NCBI RefSeq assembly: GCF_037975245.1 | Contig: NC_092572.1 | Span: 1,773,501 to 1,837,500, forward strand | Origin: Apostichopus japonicus | Taxonomy: Eukaryota; Echinodermata; Holothuroidea; Aspidochirotida; Stichopodidae | DNA length: 64,000 bases | Direction: 5' to 3' | Shown here: one piece after another, positions 1 through 64,000 of the stretch | Position numbering within the stretch: position 1 is the first letter of the stretch | How the letters are laid out: each line of letters opens with the position of its first letter | Translations under genes and position numbers: made by a program | Notes under the pieces: model-generated | The model's input: only the letters and a program-made list of their open reading frames with translations | What the model was told of the DNA's origin: nothing | Databases searched by the model: none

Positions 1-443
1 AGCAATATCCATCCAAAGTAGTGAGTTGCCATTTCTCATACTTTCTAGATAAAGTAGCTGTTATTAATCATGCCATGTTGTTATAACAAATCATAAGGAA
101 TTTGATTTTCTCACGGACGTCCATGCATCCGTATTATCTGTGTTGCACCGCAACCCTTTCTTTTTCCCCGGGTGTGATGAATATCATCTTAGGAAGGATA
201 CCGAATAAACAGCGTAGACTTAGAGAAGCTGGTATGATCTTCTTAAGATAGCAAGACGATCAAGTTACACTATTACTAACATGTCAAAGAGCTGATACCT
301 TTCTGAACAGACAGTTACAGGAATAGAAAACATAATTCAACATTGTTCCAAAACTTATTAGATTTCTGATACTTTGTACTATAAAAAATAAATACGTAAT
401 CATTTTGTTTAGTCTCTTGTATTGATTTCTTTGACTCTTTAAG
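1..443 (+). other. Decayed sequence upstream of kinase exon, copy A
   Basis: No open exon can be supported here. The stretch around 190-265 resembles the sequence at about 60540-60640 just upstream of the matching exon in copy B (shared pieces such as the block around gagaagctggtatgatctt). Both copies carry stops in every frame at this place. In a tyrosine kinase the exon before the hinge exon would encode the N-lobe, so this may be intron or the relic of an N-lobe exon. Confidence 0.3.
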
Positions 444-918
444 ATAAATTGTTCCTTATAAGTGAGCACCTCGTTTGTGAAACTATGCAGGATTTCTTGT
501 CACGTGATACTAAAGATAAAGGGGACTACTACTGTTGTAGTTCATTGTCAGTTCCTGACGTCATCAAACACGTAGCGGGAATTTTGGAAGGAATGGACAT
601 TATTAAAACATTCGGGGTAAGTAATAAAACGAAAACCTTTGAATTGTACAAGCAATGACCAAAATAATGTACTATTACCTACCCGTCTTCCGTTAAAACA
701 TTGCTATTAATAAACATCGTTTTCAATCAATAACGAGGGCTTGTACCTATTCGCCCGTGCATCTTAACAGTACCTGTTTATTTTGCTTCTTTGGTTAGTT
801 TCTTCACCCTGGCCTATCAATCAAAAAGGTTTTACTAACCAAGGAAGGGCAAGTCAAATTATTTGACTTCTGTCTGGCACGCGATGCTCCGAAAATAGCC
901 GCTCTTAAGAAGGCACAG
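444..918 (+). CDS. Pseudokinase receptor copy A, kinase exons 1-2 (gene continues at 27782)
   Basis: There are two exons. 444-616 (acceptor ctctttaag, donor GTAAGT) encodes the hinge and alphaD-alphaE region, with LFLISEHLV and VIKHVAGILEGMD; this matches the tyrosine-kinase pattern 'EyM..GdL...ia.GMeyL'. 799-918 (acceptor ttggttag, donor GTAAGA) encodes the catalytic and activation-loop start: FLHPGL, KVLLTKEGQVKLFDFCLAR. The catalytic loop HRDLAARN is replaced by HPGLSIKK and DFG by DFC, so the catalytic Asp is missing and no phosphotransfer is expected. Exons are 173 and 120 bp, identical in length and phase to copy B at 60825-60997 and 61236-61355. The N-lobe and ectodomain would lie left of the window. 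The next exon is 27782-27896, beyond the 26.2 kb insertion. The family assignment is firm; expression is unknown. Confidence 0.75.
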
Positions 919-1188
919 GTAAGATAAATGGTGATGCCACTGGTCTGTCTCATAGTCCGGCTCATTCATTTGTTTACATCAACTACGAAATGAACCATAT
1001 ATATTTACAGTAAGCATCTATAAAATGTGTATACAATGTCGAAAAAGTAGGGAAAAATCCTAACTCTGTAATAATTCATCAATGCAGTTGGTTTACACGA
1101 AGAAACGTATGTACGAATTAAACTAGGGAAATGTTTGGGATAAATGGATATGTTATGTTTTATTTAACATTAAGGATAAACTCGGTTA

Positions 1189-1193
1189 GCATA
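1189..1193. repeat. Left target-site duplication of Gmr1-type element (GCATA)
   Basis: GCATA directly precedes the LTR terminus TGTCACG at 1194. The same five bases follow the outer LTR end at 27406-27410. A 5 bp duplication is normal for Ty3/gypsy integrases. The pairing shows that everything in between arrived as one element that was itself later enlarged. Confidence 0.9.
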
Positions 1194-1708
1194 TGTCACG
1201 GGTAAGGTAAAACTATTTGCTGGACAACGTAAATACTCGAGGCGGATGGCGTGTGTCTTTTCTATGAGTTTTATTTACTCCTCGTAACCAGGGGCAAAAA
1301 CCCTGAAACACAACGTAAAATGTACGCATTGTATAAACAAATATTTCACACAAATTAGACGTTACATCGGCAATATGAAACATATCAAACATGCATTGAT
1401 CTCGCTGTATGATCCCATGATTTTACACCTTATTAACACTTATCACCTATTTACAATATGCCCTCCCTATACAGACATTCGATACTAACAAACTTCTCAA
1501 AAATATATTTTATATGTGCTTTCCAATCTCTAACATATTTCGGCCTCGCTACACTCAAATAAGAAACAAGAATACGACTAACTAGTTGCGTTCCCTCTAC
1601 TGCATAGTAAGGTTTGATTTAGTATACATAAGAAAATGAGACAATTACGGAATTCGGTCAGTTTCCGGCTTTTTACACGTATCGGTACGTCCTTTACGAT
1701 ATATTACA

Positions 1709-1776
<68 letters not shown>

Positions 1777-2203
1777 CCACGAATTCACCAGCAGGGAACT
1801 GAAGTTGCCCCTACATATACTATATCAGGATAGTGAAGTACTGCGGGCTAACGTCGCCCAACGGACATCGTGTCCAACTGCAACAAGTAACTGCTGTGGT
1901 GCACCCAGCACCCTTGCACCAAGTATACTATACCAAACACGAATACCACGCCCTGACCTGCTTACCCGGCCTATTCATACCAACCCTTTACCTGCATTTT
2001 ATGCAAATTAATCTATACAAAGACTTGCACAAATTCCATTGATGCCCGTCGAGCAATCAGTGAATTAAACAAAGCATATACTAGAATGTCGTATGTTACT
2101 AATTTGAACTTCGTGAGCAACACAGACAACAAATGAATATTCATCAGTAAATTTATACAGCTGCACGATAGTCGTTAGACTTGCGTCAAGCATACTCGTG
2201 ACA
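1194..2203 (-). repeat. 3' LTR of Gmr1-type element, intact
   Basis: 1010 bp LTR with inverted ends TGTCACG...CGTGACA. It contains a TA microsatellite at about 1711-1775. The two non-microsatellite parts match 6947-7463 and 26977-27405 almost base for base. Confidence 0.92.
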
Positions 2204-2216
2204 CATCCCCCTTCTT
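2204..2216 (-). other. Polypurine tract of Gmr1-type element
   Basis: On the minus strand AAGAAGGGGGATG lies immediately upstream of the 3' LTR start TGTCACG. This is the expected position of the plus-strand primer in LTR elements. Confidence 0.75.
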
Positions 2217-2345
2217 AAGATAATTTACGAGAGAACATACAGAGTATAAAACTTCCTTTTCTTTACACAGAATTAACTTATATACAAAACGAGCTCAATA
2301 TTCTATAACCAGCGAGTTACATATAGAACATTCAACATATACTTC

Positions 2346-5300
2346 TCAAGCTGGGCAACGACTTAAAAAGTCCGCTCCATAGTTCTCTGAACCTTTGATT
2401 GCCTTAATTACAAATCTGAATGGCTGAATACATAAGGCCCATCTAAGCACTCTGCTGTTCTTTATCTTGGCCTTATTTATGTACACCAACGGATGGTGGT
2501 CCGTTTCCAACAAAAATTCAACCCCGTACAAGTAAATCTGAAACTTTTCCATGGCCCAAACAACAGCTAGACATTCTTTCTCAATGGTAGCATATTTAAC
2601 TTCTCGAGGCTGCAACTTTCTACTGGCGAAACATATTGGGTACTTTACGCCATCCTCTTCCTGCATGAGTACTGACCCAACCCCTACATCCGAAGCGTCA
2701 CATCTAAGAATGAATGGTTTCGACATGTCGGGTAGGTGCAAGATTGGTGCGGAAGCTAGCCTAGATTTTAACGTTTCAAATGCAGCACCCTGAGAAGAAC
2801 CCCATTTAACCCTGTTTGGATTAGAACCTCGCGTGAGATCAGTTAAGGGAGCTGAAATGGCCGCGAAGTTTGGTATAAACCGACTATAATAGCCAGCAAG
2901 TCCCATAAATGATCTCACTTCCTTTTTTGTAGTAGGTATCGACGCATTTAAAACCTTCTGCACCTTGTCGGGCTGAGGGCTCAAGATCCCTTCCCCAACC
3001 ACGTAACCTAAAAATTCTAACGATGAGTAACCAACAAAACACTTTGTTGGTCGCGCTGTAAGTCCGGCGCTCCTAAGACGCTTAAGCACTGTTGCCATCA
3101 GTTCTACATGACTATCCCATTCTGTGGAGAACATTAATATATCGTCGATGTAGTGAACAGTGATTTGCAACCCATCAAGCAGCCTGCGCATCATACGCGT
3201 AAATACGGCAGAAGCGTTGACAACACCAAAAGGCATGACTTTGAATTGATACATTCCTTGATGCGTTACAAAAGCTAGTTTCTTTCTCTCTTCTACGGCA
3301 ACCGGTATCTGCCAATAACCTTTTGATAGATCTATTTTTGTAAAATACTTCCCCTTAGATACCTTTGCCATCAAGTCCTCAACACTGGGAATAGGTTCGG
3401 GGTCAAATAAAGCAATCTTGTTAAGCTTTCTAAAGTCAACACAAAACCTGTTTGACCCGTCTTTTTTGCGAACCAACACTATTGGCGATGCGTACGGCGA
3501 ATAAGACCTTTCAATAACATCAGTTTCTAACATGTTCTCTATTTCTTCCTCTATAACCTTTTGCGTACTCAATGGAATTGGATACGGTCCACTTCTTACA
3601 ACTTCATCCGTTACCAATGGCAACGTATACTCAAGTAAATTCGTACGACCAGGAGTATCGGTTAACACATCTCTGAATTCAGACAATACAAGCGAAACCT
3701 CTTTTGCTTTGTTTTTCACATTGACATCTCTAAAACATTCTTTTGATTTAGAAGGAGGTAGTACTATGATAAACTTATCTGTTTCAGAATTATTTTCCTT
3801 AATGATCGCGCAAGATCCACTCTGCTCCTCTAACACACTCCCAGCTGACGTAATATCAACATTTCGATCGGATGTTCGAACAAAATATTTCTTTAGTAAG
3901 TTTGCGTGAAATGTTTTGAGTTTTTCCTCTTTGTTGACTCTATAGTCGTACTTGCCTACCTTTCCTACAATATGATAAGGCCCTTTCCACTGCATAGTTA
4001 GCTTGTTACTGTCTGTAGGTAACAAAATTAGAACTTGGTCATCGACATTGAATTTTCGATCACGTGCCCTTGCGTCATAACATTTCTTGTATCTACTAGA
4101 CGACTTGGCCAGCTCGTTTTGAGCCAAATAACATGTTTCCTCAAGTCTTTCTTTCAAATCGATCACATACTGATAGGTAGTTTTAACTTCTTCCTCCTCT
4201 ATTTCACCCGTCCACAAATCTTTCAAGATACCCATTGGCCCTCGGACCGTCCTCCCATACAACAATTCAAATGGGGAGAATCCTAGTGATTCTTGGGGGA
4301 CCTCACGATAAGCAAACAGCAGGGCGGGTAAAAATCGATCCCAATCACGTGGTCTTTCAGCAGACATACGCCTTAACATTTTTTTTAACGTACCGTTAAA
4401 TTTCTCAACCAAGCCGTTGCAAATTGGATGGTAAGGTGTAGTGGTTAGTTGTTTGATCTGCAATACCCGACTAATCTCCCTCATGAGATCGGAAGTAAAC
4501 TGACTTCCCATGTCGGTCAGAATTTCTTTGGGAAACCCCACCCTAGTAAATATCTCGAGTAGAGCTTCGGCTACACGCTCTGTTTCAATAATAGGCAGAG
4601 CAACTGCCTCTGGGAACCTCGTAGCATAATCTACTAAAGTCAATACATATCTATTCCCTCGATCTGACACTGGAGCTAACGGACCCACTAAATCGATAGC
4701 TACCCTATGAAACGGAGTGTCTATGAGTGGCATGCGTCCTAACGGTACTTTGGAGATTCTACCCTTCGAAACCGTTCTCTGGCATATATCACAAGACATA
4801 CAAAACATTTTCACATCGTTTTGGATACCAGGCCAATAGAAATTGTTCGTGATCCTATCGTATGTTTTTTTGACACCTAGGTGACCCGACAATGGCGCTT
4901 CGTGGCCCACACTTAACACTTTGTTTCGAAACCTTTCAGGCATCACTACCTGACGAAATTCTTTGTCACCTCTTGACTTCGCCGACTTGAATTTACGAAA
5001 CAATACATTATTTACTATCGTAAACCTAACCTCATTTCCACCTCTCGTCATTTTGACATTACCAGTCTTTGCTATGTCATACAATTTGGCAAAACTAGGC
5101 TCGTCTTTCTGAGCCTGTATCAATTCTTCTCTACTAATATCTACCTCCTCCGACTTTGCGGTTCTCAAAGGCTTGAGAGGTTTCTCCCTTTTTTGCTTTT
5201 GAGCTCGGGTCTCGACAGCACCACTTACAGAACCTAAATCCTTACCACTACTTTCAAATTGAGGGGGATTCCAATTCGGGTCTGGGTCCTGTGGTTCTCT

Positions 5301-6767
5301 GACACCATTGATATTTCCCAGAATTAAATCATATAACGGACTTTCCATTACTAGAGCCTCCACTTCTCCCTGATAAAATGGCGTATCAACAGCAATAACA
5401 GCAACTGATACGTCACGTACTGTACCATCAAGAAGAACACAACGTTTGTTTACACCTGTGAACTTTGAAGGGTCAACGAATTTCCTCCGAGCTACAACCG
5501 TAGTGCAACCTGTGTCCCTTAATACCGACACCTTTGACAACCCAATGTAACCATCCCTCACAGGCATACATCCATAATTGGTTTCTACAGCACTTACTTT
5601 AGGCAGACCGTGTTTAACATTGTCCTCCCCTACCAGTAATTCGGAGTCGGTTTGACAAGCGGCCGCCCTTTCTTTTACCTCTGCCTTAGAGTCACTACCC
5701 TCTGACAAACCTGCACCCCTGTCATAGCTACGACCTTTTGAGGCATATGTACCCCTATGTTTCTTACAATCGCGAGAAACATGACCCACGTCGCTACAAT
5801 TATAACATTTCTTGTTCTTATTCCACTCCTTGCCTTTATCTACCTGCTTTTCAAACTGTAAATTGTGGCTAGATTCTTGTTTTGAAGAACATTTCTTGTC
5901 CCACTGTTTACCCCTGGCGTCGACATAACGATCAGCCCTATAAGCCATGTCTTTGACACTAACAGGTTGTCCCTCTTTAACAAATATACGAAGATCCTTA
6001 GGACACATACTATAAAATTGATCTTTAACCATGAAGTCTAGCATACCTTCATAAGACTTAGTCGTATTGCTAAGGTCTACCCAGCGTTCCAAGTAACCTG
6101 TGAGTCTATCCACTAATTGGATGTAGTTTTCCCCTCCTTCAAGCTTTGAACCTCTAAACTTTCTACGAAAACCATCGGCATTCATATCATAAATACAAAG
6201 TAACGCTTTCTTAAGGATGTCATAATTCTTAGAATCATCATCGGACAATCTTGAATAAACATTAAGGGCTTTGCCCGTTAACAAGGCACTCAACAATATG
6301 GCCCATTCTGATCTGACTTTTCCTGCCGCGGTTGAGTACCTCTCGAACCTTTTTAGGTATGAGTCAATATCGTCTGTTTTTTCGTTAAAACATGGTATCT
6401 CAGGCTTTTTGAACGGTGACATTTGCGGCGAGCCTACATCCGGTTTTCCTGAGGACCGCGTCTTCACGTTTTCCTCTGCAATTCTTAGTTCAATTTCTTT
6501 CAACTCCTTTTGATGTTCTCGCTCCCTCTGTCTTTCGTCCCTTGTCTGTGCATCCAGATTCTTTGCAAAATCAATTAGCGCCTGCCCTTTGAGGTCAAGG
6601 CTTTCTCCCATTTCGATATAATTTTGAAACTCTGCCATTTTAGGCAATTCTGTAGTGACGAGGGACACGAAATTAACACATAAGATCAATGAAATGCGAA
6701 CAATAATAATCACCTCCTTCATCCCAGAACGAGCTCCCATAACAATTAGAGTAAAACTTGCTAACAC
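2346..6767 (-). CDS. Gag-Pol polyprotein of Gmr1-type Ty3/gypsy element, order Gag-PR-IN-RT-RH
   Basis: One uninterrupted 1473-residue frame. Domains in order: Gag, probably starting at Met44 (base 6638, MAEFQNY) because residues 1-43 are an unrelated hydrophobic extension; CCHC zinc knuckle 321-334 (CYNCSDVGHVSRDC); aspartic protease with D418-T-G; integrase zinc finger H622, H629, C659, C662; integrase core D692, D752, E788 (D-D-35-E spacing); reverse transcriptase with YIDD at 1206-1209; RNase H with D1357, E1396 or E1398 and D1423. Integrase lies upstream of reverse transcriptase, the reverse of normal Ty3/gypsy. This order defines the Gmr1 group described from deuterostomes. All catalytic residues I can check are present and there is no frameshift, so the copy may be competent or recently so. 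Confidence 0.95.
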   Translation of the reverse strand: MLASFTLIVMGARSGMKEVIIIVRISLILCVNFVSLVTTELPKMAEFQNYIEMGESLDLKGQALIDFAKNLDAQTRDERQREREHQKELKEIELRIAEENVKTRSSGKPDVGSPQMSPFKKPEIPCFNEKTDDIDSYLKRFERYSTAAGKVRSEWAILLSALLTGKALNVYSRLSDDDSKNYDILKKALLCIYDMNADGFRRKFRGSKLEGGENYIQLVDRLTGYLERWVDLSNTTKSYEGMLDFMVKDQFYSMCPKDLRIFVKEGQPVSVKDMAYRADRYVDARGKQWDKKCSSKQESSHNLQFEKQVDKGKEWNKNKKCYNCSDVGHVSRDCKKHRGTYASKGRSYDRGAGLSEGSDSKAEVKERAAACQTDSELLVGEDNVKHGLPKVSAVETNYGCMPVRDGYIGLSKVSVLRDTGCTTVVARRKFVDPSKFTGVNKRCVLLDGTVRDVSVAVIAVDTPFYQGEVEALVMESPLYDLILGNINGVREPQDPDPNWNPPQFESSGKDLGSVSGAVETRAQKQKREKPLKPLRTAKSEEVDISREELIQAQKDEPSFAKLYDIAKTGNVKMTRGGNEVRFTIVNNVLFRKFKSAKSRGDKEFRQVVMPERFRNKVLSVGHEAPLSGHLGVKKTYDRITNNFYWPGIQNDVKMFCMSCDICQRTVSKGRISKVPLGRMPLIDTPFHRVAIDLVGPLAPVSDRGNRYVLTLVDYATRFPEAVALPIIETERVAEALLEIFTRVGFPKEILTDMGSQFTSDLMREISRVLQIKQLTTTPYHPICNGLVEKFNGTLKKMLRRMSAERPRDWDRFLPALLFAYREVPQESLGFSPFELLYGRTVRGPMGILKDLWTGEIEEEEVKTTYQYVIDLKERLEETCYLAQNELAKSSSRYKKCYDARARDRKFNVDDQVLILLPTDSNKLTMQWKGPYHIVGKVGKYDYRVNKEEKLKTFHANLLKKYFVRTSDRNVDITSAGSVLEEQSGSCAIIKENNSETDKFIIVLPPSKSKECFRDVNVKNKAKEVSLVLSEFRDVLTDTPGRTNLLEYTLPLVTDEVVRSGPYPIPLSTQKVIEEEIENMLETDVIERSYSPYASPIVLVRKKDGSNRFCVDFRKLNKIALFDPEPIPSVEDLMAKVSKGKYFTKIDLSKGYWQIPVAVEERKKLAFVTHQGMYQFKVMPFGVVNASAVFTRMMRRLLDGLQITVHYIDDILMFSTEWDSHVELMATVLKRLRSAGLTARPTKCFVGYSSLEFLGYVVGEGILSPQPDKVQKVLNASIPTTKKEVRSFMGLAGYYSRFIPNFAAISAPLTDLTRGSNPNRVKWGSSQGAAFETLKSRLASAPILHLPDMSKPFILRCDASDVGVGSVLMQEEDGVKYPICFASRKLQPREVKYATIEKECLAVVWAMEKFQIYLYGVEFLLETDHHPLVYINKAKIKNSRVLRWALCIQPFRFVIKAIKGSENYGADFLSRCPA

Positions 6768-6924
6768 CCAGTTCGTTCGTCGCTTTCTATTGTTGACGAG
6801 AATGACGCAGACGTCGGACGGCTCGTTTGGCTCTGTCGAGGGCGCTCGCGGCCCGCAAAACGTCAGACGAAGTTTCTGATGCTTAGTGCTATTGGTGGCC
6901 CGACGATAAACGACCAGACGATTA

Positions 6925-6944
6925 GATTCCCGGACAGGCCCCCA
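6925..6944 (-). other. Primer-binding site of Gmr1-type element
   Basis: Two bases inside the 5' LTR edge. The plus strand reads gattcccggacaggccccca, which looks like the 3' end of a tRNA (T-loop/T-stem GATTCCCGG, acceptor stem, CCA). Its minus-strand complement starts TGG, as a PBS should. The tRNA species is not identified. Confidence 0.75.
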
Positions 6945-6946
6945 AA

Positions 6947-7461
6947 TGTCACGGGTAAGGTAAAACTATTTGCTGGACAGCGTAAATACTCGAGGCGGAT
7001 GGCGTGTGTCTTTTCTATGAGTTTTATTTACTCCTCGTAACCAGGGGCAAAAACCCTGAAACACAACGTAAAATGTACGCATTGTATAAACAAACATTTC
7101 ACACAAATTAGACGTTACATCGGCAATATGAAACATATCAAACATGCATTGATCTCGCTGTATGATCCCATGATTTTACACCTTATTAACACTTATCACC
7201 TATTTACAATATGCCCTCCCTATACAGACATTCGATACTAACAAACTTCTCAAAAATATATTTTATATGTGCTTTCCAATCTCTAACATATTTCGGCCTC
7301 GCTACACTCAAATAAGAAACAAGAATACGACTAACTAGTTGCGTTCCCTCTACTGCATAGTAAGGTTTGACTTAGTATACATAAGAAAATGAGACACTTA
7401 CGGAATTCGGTCAGTTTCCGGCTTTTTACACGTATCGGTACGTCCTTTACGATATATTACA

Positions 7462-7523
<62 letters not shown>
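6947..7523 (-). repeat. 5' LTR of Gmr1-type element, inner part (broken in TA microsatellite)
   Basis: 6947-7463 is 517 bp and aligns without gaps to 1194-1710 with about four substitutions. It is followed by TA repeats to 7522. After that the sequence no longer matches the LTR; the missing half is found at 26977-27405. Confidence 0.92.
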
Positions 7524-7539
7524 CACTGGATTGGTATTT

Positions 7540-8480
7540 ACGTTTACTTCTCCAAGTTGGTGCTTAGGTTTACCTGAGGTGAAATGATTGGATCAACTTG
7601 AAATTTTACATCAGTATACCTTATGGTACTAGGACTGCATATCAGTCGTTATAAGTTGCTACCTATTTTTTGGGTCATTTGGCAAGGAAAAATCCAATTG
7701 GTCAAACCCTTACGGTAAACCTAAGTCTTGCTCTCAAAGTATATCCCCCAGTTGGTATATAAGTTGACCTGACGTACAGGCATCCGTAGTTTTCTTGACA
7801 GCCGCAGTTGCCTGTATTCAGTGTATACGCTCTACACTGTGTACACTGTATACGCCAGGGCTAACGCTAAAGCATACCCGTAGGCTGCATTGCATGCAAC
7901 CCAATAACAGTTTCGGCTAATATAAGATGATGTGTAGTATCTGTTCCCTGCCGATGTAAGGGGACTGGGCTTGAGATCGGGTCAGTCGTTCGCCGGGAAG
8001 TTTGGTTTTCGTGCCCAGGTTCTTTCCTTGTTGACTTTTTCTTAAAAAAGTACCGTTAACACGAAAACGTCTCACCAACAACTTCAGGTAAGGTTCCTGA
8101 GATTAGTCAAAGTTTGGTGTTATTAATAACGTTGATATTATAACGTTGTTGCATACAGCTTCACGTTATTTGTTCATACCCATATTTCAATACTATAGTC
8201 TAGACTAGCTTCTAGCCTAAAACTTGTAAGGCCTAGCCTACGTTCGACTGTAGCCTAGGGCCATAGTCCAAGTCCTAACACTACCTTAGCATTGGGTCAA
8301 GGGTAAACTGGTCTGTAGTTTGAGCTACAAATTAATACCAACTGCCAGAGAAATTAGATTTCAAGTAGGTCAGCTTAACTTCTTAGCCTACTGTGCATGT
8401 ACAGTATGTATCATATACTGTATGGCCTTAGATTTTGCTGGACAATTATGTTACTGTACATTGCCCTAATCATGACCAGA
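7540..8480. other. Left part of 19.3 kb insert, no gene
   Basis: No coding potential seen. It contains the inverted AGGTTTACC motifs near the end, a short palindrome-like block with tacactgtgtacactgtatac around 7830-7852, and CTAG-rich sequence near 8190-8270. Confidence 0.4.
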
Positions 8481-8496
8481 TACTGTAGCATGGTGG

Positions 8497-9086
8497 GCTT
8501 TTAATTGACGCACTTAAGGATTTGATCAATGATATCTATCAAGGAAAAATCCAAATTACTCAACTGTATGTGTTTTTCATATGTGTAGTTCCTCAGAAAT
8601 GTTCTGATCTCAAAATATTTAAGGTTCTGTGCTTATGCACCGTACAATTGAGCAGAATTTGACCACAAAATGTCTGCCGTGTCAAGTTCTTTCATACCCC
8701 TAAATTGACACATTTGTCGATAAGCTAACTGTAGTGTAGGCCTTAGTATACATCCATTGACTTTAGATGCTGTTTGCTATGCTCTGAGCCTCTAAGCTCT
8801 GACAGGTCATGTCCCAGAGAGTAGTGTTATCATATTGAGGTAATGTTGGGTATTTTAAGGGTGTAAGATTTCCAAATGGCCAAAAAACGTGCAAAACTGG
8901 GGGGAGGGTGTTAAAAGCTTAAAATATACCACAATTTGGTCAGCAAATACCTCAAATGGATTCAAACTCATGAAATATGTAATTCTGTTTGACTGCAAAA
9001 AAATGTTTAGGTGGCCTGCTGTATCGTTGCTAGTAATAATTTAAGGTGCGTCTATTACAGGGGTGCGTCAATTATGAAGCCTTTAC
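8497..9086. mobile_element. Possible small TIR element (about 590 bp), direct repeat with 25411-25887
   Basis: The left edge reads GGGCTTTTAATTGACGCAC and the reverse complement of the right edge reads AGGCTTCATAATTGACGCAC, an imperfect inverted pair. From 8683 to 9086 it matches 25411-25887 in the same orientation. A target duplication is not clear, so the exact ends are uncertain. Confidence 0.45.
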
Positions 9087-9099
9087 TATACTGTACAGT

Positions 9100-12000
9100 A
9101 GCAATGCCTAGATTATTAGAGACTGAAGTCACCATGCAAATGCAACTTACAAGTAGCCTGTATTGAATAAGAGATGCTACAACTGCTATAACTTTTCAAA
9201 AAGTTCTTGGAAGTCTTTACTCTCCAAAATATTCTCAGACATTCTAAACACCACTGTACTGTAAGATGTCTGAATATCCCAGTGAGGGTATCAATAAAAA
9301 CAGTTAAAGAATATAATACTAGAAAATCCAGCATCAAATTTGGACCAATGCAGAATACCTTTAATTTAAGTCTCTCAAGTGATGCATTGTGTTTCAAGTG
9401 TCTTATTTATAACTAGCCAAAATTTGTACAAAATAACAATGCCATGCATCCAAAAGGTTATTGAGTCAGTACATTTCCATAATGTAACTATTACAAAAGC
9501 TGAGTGCACCTAATTAAAAGTTAACATCCTCCAAAAATATATATAACACAAAAATTTGATAAAGCCTTCTATCCCCTCCCTTGCATATACTGTAAGTCAT
9601 TTTGTTAAGTCTACTTAGATCCACCAAGTTGACTAAATGTGCAATATTCAGTGTTAAAGATCTGAGCTCTGTATTGGCCCAAAATATATTGGAGAGAAGT
9701 GTACAATAAAAATTGAAATAATGCACATCTTCACTCTGACCATTTGATATTTATTTGATTGGCACTGTTAATGTTTTCTCAGACAAATTTGATGATCAAC
9801 ATTCTCAATCTCAAGATGAATGACAACAGCCCACTATCCAAGGGAATAACACTGTACGATGTAGCTGCCATGCAGTGAAAAAGTCAATATTGGAACGGTT
9901 GCAATCATAGCTAGAGCACAGATGCCGCCTGGGACAGACTGATGTGGTGACCTACTGCATCATTGACAGCAAAATGGAAGATATTTTCTGAATTAACCAA
10001 AAAGTAAGTTAATATTCTGTAGGTTTGACATCGCATAAACTTGATACCATAGGACTCTATTATCTCAAATACGAGTAACATCTGAGGTAATTTATTCCAA
10101 AGTTATGGAATGAAGAAAGAAACAATCAGAAGGGATGAAAACTTTTGTATGATCTGGTTAATGTGGTGGTATCTTTTCCTCTATGTCCATAGTATTTAAC
10201 TACACTAGAGCTATATCCACTCTCTGGTTTTTAATCTTAAAGGTCAATGCAAGACAACACCAAATTGTCAGGCTAGGTCCACATAAAATGTACATGCATA
10301 TTTAAATTTTGAAACCTTTACAATTGGTAAAGCTTGAATGACTTGCAATTTTTAAAAGCACTTGCTATTGTAGGGAGCTGTTTCAGCTCCAATTGAATGC
10401 ATGGCTGCATAAATAAAATGTGTAATGTTGTATACAAGGCAAGATGAATCAAGAATTAATGGGCCCAAAATGGGATGGATAAACGAATTGAAATTTACAG
10501 TGAAAATAGTATATATGAAAGGTTGTGAGATGATTAAAATATTGGCTGAATTACAGGAGATTTAGTTTTGTAAAGCAGTTCATTGTTTTCTTCATTTGTA
10601 GAGTGTGAGGTCATGTGAGGTCTAATCGGTAATCGCAAAACATTCCAAGCTATATTGCGTGTGCTATAATTGGGACCAAATCAGCATATCTTTAAGAGAA
10701 AGCTTTTCTTTTTGTACCAACAGATGGATAGATCTACAGGCTAATACAGCAAAGGATATGCTCTAATTAGAAATGCCAGGCAAGATTATCACACAGTTTA
10801 CAGTGGGGTGAATACAATCATCAACCAAGCTTTTCATCATGCTGCACATAGTGGTATACAGTAGCTCCTTGTTGGGCTTATCAATTAAAAGCTTGCATAG
10901 AAGCCGATGCCAAGCAAAGCAAAAGTATGTCCTGTAAATCGCGAACTAGATTCACACATCTCATGTATATCCTCTGGGACACAGCACATCTTTCAATGGA
11001 GTTAGGAAGTTGCTGGGAATAGTTGTTGGATTGGCACAGTAATGTAGTATTTGCTTCACATAAATGCAGAGCAGTAACAGAAAACTAACTAGTTCCAGGA
11101 TATGTTACACTGTTACACCATATAAAAGATAGAGGAAATTAATAGTATAAGCTTCAAGCAGACAGAACCAAGAGAATGCAGACCAGTCTTTATGGGAAGT
11201 CTTCTACATATTTAACTGTATAAATGGACTCATTCTTTTGCAATGTACCTCTTGAAATATTTTAGTTTGGTGACATTGTGGCACTACATGTTTTTGTAAG
11301 TATTAGGGAACATTTGCAGCTGCTTGTCAAGAACATGGAACTTGTTATACAACTGAAGTGGTCCTGATGCTTAAGTGTTGAGGTTACTGGATATTTTGCT
11401 GCCTTACCTTGCTTTAACTGTTCTTAAATGCATTTCTCATGTTTTAAGATGTTTTAATTTTGTATTCCAAACAAGATCAGCAAGCCATAGTACAGTAATT
11501 TTCAACAACCACCACACAGATACTTGTGCAGGACTAAGGGTATTTGTTAAGCAGATTACTATTATAAAAATCTTTCAAACTTTTATCCCTCAAAATCTCC
11601 AGGGGTACACTGCATTGTTTCTGAACCACAGTTTCACAATTCTACAAGTGGGGTTCAGGGGTTATGCTATGGGAAAAGTTTACAATGTTAGGCCTGACTT
11701 AATTACTGAAAGCTTGTGGTATTTTATTACACCAAGAACCAGTTTATTCTTTAAACAAAATTAAATTATTTCCCCTCAAAATTGAGGGGAGTGAATACAG
11801 CAAAGGCACATGCAACTAGCACCAATGTCATGGAAACCTAGTGCAGCCCAATGAAACATACTGTAAAACCACAACACTTGTAACTATAGGTATGAAATTG
11901 TACAATCCAGGGGTATAGTGTATAATTTTGTCCCTCCAAGCATGGAAACTCCATGATATTGTGGTAATTTGCATTGGTCACGGTATTAGATACAGCCTAT

Positions 12001-12890
12001 ACTGGTAAGTCTAGATAAATACTTGAGGTATAAGTTAGTTCCCAAAATGTTTCTCATGTATGAGAGAGGTCAGTAAATTGAGGTCATGAAATAGTGCAAG
12101 TATCCTGGTTTATGTGAAATAAATCTTGTGGAAAATATAAACTGGGATTGAAAATACAATCAACTGCTTGAATATGATTGTACAATTTTTATTGTGTCTC
12201 GTCTTTTAATATCATGCTAATCTCCACTACTGTATGTGTTTGGTAATAAGCCAGATTTCTGGGTAGAAGTTTAAAAAAACAAATCGTCAACAATTTTTAT
12301 GAATTTTAAGCAATCGCATTCACTGCCTCTATCTCTGTTTATGTTTTGAGTCAGCAACACAGTATACTGTACAGTAGTGAAAAGAAATGGACACTTTCTG
12401 TTGTATTCCTGATCAATTGAAAATTGTTTGTTGTTTGACTGTAGCAGTATTCCTCTGAGGAGTGAAAAAAAATAAACATACAGTGAACAGTTGCAACTGC
12501 GCATGCATTTATGCATTACTTAAATTATGTTCTGATGCAATTCATGTAATATTCACTGTCGATTTTAGTTCAAAACTGCCAGTATACCATTAGTTCCTGA
12601 GCCATAATTTTTTTGCTTTAAAAATCTGGCTTTGAGTGTATAGTATTTTGTCAAAAACATAAAAGTGGAGGGGCTGCTTATCATCATTCCCTGAACAGGC
12701 TTTACCCAATTTGTTAACTACAGTATAATGGTAACATATCAAAATGTCTGGGGGACTTGCCACAGTGCTGACAATTTTCAAATATTTCCATGGTTCCACC
12801 AGGGATGTTAGAGATGGACAAACAACATTTGACCTTTCTTTAACGTTTGTTTCGTGCCGACATTAATACTGTTTTTGGTCCAATACTAAT
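9100..12890. other. Non-coding stretch of the insert, no gene seen
   Basis: The longest open frames (129 codons at 11375-11764 and shorter) show no recognisable domain, splice context or codon structure. The heptamers TACTGTA and TACAGTA recur noticeably here. Confidence 0.4.
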
Positions 12891-12900
12891 ACCTAAATAG

Positions 12901-13774
12901 GGTGACAGGACAAAATCCCCCAGAGCCAAAATCCCCCTGGACAAAATCCCCCTAGGACAAAATCCACCCAAGCCAAAATCTCCCCAAGCTATAAAAAATC
13001 CCATCAATTCTTTACAAAAATGTGTCATCCTGGTCCCCGTTATCGTCATCCAATACCGTCATCCGGTACCCTCACCAGTATTTCCATTGGTACTCTCAGT
13101 GGTACTCTCAGTGGTTCCCGGACCAGTACTCCGACCATACCCCGACCGGTACCTTAATAGTGAGCCTGACAGTTACCCCCACCGGTACCCCTCCCTGACC
13201 AGTACCCTGGACTGTACCCCGGCTCGTACCCCGGCCGGTACCTCGACCGGTATCCCAACTGGTATCCTGAAAGGCACTCTGACACATACTCTGACACGTA
13301 CCCTTACTAGTACTGGTACAATAAACAGTAATTTGACCAGTACCTTGACCGGTCCCTTAAATGTCACACCATGGAGCTATATCCCATGGCCACACTAACA
13401 GGTAGCCTTGCAATTACCCTCAATGATCTCCCGACCAGTCCCCTGACCAGTATCCGGACTGGTATCCTGACCAGTACCCTAACCAGTACACTGAGTGGAA
13501 CCCTGACTGGTAGAGTGACCAGTATGATGAACGGTACCCTGACCAGTCACGTGACCAGTACCTTGACCGGTACCCTCACAGGTACCCTAACAGGAGCCCT
13601 CACAGTAACACTCGCCAGTACCCTCACTAGTACCCTGACCAGTCCCCTGAACGGTACCCTAACCAGTGCAATGTCCCATGCCTTGACTGTCACACCTGGG
13701 CCATCCCTGGTTGTTGCAGGCAGGCTTTGTATGGGTCAGGGGGATATTGTCCGGGGGGATTTTGTCCTAGAACC
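12901..13774. mobile_element. Mutator-like MITE carrying a GTACC minisatellite
   Basis: The left end is GGTGACAGGACAAAATCCCCC and the reverse complement of the right end is GGTTCTAGGACAAAATCCCCC. It is flanked by the perfect 9 bp duplication CCTAAATAG (12892-12900 and 13775-13783). A 9 bp duplication is typical of MULE-type transposition. The interior from about 13040 to 13700 is a degenerate minisatellite of roughly 12 and 24 bp units (CCNGTACCNTGA). Open frames in it are repeat artefacts. Confidence 0.8.
13040..13700. repeat. Minisatellite of GGTACC-type units
   Basis: Dozens of degenerate copies of a 12 bp unit, for example gaccagtaccct and gaccggtaccct, fill the core of the MITE at 12901-13774. 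Confidence 0.85.
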
Positions 13775-13945
13775 CCTAAATAGCACTCAAAACGGATAAT
13801 GGTACCAGACGGTACCTGTACATTGTCTGCTAGATTCATACGATGTCAAAAGGCTAGAACATGCACTATAATACTGTTATCAGTCGTGAGTAGGTATATA
13901 CCACACTCATCTCATATCAGTATTTGTTTCTAATGTCATAACAGG

Positions 13946-14283
13946 CAGTGGCGGAGCGTCCATACAGTCAGGCGGGGGGGGGGGGCGGGGGCGGACTCAA
14001 ATGTGAAGCTGGCGCCCTTTTCATCTATTCACCACTTTTTACTTATTCGCGATTATTTACTTTTTTTATTGCGCTCTCATCTACCTATTGACATTTGTCA
14101 CATTTTGTTGGCGATGACACCTATACCTAAAGGGTCATTTCCGGCGATATAGGGAGTATCTTTACTCCAAAGATTTCTGTACGCTCTGCGCCAACCTGTG
14201 GTGGCGCTCCGCTTAGATAAAGTCGAAAGCGCCCGTACAGACCTTTCTCGCCCCTCTGACCAATATCCCTAGCTCCGCCACTG
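13946..14283 (+). mobile_element. hAT-like MITE, copy 1 of a linked pair
   Basis: 338 bp with termini CAGTGGCGGAGC and GCTCCGCCACTG. The left flank is ATAACAGG (13938-13945) but the right flank is GCTCCCAA (14284-14291), so its own flanks do not match. They match those of copy 2 (15978-16354) crosswise. It lacks about 35 bases present in the middle of copy 2. Confidence 0.85.
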
Positions 14284-14291
14284 GCTCCCAA

Positions 14292-15969
14292 TCTTCTTCC
14301 CCGTCAATCCGTCTAGTGTCCCCCCCCCCTTCCCCAACCGAACCTCGTATGTTAAAGGAATATCTAATGATTAGAGACACTTATTCTAATGTTAAATCAG
14401 CAAAGAGCAAGCAATAATGATTTTATCACTAAGATTTTTTTTAAATTTCTCAGTTACACCGTCATTTAACTTCCCACTCAATCTTACACTCCCTGATACT
14501 CTTCCATCCCAATGTAGGAAACTTCATCGTTACACGCAGCACGCAACAATCTTTGTTCTACTTAATTGATCCTAACTGAGTCTTTCAACTTAAAAGCATA
14601 TTTTTTCCAAATAGATTAGTGAAAGTTACACAGTTTAATTAATTAGAAGCATCTCCTTGTTAAAGAATTGTATTATCGGCGTATAGTCTTCCGATAAGCG
14701 TAACTTAGGGTTGAAAGAAATCAGTGAGAGCAGGCAGTAATGATATAAACTTACATATATATATATATTTTCAAATCTCTTATTGAACGAATTATCAGCC
14801 CCCTGGTTACATCGTCATTTATCATCCCTCCCCCATCCTGCCCTACCCTTCTTCACCTCACACACTCCGCTCTATGGGGTTAAAAGAAATCAGCGAGAGC
14901 AGGCAGTAATGAAATTTACTTACATTAATGAATTTTTTAAATCTCATTTAGGACAAATTATTAGGTCCCCCTGGTAACATCATTTACCCCCCCCATTCTC
15001 CCCTTCCCTTCATTACAATCACTCTCTTACACCTATTATATTAGATATCCTTGCAAAGCGTGATGAACTAGGTCCCTCATTTATCTAATGCGTGGGAGGA
15101 ACTCGAAACTTTCTTCCTTATCCGCATATTCCAAGCTTTCTCCAAGAAAAGAGTTACAGTACCTATTACCCAGATTTTTAAAAATAGCCTCCCTCCTCAA
15201 AAAACGTGATGATCTATGTCTCTCATTAATCTAAAGCATGGATGAACTACCAACTTTAAGCATATTACAAAGTTTTTCCACAAAAGAGCTAAGGAACCTA
15301 CTACACACAAATTATGTAAATGTCACTAAACGGCATCCGTAGGGACATCGTTTTTTTGGTCCACATTTGAGTTTCCATCATATCTTTAATCTGCTTTTCA
15401 TACATATCTTTTATTGTGATTGTTATGATGACCACATCTAAGGACTTTTGAGTCGTATTATTGTATCCAGTGGAATTGTCTCGCTGAGATATAAAAGGAT
15501 GAATTTTCCGTACGTTTTCACGGTAGGCCCCTCTGTTCAAGGTCAATGCACGACTATAACATTAGGTCCACTAAGTGCGGATATTGGTCTCCATTTGCCA
15601 CTATTGCAGTAAACCCAACCGAGCAACGTGTCTACGGTGTCTCTTAAAAGACAATATTATTAACAAGTTCGAAAAGAATTTTTAATCTCTTTGGTGTCAT
15701 TTTAAAAGTATTTCTGATAACATTACGTACAGAATTCTTTTATGACAATGATAAATGACCGTGATAAAACCAATTTCAAGATTACTAGCGATCAATTCGC
15801 TCAATTTGTTTCAAAAAATGATTGAAAAGTGATATGAATTCCTTCTCATTCATTCTTTTTATTTGAGCATGTTGAACGCTTGCGATAACATGTCATTACG
15901 AATCATTGCAGACGCTCACCTAAACCGTTAAAAAATACCGTCCCTCTCCCCCTTCTCTTCCTACACTGA
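14292..15969. other. DNA trapped between the two hAT-like MITEs; imperfect internal repeats
   Basis: No gene. It has at least two related blocks around 14715-14835 and 14880-14995 (shared gagagcaggcagtaatga and a following ccctggt-ac-atc pattern), with a weaker third at 14400-14470. It is flanked on both sides by GCTCCCAA. Confidence 0.5.
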
Positions 15970-15977
15970 GCTCCCAA

Positions 15978-16354
15978 CAGTGGCGGAGCGTCAATACAGT
16001 CAGGGGCGGATGCCCCCCCCCCCCCCCCAACGGACTCATATGGACTGCTGGCGCCCTTTTCAGCTATGTATCACTTTTTTTACTTATTCGCGATTATTGA
16101 CTTTTTTATGGCGCTCTCATCTACCTATTGACATTTGTCACATTTTGTTGGCGATGACACCTATTTATTCTTCGTTTATCTGCAAATTAGCAAGGCCCGG
16201 AAAGGGTCATTTCCGGCCATATAGGGAGTATCTTTACTCAAAAGATTTCTGTACGCTCTGCGCCAACCTGTGGTGGCGATCCGCTTCGATAAAGTCGAAA
16301 GCGCCCATACAGACCATTCTCACCCCCTCTTACCAATACCCTAGCTCCGCCACG
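15978..16354 (+). mobile_element. hAT-like MITE, copy 2 of a linked pair
   Basis: 377 bp, same orientation and family as 13946-14283. The left flank is GCTCCCAA (15970-15977) and the right flank ATAACAGG (16355-16362). The right terminus has lost one T of the canonical CCACTG end. Confidence 0.85.
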
Positions 16355-16552
16355 ATAACAGGAGTGACTTTCCATATGTTATTGGTAGGAAATTGCAGGA
16401 ATTATTGGAATCCTCAATGAAAACTATACGTAGGTAGTCTTCTTTGCATGGGGATTGAGTTGTGTAGGTGTTACACAAAAATGTAGATATGCTTTCTTTA
16501 TTCTTGTGGAAAGCCGCTTTCACTTTGATATCAGATAAACCTGTGGTACATG

Positions 16553-17106
16553 CAGTGAAGTAGCCAGGATTGTTCCAGTGGAGGGGGTGGGCGCTTGGGG
16601 GGGGGGGCTTGACCAATTCCTGGGAGGGCGTCTTGTTACTACCTGAGTGGAGTGCCACCATGGGTTGGCGCTCAGCGTACGGGAAATTTTCAGCTATAAA
16701 GACCTCCTAGATCGTTGGAAATAACACTTCCCAGGCCTTGTAAGCTGCTCTAAAGTTTCACAACATCCTTTATTTTGAGATCCCCATGTCTTGATATGGT
16801 CATCAAATAGTTTAGAGAAATAGAAGAAAAAAGACAATCTGGTAAGTTGCTTTGAAATATCATGACATATCTCGGCCTATGCGCTATGTCACGTCAGGTT
16901 TTTCAGCAACTATAGCCTACTGCCGGTCCGCGGTCGAAGGGTCGTTCATGAGTGGTCATCATGGAGATTCGATACCATGCAGACCAATGAATGATATATT
17001 TTTCGCACATGTAATTTTTTCGACACCCAAAATCCCAGTGGGCGGGCGACAAGCTTTCATGGGGCTGTCGCCCCCACCCCCTCCCCCCCTCGTGGCTACG
17101 CCACTG
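16553..17106. mobile_element. hAT-like MITE with 8 bp target duplication
   Basis: 554 bp. The left end is CAGTGAAGTAGCC and the reverse complement of the right end is CAGTGGCGTAGCC. The perfect 8 bp duplication GGTACATG lies at 16545-16552 and 17107-17114. G-rich and C-rich tracts lie just inside the ends. Confidence 0.85.
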
Positions 17107-17387
17107 GGTACATGGTGCCGAAGCACATATCTTCAAAGTACTGTCTCCAACTTTCAATTGTTTCAAGCTACTATGTGACCAAAAAGAAGTTCTCAAGATG
17201 AAGTTGCAGATCTGAAAGGACCAGTAATTTTACTAGGAAACCTTTCGACCACGTACACCTTTGAAGTAGGATAGGATTACACAGTATTTGAATTCTTCAT
17301 CGATCGGCTTGTATTAAATTAGCTGAAACTCTATAGACCAGTCTTGCAAGGTTTAAAGAAATGGCTCCTTACATAGTTGGCATGATT

Positions 17388-17447
17388 CAAATTCATCCAG
17401 TGCAAATTCATCCAGTGCAAATTCATCCAGATGCAAATTCATCAATA
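17388..17447. repeat. Short tandem repeat, about 15-16 bp unit, four copies
   Basis: Repeated caaattcatccagtg with slight variation. Confidence 0.8.
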
Positions 17448-17449
17448 TA

Positions 17450-19635
17450 ATTGGTCGAGAACTTGCTAGAACAGTAAGCTGTCTGAATTAGCATCTTCAG
17501 ATCGAATATGGGTTTGCTGAGTTAGGGAGCAATATGTTCGAAGTACAAGGACCAACCAATGAACACAATTTTAACATAAGAGGCAGAGATAAGACACTAT
17601 AGCAGAAATCATTATGTCTTCTTTCTGTTTATTACTGATAAATGCAAATATTTTCATTAAAATCAATATGAAATTTCATGTTACTTTCAGAAATATATAA
17701 ACAAAGCAACTTCTACAACTTCAGCACATTCACATTCATGCTATCAGCTAGAAAATTTACCATGAGGCACATTTTCTATGAGGCATTGATGTGAATACCA
17801 CTGACATAACTTGTGCTATTCAAATGGATAAAGGGCTTGGTCAAGTCATGAATAAGGCTCTGCCCCATATATTGCACATGTACAAAAAGGGTTACTGCTG
17901 TACATGCAATACTTTTTTGATGGGGGAGAGAGGGGTGGGGGAGATGTGGTAACATGTTGAAAAGACCACATCCTTTAATTTGTCATTTTTCTTTTGAACA
18001 TATGCAAATGTTCAAAAGTAATGAAAGCACTTGGAAATTTCTGAAAGAGATAGGCAGTTGTTGCCCTTGCACTGCTTTGAAGTCTGCACCACTGTAAATA
18101 TTGTTGAAGGAGTGGAGTTCTGCGAATCTCTTGATAGTCAAGTAATAAATTTTTCTTTCACTGTTTGTTAAACAGCTCCTAGCAGTAATATGTATTTACA
18201 CGACATTGTATCTGAGGTTCATTATGTAACCGCTGTTTTCTACATAGAGTCAAATTAAAAACCAATGTTAAACTTGTTCACCTGCAATGGTCTAAATTCA
18301 GAAAGTACATCAATATCATAACTCTTTTGCATGTTGTATAACGGTACTGAATTTGAAGTGGATTATATTTATCAATGAATATAGCAATGTTTTGGGTAAA
18401 AACAATTAAAGCATCCACTTGAACTTCATGTGTTCCTTGCATTGTTTGCTACTTCCTCCTATCTAGATTCGAAAGGGACATATAGATAAATGCTCAATAC
18501 CTCAAACAACATTATTTAACCTTGTTTCCCACAAAAAAATGTTCTGTCCCAGTTTCTGTAAACTACTCGGGATAAATGGAGGTGTGGGGGGGGAGTTGGA
18601 CAGGTTGTATTTGATGTTGTATTTGACAATAAAATTCACCTTCCCAAGGAAGTAATACAGTTCTTTAAGTAGCATTTTATGAAGGACCTACAGTATGTAG
18701 CATATTGGAATGTTCATCAGATTCCTCATTTTATAGAAACATCTGTGTTTATTGAAACTTTCCTAGGATGTTGCCAACAAGATGCAGTTGAAGTCTACTG
18801 TACCTTGTTGTCAAAGGTGGAGCTCACAAAAAGTCCTATCAACTAGTCTTATTCAAGCAGTGGCAACATATGGGAAAAAAGAAAAGCAAAATATGGTACA
18901 ATTTTGTTAATATTATTTTGAACTATTTATCCCAACACCCTATCCTCCTTTTAAGACTTTTGCAAGCTTGTAAACCAGTTACAGCACTCATGCAACATGA
19001 TATGACAAAGGTTCATTGCCAGAACATGAAACTAGCAATTTGGAGTAAATTTGTTAAAAGAATGGGGCTCAAAAGAGCTTAAGAAGTCTTTTGAGGTACA
19101 TTACTTGTTCTGATAAATATATTAATTGCCCTAAGATTCAGCTATTAAAGCAGCTACTAGTCAGATACTAGATAGTATGGGATCATGAAGGTTTTCAGAT
19201 TTTACCTATATTGGCCTCAAATAACCTTTGACTTGGCTAAGAGCACTCAGCACATGATACACCTGCATACAAACTTCCATTCATCATTCCAATATTGAAC
19301 TATCATGTTAACATGGCTTTCAGTTTCAGATATCTAGTTATCTCACATGGGCTTCTGCTATACTGTACAAATTTATAGAATAGTACTCAATGTCAGAAAC
19401 CTATATGCACTGCATATGACTACCAACTTTTCCTTGTTGAGTTAGATGCTCTATGTTACTCTACTGACCTTGAGTAGCCTTTGACCCTCAATGAAGCCAA
19501 CACCTACTGAAAATTCCATTTTAATTATAAAATTAATGAAATGATTCAGAAAATACTTCATCAGAAAGGAAAACTATTATAAACACTTCTGTTCATACTG
19601 ACCTCAGCGTAAACAATTTATAGACCAAGAACATA
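17450..19635. other. Non-coding stretch of the insert, no gene seen
   Basis: Short open frames only (longest 70 codons at 18870-19082), with no recognisable domain. TACTGTA/TACAGTA motifs continue. Confidence 0.4.
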
Positions 19636-19643
19636 TGGTATAA

Positions 19644-20018
19644 CAAGGGCGTAGGAACCGGGGGGGCTGGGGGGGGGGGGGGGCGCCAGCCCCCCCAGTG
19701 AAAAATGTGGAGGGGCGGAAGTATCATTCCGCCCCCCCGCTTCGCAAGTCAGAAAACCCCTTTTTCATTTCCAAATGAGAAAAAAAATCTCATTTGGGGC
19801 ACCAAATTGCATCTAAGGCCTGGTGAAAATACAAAATTAAGTTTACAAAATGGAGTGGGTGTTAAAGTGTGCTATATTGCACCAAATTGCATCTGAGGCT
19901 ACCTGGAAATGCAAAAAATTCCAAAGGGGAGGGGGACACCCCCTCCCCTTAGACCCCTCCCCCAGGCCGGCCATCAGTCTTCAGCCCCCCCACTAAAAAG
20001 TACCTTCCTACGCCACTG
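19644..20018 (-). mobile_element. hAT-like MITE with 8 bp target duplication TGGTATAA
   Basis: 375 bp. The left end is CAAGGGCGTAGGAACC and the reverse complement of the right end is CAGTGGCGTAGGAAGG. The perfect duplication TGGTATAA lies at 19636-19643 and 20019-20026. It is the same family, in opposite orientation, as the copy in the receptor transmembrane exon at 55024-55390. Confidence 0.9.
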
Positions 20019-20331
20019 TGGTATAATAACTATTAGCTAACATTTCTTCCTTCTACTCTGCAATTTTGAGAGAACAATAAGCAAAATTGATACTGGCAAA
20101 TGTAACATGGCAACAATAACAATAATTCACAAATGATGATGACATCAGAAAAAGTAGCAACCATGACAATGATGATGATTTGAAAATCTTAATGAGCAAT
20201 CCTAAATGTAACTAGAATATCACTTTTAGTAGAGCAGGGTTCTCACAAGCCCGTTTTTACCTGGCGGTGGTCGTGGTTTGAATATGATTTTGCCTCTCCC
20301 TGCATGGTTTGAAAGTTGAGCGCCCGGGCTG

Positions 20332-21645
20332 AACATTTATGAACCAGGAAAAGCTTGCTGCCACTTATCTGGTCCGAAAAAATTATAGCATGAGGTAAAT
20401 TTCCTCCTGGGTGCATAATTATCATAACAGGTCAAGAATTTTTACCAAAGGTGATCATATTTGAATATCTGGAGTCGGCTCAGACTTGAAGGGTTTTGGA
20501 TTTGGCTCATACCAAGTGGACTCGACTACAGCTCTGCCATAAATATAAAAAGATAATGGATTGTTAATAATTTATTATATGATGTTGAGAAGGTAGAGAC
20601 TTAGAAAGTTAACTCCTAAATGTAATGGATAGCATTAAACTCTTCGTTTCACTAACAAAAGGATTCTCAAATACAGTACTAGCAACATTACAGCTGAAAT
20701 AATGGCTCACCAATACGATGCAGTGAAGAAAGGGAGTTTAATAAAGAGCATCCCTCAATGTAATGACTAGGATAAAACTCTTAGTTTCACTAACAAAAGG
20801 ATACCACATGCAGTACCAACAAGAGGGATGCCCATAATATTGAGGGTCCAATAGACTTAAGGTTTGCTAGACCCAACACCCCCATTGTGGGAAGCATTAT
20901 TGAGCGTCTAGTTAGCATTTATTGGGTAACTGAAAGTATTGAAGGACCTTGGTGACTCCCCTCCCAGTAGTTTTATAACATTTATGAACCAGGAAGAGCT
21001 TGCTGCCACTTATCTGGTCCGAAAAAATTATAGCATGAGGTAAATTTCCTCCTGAGTGCATAATTATCATAACAGTTCAAAAATTTTTACCGAAGGTGAT
21101 CTTTGGTATCTGGAGTCGGCTCGGAATTGAGGGGTCTTGTATTTGGCTCAGACCAGATGGACTCGGACTCTGGCTAATTGGACTCGACTACAGCTCTGTC
21201 ATAAATATAAAGAGATAATGGATTGTTAATAATTTATTATATGATGTTGTGAAGGTAGACACTTAGAGAGTACTCCTAAATGTAATGGATAGCATTAAAC
21301 TCTTCGTTTCACTAACAAAAGGATTCTCAAATACAGTACTAGCAACATTACAACTAGAATAGTTGATTACCAATACGCTGCAGTGAAGTAAGGGAGTTTA
21401 ATAAAGAGCATCCCTCAATGTAATGACTAGGATGAAACACTTAGTTTCACTAACAAAAGTATACCACATGCAGTACCAACATGGGAGGGGGGGGGGGATG
21501 CCCATTACATTGAGGGTCCATCAGACTTGGTTTGCTAGACCCAAAATCCCCATTGTGGGAAGCATTATTGAGCATCTAGTTAGCATTAATTGGGTAACTG
21601 AAGTATTAAAAGACCTTGGTGTCTCCCCTCCCAGCAGTATAACAA
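20332..21645. repeat. Tandem duplication of a 0.65 kb unit with internal half-repeats
   Basis: Unit 1 (20332-20976) and unit 2 (20977-21645) both begin aacatttatgaaccagg and run through the same series of blocks. Within each unit a second-order repeat is visible (cgtttcactaacaaaagga and agtttcactaacaaaagga, about 150 bp apart). A weaker third relative continues at 21645-21780. Confidence 0.85.
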
Positions 21646-21788
21646 CTGGAATAATGGATTGGTGAAACAATGTTTTATTTGATACAGCGAAGTAAGGGAG
21701 TTACATGAATAATAGTTAATGCAATGAATATGATTAAAATCTTTGTTTTACTAACGAAAATTATTCTCAAATACAGCAACATAAGAAT

Positions 21789-24700
21789 TTGTATAAATGG
21801 ATTATTAATAATGAATTTTATGATGCTGTGAAGGAAGAAAATTCATTAACAAATTTTAATTTGTATGCTGCATGTCATATACCTGTCCAGAAACTAAAAA
21901 GAAAAATTCAAACTCATAGAATGCACCGTACCTGGCTCCAAGCAATGACATATAAATCTAGTCCTCATTGTATCTACAGAAGTTGTTTGTCCGATTTTAA
22001 TCGAAAGCCTTTCCTTTCATTGAAAATTTTGATCTTCAGTAAAAATATTCTTCTGTCTGCAGATTTTATTGATGACAGTACTTCCTTCTCTTGTGGAGAA
22101 TTCCACCAGCTCTTGTTAACCTACAACAAACCAAAACAACATTTCAATCATATGTCAAAGTTTCACTGAAGTAAATTTTCATGTAAATATTTTTTAAAGC
22201 CTCACATTTTGATAGTGACATTGTTGCAAAAGGTACAAATAAACACATCATAATCAAGGTTAAAATGTGATGGTGTGCTAACACCTCAAGTCTTTGCTTC
22301 ACAATCCTACCTACAATTCATTCCAGCCTGCCAGATGGCAGATTTACAGTACATTTGGTTTTCAAAGACTACGCATAAAGTCATTTCAATTCTGATACCA
22401 TTCTATGATGGTGGAAGTAGCAAAGTAAAACAAAAGGTTTGGCAGTGGACTTGGTGGGAAGTGGAAAGTCTTTCTTACATTAATTTGTTAGCCGTTGCCT
22501 TAGATCGTTTACAGTATTTGAAAATAAACAGCAAATTTTCATCATCTTTGTTCGTGTTGAAACTTAGTACAGTAAATTTATATTATGTATAGTGTGTGTT
22601 GATCAGACTTAGAGGATATTAAAGGGAAGGCTTTAGAAAACTAACTTCAGGTCATAGGGATTTAAAATATATCTCACAGTCAATACTTACTGAATATTAA
22701 AGACAACTGGGGATGTTTGCAATATATGCTTGTGGGAGCTCCTTATTTCCATATAAGCCATTTCTAGCTGCATCCCATGGTCAGCATGAACCAGCAGCTC
22801 CAAGTTACAGTATTTTGATATCCTGCGTCGACCTTGAAATTGCAGCCCTGTACTTCTTGCAATAAAGTGGAGCATATCTGCTGTGGTGTTCTCATTCTGC
22901 ATTCATGCATTCCTCAAATTGTGCCAAATTTAAGCCATCTTTTCTGACAAGAGAATGAACATAAATAAGTCCAGATAATTGTTTCATAAATTGCAAGTGG
23001 AAGTCTTGACAGTGCAGTTCCCTATTTGATGTCAATACTTAGTGTACATGTTGTCCAATATTCATGTCAGTTTAGTTAATTTAGCTATCACTTTTTTCAT
23101 GGAAACCGCATATGCAACAATTGAGAAAAATGCCACACTACTAAGTTTGAATATTGATCTATTATTTGGTATGTAAGTTGTACCCAGGAATTTAGCATGC
23201 AATCACTTCAAGAGATTGACTGAGTATTCATGCATGGTTCAATGCCTCATCTCGCATGCAGTTCATTTACTTAAAAATTGCATGCACCCTAGACTATGTA
23301 TACCGGTACATTTAGTCCCTCAACGTATCATTTGGGGTTTAAGCTCAGGACTACTCGTGTACACAGACTTTGGCATTATGACTGAGTTCATTTTTAATGT
23401 TTGGTTTCAATGATGTTGAAACTTTCCACTCACGATGGCATATGTGTGCGTGTGCATTGGTAGGAGTACTGTGTTTGTGATCCTAGCTTGTAAACACAGT
23501 TTCTCATGACAGTAAGCTTTATTGGACAGATCTCATAGTTGGTACAGTATGTATGTATAGATGCATCACAAGTACAAGAAGCCTATTGTTTTTGGTGAAG
23601 GTCAAAGGTACTTTAGGTAAAAATGGTCAAATTGTGAAAACTCAATTTGAAGCATGGATAGATCTATTTATTGGTATGTCTAGGCCAGTGGTTGGGTCAA
23701 CAGGGCAAACTTGTTAAAACCTTATTTAAACCATACATCTCAAAGCAGGGTACACTAGCTTGCAGAGATACATAATGTTTAGTATCATGTTATATCGCTA
23801 CAGAAGGCTTTCAGTGGTCTTTTTAGATCCCCAACTGTCACTTTGAAAATGTTGTTTATCACAGTTCTCACAGTTTTTTGCTGTATATTATTAAGATACA
23901 ATAAGTTGTACATGCAGCCTACACATATACAGTAGCATACATGTCAAATTGACAAATTCATAAAATGAAACTTATTACATAATGGAAACCATGTGCAGTG
24001 CAGTTTGCATAATGGTGATCTATTTATACACCCAACCAGCTAGTATCGGATCATAGCAACATGTTACCACATGTATGCATTTAAGTGTTTTGTCACACAG
24101 TACAGTGCTAACATCATACAAGGGAGTTTTATTTGTTCCATAACAACTCTGATCATAATTGCCTGTTCGTGCAGGGAGTTGTAATGGAACAACTCTCTGG
24201 TTTGTGCTATGGACATGAGAACTATTTAGTGCCTGTTGAACATTAGTCTTGTGCATTTTCATGTTACTTACTAACACCAAATTACTGCACACAGATGGTC
24301 ATTTTTAAAAGTATGAAAACTGAATACAATCAAGAGCTTTTATTTGGACATGATACCCAATATGAAACTACTTTAGTTGCACGTACTGTATGTATGCTGG
24401 TTTTTATCATGAATGATTTTTATAGGAGCCATGAATTTTTTATTTTTTATGAAGTAGGTCTGGATTCCCTTGGCATTATAACCTGATTGAAATTTAACCT
24501 CTGTGATTGCACTAATATGTGAGACCATTGATCAACCTAATTAATAGCTTTTAATGATGAAGACACAGATAACAATTTCATAACTCATTAGTGTGAACAC
24601 AATGCAAGGTTCAATGAGGTACTGTTATTTCCTTAAAATGCATAGCTGGTGGTTTTTCAACATACTCTAATCCTTTCAAATATGTTACATTGAATCTTTA

Positions 24701-25400
24701 CACTTTTCCATTGATATATCACAGACTGTGTTTTTTTGTTATGGGACTCCGTAAAACTGGATCAAACCTAGCAATTTTGGACAAGGAATTTGCTCTTTTC
24801 GCAAAAACTCCTAAGTGCTCAAGTGACTGTACAGTAGGTCACCCTGTGAAGGCATTGTGGGACTTTGTGGAATACTTTTGATCAAGCTATTACTTCAGCA
24901 CTATTAACACTACCCACATCATAACGTTAATATCAAAATGCCTAAATTACTTAGCCATGATTGCGTTGTTATTCTAAAATGAATACTCAATTGTTTACCT
25001 TCAGCCATGATTCATCCCATAGGTGCAGGGGAAAAAAACTCATGTTACAAAAAATTGTTGTACACTGCTACACTGAGGCCCTATGTGACTTACTGTAGTT
25101 CTCTGAATCAGAACCAATGACACACCACTACTACTGTACACACAGGGCTAAGTGATGCACACTTACACATATAGAGAATATTGTGGGGACGAATATTGTA
25201 CTGAGACGGGAAACGTTTTCACATTTTTTACTTTTGTAACTCGTTTATGGAATCTATCAGGGCCTTTCTTTTACTGTAGTGTTCCGTTTGCTTGTGTATC
25301 TGTTTTTGTGGAGTTGTGACTTTCTGACTGCCTTATTTTATGGCAGAGAGATTGAGACATACCCAAAGATTTATATTTTGTGAAATGGTTCAAAATTGCA
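21789..25400. other. Non-coding stretch of the insert; unrecognised 126-codon frame at 21789-22169
   Basis: The frame 21789-22169 has no domain I recognise and no supporting splice context. I do not call it a gene. The rest holds only short frames. Confidence 0.35.
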
Positions 25401-25410
25401 TCGCACGAAT

Positions 25411-25887
25411 GCAAGTTCTTTCATACCCCTAAATTGACACATCTGTCGATAAGCTTACTGTAGTGAAGGCCTAAGTAAACATCCATTATCTTTGGATGCT
25501 GTTTGCTATGCTCTGAGGTAATTTTGTATTTTCTGAAATGGACAATAAATTTTCTATCTATCTGAGCCTCTAACCTCAGAAAGGTCAGGTCCCAGAGATT
25601 AGTGGTATAATATTGAGGTAGGCCTAGGCCTAATTTTGGTTATTTTTAGGGAGTAAGATTTCCAAATGCCCCAAAACATGCACAAACACAATTTGATCAG
25701 CATATACCTGAAATGGATTCAAACTCATGAAATACTTAACTCTGCTTGGCTGCAAAAAGTTATGGTTGCCTGCTGTATAGTTGCTAGTACTAGCTACAGT
25801 AGTAGTAGGCTAGTATAGTAATAGTAGTACTAGGCCTAGTAGGCCTAGTAATATTCGGAGGTGCGTCAATTATTAAGCCTTTACTTT
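25411..25887. repeat. Second copy of the 8683-9086 repeat, with a tiny LINE tail inserted
   Basis: Same order of blocks as 8683-9086, ending in ggtgcgtcaattat-aagcctttact. Relative to the left copy it has an extra segment at about 25516-25563 containing aatggacaataaa and ending in tatctatct, which looks like the extreme 3' end of a LINE. Confidence 0.7.
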
Positions 25888-26838
25888 AAAAGATCTGGAA
25901 GATCACCAGGCTGCAAAATGTGTAGGTTGACCAGTCTGTTACAAGTATATACTTTAATTTATTTATCATATTTTATATTCCGAGTATCAGCAAAGGCAGT
26001 AGCAGGCAGCTGTGATTTACCATAGCCAGTAATACTGATAGGTCTAATTTAGGGCTAACGTTAGGCCTAGGCTAGTCTACTCTAACTCTAACCATGGTCT
26101 TACTTTATTTGTGTTCAGCATGAAGGTATTTACTCTAAATGTTATTAATATATCCGGAACACTTTTAAGGAATTTACTTACAATGCATATACTCCACCAA
26201 AGTTCCAAAGCCAACTTCAAATGGGCAACGTTTACGGTAACCTGCGGCACTTTCCTTCGTAGACTACATGGCTAGGCCCACATAAAGTAACGTTGAATGT
26301 AGGCTATTGGGATAGCAACGATACGATCCGATCGACTGCCCTGCCACCGAACACAAAAAGAACTGCTTATATATGGGGGCGTTGTTTCGGTACGTGTAAA
26401 TTTGCCAGTTAAAATAGAAACTCTTATTTTCTTAAATATCCCAAATTAATGGAAGAAAACATACAAACACGAAGATTTCAGTGTAATTAGAGGAACCTGT
26501 AAGTTTCGGAACTATATATAGCCGCATTTGGTCAAAATCGAGGTGTATAGTTGGGATCAACATATATACCATGTTCGTAATTCTGTTATATACCCTTCGG
26601 AATTACCTCCACTTTTGAGGGGATATTTTACCCTTTAAATGAACGATTTTTTTTTTGTAACTTCGGAATTGATAAGTTTATGAGGTTTTCTCTTAACTCG
26701 AAATAATCATTCCTAAAAGGAAGTGAAATTGATTGAACAAGAAGACCCTAGACTTAGGTTTACCTGGTGTCAGGTAAACCTATCCCCGAGGTAAACCTAA
26801 GTCCCAGCTATCATGCGTTGAAGTAAACAAATATACCA

Positions 26839-27405
<567 letters not shown>

Positions 27406-27410
27406 GCATA
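27406..27410. repeat. Right target-site duplication of Gmr1-type element (GCATA)
   Basis: Identical to 1189-1193 and directly abuts the LTR end. Confidence 0.9.
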
Positions 27411-27781
27411 CAGCTATTGTCCCCCTAGGTTTCTATATCGTCATAATAAAGTTAGCAAACAAGGTTATTAATTGTTTTAAAGAAAATTGATTACAGGGAA
27501 AATTAATGTATGAATTTCTAAATTACATTATAAATCATAAGTTATTTGTCGATTTCACTTGATGAAAATGGCTCCATAGGTGATAATTTCATTTACAAGT
27601 ACTACTTTCTATTGCTATTAAATTGTCCAGTCAGGATCCCTTTACAATCAAATTTACTTTACAGTTTTGGAAAAAGATGTTAATTATACAAAACATTGAG
27701 TTATTTAAGGAAAGCAAAAAAGCCGTTGTAAGTTGTAACGTACAACTAAAGTAATATTTCTTGAAACGACCTTGTTATCAG

Positions 27782-30588
27782 ATTTCTACGGTGACTCTGA
27801 ACCAATTTCCACCTGAAATGTTACTGTTGAATCAGTATACAGAATCCAGTGACGTGTGGTCTACAGCAGTGGTAATATGGGAGATTATGGCAGCAGGTAA
27901 AAAAGAATAACAAGTCGAAACAAATCTTAAATAATAATAATACAAAAACATTTTTTGGTTGGCCTAATATTTATGTTATCAGTAAATTAAAATGAATATA
28001 TTTACTTTCAAGTCAGCCTCAAGATACATTTTCTACATAGGTACTTCAATCATATAGGATTCGCAATATATGCAATTCTTTTAATTTTGAGTGATACTGA
28101 TTGATAAGAAAAGAAATTAAGAGCAAAAGTAACGTGCTATAATTGTTTTTAAAATGCTTAGTAGACCTACATAGTAAGTCTATGCACTAACGAACCGATT
28201 ATATCTGGTAAACTGTGTTATATTATTAACCAATTCAGTGCATTCTACTTATATATTACATGTTGTACATATTAATATTATGAATGTTTCCACCTTAATT
28301 AGGAAACCCACCATTTCCAGTCGACCAGGAAGTTAGATTTAACAAGGAAACGGTCACACCATCAGTACCCTGGCCGGAGAAGTATTTACAGATAAAGTTA
28401 AGACCCAATCTTGAAACTTGTCAAATTATCGCTTTCCAAAATACTTGATAGCAACAGGACGTGCAATGTTTTATTTGAAACAAATATTGACATATTGTGT
28501 ATTGCAGCTATATATAAAATCAGAGTGCCTTCAAAGTACCTCCAGCCAAGAGGACACAAACCCAACCGTTGTCATTGGATTACTCCTATGGGGCTAAGAG
28601 AAATCGTTACAGTGTTATGCTTGCGAGATATCGTAGTTTACAAGTAGTGCCTGGGAGCTGCCATTTCGTAAACCAGTGATGTCATTACCACTAGATCTGA
28701 TATATTTTTCTTTCTTTCATATTTCAAGGGAAACTGCTATAACATTTTAATTTTCATTTCATTCAATTATTTGTTTATTCACAACTTTACAAAAGAGACA
28801 CAAAGAACATATATAAATCAATTACAAGCTGTGAAAGGAAGTGCATTAAAAACCATGGTGGACTTAAGAAAATAACGTAGTCCCTTGTGCGAAAAGAAAC
28901 ATAAAAAGTATTACATTTCAAAATAACTGACCTCTCCCCACTGATATCCCTATCTCATCCCGGTCCCAAAACGAATTTTTGTTCATGTAGTTTGTCATGA
29001 GCAACTGTCAGTAACAACAGTATCAGTAACAACAAAGAATTCAATAATGTAGCAGCACAATAACGTAAACAGTTCCTAAAAAGCTTACTTTAATATGTCA
29101 TGGTATTTAAATTATAACATTGTCTTGTACAATGGTAATGACAACCAGAAAATGAAGCAAACAATTATTGAAAGAGTGAGTTTACAAGTTATTACACGAT
29201 CAATAAACAAAAGTAGCCATTGAACACCAGTATTGTATCCCATTAAGAGGCTCAATAATTTACATTCAGTACTTAAAACCCCATCTTAATTACAGAAAAT
29301 AAACAATGTAATAAGCCAAGAAAAACGTTAGCACTCGAGGACATGAGGCTCGGTGATGTCATATTTTAGCTTGATCAACTCTTCTGGATACACTGTAATA
29401 GAACATTACATGTTGTTACATATACCTAATGGAGCAAGTTCTTCTTAGCTGCCTGTGGAATGTGATCGGCACAGTATATCCCTAACACCTATACTAATAA
29501 GAATTGTTGCGTTGGTAAGTTCATTATTTGTTTAGAGCTATGAAGTCCCCATTCAGTGTTTGAAACGAGTTTTACTTTAACAAATACTAGCGTCCAGTAA
29601 ACTCTTGAGAAAACCTAGCTGACAAAATGATACCGGAAATATAAATTAATCAATGCGTTGATTCGTTTTACATGCAAAATTAAGACTACATTAACATTTC
29701 TGATTCAGTAATTGGAAATTTCTCCATTATTTTCAGAGATAAAATCTTGTTCGATTGCTGGAATCATAACTCTTCTCTTCGACCTTCTATTCATAATTTG
29801 AGGGGAACGTTCGTTGCTGTAAGTACCCCGGTAGTACCCCATTACTCATCTTTAGAATAGTTATGATAAAACAGGTGATATAGTCAGTTCATGGTGTTTT
29901 GAGGCTTTTTAGTATATTTATTGGAGTGTTTAAGCTTTTTATTTCTTTTACAATTCCGAATTCAGTTCTGCTTATGGTTTCTGCCTACATGAGCTTTGAC
30001 AAGGAGTGCCTTTCATATTGTTTATATACACTCACTGCAATGTTACAATGAGTCATATGATGGATGTGTTGTATGGATATATTAATTTACTAAAGTGGAA
30101 TGCAAATCTTCAACTGTACTTCACGAGCGGTTCCTCCTTTTTGTAACTGGTTCTCGGATCTTCATGCGCGCCAAATAAACTATCAACCACAGTCCTTGTG
30201 GTAGTGTGAATGCATGTCTTATAAGTTGTTTATGACGGTCTTTTAAAGACGTTTTCCTATGTATCTCGTTTGCAAATATCTGAAAATGATCGCTTCATTA
30301 CCACATTGTAAGTCATAGAACCCGTTTTCTTAAGGAGACTTTAGTATCATACCAATCAGAACAACTCATATAATCTTTAATTATATTGTATACATAGCAT
30401 TATAAATACCATGCTGCCAACAACCTCCAATAAACGCACATATATATATATTATGTCAACAGATATTTGAGAAATTAATGGCGGACAGTTCTTACGAAAT
30501 ACCGATACCTACGACGTATTTACCTATGAGAGCCCATCATACCGCTCAACCTACCTATGCAGAACAAATCTACAATGCTGGAGTGTGA
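27782..30588 (+). CDS. Pseudokinase receptor copy A, kinase exons 3-6 and tail
   Basis: Exons 27782-27896, 28303-28396, 29737-29818 and 30473-30588 (stop TGA). They encode the second half of a tyrosine-kinase C-lobe: FPPEML (APE replaced by PPE), TESSDVWSTAVVIWEIM (subdomain IX, DVWS..V..WE), GNPPFPVDQEV and DCWNHNSSLRPSIHNL (the CW...RP motif of subdomain XI). The C-terminal tail has SSYEIP, TYLPMR and TYAEQIYNAGV; YLPM is a YxxM motif known to bind the PI3-kinase p85 SH2 domain when phosphorylated. Intron phases agree with exons 444-918 and with copy B. All exons are open, so this half of the gene shows no damage apart from the 26.2 kb insertion in the preceding intron. Likely role, by inference: non-catalytic signalling platform of a membrane receptor. 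Confidence 0.75.
28740..28935 (-). mobile_element. LINE 3' end fragment
   Basis: The layout and wording (ttcatttcattcaattatttgttt..., then an aaaggaagtg block) parallel the 3' end of the truncated LINE at 50947-51640, read on the minus strand. No coding part remains. Confidence 0.4.
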
Positions 30589-33500
30589 ACTGCAGTAAAC
30601 TAGGCTTTGTAAATCATTGGTGAGCGTTTCTATACCCAGACAGCCCCGAATCCTGCTAGAGTTACCTTCTCGGAATATTAATGTTCTGTACATTTCATGT
30701 AACCTTGACCACCCGGATGCTGTATGCTACCTATGAAGACATATTACGTGCAATACAGTTGAATCAGGGTGTTGTTTCATAACAACTTCCTGGTTGAATT
30801 ACATGCAAAGATGTTCTCATTGTTATCAACATGTGCGTAAAAATGACAGACAATTGCCATGTCATGTTTTATATGTATTGCATAACACGGAAAAATAATT
30901 ATTAATTCATGCCAGTATGACATATTAATAAACATGGAATAATTGTGTACCTAAACATTAACAATGTTTACGTTACTCCTCCTAGATTTGCGACAACTAG
31001 CTGTTAAAGTGAAATGTCCTCTGCTTATTTCAAGTCAGTGTGATTAGCTCATCGCTCCCATAGGAAGGATGAGATATTGTAGTTCACTTGCCATATACAG
31101 CTATATCGGTTGCCATAGCAACATTTGTTATGGTAACGGTTAATTTACCTGATAACCTACTCTCTTAGGCTCTGGAAGTATATGACTGAGGGAGGGGTCA
31201 AACGTGTCCGTGTGTATGCTTGAGTTGGTGGGCGTGTGTAAGTGTGTCAGCAAGCAGTCTAATAGAACACTTTATCTCCAGAAGAACACAATAAATGTAC
31301 ATTATTCTTGGTATATATTTATCAGTTAAGGGTAGTATATGATCATTATTGTTTTTGGTGAAAGTATTATATTTGATGCATTTACAACTGTTATAGCATG
31401 GTCTCATTTGGTATGATTTTATAATGGTGATACTATGCAAGTACATATTACCTCAGCATCATTACATTGATTATTCAGGAGTGGTTTAACAGATAGAAAT
31501 CAGTGAAATAACGCTTATGATATATATATTAATAGGCTAAAAGCTCATGTTGGTTATTTGTAAAATGATGGTGTATGGTGCCTGACCCTACCCCTTCATC
31601 GGTAGACTATCTATTGGAAATGGAAGTAACACAGCATGTGTCACGGAATACCGCTCTGTGCTAGTATCATATACTAACCTAAAGCTCATCAAATATTCAA
31701 TGCCGATCCCTTCGTTCCATATCATCAACCCTCATATAGTCCGTGGATGGAATACATGTTACCAATCTTAAGTATTATTTCAAACCTAATTGTTGCCCTA
31801 AGTGCTATAAGAGTGTTACAATAAATTCCTCACTTAGTAAAAAAAGTAAATGTCGCCATAATTGTCAAATCTGTAATTATTAAAGTAAGTTATTTGGTAC
31901 TTGTAATTTGCTCAGTGAACTCTTCAAATGATACCTAACTGCAGCATTAACAATAGTTTAAAGACATTTACATGTCACTCTAAGTGGTGTTTTCATATTG
32001 TATATCCTAATGGTATAATGCAGGTGTGAAGAAGGAAATACTCCATTGTTCTTAATATCTCAGAAACATGAGCCAGATAGAAAAAAAGGTCAATTTGAAA
32101 TTAAATGTACATTTACTAGTCGAAAATTGTCGGGCTCTGCCATATAAAATATAACTGTATTATTATTGTTTTAGGGCATGTTTGTGTTTTCCGACTTTTA
32201 AAGTTGATATTTTGCAGAAAATTCAAAATTGCACAGGCGGGTTTAGCTTCTATTTTCCATGTTCTGTTTCTCAGTTACGCAACTTATATATTATTCTTTA
32301 ATTGCGCCAGTGCTATAGTACTCAGTCCAGACTGTGGACGTGAGTCCATTTTTCTGTATAATGACTCGGATTAAGATGAACTCAGACTTGAGCCAGAGTC
32401 CAGTCTATGATGATCACTTATGGATAAAAAAGGTTTCTTTATAATTACACTCAATATTATTTGTCATTTACAATTTGCTGCAGAAATATCACCTGCTCAA
32501 GAAAAATATATATTGCAGACATGTATGTACCGATGTTCCATTTTCAACAGCCCTTTACACCAAATGTCATTGGGCTTGCCCATGTGTGAAAAATGGGCCC
32601 TCCGCCGCTGGACCCCGATCAGTGACTTATGATTTGACACCGGAAACAATTCCACAAGGATAAATGTTTTGCTTTGCACCCTTGGTATAACATATATACT
32701 CATGCGAAGTTATTTGAGTCTCCCATTTTTGGAAAAATTGCATGTTATTAATATTGTTTGGTGCTTCCTACTCTGAAAGTATGTTATCAGAAGCGAAAAG
32801 GTGCAGTGCAACATTTCAATAGCCTCCTTCCCACCCCCTCCACACACACCAGCGCGCCCAAATGAACAGTATTACTGATACAGTATTGAAATCCTCATAC
32901 TCACACATGTACATCAATGTGTCCACAAAATGCGGTCCATAGTGGAGTCGGGCCGTAAACAATCAAGAATCGGCTACTACCTCCACGTTTTTGTTGTCTG
33001 ATGATTCTCTCTTCAGAGACGAACTCTTATCAGGTTAGGCACCCATCCTGTCCCCTAACCCAGACGCGTTCCTTTCGAAACCATTAACGGTTTTCAAGGG
33101 CCAGTAGCCTCCACTCTGGGGTACCACTAATTTGAACAGAAGAACCAATAACAATCAGTGACATATAGATGAAAACGTCACACAAATTAAAGCGTAGGCG
33201 CCGTACGGTCCATCGCCCGAATCACGTATTCGACACAGTAAATACTGCGTAAACTGATCAAGTAGATCAACTTATGGGACATCACTGTTGTACTTCATGG
33301 GACATTTGTGTGAATAGAGGGACCAAACTGAGGGACCTGTTACTTTTAGGAAGTTACGAGAATTGTTTTTCTGAGTAAAAAAACAGACATCGTGGACTAC
33401 CACTGCAGTAGTTTGGGAGTATGTTTAGCTTGAGAGAGGGGTTTGAATGTAACATTAAGCATTATGCCATATATGCCTGACTCAAGCTTTGAAAGTGGTC

Positions 33501-33759
33501 GTTTGGACATTTCTGAGTCGCCGTCATTTCTCGTATGTAGTAGGTATGACTTGAAATGTATTATCATGATTAAAGATACGCTTAGATGTTATCACTGCAA
33601 TTTGCAAGAAGATAGCTTTCGCGAACATGATATAGTAACACTGTATAAGATCAAGTTTCCCTAAATTTGAGAAACACACTGGGTTGAACTTCAAATTTAA
33701 AGAAGACATTACTCTAAAATTAAAGATGATATTATATTACAAGTATTTTTTTTTAATAG

Positions 33760-34190
33760 AAGCACACCGCTGTCGCCCTAACTGATTATTTTTGCTATGT
33801 TACCCGAGGTTTTGTTCCAAAGAGTTAATTCACATAGGGTGACATGTATATGTGTAATTAATTAACTAATTCAATTATTTGGTATATGTTTGTTGCAAAG
33901 GTATAGTACATATAGCACACATACTGAAGTCCCAACCATGGTCTAGTGTGACTAAATAACATTAAATCGACAATGTCGCACGAAGTGTTATTTTATGCTA
34001 TGCCGCCCCAAATTGTGTGTAAAGAGTTAAATTCGCTTATGGCGACATGTATATGTGTCATTAAATAATTAATTTATTACATTTCTTGGTAAATGTACTT
34101 TGCTAAAGGATTATTATCAATAGCACCCATACTAAAATGTATATCAGATCGCCAATGTCGCTCTAATTGTTTTAAGCTGTGTATCCCAAT
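33760..34190. repeat. Diverged tandem duplication, about 0.2 kb unit
   Basis: Two blocks share aaagagttaa, gcgacatgtatatgtgt or gtgacatgtatatgtgt, then taattaatt, then a tagcaccc or tagcacac 'atact' ending. Fragments of the same repeat occur near 31970-32030 (tatcctaatggtataatg versus tatcccaatggtacaatg). Confidence 0.55.
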
Positions 34191-37100
34191 GGTACAATGT
34201 AAAATATAATTTAACAAGAGCATTGCGTTACCAAGACATAGCACAGCTCTGCATGCAATTTTAATATATTGTTATTGCAATGCCCTGGACTCGCTTATCT
34301 ACTTGAACTTTGGATTCAAAGCTGGATATAAAGTTTGTTCGATGCTAAACCTATATTTTGCAAATACCAAGTGGCACAGATTGTGGGCTAAAAGTAACCC
34401 CAAAACACCTTTTTTGTATGAGTCTAATAATAATATATGAACGGTTATAGGACAAAGAAATAGTTAACAAAATGGGAATTACTTATTACTTGAAACCTAG
34501 TTTTTCTTTTAACAACAAACTTTGAAAACACGACACTAATATACAAGTTTATATAAAGCTTGCTGATTAGTTGTGCTCTTGCAACGTTCCACGTTAATCA
34601 ATTTCAAGTCGAAACTCAACCACTATGCTAATAATTAATTAAAAAAAGGTACTCGAATACAGAAACAAATGTTTTAAATTTACTCATAAATTTGTCAATA
34701 AAGTAATTTACTTCTGATATTTAATTTCATTATGTGATCTAAGTACGATAAAAACAAGCCTGAAGTTAGTATTCAAATCCGAGTAGTTTTTTTACTGCAT
34801 ATTGTAACAGGAAATTCCAAAAAAAAAGTGTAGTTGTTATCAGTTTATTTGGATACTTCACATTTGATTCTGAAATTAATGATCAGAATACCATATTTGA
34901 TGTGTCTTTAATCGATTGGTCCACCGCTGTGCGTCTTGTTCGTGGCTACATGCCATTGATGAAAAGTTTACGAAGAGAATAATGAACGAGAGACGTCAAC
35001 AGTTAAAGGCATTAGTCCTTTGAAGACATTGTTGAAGACTCACTACGATTACTCTTGCCTTAGACCTACCAAATTTACAGCTGTATCACTAATTCTTCCA
35101 ATGATCTTTTACGCTACGCTAGGCTTAGTTAATGGATGAGCCTACAAAAAAAAAACGACTCTATGAGCATATTGGTGAGCAAATTACACAGAATAATTAC
35201 ATTAATGTTTTTTTTATATTTCGTGCCTCAAACAAAGCTTTAATTTACACTTTTTTACCCGTGCTCAAAGAGTAAAACAAAAATCGCCAAAGCATACATT
35301 TTGTGTTTACATTAACGTTCTTGATACAACGCTTGCGTACACCGATGATGCATAGCATGAGAAACTAAGAGAGATGAGATCTGAGAAAACTTGACATCGA
35401 GAAGGATTTCCCTGCTATTACCAAACGTACACATTATGTTACATATATGTAATCAAAAACAAAAAACAACCGAAATATATCAGAATGTAACTATCTCATT
35501 TCCTACTGTTTTGACCTATTTATTTTCCGAGAGGTATATGACCTAACCGTTACCCAATATGTGGTTTGGTTGTTGCATAATGAAGAAACTGTTCTAAAAT
35601 TTCATTTAAATTTCAGTTAAAACTATACAAATTACGAAATAATTACTAAATGAAAAACAATTACCAAGCAACATATATTGCAGCGTAAACGCACAACTAC
35701 AAAATTGATACTTTGCTTTCTCCTTACTGACAATTCCATTTTGTTAGTGGGCAATTCCTCAGTTACTCGTGTTACACTTTAGGCAATATTTGGTAACCAT
35801 AGCTACTGTAAGTTGGACACATATGCATTGCTAAGTTTAATTCTAGTATGATGCACAACCTATAGATTCAAAGTTTAATGACAGAGAAAGCTAAATCATC
35901 TTCTTTTGTTTTCATTTAATGAGCAAGCAAACCTTGAAATGTCTTCGATTGTTGGCAACTTCAGTTTTTCCAGTGCCTTAACCGTGTGGTAATGTAAGTA
36001 GTAGAGCTATGCTTGTAGTTGGTTCCATTTCCAGTAATGCACATCCCTTGACGTCACTGAAACAAGATGTCTTGCTATGAGCTAATGCCGTTGTATTCTC
36101 CTGGGAACAGTGAACCGTCATAGTCAACAACATACCAGTCCCCTACAGTGATCTTCGATTTTGTGGCTTTTAGATCTGGGTACACTCACATAGCTAGCGC
36201 CAAACTGTCATTGGACAAGGTGAACAACTCTGCATGAGAGTTGATTACCTTAATGCGATGTGAATTTGGAATGTTTGTAAGTTAATAGAATTGGTCTAAA
36301 TAAGGAACATTACAAGAAAAAGCTTCGCGACAAAAGTTACAACACCTAGCCAACTGCTGTATATTTCTACAATCAATATTCATAGTGGTGTGCTTTTAAA
36401 TTTCTGGAACTATTATGATGCATTTGGGTTAACAGTTTAGCATCCAACTCCACCTAATGTAGGTTTTAGCAAGTTTGAGCATAGCATATATTGGTAACGT
36501 GTCCTTGGTAAGTCACACTGTATTACAAATTATAAAATTTGACATCATTTGAAAATATTCGTTACCCGCATCACATATGGTCCAGTTACTCGCGTTACAA
36601 TGGTTCTGTTACTCGCGTTACAATGTTTGAGTGCATTGGACCTGTCACATCCATAGTTCCGGTTGTGTCACATGTCTTTGTTTACATATTATTGTTGATC
36701 ATGACGACGATGACGATCGTGATGAAAATTAATACATAATTTAGGCAAAAAAATGAAAATAGATGACTTGAACATCATGCTAGTTGCGTTTTAAATAATA
36801 CGTTTTATTCACATTGAATGGAGTTACACGTAAAGCATATTAACCTATTAATAGTTTTGCTACATATCATATAAAAACAGTGAAGTAAAATAAAACCAAT
36901 TGCAAGTGCACAGGTCCGTGTATCATTGACTGAATCAAAAATGGAAAATTCGACGCGAAACGTCGGAATTTATATACCACAATTGCAATTTTACAGATCT
37001 GTAGTTATTTTTAATAAAAGCCTCAAATCATTTAAAAAGGAAACAAAATATGAACATTTAAAGAAAGTTTTAATATTGAGAATACAGTACCTCCAAATGT

Positions 37101-37966
37101 CGAAATACAACGTCAACACTGCAATATATATGGTAAAACTACTCAGAAAAACATGGGGGGTTATCACAAATAAATTGACAACCCAACTGTAGGATTATAA
37201 CAATAAAGATCGATAAAGCGGATATGTTCAATTGTTCTTCATGCATGTCGATGTTATTACACTTGAATTATTCACGCGTATTTGTCCAAATGAACGCCCC
37301 GATATTAGTAAATATTGCTAATAAGGGCCAAATGTTCCTGCTGCTCGATTGGTTATTGGCTGATTACGTTGAAATCCTTGAATCCTTAAAGCTAAAACAT
37401 ACAATGAACTACGGTAATTTTACGTCATTCTCTGAATACAATTAACTAATGAAACGAACACTCACGTTTCCATCTTAATTAACAAACACATTTACCAGAA
37501 TAAGTATAACACAGGTACTTCATTAAAATCGATATTACCATACTAGGAGGCCTCAATTTTACAGCTTTAGCAGTAGAATTGCCGTGATATTAGTTCAGTC
37601 TCAGATTTCGAGATTTGTAGCAATTTGTGGCAGTTTGTTGAAATTACTTCATGAAAAAATAAAATTCATTTTAGTGACGCTGGATTATTTCTGTTTACTT
37701 GGCATTTGGCAACATGTTGCTTCTTTATTATGTATTGTACTTCCAGAAAGGATACTATTAGGGAAGCATATGTTGTATGTGAACTTTTCACAAAGGGAGC
37801 TACTTGATTATCTGCGCACTGGTATTTTGATTTTAACGTTACACGATAAGTAATTGCATGCATCATGACAACTGAAAACCATCTCTCTGTCTTTCCTGCG
37901 TAAACATATAATTTACCCTAACCCTAATCTACAGTTGATTCTACGATAATTTGTAACACTGTTTAC

Positions 37967-37973
<7 letters not shown>

Positions 37974-38000
<27 letters not shown>
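37974..38000. repeat. TA microsatellite
   Basis: Perfect TA repeat. Confidence 0.95.
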
Positions 38001-38004
<4 letters not shown>

Positions 38005-38225
38005 AAACTGCAACTTGAGGTTGTAAATGTACAGATCACAGTAGCATTGTACAATGATCTCTGCTTGAAATTATGTTTGCTTTAGTGCGTCAGAATTTTG
38101 CTTGAGAAAACAAATGTCTGTATTAAAAACAATGATAAATCATTGCATCAAATTGCGATCTCCATGATCAATGACTTATGACCACAGCATTGTTATGTCT
38201 TCATATTTAATCCATTTGCACATAA

Positions 38226-38353
38226 CTAGGATGGAGGATAGGCAGTAAAGTCGTACTGCTGACTTTGTTGTGTTGTTTCCCATTGACCAGTGTCGAAGTT
38301 ATAAGTTACATTGTTGTTGAATTTCATCCAGGAACCCCCTGATGAACGATCAA
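38226..38353 (-). CDS. Terminal exon of the Ig-NACHT gene
   Basis: Acceptor tctccacag, then DRSSGGSWMKFNNNVTYNF and a Tyr/Gln-rich tail QQYDFTAYPPS before TAG at 38226-38228. The phase (1) fits exon 42218-42306 across a 3.9 kb intron that holds the LINE. The link is inferred from phase and position only. Confidence 0.5.
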
Positions 38354-38394
38354 CTGTGGAGACGAAACAGGATACAAAACGGATATGATTAGAG

Positions 38395-41300
38395 AGAAAT
38401 ACTGACATTGACATTGACATCATTTATTTCCATCATCAATTAAATACAAGAATGTTGAGCGTAACATTTATAAGCTCACAGAAAGCACAATACAATATAG
38501 AGACAACATTCGTTGAATGGATATATATGTAGATAAATCAAGATTTAATGGAAATGGAGAAAAAAGAAGCAAAATGCTTATAAATACTTTCCCCAGTTAT
38601 GTATCTGTCTATACATGTAATACAGTGAAGGTAAATTGGTGATGGCAATAATAAATGGAAGAAAAAAAAATACAGAAAGCACTGAAAATAAAAACACACG
38701 TGTTGTGGCATATACGAGAAGGTGTATAACTTAATTTAAACAATCATCATCATAGGCTGTCAGGAAATTGTTTTTAAGTCATTTTTAAACAAACTTAATG
38801 TAACAGCAGATTTAATGGTTTTATCCAATGAATTCCAAATTTTAACACCAGAGAAGGAAATAGAAAATTGTTTTTTCTTTGTTCTTGCATAATTCAAATA
38901 AAAATTGCCATAAAATCTCTTATTGTTACTAAGTACAAAATAGCTTTGCAAAGTTGATGGCAGACTATTATGAAAAGCTTTATACATGAAAATACTTGTA
39001 TTGAAATCAATAAGATCAAAAAACTTAAGTGCTCGTAACTTATGAAATAGTGGGGAAGTATGGTCCAAAAATTTAGCCTTACAGACAATACGAATAACCT
39101 TTTTCTGTTTTAAAAATATTGGATGTACATTGGTTTTGTAAGTGTTACCCCATGCTTCCACACAATAATTCAAATAAGGAAGGAAAATAGCACAATATAA
39201 AGAATACAGAGCATGTGTATTAAGAACATGGCTAGCTTTGTAAATAGCACCAATACTTTTGGAAAGTTTACTTGAAATATGGGAAATGTGATCTTTCCAG
39301 GAGAGTTTACAGTCAAGAAACACACCAAGAAACTTGACACAGTTAACTTGGTCAATTTCTAAACCATCTATAGTAATGTTGACATTGTTACATGTGGAAT
39401 GGTTGGAGAAAATCATATAATTTGTTTTGTTTACATTCAATGATAATTTATTAAGGGCAAACCATCTACTTAACTTCTGAAGTTCGGTACTGACCAAATT
39501 ACATAATGTATTGATGTCACTATGACTGCAGAATATGTTTGTGTCATCTGCAAAAAAATGAAATTCAATATATTGGTAACATTGCAAATATCATTCAAGT
39601 ACAAAATGAAAAGTTTAGGTCCAAGGATTGATCCTTGCGGAACCCCACACAATACATTACATAAACCAGACTTTTTATTGTTAACTTGAACATACTGATT
39701 CCGGTTTGATAAATAGCTTGAGAGCCAATTTTGGACAATACCACGACAACCATAATGATTTAATTTTTTAAGTAAGATATTATGATCAATAGTATCGAAT
39801 GTTTTTTTCAAATCTATAAATACCCCAACGGCTGCTTCCTTATGGTCTAAAGAAGATGTAATTTTTTCAACAAGCTCAAGTATTGCCATATTAGCGGACC
39901 TACCGGACCTGAAACCGTATTGGTTCTCAGAGAGAATATTATGCTTAGCAATGAAATCATCCAACCTTACATCAAACAACTTTTCAAGAATTTTTGAAAA
40001 CTGTGGAAGCAGTGAAATAGGTCTATAATTATTGAAAGTATTCTTATCTCCAGTTTTATAGATTGGAATGACTTTAGCAACTTTCATTGCATCTGGAAAG
40101 ATACCACTGGCAAAAGACCTATTGCAAATAAATGTTAAAGGTTCAACTACATATAATATAATATCTTTTATAACTAACATACTCATGTTATTACAATCAA
40201 CAGATGTCTTACTAGAAAAATTACTCACAACTTGTAGCACTTCTGAAGTGTCTGTATCTGCTAAGCACATAGAATTCATATTGTGATTTTTAAGATAATC
40301 AAAAATAGACCCATCTTTATGAGGGATTTGAGCTGCTAGGTTTGGTCCTATACTTGTAAAGAAATGATTGAACCTATCAGCAATGGCCTCACCTGTTACC
40401 TCTTTATCATTTTCAACAAAAGTATCAGGATAGCTACTTTTATTTCCACAATTTCTGTTAATTATACTGTTCAACACTTTCCATGTCTCTTTCAAATTGT
40501 CACTATGCTTATTTATAAGCTCTGAATAATACTCCCTTTTACAAGATCTTAAGACTGAATTTAACCTATTTTTATAACTTGTGTACCTCAGTTCAGACTC
40601 ACTTGTTCTTTTCTTTAAGAATCTTATATAAAGCACTTTTTTCTTCTTACAAGCATTTTTCAGCCCTTTGGTCATCCATGGCTTGTCCTTAAATTTCCTC
40701 TTGGCTGACACCAACTTGATAGGACAAGTTTCATTGAAACACCTTGTAATAATATCAATAAAATTATTGTATGAAGAATTAACATTTTCCGCAGTGTAAA
40801 CTTGTTCCCATGACTCATTACTAAGCTTGCTATAAAATGCATTCATATTTACATCACTTTGATTTCTTATGTAGATACAACCATTGTCAGGAACTTGACT
40901 TTTTGTATCGTATCCATGACTACAAATTGTAAAAATGGGGAGATGATCACTTACATCACAAACTAATATACCACAATTATGTTCGGCCCCCAAGACATTT
41001 GTGTAAATGTTATCAATTAATGTAGCAGACTGACTGGTGATACCATTTGTGTAAATGTTATCAATTGATGTAGCAGACTGACTGGTGATACGCGTGGGTT
41101 TATCTATCAAAGGAAACATACTTAAACTACACAAGGCATTCAAAAAATCACGTACATGATTACTGTGCTCACAGTTCAACAGATTTAGATTGAAATCTCC
41201 ACACAGATAAACATTACATCTTTTATGTCTATACAGTTTCTCAAGAGTATCACACAATACTTCAACAGATGAATCAGGTTGTCTGTACATACAAGATATC

Positions 41301-41884
41301 AAAACAATCTTTTTGTTTGGCACAGAAACCTTAATTGTTATACACTCAAGTACATTAGTCAATGCAAAACCCATATCAGTCAAAACACTATATTTTAGGG
41401 TATTGCGAACATAAATCGCAACTCCGCCACCTCTTTTGTCTTTTCGATCTATATGGTGAAAATCATATCCAGTGAGTTGAAAAAGAGCAGTATTTGAGAC
41501 ATGACTCAACCAAGTCTCACTGATAGCTATGATATCAAAGTTAAAATGTAAGTTGTTTAAATAATCAACAAGGTAACAGAAATTTGCACCAAGACTTCTA
41601 CAATTAAAATGCACGACGGACAGGCCACAATCATTTGCATCATCTTTAAAGAAGTTGTCAGTATAATAGCTACAGTTAACATTATTGAATGAATTAAATA
41701 GGTTATTATCAGCATCAATATCCTGCTCATAATCAAGAGATTTGTAATCTGTATAGTTAAAAGGTTGGAAATTAAGATCATTCAATTGATTTCCGTGGTT
41801 ACTAATATCATGCATGTCGAAATTTGTGTTAGGTAAAAAGTCTTCAGCAGATAACTCATTGACGGGAAAAATATTATTAGCCAT
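38395..41884 (-). mobile_element. CR1/jockey-like non-LTR retrotransposon, nearly full length
   Basis: Minus-strand LINE in an intron of the Ig-NACHT gene. The 3' end carries a short tandem tail, TGTCAA-type repeats at about 38396-38420, instead of poly(A), as in CR1/L2-related groups. The coding part runs 41884 to about 38760. A 5' untranslated part may extend to about 42000. No ORF1 is seen. Confidence 0.8.
38760..41884 (-). pseudogene. LINE endonuclease/reverse transcriptase ORF, frameshifted at the catalytic motif
   Basis: Frame 1 (41884-39470) has an apurinic-type endonuclease: FNCRSL near residue 93, SETWL 122-126, GGGVAIYVRN 152-161, GDFNLNLL 229-236, SDHLPIF 312-318. The reverse transcriptase follows with NNYRPISLLPQ 618-628, FIDLKKTFDTIDH 689-701 and GVPQGSILGP 747-756. 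At a run of seven T (plus strand 39551-39558) the frame shifts. The continuation in frame 2 (39587-38760) opens with FADDTNIF, the catalytic motif, and ends in the usual LINE C-terminal region (LGVFLDCKLSW). A 48 bp in-frame tandem duplication at 40994-41089 repeats ITSQSAT-IDNIYTN inside the endonuclease. The element is probably inactive. Confidence 0.9.
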
Positions 41885-42217
41885 AGGTGATTGTTACACA
41901 GCTTAAAATATTGCTACATAAGTTTACACTTGCAAGAAGTATGAAATGACTTACTCTGTCCCTGCACAGTAAAAAAGACTCATTTCTTGCATTTAAAAGA
42001 ATAAATCCACAACAACACAAAAGATACAAAAACAACACAGTTATTTCCATTTTCGTAATGCTCCTAGAACTGCATAAACAATAAGGTCAAGCACAACTAA
42101 TGCATGGAAATGCTCCTTTCATGGTTTAACTTGGTATTTTTATCTCGTAATTGAGTTAGTAATACGTTAAGAGACAACACGTAGTTTGCTTATGCATAAC
42201 ACACGTTCGATACTTAC

Positions 42218-43438
42218 TCTGAATCTTATCATGCAAGCGTGACGTAACTTGTTTCAGCTTTCTGATAGTTTCGCCAGAAAATGTATCCATGGCGCAATCG
42301 TGGAATCTAAAACAAACAGAAATGTTAGAACTGTTGCCATGGTAATGTTGTTGAGACAATGTTAAACATCTAACTTATAATTATCATCCAAAATATTGAT
42401 ACTGTAACACGCAGTTATTATCCGATGTAAATATTGTTGATAGTGCTACTGGCACTGACTAAACTTTAGGAAAGATTTGTAGCTATGTGAAATTTTTAGA
42501 CATTGTAGTAGTAGTTATCCAAAGTGAATAATAAAGGCTTGTCATTACTTACTGAAACTGTACTTTAGGCTTTTTCGCGATCCACTTAACTAAGAGAAGC
42601 ACTGCAGCTTCGTATAGTTCCCTTCCGATTATAACCACTCCCTGAACATTCGGTATTTGTAGATTGATGAGAAAGGATATGTCAACTTCGGTCTCAAAAA
42701 TTATCATGCCACGAGGGTACTGTTTAAAAACCGATAAAAGACATTATAATTGTAAGTGTATAACATATTTTTTCTCATTAGCGGTAATATTAAATAAACG
42801 GTAATATAACTATGAACTCTATGGTCTTTCAAATGACCATAATTTGAAATTTAGAACAAATATTATGCGAGCAGATTTCGCTGAGAAATTATCACGTTAC
42901 CATTATGTATACCATATATACAATTTCAAAGCAATGTAATTAACATCCTCAGGTTCATATTAACAAGAGTTGTAATATTATTCGTTATCAAAATTGCATT
43001 ACAATATAGTTCTTATAATTGACTGGCCAAGCATCTGTATATGTGGTTAACACAAATATGAAAAACCGTCCTCGATAAAATGAGCAAAAACGTATGAAAT
43101 CATTTCCAATTGCTCATAAATAAAACTTTACTCGGTAAAACAAAACTAGGCATTTCTCATGACATGCAAGTTGGCTAAAGCGAGGTAAAGTAAATATTTG
43201 CTCAAATTAAAAAAGAAAAACAAACATTATTATGGTTTTAGCATAAAATATCTGATCAATTAGAGAAAAGGAAATAAGTGAACTATGCAACTATGCAAGT
43301 TTTTATAAATTGTGTCACGTAAGATATTCTTATCTTACTTATTCACATACTTACATTCTTTTTCTTACAGAACGTGACGAAGTCCTTTACATTACGCTCA
43401 TGATACAAGCAGTCTACTTGTTTTAAAGTGATCTTCTC
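42218..43438 (-). CDS. C-terminal repeat exons of the Ig-NACHT gene
   Basis: Exon 43355-43438 (84 bp, phase 0-0) encodes LYHERNVKDFVTFCKKKN, a duplicate of the last 28 codons of the NACHT exon. Exon 42553-42719 encodes PRGMIIFETEVDISF and GVVIIGRELYEAAVLLLVKW. Exon 42218-42306 encodes FHDCAMDTFSGETIRKLKQV. The 28-residue unit size and exon length match leucine-rich repeats of NLR proteins, but the leucine pattern is weak, so I only call them repeat-like. Donors are GTAAGT in all three. Confidence 0.65.
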
Positions 43439-43870
43439 CTATAAAATGTCAAGGCAATGTAAATAACATCCTTAGGTTCATATTAACATGAGTTGAAATG
43501 TTATTCGTTATAAAAATGTCATTACAATACAGTTCGCAGTATTGACTAGCCAAGCATCTGTACATGTGGTTAACACAAATATGTGAAACCGTCCTTGATT
43601 AAAAGAAAAGAGTTGCATGAAATCATTCATTAATTGCTCATAAATAAAACATTACTCGGTAAAAAAAATAAACTTTACTCATGCGTTCAAGTTGGCTAAA
43701 AAAGCGAGGTAAAGTAAATATTCGCTACAATTAAATAAAAAAACTAACATTTATTATGGCTTTAGCATAGAAGATCTGATCAATAAGAGAAAGGAACATA
43801 GTGCACTATACAACTTTGCAAGTATTTGAAGATTTTGTCACGTAAGATATTCACAACTGACTTATTCACA
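42925..43870 (-). repeat. Tandem duplication of exon plus intron inside the Ig-NACHT gene
   Basis: 42925-43400 and 43449-43920 align in the same orientation (both include gccaagcatctgta, gttcatattaaca, attgctcataaataaaac and ttgtcacgtaagatattc). The unit is about 0.52 kb and spans one intron and the 84 bp exon. Confidence 0.85.
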
Positions 43871-43877
43871 TATTTAC

Positions 43878-45556
43878 ATTCTTGTTCTTACATAACATGG
43901 AGAATTCCTTCACATTGCGTTCATGATACGAGCTGTCTAGTCGTTTTAATTTGATCTCCTCCTTTGTTTCCAAAGAGGAAATTATTGTGTCCTTAACTTC
44001 TGTGCTTTGAACTTCGTAAAAGCAATCTATAAAATCATCCCACATATCCGCCTTCTTTAGTCTCAAAAGAACTTTCGTTTTGAAATTTGTATCACATTTT
44101 TTACCGCAAATGTATCTTAACGCATCTAAGAAGTCTTTATTTTGAAGATTTGTTGGGGTAGAAAGTTTGCTGAATTTACTGAAATCATCTAGAATAAACT
44201 GTCCTAAGAAAACTCCTCTTAGAACTGGATAACGAAGACTAACACAATAGTTCTTTGAACTGGAAGCATCATTCGATGAATACTCGTTTGTCTGCAGCAG
44301 ACCTGTTAAAAGAGCTCCTTTAAGATCACCTTCTGGTAGTTCTTTCCATTCGTTGACAGACTGTGGAGCCTTCTTATATAATGCACTAAGCAAAGCCTTC
44401 TCTATTTCTTTCCTCACCTGACAAAATTCGACTTTCTTCACATTTAGCTTTGTCTTGTAATGATCTTCCATACAGTCAATGCAAGATTCAACAATATTTG
44501 ACATACACCAAAGGCCCGCCGGACGCACACCTTCTGTGCTTTTGTCAACGTCCAGATATAGCAATGTCGATAAGAATAAAGGAACGTTGGGAACACGAGC
44601 AAAACCCCAAGACTCAATGAAATTACTGTTTTCCAACATGGGAGCTTTTTCACCTTCAACGGTATCTTGGGCAGAATGTAAACTTTGAGAAAAAAGAGCG
44701 TTCTTTCCTATCACCAGAGTGTCAGCTTTTTCACGATGGATACCTCTACAGCAAAGATGATAGTTGTTAATTCTTTTTGATAATTCTGTTATTTCTTCCT
44801 TTTTAAATTCGCTGAGCTCAATGATCGTAGACTTATAGTTTTTTGAACATATGCCATCAGTCTGGCGCAGTGCAATCCAAACTCTCATTTATTTAGTAGC
44901 TGTTGTTATGGCTTCGCAAATCTCGCTTCCATCTCCATCAAGTAGTTGCATTTCGTTACGGCCCTTTCGAATGGTATTCTCATCAGGTACTTTATTCTTA
45001 GAAATCTCTGTTTGGCGAGGGAATGTTCTATTTAGAAGTTCGCGAACATATGCTGACACATTACCACGCAGGTCGTCTACATACAGTTCGCTAAAGCCAT
45101 CTATCAGAACAATGACAGGCTCATTCAACAAAATAGCAGAGACATCTTTGGTTTTTAAATTGCAATTTGAGGCTAGATCGTCCAATATTAATTCAATGAT
45201 ATTCTTCTGGTAGTTTTTGTAATTCAGATGTACATAAATTAGAACAAACGTTTTCTCTTTTTCCTGAATCCATTGATTTACCATCTGTAGAAAACATGCT
45301 GTTTTCCCATATCCAAGATCTGCTTTCAATATAACAAACTTGTTCTTGAGAAGGTTTTTATTCATCATCAATTTACCGGTAGTTGTCTTTTGTGGATACT
45401 TGTCATTCATCCATTGAACGGAACATTGTCTATCCACGTACAAGGTATCAATATTGAGAGATACAGCTTTTCCGGGGAAAAGATTCAAGTACAGGTGATG
45501 TTTATAGCTCTCACAGAGTAGAGACACGAGATTCTCTAGCTTTTTATCTTTTTCTG
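43878..45556 (-). CDS. NACHT domain exon of the Ig-NACHT gene
   Basis: The acceptor TTTTAG before 45556 joins in phase with the transmembrane exon (KY|TEKDKKLENL). Walker A is KADLGYGKTAC, with the first Gly of GxxGxGKT replaced by Ala. Walker B is VIVLIDGFSEL, compared with the usual LLIDGLDEL. About 40 residues later TAA at 44889-44891 stops the frame; it resumes at once with MRVWIALRQTDG, which fits the NACHT sensor-1 strand, then IIELSEFKKEEITELSKRI. The rest is helical and ends in a 28-residue segment with YHERNVKEFSMLCKN, which is repeated in the next exon. NACHT domains bind and hydrolyse NTP to drive oligomerisation; here that would occur under the membrane. Confidence 0.75.
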
Positions 45557-45558
45557 CT

Positions 45559-47889
45559 AAAAAAAAATGAAAAGTTTGAAAATGTTTAACTCTAGCTTAA
45601 AACAATGATTATCTTATGGAAATATATTACTGCTATAGAATACGCTTTACTACTAGTTTATGATAACATCTAATGCCCTGATCAAATACTGTCGAAAGTT
45701 AGTGATACTTATTATTTAGTGATTTACATTTCGTCGCAGGATAATCGTCTTCAAACACGCTAACGTTTGACGTCGCCTGAAAAAGAATAATTATTTGTTT
45801 AAGCAAAGACTGACAAGTTTTATTCGCATTTCTACCGTTTATGTTACTATAGACCAGAAGAATGTTTATGCAGCAGCGTTGTAGCAAGTAAAAGAATATA
45901 TGTCAGTAACGTGTACGTACGCGTGGTCCTGTTTTTAACAAGCGTTAAATGTTTTAGCAGCCGCTTGGAATATATCAATCAAGCATAACTGGTAGTATCA
46001 TAAATTGCACGAATAATCATATAGTTCTATTCCGGCGCGAGCAAAATATCGCTTCATTTATTACTGAACTTTACTGCTGAAGTGAAGTCATTGTAATGAC
46101 AGCAGGGCTGTCGTAATTGAGACCATTGAGTGTCAGGATGAACCCTCGTTAAAGGAAAGGAGGCAATCTTACAAATGCAGTTTTAACCACAGTAAAATTT
46201 ACAGCATTTTCTGAATGAAGCCGATTGTTGGGATGGGCTGTTATTAAAGTGCTGCATAAGTCAATTTAAGAACAGCCCATCCCTGAATGGGGAAATGGAA
46301 GGATATTGAAAATTTGAACAATTGATATTAAACAAGAAAATAAAGATATATAGTGCAGTTTAAAGGGTAATGTTTATAGAAGTAAACCTAAGTAAAAATT
46401 CATTTAGTTACTCCCAAAAACAATAACAACAAAATTTAGAGCCACTGTGACGGGTGGCCTACTGTATCGTATAGTCTAGCTAATGCAAGCGGCAATGGCT
46501 TCTTTTCTTTAGGAGATGGAACAAGATATTGACTCCTTCATATATGTAGGCTAGAAGGATACATTTAGAGGGAGAACCAGAAATACACAGATGAACAGCT
46601 TTTGTATGGCAAGATGATGAAAGCGCCACCACATAATTTCTGGATCGTTCAGCTAGATTAGTTTGTATCATCAACGAGATTTGTACAGTTTTACAAGAAA
46701 GTGTTGATTGATTCTTAGTTTCAAATACTTTATGAGCTGTACAAATGTCTTATTTTATACCCACAAGTTTTCATAAGAAAATATGAAAAAAGTTATAGAA
46801 TTAAACCACTACTTATTTATTTACTTTTCTATGTTTTAAATGTTTCCATAGATCTTTGCAGAAGACTGGCCATGAAAACTCTTTCAGTTAATTCATTTTG
46901 CTTAAAGTATTCTTTAAATGTGTATTTTGCCTGGACATCAAAATTCAGAACGGTAGAGACACTTGTGCCAGAGAGGAAGTGCCTACTTTATGTTGGGTCA
47001 ACCTCAAAATAACCTATTACATATACTATACTGGTCTCGGACTGGCGGGACTTGATTGCAACTCTTCAACAAAGTGTCAATAAATACTGCGGATTCTGAT
47101 TCAGGTGTATACAGTTTGAACAGACTATTTCAGGATAATTAAGGATTGAGACTTAAGGGTATAGGTAATTACTTGTAGGAAGAGATGATACGTAAACCTG
47201 CACACAACATCTAACACCAAGAGTTATGATTTTGTTTTACTGCACTACATGATTCTATAAGCAGAATATTACACCCTCATACGTCACTATAACCTGTTGA
47301 TATTTATGTAGGACACGTTCTTAAAATAAAACTTGCAATTCGTAACCTTTTAATTCATATGGCTTAGTTCTTCTATGCTTCCTTCAGGGGTCCCTTAGAA
47401 AAGAAAAGTAAAATTTGTTCATTTAAGTTAACACGTAAGTCTTCAATGATATAACAACTGACGATTTGATCAGAGATAAAATCAAAATAGAGGAAAAAGT
47501 TAACTAATGGATGTATTCAAGCTAACTTTGTAATGTCGGGTTATCATGATATTGTTACGAACATAGTAAATTTGTTCTAATTTTACACCAGACATCCAAT
47601 CTATACCGAAGAACACATGAGCAATTAATCTTTAGATTCTGTTCTCATTCATATCGCGGTATTTTTATTTGAAGGTCAACTGAGCATGCAAATTAAAATA
47701 AAAAATAGTAAATTATTTCTTGTTAACATAAATAAAATACAAAGGTCTATGTGAATCAATATATGAATGGTACACACTTCTGAAATGTGGTACACAATTT
47801 ATCCCATCCACGGGAATATATATTAAGGCTGAAGACATTGATATTTAATATTAATAAATTGATTTAATAAAACAAATAAAAAATCTTAC
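45559..47889 (-). other. Intron 4 of the Ig-NACHT gene
   Basis: No further exon is required, because flanking exons join in phase. It contains a perfect 13 bp inverted repeat (GGGATGGGCTGTT at 46230-46242, AACAGCCCATCCC at 46271-46283). Confidence 0.5.
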
Positions 47890-50289
47890 TATATTTCTCT
47901 GTGTTATGTCTCTTCCATAAACAAAAACACACTGGCATCATAGAAACAATAACGACAACGATTATGACCAGCGTAGAAAACGGAAGAATTGGAAAGGGAC
48001 GAGACGTTTCCGAAGCTGATGGAAGTACGGTTGAAGAGTAATTAGCAACAACGTTGTCCGAAGAACATGAATCTAAAGAAAGAGTATACATTGGCTTGAA
48101 ATGTTCGCGTATTCAATAGTTGTTCATACACATTGTAAATGATCATAGTAGCGAAACGAATTACAGCAAACTAAAGCTAGCCGTATTCAACAACGTGCAG
48201 AGTAGTTTCTTTTGAGTATTGTATTTAACTAAATATTATGAATGGTATGTAATTTAAAAAAAAAAAAACCTTTGAACTAAACTTCAAGATGCCACATTTT
48301 ACTATACTCGACTACGGTAGTTACATATTCATCTATTAAATATAATTCATAAAATTTTAAGTATAAGCAAATTCTCTGTTTTTTAGCTTAACATTTTACA
48401 CCACTACTTGGTTAACGACAAACTAAGAATGCCTTGTGTGTTCAAGATTATTTAAAATCATTTTAACAGTCAATAGATGATCAAGACAAACTCACCAGCT
48501 TTTATCTCAATATTACTGTCAGAACGCTGCATAAGATTTACATCTCCTTGAGACAGGCATCTGATCTCTGCAAACCCACCACACGCTGACACTGTGTATT
48601 CGGCAGATATGTATGTGTCCCATGTACCATTAATATAATGTGAAATGGGTTCTTTTGTTGTGAATTGCAGACTGTTGATATTACTTATCTCCCATTGTAG
48701 AGATATTTTAGGACAGGATCCGCTAACTCTACATATTAGCTCACCAGTTTGGTTTACTCGTAGGCCGCAAGTTAAACATGAGCTACAACCACTGATCTTT
48801 GGGCATTCCTGCTGCGGACGAACTGACAAATATAATCAATTATTCAATATATTCGTAATAAGTATCAATTTGATTTAAAACTGTAACGGGAGGTTAACAT
48901 AAACATAAAGTCTGGCTCGGAGTAAAATACATCAATTTTTCAATTGTATATAGTACATTATGACGCAACAGTCATGATAGATACACTGGAAATGTTACGA
49001 TGATCGATAGTTTTTCATCAGCGCATAATGAAGGAAATGTAAAAAAATTAGATGTGTATCAATTTGAGATCTGAATGAATTTTTGTATAAAAAGAAGGGG
49101 AGAAGTCTTTCTTTTCTTCAATAAACAAGTTTTATTAAATTGTATATTACCCCATAATGCTACAATAAACCGATATATATAACTGTATTGATTGATTCCT
49201 CAGTTTTGTGAAAATAGAACTATTTATTGCAACATCTGCTATGAAACCGATACTAGCAACGATTGCCTGATGCTTTAAAAGATTAACGAACTTAAAGGAT
49301 TAACATAAAATGTTGTCAAGAATTAGAACTCCATTTATACTGTGACGGGAATGTCCAGTCATTAAGATTATGCCCATTCACTACTATTTGTATTTGGAAC
49401 AGTACATGTTACCTGTTATTTGTAAGGTGATTTGTTCTTGATGGTAACTTTCTGACGAAAAATAAGTAACAACGGTGTATTTGCCTTCATCTTCTAATTG
49501 CGCGTTCGAAATTAACATTTTGCCTTCTAAATTGATATCAAATCGAATTTCGTCATACAATGTGCCAGATTTTTGGTCATTCGTTAAAACAAGGATTGGT
49601 TTTGTACTGGATGTAGGTCCATTAAACCAAAACACCTCTTATGGCACGTCAGTTGAACTGCACCCAATCGTTGCATTGCTGCCCTTCTCGATTTGGTAAG
49701 TTGATTGGCAAGCCATTTTTACACCTACAGGAAAACGTTTTAAAATCTATTAAAAATGTTTGAAGTTCTGCGAAAAATAAATTAGTGATATTTGATTAAA
49801 TTAAAACCCCTTTGAGCCTTACAACTAGAATGACAACATTCTAACTATTGTTTTCTTCAGAACAGCATATTTAAATAACGTAATATTTCATGCATTGGTA
49901 CTATCAAAATGTTCACCAAGTGACCAAGCTACTGATATCACTAATAAAAACCAGATCACTCTGCTTATTGTTATTAGGGGGCAATATATCATTCTCATTT
50001 ATAAAGACGATGAATAAATATCTCGAGATTTAACCCATGCTAATGTCAAACTTAGTTATTTGTATTGTAAGCAGAACTCTTCTGCATCAGATGAGCAACA
50101 TTTCTTAATGTATTGATGTCACTGACAGATGCTTAATTTAGATTGTTATTCACTGGCAGTGATTAAATACAAACGTCATTATTGATATCATCGAGTACAT
50201 AGGACGTTATACTTACCTATAAAAGTATCAAATGCAATGAGCAGGAGGAACCAAGATTCGTAGGTTGCACTGATACTCTTCATTTTCAT
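47890..50289 (-). CDS. Ectodomain and membrane exons of the Ig-NACHT gene
   Basis: Exon 50217-50289 starts MKMKSISATYESWFLLLIAF, a signal peptide of 24 codons, and ends in phase 1. Ig1 is 49413-49724: the first Cys lies in TIGCSS and the Trp in VFWFNGP, and DEGKYTVV stands where Y-x-C is expected, so the second Cys is absent. A TAA lies in frame at 49639-49641. Ig2 is 48496-48822, Cys-rich (ECPKISGCSSCLTCG, ELICRVSG, ISLQWE, FAEIRCLS). Exon 47890-48072 has a Ser/Thr stalk, then a hydrophobic segment (STLVIIVVVIVSMMPVCFCL), then basic WKRH, a type I transmembrane topology. All four exons use phase 1 introns, typical of Ig receptors. Confidence 0.75.
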
Positions 50290-52815
50290 ATCTAAATGAA
50301 AGAAAAATAAATTTACATAGTAGGTGTTTGAAATAATGACAATATTTGTAATCGCACCAGTCTACTAGGTCAATGTATGTGTACTTGATGATGATGATGA
50401 CGATGACGATGATGATGATGCGCTTTACAATAAACAAAAACTTAAAGATACACAAACAGTTCGGGAAAAAAGTCCAATGAGCATTGAATCGAGTCTTGAA
50501 TAAATGCAAATTAAGTGTGGTCAAGTCACATATGTCAAGTAACTTTTAATGCGCGCAAATGAAAAAGTATGCCCGATGCATTACTGTTATTGAATAATTG
50601 GCCTGTAGAAGTCACAATCGCTATCAATCACTTCATAGTGTTTAAAAATAACTTGACTAGCCTGCATAACAGTATGTTCATTTATATTGTGTGCAGTATT
50701 AGAATACCAACTGAATTTATATTATCCTTCAAGAGAACAGATGTTTTCGCTCACACAAATCAGCAATTAATGTACTTGTTGTATTAAGATGTTATCTTCA
50801 CTTTCTTGTTTACAATGGCTGACGTATACTGTTCATTAGTTAGTGCTAGTTTATGTTTCCAACGGAACTGTAAATCTACAGCTTTTGTGCGTTTTCACTT
50901 TTCTTTGGAACACAATTGAGTAAGATTGGTAAGTGGAGTTACTTTCATTTCATTTCATTTATTTGTTTTTTCTCAATATACGGTACATTGTATGTCATAC
51001 AAACGTTTACAGATATGAAATTCAGTATAAAGAGAAAGGAAGTGATCTAAAAACCTGAAAGGCTTATCGAGTAGAGCCACTCCCTAAAGAAAGAAAATAA
51101 TTAAGTTATCAGTGTTAACGATATAAACAAACTAAGATTTCTAAAAAGTATTATGGATCAGTAATCACTTATGTAAACCTCGCTTAATTGACGTTTAAAG
51201 GAACGTGGTGACTGAGAATCATTTTGTATATGATCATGATGATTAAGTAGATAATTCCAGCAAGTGTTTGCCCGATAACGTATACTCTGTTTACCCAGGT
51301 TACTATGGGGAAAAAGTCTATGTATGTGACCAGCCTGTCTTGTATTATAATCATGGATTTCCTTATTAACAGTGAATAAATTTTTACATGTGGGCGGATT
51401 ATACCCATTAATAGAGCGATAAGCGAATGTAGCAAGATGAACTTTCACAAGGTCCGGTAATTTCAGTAGCTTAAGTGAGGCAAATGATTTACTAGTATGA
51501 TCGTTATAGTCGGCAGAAGATATATGTCGAATAGCCCTTTTTTGAAGTACAAAAAGTTTCCTAATGTTATAAGCAGCCGTGCCAGACCAAACTGTAATGC
51601 AATAAGTATGGTGAGGATAAATTAAAGTAAAATATAAAGAACGAAGAATCTTTTTTGGTCAGCAGTACTTCACGTACTTAACAATGAAAACTCAAGTCTA
51701 CTTTCGTTTGTGACTCAAGACAAGTCGTTTTGGGACTTTCGCTTCGATTCATATCACATGACTTGACCTATACATCGGAGGTCTTAAATTTCCTATTTTG
51801 TATGCATGATGAGTGATTGATCTTTGCTCACTAATAAGAAGGTCGTATCATTTAAGCGCAAACCAGCCATTATTATTTATTTATATAATATGAAAAAATT
51901 CTTCATTCGTCAAGACAAATATGGTACTTCATATGGAGACATGGAGACAAGTGTTATATGACATCATCAATGCACTTTATTTATTACACTTTAGTTTGTA
52001 CAAAAAGAGTAAACAAAAAGTTGTAAACGTCACAGAACGATGCTTAAAGTGTCACGCTGTCTAAAAGTTCCCTGAAAATATTTTAAGAAAATCAAATTAT
52101 TATATCAGGCACTGGTATTATTCTAGGAGACCTTCCGCACAGAGCTATTATTTCTTATAAACGAGTTGGGGAGTTGTTTAGAACAAACCACATTATTTTG
52201 TATTATAAACATGTTCTGTGTGTTCTTTACTGTTGACATTACAAGACGTCATTAATCGAATCATATCGATCATATTAGGTTACATAATTATACCATCATC
52301 TGTGTACTTGTGCTTAATAGTTTTATTTATTATGCCTATACGGTCTGTTTCGTGCAAGATTACGATATGTACTGCGTTTAAGACAGTTTTGTGCGTGTCT
52401 ATCATAATTCCAAGATTTATCAAATTAATAAAAATCTGCCTAAATATGTTTTATCTTGCTATGCAATATAGCTTGGTTAGTTTACATAGTACCCATCGAA
52501 ACCTCACTATACAAACATTTGTGCAAATGTATTAACATCATTTTTAAGCAATTAAGAAATATAACCATGTTGTCTGGGCCATAATTCCATAACACATGTA
52601 GCTACTCTAGGCTATTGGGAGAAGAGGAAATACAACAGGCATAAATTCACTTTAGATTTAGAAGCAATGCAGAAGTATCTGTTGCTAGTTCATTTAACAC
52701 AAAACCGTGATGCCAAATTGGAAGTCCATTAAAGATAACCGTAGAGTCATACTGATTTCACTTTCATAATATAATTCCGCATACAAAACTTATATTGTTT
52801 CTATTATTGTTACAG
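50290..52815. promoter_or_regulatory. Spacer between divergent receptor genes
   Basis: About 2.5 kb separates the first exon of the Ig-NACHT gene (minus) from the first exon found of copy B (plus). Promoters of both genes should lie here or nearby, but no core element can be named with confidence. It holds a GAT/GAC triplet repeat (about 50390-50424) and a LINE fragment (50947-51640). Confidence 0.35.
50947..51640 (-). mobile_element. 5'-truncated LINE fragment (reverse transcriptase C-terminus)
   Basis: On the minus strand a frame runs through QKRAIRHISSADYNDH, LVKVHLATFAYRSING and HDYNTRQAGHIHRLF, typical of the C-terminal end of CR1-like LINE proteins, and stops at 51158. The 3' end has an (ATGAA)-type tail at 50947-50965. 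The 5' end is lost near 51640. Confidence 0.8.
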
Positions 52816-53722
52816 TCAATCGACACTTGCAAGATTGAACGATGATGATGATGACTGCAACGAGCCATCCATATCGACAAAGGACGATGTTTTCGTCAGT
52901 GCAAGTTCTTTCCTTTTTATTACGCTTGTTGTTCTTGCGAAAGGTAATTATTATATGTATAAATTATTATATGTAAAAACCGATATAAGAGTCATGTGAT
53001 TCCTTGTACAATTATTATATATTCTTATTTTTCATGTTGCAGGAGAGTGGCGAAATGACCTTATTTGTAGCAGTAAGGAAAACTCTACAAATAGTAATTT
53101 TGTCGACTGTGAATGTTCACGCAATTCTTCAAATTGTTTAATTTGCAAAGCGTCAAAAACAGATACAGTTTCGTGGTTCAATGACGGGGAAAACAAAATA
53201 TTAGCTAAGGACACGTTTGTGGTATCCCAAAACGAGATCGTCAAGCTTAATATTTGTAGCTCGGTAAATCATTCTATGATGATTACTACGCAATGCAGTG
53301 AAGAAAACCAAGCGACGTTCTCTTGTCGCCGTAAAAATCTGATAGTTACGAAGTTCTTTTTGAAATTACAAGGTAAATAACTCACTTTTGTCTCATTCAT
53401 GGTTTTAGAGGGAATACATGCAATAATTTTAACACGTCATGCGAGTGTTTAATTTGCCTTTTGTGTTTTAAAGTTTAGTATTTAATAACTTCAAATTTAA
53501 TGTACAGATAAATTATTATGTTTACATTTTAACAGTCACTCCAGTTGTCCTTTTGAATGGAGGTAACGTGACAGGTGACAACTCTTTACTGATAATGCCT
53601 AATAAGCATGAAACTATTCAATGCAAAGTTCTAGACGCAGTTTTACCCATTTCAATTACATGGTACGTTAACAACGGAACGAAGACGGAGGTATCCACTG
53701 AAACCTTTAATAACGGGACATA
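52816..53722 (+). pseudogene. Copy B ectodomain exons: leader and Ig domains
   Basis: Exon 52816-52943 has a hydrophobic stretch (SSFLFITLVVLAKG) that looks like a leader and ends in phase 1. The only ATGs are in another frame, so the start is missing or in an unseen exon. Exon 53043-53372 is a Cys-rich Ig domain (CLICKAS, TVSWFND, ATFSCRR) with phase 1 ends. Exon 53536 on starts a second Ig (ETIQCKV, ISITWYVN) but meets TAATAA at 53720 before the second Cys. A 26 bp direct repeat (gatattggttgaaagaaatc...) lies about 99 bp apart at about 53761 and 53860, marking the rearranged downstream part. Confidence 0.6.
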
Positions 53723-54017
53723 ATAACTATTTTATATTATATGAGGGTGGTGGGGGGGGGGGATATTGGTTGAAAGAAATCAACACGATGTCAGCTATAA
53801 TTTTATTTTGCATTGTTTTGTGGAGGGTCCATACATTTCCAAGCAAACAGCTTCCCTGTCGATATTGGTTGAAAGAAATCAACACGGTAAGTTTATTACT
53901 TCTTCCAATCATAAAGGTCCCCAATTCGAGTCCCTCCAAGATTAATGTATGTCGTTCAGTTACAGAGTTGTCGACAATTGATAATTCATAATCATGGAGT
54001 TAAATATGAATCTAAGA

Positions 54018-54117
54018 GACTGACTCCGGTCAGCTTGCGGCTCTGATAAGCCAGGGAGGCTTCTTCGCGAGTTCCTGCTTGCAGGAGGATCTAAAATGCA
54101 TACATACATACATACTA
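54018..54117 (+). mobile_element. SINE or LINE 3' end with CATA tail
   Basis: A GC-richer block (gaggcttcttcgcgagttcc, ggaggatctaaaa) ends in a (CATA)n tail. It resembles the 3' end of a short retroelement, in an intron of copy B. Confidence 0.45.
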
Positions 54118-54938
54118 CTTGGTTAAGTTTGTCACCATGTTGGTAAATGATAAAAAAAATGCTGAAAATACAAAATAGATTGTTATTTGCTAGTTAAACT
54201 TGGAATCAAGAAATTAAGCGAAACTTGCCAATGACAAGTATACAATTACCCTCAACTAGTAAAACCCTACATTTTCTGCATTGGAGTTAAATAATCTTTC
54301 AAAGAAGCGGAAAATTACAACCCCAAAATTACAATTGAATTTTAGTATTTCTCGTTAGGGCAGCAACATTATTAGACGCACATATTGCGCAAACTTTCTA
54401 TATGCAAATGCAAATATATATGTATGCAATCTCGTCTTTAAAAGTAAACGCAGTTTCATAAATCGTTTCGACTGAAACAATTTCCACTACAAAATAATTC
54501 CAATATTGAAAAATGTATGGGGAATGTCGTCATAATGACGATCAAATCGAAAATACCTACCACGATTTTGTTTCTCCGATGGCTGAGAGCAGGCAAGCAG
54601 TACTAAATACATTCATTCACCGCAATGAACTGATCCCATCTATTAATAGAAAAGTAAATGATACCTTTGTTCGAAATTTTAAAATTGAGACAAAAGTTAT
54701 CACAGCTTTTTACATTTGGAACAATATGTCAAAGTGCAAGATAAGTGTAAGAAGCGATTGAAATTTCAATCCGTCTTCTGACACCTTTTTTAATTTGGAA
54801 ATATTTCTTTCACATTAAATAGGAAGATTATAAAAAAGATTGTAATTAATTGAATCGAAATTAAGGAAAGATATTCGGAAATTTCAATTGATAAGACATT
54901 AAAGAATATTTATAGACAATCGAAATACTCATTCGCAG

Positions 54939-55421
54939 GAACTAACTTGACGATTTCAACTAGGATAACTACTGCTGTGGTCATTATCGCTATTCTTCTT
55001 GGCATATTAGTCGTTTTACTGTTCAGTGGCGTAGGAAGGTACTTTTGAGTGGGGGGGGGGCTGAAGACTTATGTCCGGCCTGGGGGAGGGGTCTAAGGGG
55101 AGGGGTGTCCCCCTCCCCTTTGGATTTTTTTTGCATTTCCAGGCAGCCTCAGTTGCAATTTGGTGCAATATAGCACACTTCAACACCGACTCCATTTTGT
55201 AAACTTAATTTTGTATTTTCACCTGGCCTTAGATGCAATTTGGTGCTCCAAATGAGATTTTTTTTCTCATTTGGAAATTAAAAAGGGGTTTTCTGACTTG
55301 CGAAGTGGGGGGCGGAATGATACTTCCGCCCCTCCACATTTTTCCCGGGGGGGCTGGCGCCCCCCAGCCCCCCCGGTTCCTACGCCCTTGTTAATGTTTC
55401 TCCGTAACATGAAGATAATAT
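54939..55421 (+). pseudogene. Copy B transmembrane exon, interrupted by a MITE
   Basis: Acceptor attcgcag, then TNLTIST and a hydrophobic run AVVIIAILLGILVVLLF, broken at 55023. The exon resumes after the MITE with codons for LRNMKII and donor GTGAGT at 55422. Without the MITE and one copy of the 8 bp duplication the exon is a clean phase 1-1 transmembrane exon with basic residues on the inner side. Confidence 0.75.
55024..55390 (+). mobile_element. hAT-like MITE inside a coding exon
   Basis: 367 bp, ends CAGTGGCGTAGG and CCTACGCCCTTG, with an 8 bp target duplication TTACTGTT/TTAATGTT (55016-55023 and 55391-55398, one mismatch). Same family as 19644-20018. Confidence 0.9.
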
Positions 55422-56495
55422 GTGAGTATCACTAGTTTAGGGAGTGTAGAAAATCATAACATCATACTGAGAGGTGAAAGCTAATATACGACATAGATAC
55501 GCGAATACACTCTGTAACAAGTTATTTGTAACTTCTGTGAAAAACAAGTTTACACGAACATGTTGGGAACGTCAATAATAACAATTTTCCATATGCAGAA
55601 GTAACAATACAGTGAGTTAAATGCAATGACAAAGACTTAACAGCATTTACTTAAAATATGCAACTAAAATGTTTCGAATAGGGGGAAATATCTTAATGCA
55701 TAAGCCGTTGCCAATTTTTGAATATGACGTACGGCATAAGACTATAATAACTTAAAAATATAAAGGGAACACATATTTCTCTTAAATCTTTCAACCATTA
55801 CGGATTGTGTCGGTCTGTGAACATGTTACAATATTTGGTACTTGTTTGATTACGACAGCAGTGTGGACTCATGAACGTACAGAGGCAAGGGAACTGGGTG
55901 TTGGGGTTCGGACGAACCTCTGAACCCGACCAAGAGAGAAATGAAGGAGAAATGAAGGAGAAATGACTAACACATTACCGTTTTATATATTTTGATCATT
56001 TATATTACTTTAAATTTAATATAATTTTAATTTTTCTATTCACATTCTTTGTTAAGATCTGATCACTATAAAAAAACATATTTAGCTTACTAGCGTGTAG
56101 ACTAGAGCTACACAGCTAAACAACGCTGCAACATTGATGACCAATTACATGGATTAGTCAATAATCAGTTACGCCGACATTGCTAACATGGAAGCCTAAA
56201 GGGAAATTACAACAAAATAATACAATTTGCTTTATGGTACACTGCGAATTTGACATATGAATGCATAATCCTATAGTTATTGGTGTTACAGATCAGAGAA
56301 ATAGTTCCAATGTAAAATGCCCAAAACTAATACAATTGACCGGATTGCTGCGGAAAGACTAGAATACACTTCTACAATGGTCTTGCTTTGTATACTATAA
56401 TATGTTGTTTGAGTTGTCTGCACTTCGGTGGAACTGAAATTTACTCAAATTTTGGGAAAACGTGAATAATATGAAACTAATTTGATTTCTTTCAG

Positions 56496-56523
56496 CATCG
56501 CTGCAGCAACGGTGCACCCGAAG
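56496..56523 (+). CDS. Copy B juxtamembrane mini-exon
   Basis: 28 bp, acceptor tttctttcag, donor GTAAGA, encoding SLQQRCTR in phase with the transmembrane exon. It leaves phase 2, which fits both 57004 (short tail) and 60435 (kinase). Confidence 0.5.
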
Positions 56524-57003
56524 GTAAGATCCCAGTATCAGTTCGCATATCACCTATTTACATAAAATAACTTAATAATATAGAGAAAAGTAGTAAACAT
56601 GTTTGTCCATAAACAAAACAGATCCTGTTTGAGAATATATATCAAACTGTCATCAATCAACACCATATTTGTGTTTATTTTCTTTGATTTACATTTTCTG
56701 TGAGGTTCTTCTCTCCTAAGAGCAATTATCACTACCATACTTTCGGCTTATAACATCGCTAACGTTGCAATATTCATCTACTTTGTTTACTCCTACACTT
56801 CTTTGTTAAGAAATGTATGCAGTTAAGACAAATTAGTCTCATAGCGTATTTAAATGTATTTTAGTTTCTTGACATGGCTATGGTCACGCACTTCGATGGT
56901 CCTTTAATATACATAAGGCAGTTGCATTCTTTAACGAACCCAATATGAAATATTATATCTCATCATACGCAATCCTTTTCTTCTGTTGATAATCTTTTCA
57001 AAG

Positions 57004-57112
57004 TCGATTCTGGACACAACTTCATAAAGCTGATTCACGCACTACCGAAGAAAATACCTACAACGAGTGTTATGAAAGCAGCGACCACGGATATGCTTCA
57101 ATACCTCGCTAA
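57004..57112 (+). CDS. Possible alternative terminal exon: short tyrosine-rich tail
   Basis: The acceptor tcttttcaaag joins in phase to the mini-exon at 56496-56523. It encodes FWTQLHKADS then EENTYNECYESSDHGYASIP and stops with TAA. Three tyrosines in an acidic/Ser context suit a signalling tail. It would give a receptor form without the pseudokinase. It rests on phase and composition only. Confidence 0.4.
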
Positions 57113-58472
57113 CTTGCCAAAAAATACGGAATCAATGCAACACCAACTCGATTGCAGTCTTTTTAGTTACTTATTTGGAGTACGCATATTCATTTTGGTT
57201 ATAAAATGGTTATAAAATATCGTCCTGGTGTTGCAATATCTTAGTCGATGATTCAGGTATCTACATTTGAGATTATGAATGGACATAAAACACTTTATGA
57301 AATCAAGGTTTTGTGTAAACTGATAGATTGAAGTATTTACATGATAGTTATATTATTAATGGGATGTCTTGCCAAGAAACGAAACCGTAAGTGCAGTATG
57401 TACAAAACTGTGTTCATTGTTCTTTATGGAGTAGCGCTCAGTTAATAACTATATGCAGGCTCTGCTTTTTCACTTTTCATTGTCTGTTTGAACCGCTAAA
57501 TGGCAAATTATTTCAAAGCGAATAAGGAAGTTGGTGATCGATTCAACTGAAATTGGGACTACAGCCAAATGTACTGTTCACTATAATCTTTGTTTCATAT
57601 TGTTGTCACTTTCACACTAAGTATTATGATATACGTCAATGTTTTAGTTTCGTATTCGATGTTATCTCCTTTCTATTTGTACTGGGAAGTAATCAAGGTT
57701 TCTGTGTATATAATGCGTTGATTGAAATTTTAAAGCTATAAATTTCAAGGGACAATATGAGCAGTCTTGCAGTATTAAGGACCTTCATTTCATGTTCATA
57801 CATTACATTAACGTATGTTTTCCAAGCTATTTCTAGAAATATACGCAACCGAAGAGTATGTAATCTAAAGAGATAATTGAGCGGCTTCTTTCATGCTGTC
57901 AGAGTAACCATTCGCACAACGCGCCAACATGTCCAAATACATGTAACTTATTTATTTCTTAAGTATGAGAACAACGACATTTATGACGAGATAAGAGGCT
58001 GTAACATCTGGATTACACACCCAGCGCTCTACAAACTTAGCTACCCAGCCCTTGTTCTTAGCGATCCATATATACACGTATGCTTTGTCATAAGACACTG
58101 TATACACCGTAAACTTTTTAACCTGTAACTACGTCCCATTTTGCTTTGACGCAACCTAGAAAGCGAAACTCACCACCAGACAGTACCTCATCAAACGATA
58201 CAAATCTTGCAATATGTTAATATACTTACAAATTTTGCGTAACCATATACTGCCATCACAACAACATGACCATAACGTATACGGCATCCAGTATGCCAGT
58301 TTAAATTAGATTATTTCGTATTATTGGACTTCGAAATACCATTCACTGTACAAAGCATACTTAAATCACTGTTCGTATTTGCAGGGTCAGCGATTTGGAG
58401 GCAACAGGACTGTAGCTACTTTCATCCCCATTTTCTCGCGGGCTCCGTGATATATATATATATGTATATGTT

Positions 58473-58536
<64 letters not shown>

Positions 58537-60434
58537 TATATAGTGTTGTGAAGTCTACAGGTAAGGAGAGGAAAGCTGCTTATATCCTAGGGATAGCTTA
58601 AGGGGATTACAAAGCTGGGATTACTTTGTGCATAGACACTTGCTAATAGGATTAAAGTATAGAGCTAGAGATGATGAGAGGGGTTACAGGCAGTTGGACT
58701 GTGGCTTTTGTGAGGTGAGGAGCAAAGGTATTAGGAGGAGACGAGAAACGGAGAGAAGCGTAAGGGAGTGTGGGAAGATAAGGAGGAGAGTGTTGCCAGG
58801 AAGCAGAGGTTGCTAATGGAGAATTGATGTTAGTGAACTGTGAAAGGAAGCAGTAGAGTTATGTGGAGCTATGTGGAGTCTAAAAAATAAAGGAAGAAAA
58901 GCAACGAATGACACTGTCTTGAACTTATTACCCCACACTACGTAACATATAGCATTGGGAATTCCAGACACGTCACAGGGAATTCCAACTCAATAGAGCT
59001 ACATATATGTCAGTTGTTATACATATAAACAGGTACTCTACTTTAGCATTTCCACGCGTACAAGGAATGAATACAGCGTTTCTGTATTTACAGTAAGTTT
59101 GCCTATACAGCAATCGTCACAATCATAACAGATGTGCACATGTACAATACAATAGAATGTAGCTCTCTTGTTAGTAATAAACGGAATTGGCTATGAAACA
59201 ATTTATGCTGTGTTCCTTAGAGGCCATAGCCACGTATTTTTCGAATGACAGTATTTGCTGGGTAGGGGACAGGATCCCAGTCAAATGTCCTATCCCTGTT
59301 ACCCCTCACCACCCAAATGACATTTGGGATAAGAAAGTTCGGAAGACAATTAAAAATTCATTTAAAGTCTCAGTCAAACCAGCTCGCGGTCGACGTTAAT
59401 CATGCAGTAATGGAAGAAAACTATCAAATTAATACCAGACAATTGCGTTTACTTAAATATTAGGCCCATGTCTGCCATCAATACGAACTTTGGTCCCGGT
59501 ATCAATAACCTGCTTATTTTTTATCATGTTAATAATTCTTATAATATTCTGATAAGAAGATTAGTATTTCACTGAAATTGATACAAGGAAATTCAAGTAG
59601 TCCATAACATGTGTGACAGATAGAAATCATGTGCTTCTTACACATTTCAAGGTCAATTGATTTTTCCAAGAAAGATTTAAGGCAAGCAAATATCACTAGT
59701 CTGAATAATCACCTGGTGAACATTTACACTGGAGACCCAAGTAATTAGAACAAATATATATTATCTTTCTTTTTTGACAGATGCAGTGCCTGTAACCAGT
59801 GGTAAACAAAATTGTTTATTTCCTTTCAAGTTTGTCTACATAGTTATACAATTCCAAGCTTAACAAGAAAGTAATATTAACAATCTGATTCCAATAATAT
59901 CGTACTGTGTCAAATACGATACAAAAACGATATAAATACCAAAGCCTGGAAGCATTTTCCAAGGGTCGCTATGATTTAGTCAATGAGAAATGATTTTTTA
60001 TTTGTGGTAAACAATTATCTTCTCATCCGTACTTTTAACAAATGATATTAAGGGTTAATAGTATATTAAGGCAGGGTTTATTGATTGCCCATGAACAATA
60101 AACTTTTCAATCATTACATTATAATAAATTCACTTGGCCTCCCAGTGACTTGAGACCATTCGAATAGGGGAATATAACACAAGTAGGTTTTCTAATTTGA
60201 TTAATAATTATGGCCACATAAAGGGAATAGTAATTAATTTTGGGTTACTTACCCTCATTGTGGATGGATTAACCCAAATATCCATTTCTTCTATGTCCGT
60301 TTAAAGTTTCAGTAACAAGAAACCGCCAAGGGTGAGTATTATTAAAAACATGATATTGTAAATTGAATTAACGTTTATAATACAATCCAAAACTTATATT
60401 TTGCTTTTGATTAATTATTTTCCGTTTGGTTTAG
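57113..60434 (+). other. Copy B intron region before the kinase exons
   Basis: Holds a TA microsatellite (about 58449-58542) and a solo LTR (58544-58947). No exon with a glycine-rich loop or VAIK lysine could be found, so the kinase N-lobe seems to be missing. An open frame at 59187-59399 is unexplained. Confidence 0.45.
58544..58947. mobile_element. Solo LTR with 5 bp target duplication TATAG
   Basis: 404 bp starting TGTTGTG and ending GTAACA, with TATAG at 58539-58543 and 58948-58952. AATAAA near 58886 lies in the expected polyadenylation region for plus orientation. No internal region is present, consistent with LTR-LTR recombination. Not related to the Gmr1-type LTR. Confidence 0.75.
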
Positions 60435-63400
60435 AAATATCAACTCAAGTCATCAAACGAACGTACTCGATAAAGAAGCCTTAGATACCGATCAATCAAG
60501 TAAGATTTTTACACCACGCCTTCCTAAAACTCAGAGTGTGACTATGTCCGCCAAATGGAACAGAAAGGAATGGAATATACTAAGGAGCTGATATAATCTT
60601 TTGGTCATCATAAAGATATGACAAAGAACCTGAATTAGAAATAACTATCTAAATTAGCTGCTGAGCGATTCCAGAATTGTGGTAATTATTTATTATAATA
60701 ATAAAGTTTCTTACACCACAATAATTATCATATGCAGGTCATTTCAACATATGTTAATGTATTTTATGATAAACACGTTTTGTTTAACGTAATTTATTCT
60801 ATTTTGTTTCTTGTATTGTTTCAGACAAACTGTTTCTTATCAGTGAACACCTCGTTAGTGAAAACGTGCACAAAGTATTTTCACGTGGCACTAAATATGA
60901 GATGGACTACTATTGTTGTAGTTCATTGTCAGTTCCTGACGTAATCAAACATATAGCAGGAGTTTTGGAAGGAATGGACTTTCTTAATACGTTTGGTGTA
61001 AGGTAACGGATATAGACCTTTGCACTTAATACTTAACCACAGTTGTAACGTGTGTTCATATAGCTGTATGATTATTGAGTATTATCGTCATCTTCATTAT
61101 ATTTATATTTTTATAACCTTATTTTGATTTCGTATTTCATATCTAAGTGAACAACGTGTTAACACTGTGTCTCATATTACCCGTTTGTGCTTCTCCACAC
61201 ATGAATCTAACTTATCGATTTTCATCTTCGTTTAGTTCCTTCACCCTGGCTTAACAACTATAAAGGTTTTGCTAACCAAAGAAGGACAGGTCAAATTATT
61301 TGGCTTCTGCCTGGCTCGCGATGCACCGAAAATAGCTGCTCTTAAGAAAGAAAAGGTAGAATAAAAATGTATAATTCAAATATTAATTACATCTTTAAGA
61401 TAAATACTTTCTCTAATAAACTTATTCGTCATCCCGTAATAAATCTTCCAATCACTCATTGATTTAATTTACCCAATTATTAAAATCAGCATAATCTCCG
61501 GCTGAAAAAAAAAAAACGGTCTGCGGCTTTTTTGGGTATAATGCTACAGGTTAGACTTGTATGGTTGAAGTTGATCTCGATGTTTTACATTTTGTTTTAG
61601 ACATTTAACAACTTTGTGTGCCAAATAAAATGCATTAAAGAAATAACGAGGTCTAGGTTGTACTTACATAACAGAGAGCAACAAAACAAATTAAATTCAA
61701 CCTTCTATGAGATTGCTTTTTATTTGAAAATGTTTCGATTATATTGGATTATAGTTTACAATAACATGCATGACTTGTGTGCGTTGTTTTAACTAATGCA
61801 GTTACAGCAACTTCCTCTTTTGCTACGCCTTTACCCAATGTGATAAAGTTCTCCACACACTCGCTTTAACAATGTTCGCCCCAATGAAGCACCAATGTTC
61901 ACCGTGCATCTAATTTAATTGTTGTTTAATAAAACATTTTAATTCATATTAAATATTTGATTTTTGCATCAGATTCGTTCCATGATTTTGAATCAATTTC
62001 CACCTGAAATGTTAATGTTGAATCAGTATACAGAATCCAGTGACGTTTGGTCTACAACAGTAGTAATATGGGAGATTATGAAAGCGGGTAAATCAAACTT
62101 AAAGCATTTGCATAAAGAGAAAGTATTGACACATATTTCAATTAAGTAACATAACATTGAATTGAATATGCTCATGTCACATATACAACATTAATAAGTG
62201 ATGTTCTTAAAATTAAATATGCATCACCATCGATTTACTAACGATTGTAATATTTTACAATCTTCCTTCACGGGTGACGAAAAATAATGTACTGATCTTG
62301 AGTAGCATCGATATTTAAAGACATTTTATTGACCTTGAACGAATTAGAACATGAAATAGTTTACAACCTAAGGCACTGGCTACACCCCTCTTCATTAAGC
62401 GATATATAATGCCTTCCCAGAAATGTAGTGTCATCGGTAAATAGAAAGAATGAAAGGTGAGAGAAGTGATTGAAAAGTTAATACAAAACAGAAAGACGGA
62501 TTCTTAAGGTACTTATCAAGAAATATGTCGGTAGTCAGAAGTAACTGGAATATACGAGACGAGTAGTTGTCTGTTTAATATAACCTCTTCATTAATTAAT
62601 CACATTACCAAGTTTACCATGCTTGTAGTTTGATTTTAGGTTCACTGACATAATACAAAACGAAAATGTACAACGTAGAAGTTTAACATAGCCATATTAT
62701 AGTTTAGCCCGCTCCTCGTGCTACCTGTAATGTTTGGGCATGGTAGCTCTAGTGTAACCTCAGTCTTAGAAGTCATATACAAGTATCAATTATTCTAAAA
62801 TCTTAATTTTGTAAGGAAATCCACCATATCCTATTGACCGGGAAGTTAGATTTGACGAGGAAAATATCAAACCATCAGTTCTCTGGCCCGAGAAGTACTT
62901 ACAGATATATTAAGAAGGCATATGCTTTTTTTCAATTTTCTACTTTATTTCCAACGGACCAACATGACACATTAAATATGTTATTTGGACACATAAATGT
63001 AGTAATCGCATAGTTTACAACCCTACTGTATTGTGTTCAAGTTTTAAAGGTGGATGCAGAACTGTGGATATTTGGACAATTGACTCCGGAACATAGGAGA
63101 AAATTACTCAGTTATGTTCATACAATTGTGTTTTTACTTAGTGTATCATGCAATACAGACAACAGTGCAATTTAAGGAACACTAACTCTTCTCATCACGC
63201 AAACTCCTGATCAGTGTATGTTTTCATTTTTGATTATATTACAGCTTTGTAGTCCTTATTTCAGTTGTTAGATTAAAGTTTTAACGAATTGATAGCACAA
63301 AAAAAACTCTCATAAGACCTTCATTTGTTTCAAGCATCTTGTACTTCACTTAACATAAAGATCTACAAAGTAGATTAATATCTTGTAGATTAAGTATTTG

Positions 63401-63922
63401 TAGTATATTTCTCAATTATTTACAGGGATAAAATCTTGTTTGATTGTTGGTATTATGACTGTTCTCTTCGACCACCCATTCATCAATTGAGAGCAACATT
63501 CGTAGCTGTAAGTAATGTATTATCCATCTTTAGAACATAATTTATCAATCAGTCCATAGTATGATGGGAGTTAACAACAGTATGCGGTACTGTCAGACTT
63601 TGCTCAATAGTCTGCTTTGCTTTTTGAAATATTTCAACTCAGTTTTTGTTTTTTGTTTTTTGCAAAAAAAGCCTAAGGGACAAAGAAGGTACTTTATCTA
63701 ATAGTTACTTAAAACTTAATGCTAAGTCTACTTTTATTATCCTTTTCTTATCCTGATTTTATATCCTTCATTAAGTACTTATTTTCCCTTCAACAGATAT
63801 TTGAGAAATTAGTCACGGACAGTTCTTACGAGATACCGATACCTCCGACGTATTTACCTATGAGAATCCCTGATACCGCTCAACATACCTATGCAGAACA
63901 AATCTACCATGCTGGAATGTGA
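60435..63922 (+). pseudogene. Copy B pseudokinase exons and tail
   Basis: Linker exon 60435-60499 (NINSSHQTNVLDKEALDTDQ), then hinge exon 60825-60997 (LFLISEHLVSENVHKVF, VIKHIAGVLEGMD), 61236-61355 (FLHPGLTTIKVLL, KLFGFCLAR), 61973-62087 (FPPEMLMLNQYTE, SSDVWSTTVVIWEIM), 62816 on (GNPPYPIDREVRF), 63426-63507 (DCWYYDCSLRPPIHQL) and 63797-63922 (SSYEIP, TYLPMR, TYAEQIYHAGM). HRD is HPG and DFG is GFC, so both catalytic aspartates are gone. Exon 4 has lost the GT donor that copy A has (AAGTTAAG became ATATTAAG) and runs into TAA at 62911-62913. The tail tyrosines are the same as in copy A. The segment upstream at about 60530-60600 (MSAKWNRKEW) resembles the juxtamembrane part before a tyrosine-kinase N-lobe, but stops follow. 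Confidence 0.7.
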
Positions 63923-64000
63923 ACTCTCTGTCGCAGGACTATGATATCGGATGTCATTGCTGGATGGTACGGTATCTGTAGATCCCAGGATGCTGTTGGA

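Follow-up and report, generated by a model that had tools for sequence, protein, structure and literature searches.

Known receptors with Ig and NACHT domains

Canonical NLRs, such as NLRP3 and NLRC4, are cytosolic proteins with LRR and death-fold domains and without Ig or transmembrane (TM) segments. A different layout is known in the sea cucumber Apostichopus japonicus from AjNLRC4, first described in Chen 2020. AjNLRC4 (MN607598, 2021; PMC8699970) is a membrane receptor of the Ig-TM-NACHT type, whose Ig part is reported to bind microbes and dimerise and whose inner part is reported to drive actin-linked phagocytosis. Its inflammasome-like complex is reported to form via the Ig part and not via NACHT: once the receptor is internalised, caspase-1 attaches to the Ig domains and leaves the NACHT domain unbound (PMC11932488). 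A second A. japonicus protein, AjNLR-new (PIK48001.1, 2026), combines Ig, TM and NACHT in a single chain of 1197 aa (PMC13133943); there the authors put NACHT outside and Ig inside, whereas the family described here is predicted to have Ig outside and NACHT inside. In another sea cucumber, Chiridota heheva, NLRs with an Ig V-set domain are reported, within a total of six NLRs with other domains (PMC8913654). The architecture, which an earlier note on this DNA did not take for an established family, is already in print.

The gene in the window

The window is the whole stretch of 64,000 nucleotides of A. japonicus DNA that was analysed. Exon-by-exon reconstruction gave a chain of eight exons on its minus strand, running from 50289 to 38226 in a single continuous frame, with AG and GT borders at all seven junctions and phases 1, 1, 1, 1, 0, 2 and 1. 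The order is signal peptide, V-set Ig, second Ig-like exon (Ig2), TM, one NACHT exon and three tail exons. Exon 1 (50217..50289) carries the start codon and a hydrophobic leader, assigned as signal peptide by inspection only, and is 80-84% identical to its counterparts in the relatives L039 and L040. It is followed by the V-set exon (49413..49724; phase 1-1), with an in-frame TAA at 49639..49641, and by the Ig2 exon (48496..48822; phase 1-1), which matches the AjNLRC4 locus and whose Ig identity is weak by sequence. Exon 4 (47890..48072; phase 1-1) encodes a stalk and a TM helix, judged by eye, with a counterpart in L039 and candidates in L041 and L042. The NACHT (STAND) exon (43878..45553; phase 1-0) contains a second in-frame TAA past Walker B at 44889..44891 and ends on the donor GTAAAT. 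In the tail, exon 6 (X1, 42553..42719; phase 0-2) has matches in L045, L011, L046 and L017, and is followed by exons 7 (X2, 42218..42306; phase 2-1) and 8 (X3, 38226..38353, with the C-terminal tail and stop codon).

The earlier note had given the gene these end points, nine exons with matching phases and a phase 1 to phase 1 join of TM to NACHT. End points, chain, phases and join are all borne out, but the exons number eight, the ninth being most likely an 84-bp duplicate of the NACHT exon 3' end (43438-43355, minus strand), bordered by AG and GTAAGT. No second copy of this exon end was found in the stretches around L039 and L040.

Two other features were considered as gene parts and rejected. 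A LINE-type element with endonuclease and reverse transcriptase reading frames (38760..41893, minus strand) was excluded because the X2-X3 intron contains it, and this intron measures about 220 bp in L039. The TGA after the NACHT exon was rejected as the end of the gene because a GTAAGT donor is present at this point in four relatives and the gene continues into tail exons.

Domain assignments

Of the two Ig domains previously proposed, the first stands as a V-set domain, found by Pfam in the window fragment at 6.6e-6 (26.7 bits, cut-off 26) and in the L039 protein at 6.7e-7. The second, Ig2, gave no Ig match of significance at the sequence level; profile comparison with the V-set alignment returned a probability of 0.2%, and the best E against PDB was 0.81.

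The NACHT assignment holds through kinship. In the window the half before the stop was scanned and scored 22.1 bits, below the Pfam cut-off of 26.7, and NACHT is unlisted by Pfam in the L039 protein at E up to 0.1. The domain passes the cut-off in L041, L042 and L044, and the first 158 residues of the window exon are 47% identical to L041 and L042 (E 1e-44 and 7e-43). The P-loop, [AG]x4GK[ST], and Walker B are recognised by motif rules, and by eye the window exon has both, the latter as DG-x-SE. A profile built on the NACHT exons of five family members, among them AjNLRC4, aligns with the NACHT domains of NLRP proteins and NLRC4, which is what the family shares with canonical NLRs. The NACHT exon diverges faster than the ectodomain exons; this faster change fits badly with the ectodomain as the main variable sensor.

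The intact sister, other relatives and the AjNLRC4 locus

The sister gene L039 (C12:2032892-2023846) lies 0.2 Mb from the window gene and shares with it all eight exons and their phases. Its open frame of 988-989 aa, depending on the acceptor chosen, gives a chain of signal peptide, V-set Ig, second Ig-like domain, one TM helix, NACHT/STAND module and tail. At E <= 0.1 Pfam lists no CARD, PYD or death-fold domain in the 988-aa protein, nor any LRR, the domain by which a bona fide NLR is judged; AjNLRC4 is likewise reported without CARD or LRR (PMC8699970). L041 and L042 have V, Ig2 and NACHT exons in order, together with candidate signal-peptide and TM exons fitting phase 1-1, as the scan for them required beforehand. 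The best 19-residue TM hydropathy is 3.5 in L039, 3.3 in L041 and 3.0 in L042.

We placed the AjNLRC4 locus at L044 on C16. Its published primer qF (PMC8699970 Table 1) has a single match in the genome, without mismatches, and no control match; within L044 qF and qR match perfectly and EX-F and EX-R with one mismatch. A search of L044 that allowed up to 3 mismatches gave no hit for IN-F, IN-R or the siRNA. By eye, the opening 13 letters of the siRNA agree with the Ig2 exon end, as would be seen in a sequence lying across a junction. In the 10 kb searched, the window's queries for V, Ig2 and the first half of NACHT hit L044 in order (E 4e-8, 7e-7 and 4e-4), and the signal-peptide, TM and second-half NACHT queries gave no meaningful match. 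Identity is 27% for the V exon and 32% for Ig2, and ranges from 19 to 36% over the three common exons. When the published NACHT start at 600 is anchored on residue 71 of the L044 NACHT stretch, the published 'second TM' (776-795) comes to lie at residues 247-266, in agreement with L044 as the locus. A GTAAGT was also seen by eye near the end of this stretch.

AjNLRC4 and the window gene thus come from the same species and share the order V first, then Ig2, TM and NACHT. They differ in that AjNLRC4 has about 225 extra ectodomain residues between V and Ig2, with one Pfam V-set domain, and in their state: AjNLRC4 is an intact gene that has been studied, the window copy a disabled one.

Disabled state of the window copy

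The window gene has in-frame TAA codons at residues 53 and 520, where both L039 and L040 have sense codons, and therefore cannot make the full receptor. The earlier note passed over both stops: its exons are present, but their frame is not open. A small intron excising the NACHT stop was considered and rejected, because L039 and L040 continue straight across the site within one exon. The NACHT donor is GTAAAT, against GTAAGT in four of four relatives. No frameshift occurs in the eight exons, and dN/dS to L039 is 0.53 overall, so that the copy does not give the impression of having been unconstrained for long. Much of the difference between the two genes may predate the stops. Decay is common in this subfamily, since four of the six closest relatives have stops within the NACHT match and one has a broken Ig2 exon. 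Taken jointly, that the window gene belongs to a family of the AjNLRC4 kind and that it is disabled is highly probable.

Both stops could instead be allelic or assembly faults, with a working receptor in other animals, as single codons in eight exons free of frameshifts would allow; we consider this unlikely, given two separate stops plus an altered donor, in an assembly that matches one described as HiFi-based (PMC10344927).

A second explanation keeps the gene active by skipping the V exon, which at 312 bp and phase 1-1 can be left out without loss of frame and takes the first stop with it. The predicted product would run from the signal peptide through Ig2 and TM to a NACHT stub cut off past Walker B, and could serve as a decoy or dominant regulator. 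All other exons being in frame and the dN/dS below 1 agree with it; the changed NACHT donor and the decay in the subfamily speak against it, so that we give it a small chance, slightly below that of polymorphic or faulty stops.

Proposed role of the intact sisters

Carrying function over from AjNLRC4 means inferring it, because AjNLRC4 is distant and some of the queries and primers were unmatched in L044. By this analogy the Ig ectodomain of the intact sisters would bind microbes and dimerise, the receptor would then be internalised, and the inner NACHT part would couple to actin and Arp2/3 for phagocytosis; at a high bacterial dose the Ig part may recruit caspase-1, leading to lytic death. 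Whether they act as phagocytic receptors like AjNLRC4 we regard as an evenly balanced prospect.

The mechanism first proposed, in which NACHT clustering under the membrane directly nucleates an inflammasome, draws on the alignment of the five-exon profile with NLRP and NLRC4 and on the fact that AjNLRC4 dimerises after infection and joins an inflammasome-like complex. It is improbable, to about the same degree as exon skipping, since the sister protein has none of the three death-fold-type domains sought by Pfam and since in AjNLRC4, the counterpart, it was the Ig domains, rather than NACHT, to which caspase-1 bound (PMC11932488).

Recurrence in the genome

Two sets of NACHT matches without common places, of 106 and 20, were compared with the positions of Ig2 exons. 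An Ig2 exon lies on the same strand within 10 kb upstream in 54 of the 106 and in 17 of the 20, and in neither set downstream or on the opposite strand, giving 71 of 126 combined. Seen from the V exon, Ig2 follows downstream at a distance of up to 3 kb in 80 of 150 matches, with none upstream or on the opposite strand. Stops occur in Ig2 at 15 of the 71 loci and in NACHT at some; in the C7 branch the Ig2 exon has stop codons and the NACHT frames are open. Ig2 exons are not confined to NACHT loci: 197 Ig2 places were found, against 71 NACHT loci with one.

The claim that Ig, TM and NACHT belong to one chain is upheld by the phases of the intact sister, by this oriented recurrence and by AjNLRC4 in the same species (PMC8699970). 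That the Ig-TM and NACHT exons are two neighbouring genes, in phase by chance, is very improbable. In its favour, TM and NACHT exons are separated by introns of about 1.4-3.5 kb across the gene models, and many Ig2 places lack a nearby NACHT match in the lists used; against it, order and orientation are strict in both NACHT sets, the phase 1-1 junction fits four of four gene models, and the AjNLRC4 chain has Ig, TM and NACHT, with L044 in the same order.

Overall, the window probably holds a disabled paralogue in a large A. japonicus family of AjNLRC4-type surface NACHT receptors. More tentatively, and just short of an even chance, this large membrane-anchored family may be one whose NACHT diverges faster than its Ig part; its NACHT proteins would then have moved to the surface as a class and partly back. 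A figure for the size of the A. japonicus Ig-NACHT family was not found in the literature searched.

A surface NACHT receptor in a farmed echinoderm is surprising, as NLRs are taught as cytosolic sensors, and that surprise was already published. The present analysis takes the Ig-NACHT layout from one or two odd cases to a large family, in which the exon order recurs in a fixed orientation and decay is frequent in the branch studied. It also points to an intact sister that can be put to test.

Structure and disabled state of the window gene

The window covers C12:1773501-1837500 in an assembly of 671.6 Mb and 35 contigs. The window gene, read on the minus strand from 50289 to 38226, is composed of eight exons: the signal peptide, a V-set domain, a second Ig-like exon (Ig2), a transmembrane (TM) helix, a NACHT domain and three tail exons (X1, X2 and X3). 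Each of the seven junctions is bordered by AG and GT, and a single frame runs throughout, in agreement with the end points and the phase-matched joins of the earlier note. Of the nine exons claimed there eight were found; the ninth most likely corresponds to a duplicated 84-bp piece of the NACHT exon tail (43438-43355, minus strand). At 43355-43961 (minus strand) the NACHT exon is duplicated at its 3' end, together with some flank; the downstream copy carries a GTAAGT donor, which is absent from the upstream copy. The X2-X3 intron is enlarged by a LINE-type element.

Two TAA codons interrupt the in-frame reading of the exons, codon 53 (V-set exon) and codon 520 (NACHT exon), ahead of the final stop at position 985 of the eight-exon frame; no frameshift is present in this reading. 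Both sites are sense codons in the sister copy L039 and in the paralogue L040, and the NACHT exon donor is GTAAAT versus GTAAGT in four out of four relatives. Since the two TAA codons prevent production of the full receptor from the copy as assembled, the window gene is a disabled family member. The dN/dS ratio between the window gene and L039 is 0.53, a result that counts against our reading; the loss of function is therefore probably recent, or has not become fixed.

Other features of the window include a possible separate Ig-like gene remnant (52830-53720, plus strand) with weak Ig matches, outside the V and Ig2 places listed and, recognised by eye on the minus strand, a long open frame resembling an LTR-type retroelement (2346-6965) and a fragment (51158-51658) that looks like the C-terminal portion of the reverse transcriptase frame of a LINE.

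Paralogues on C12

A query made from the final 340 residues encoded by the NACHT exon gave at least 31 matches, at least 21 of them on C12 within 0.77-2.14 Mb. The sister copy L039 (with L045, C12:2032892-2023846) has eight exons and phases identical to those of the window gene and an open frame of 989 residues, or 988 if the acceptor is chosen as in the window. L040 retains the V, TM and NACHT exons and has its Ig2 exon out of frame, and four more close relatives at 0.77-0.93 Mb carry stops within the NACHT match. As only one of the seven close copies, window included, was found intact, decay is common in this subfamily. The paralogues L041 and L042 show 51-57% identity in the V and Ig2 exons, have stop-free V, Ig2 and NACHT exons and are each followed downstream by X1-type exons; a scan requiring phase 1 found candidate signal-peptide and TM exons at both (two signal-peptide candidates per locus).

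Relation to AjNLRC4

The earlier note did not know this layout as an established family; it is already in print for A. japonicus as AjNLRC4, and the window gene adds to it a new member in disabled form. A V-set NLR is also reported from another sea cucumber, Chiridota heheva (PMC8913654). The 22-base primer qF of AjNLRC4 has a single exact match in the genome (control matches, zero), at locus L044 on C16, where qR is also exact, EX-F and EX-R have one mismatch each, and IN-F, IN-R and the siRNA have no match. The exon order of L044 agrees with the published domain positions, namely Ig-like 31-132, Ig 251-353, TM 483-503 and NACHT 600-757 (PMC8699970). Queries taken from the V and Ig2 exons of the window gene and from the first half of its NACHT exon match L044 in conserved order, with aligned identities of 27% (V), 36% (Ig2) and 19% (NACHT); those taken from the signal peptide, the TM and the second half of NACHT have no match there. 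In distinction to the window gene, AjNLRC4 has about 225 extra ectodomain residues separating V from Ig2, the second half of which is a Pfam V-set domain.

The published AjNLRC4 description places a second TM at 776-795. When the published NACHT start (600) is aligned to residue 71 of the L044 NACHT stretch (L044:6749-8299), where the Pfam match starts, this segment falls at residues 247-266. Within the stretch, the 19-residue segment of highest hydrophobicity starts at 246, with a mean hydropathy of 1.7 versus 3.5 in the L039 TM, making the published second TM a moderately hydrophobic stretch within the STAND module. Its position is that of a helix following the sensor region in STAND proteins. 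The segment is probably not membrane-spanning and AjNLRC4 probably single-pass, which would correct the published topology.

Family scale in the genome

The NACHT, Ig2 and V lists comprise best-scoring candidates alone and are therefore incomplete; counts refer to the matches listed. Among 106 listed NACHT matches a same-strand Ig2 lies within 10 kb upstream in 54, with none downstream or on the opposite strand; within 50 kb the figures are 58 upstream, 2 downstream and 0 opposite. A second set of 20 listed NACHT places gave 17 upstream, 0 downstream and 0 opposite at 10 kb, and 19, 1 and 0 at 20 kb. Similarly, 80 of 150 listed V matches have Ig2 within 3 kb downstream, and none upstream or opposite.

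For the 35 NACHT matches that lie past 25.5 Mb on C12 there is no Ig2 among the matches listed, which indicates that many NACHT genes of this genome are without this ectodomain. Searches with three queries for Ig2 (E at most 0.01) matched at least 197 distinct places versus 71 NACHT loci that have an Ig2 upstream, so many Ig2 exons are without an adjacent NACHT among the matches listed; such exons may belong to NACHT-free Ig genes. On C9, C11, C15 and C16 7.8-9.4 Mb, V and Ig2 occur in groups with no NACHT among the matches listed, possibly a sister family of NACHT-less Ig receptors.

Fifteen of the 54 listed NACHT matches bearing Ig2 are on C7, with stops in Ig2. Such Ig2-like exons with stop codons occur at 15 of the 16 listed C7 NACHT loci having an Ig2-like match upstream, and in the two loci read (L047 and L048) the stops fall at the same two places. 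The NACHT frame is open (512 aa in L048; L047 ends within the frame). The C7 branch may have lost its ectodomain. In the accessible text of the literature searched we found no report of the family scale, the C7 branch with disabled Ig2 or the single-pass correction.

Domains and possible role

An outer Ig part, one TM and an inner NACHT are predicted from the L039 sequence, and no CARD, PYD, death or LRR domain was found in this protein. A profile of five family NACHT members, including AjNLRC4, aligns with the NACHT domains of NLRP5, NLRP3 and NLRC4. Some results stand against our own reading: sequence searches gave no significant Ig match for the Ig2 exon, the window NACHT scores under the Pfam cut-off, and NACHT is not listed for the full L039 protein at E up to 0.1. 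Furthermore, between subfamilies (L039, L041 and L042 exons) the NACHT exon has changed more quickly than those for V-set and Ig2 (dN of L039 versus L042: V 0.35, Ig2 0.40, NACHT 0.63). This is opposite to the pattern expected of a variable ectodomain and argues against the simple picture of a fast-changing outer sensor and a conserved inner engine.

According to published reports, the Ig part of AjNLRC4 dimerises and binds both microbes and polysaccharides, internalisation of the receptor follows Vibrio splendidus infection, and its inner part, which binds beta-actin, drives phagocytosis that depends on Arp2/3 (PMC8699970); once internalised, AjNLRC4 binds caspase-1 via its Ig domains, not NACHT, and this leads to cleavage of MLKL and to lytic death (PMC11932488). 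For the C12 sisters, gene structure and sequence relation are the steps directly observed. Their receptors would be placed at the cell surface, would bind ligand and would signal, and the intact C12 sisters would most likely act in phagocytic signalling.
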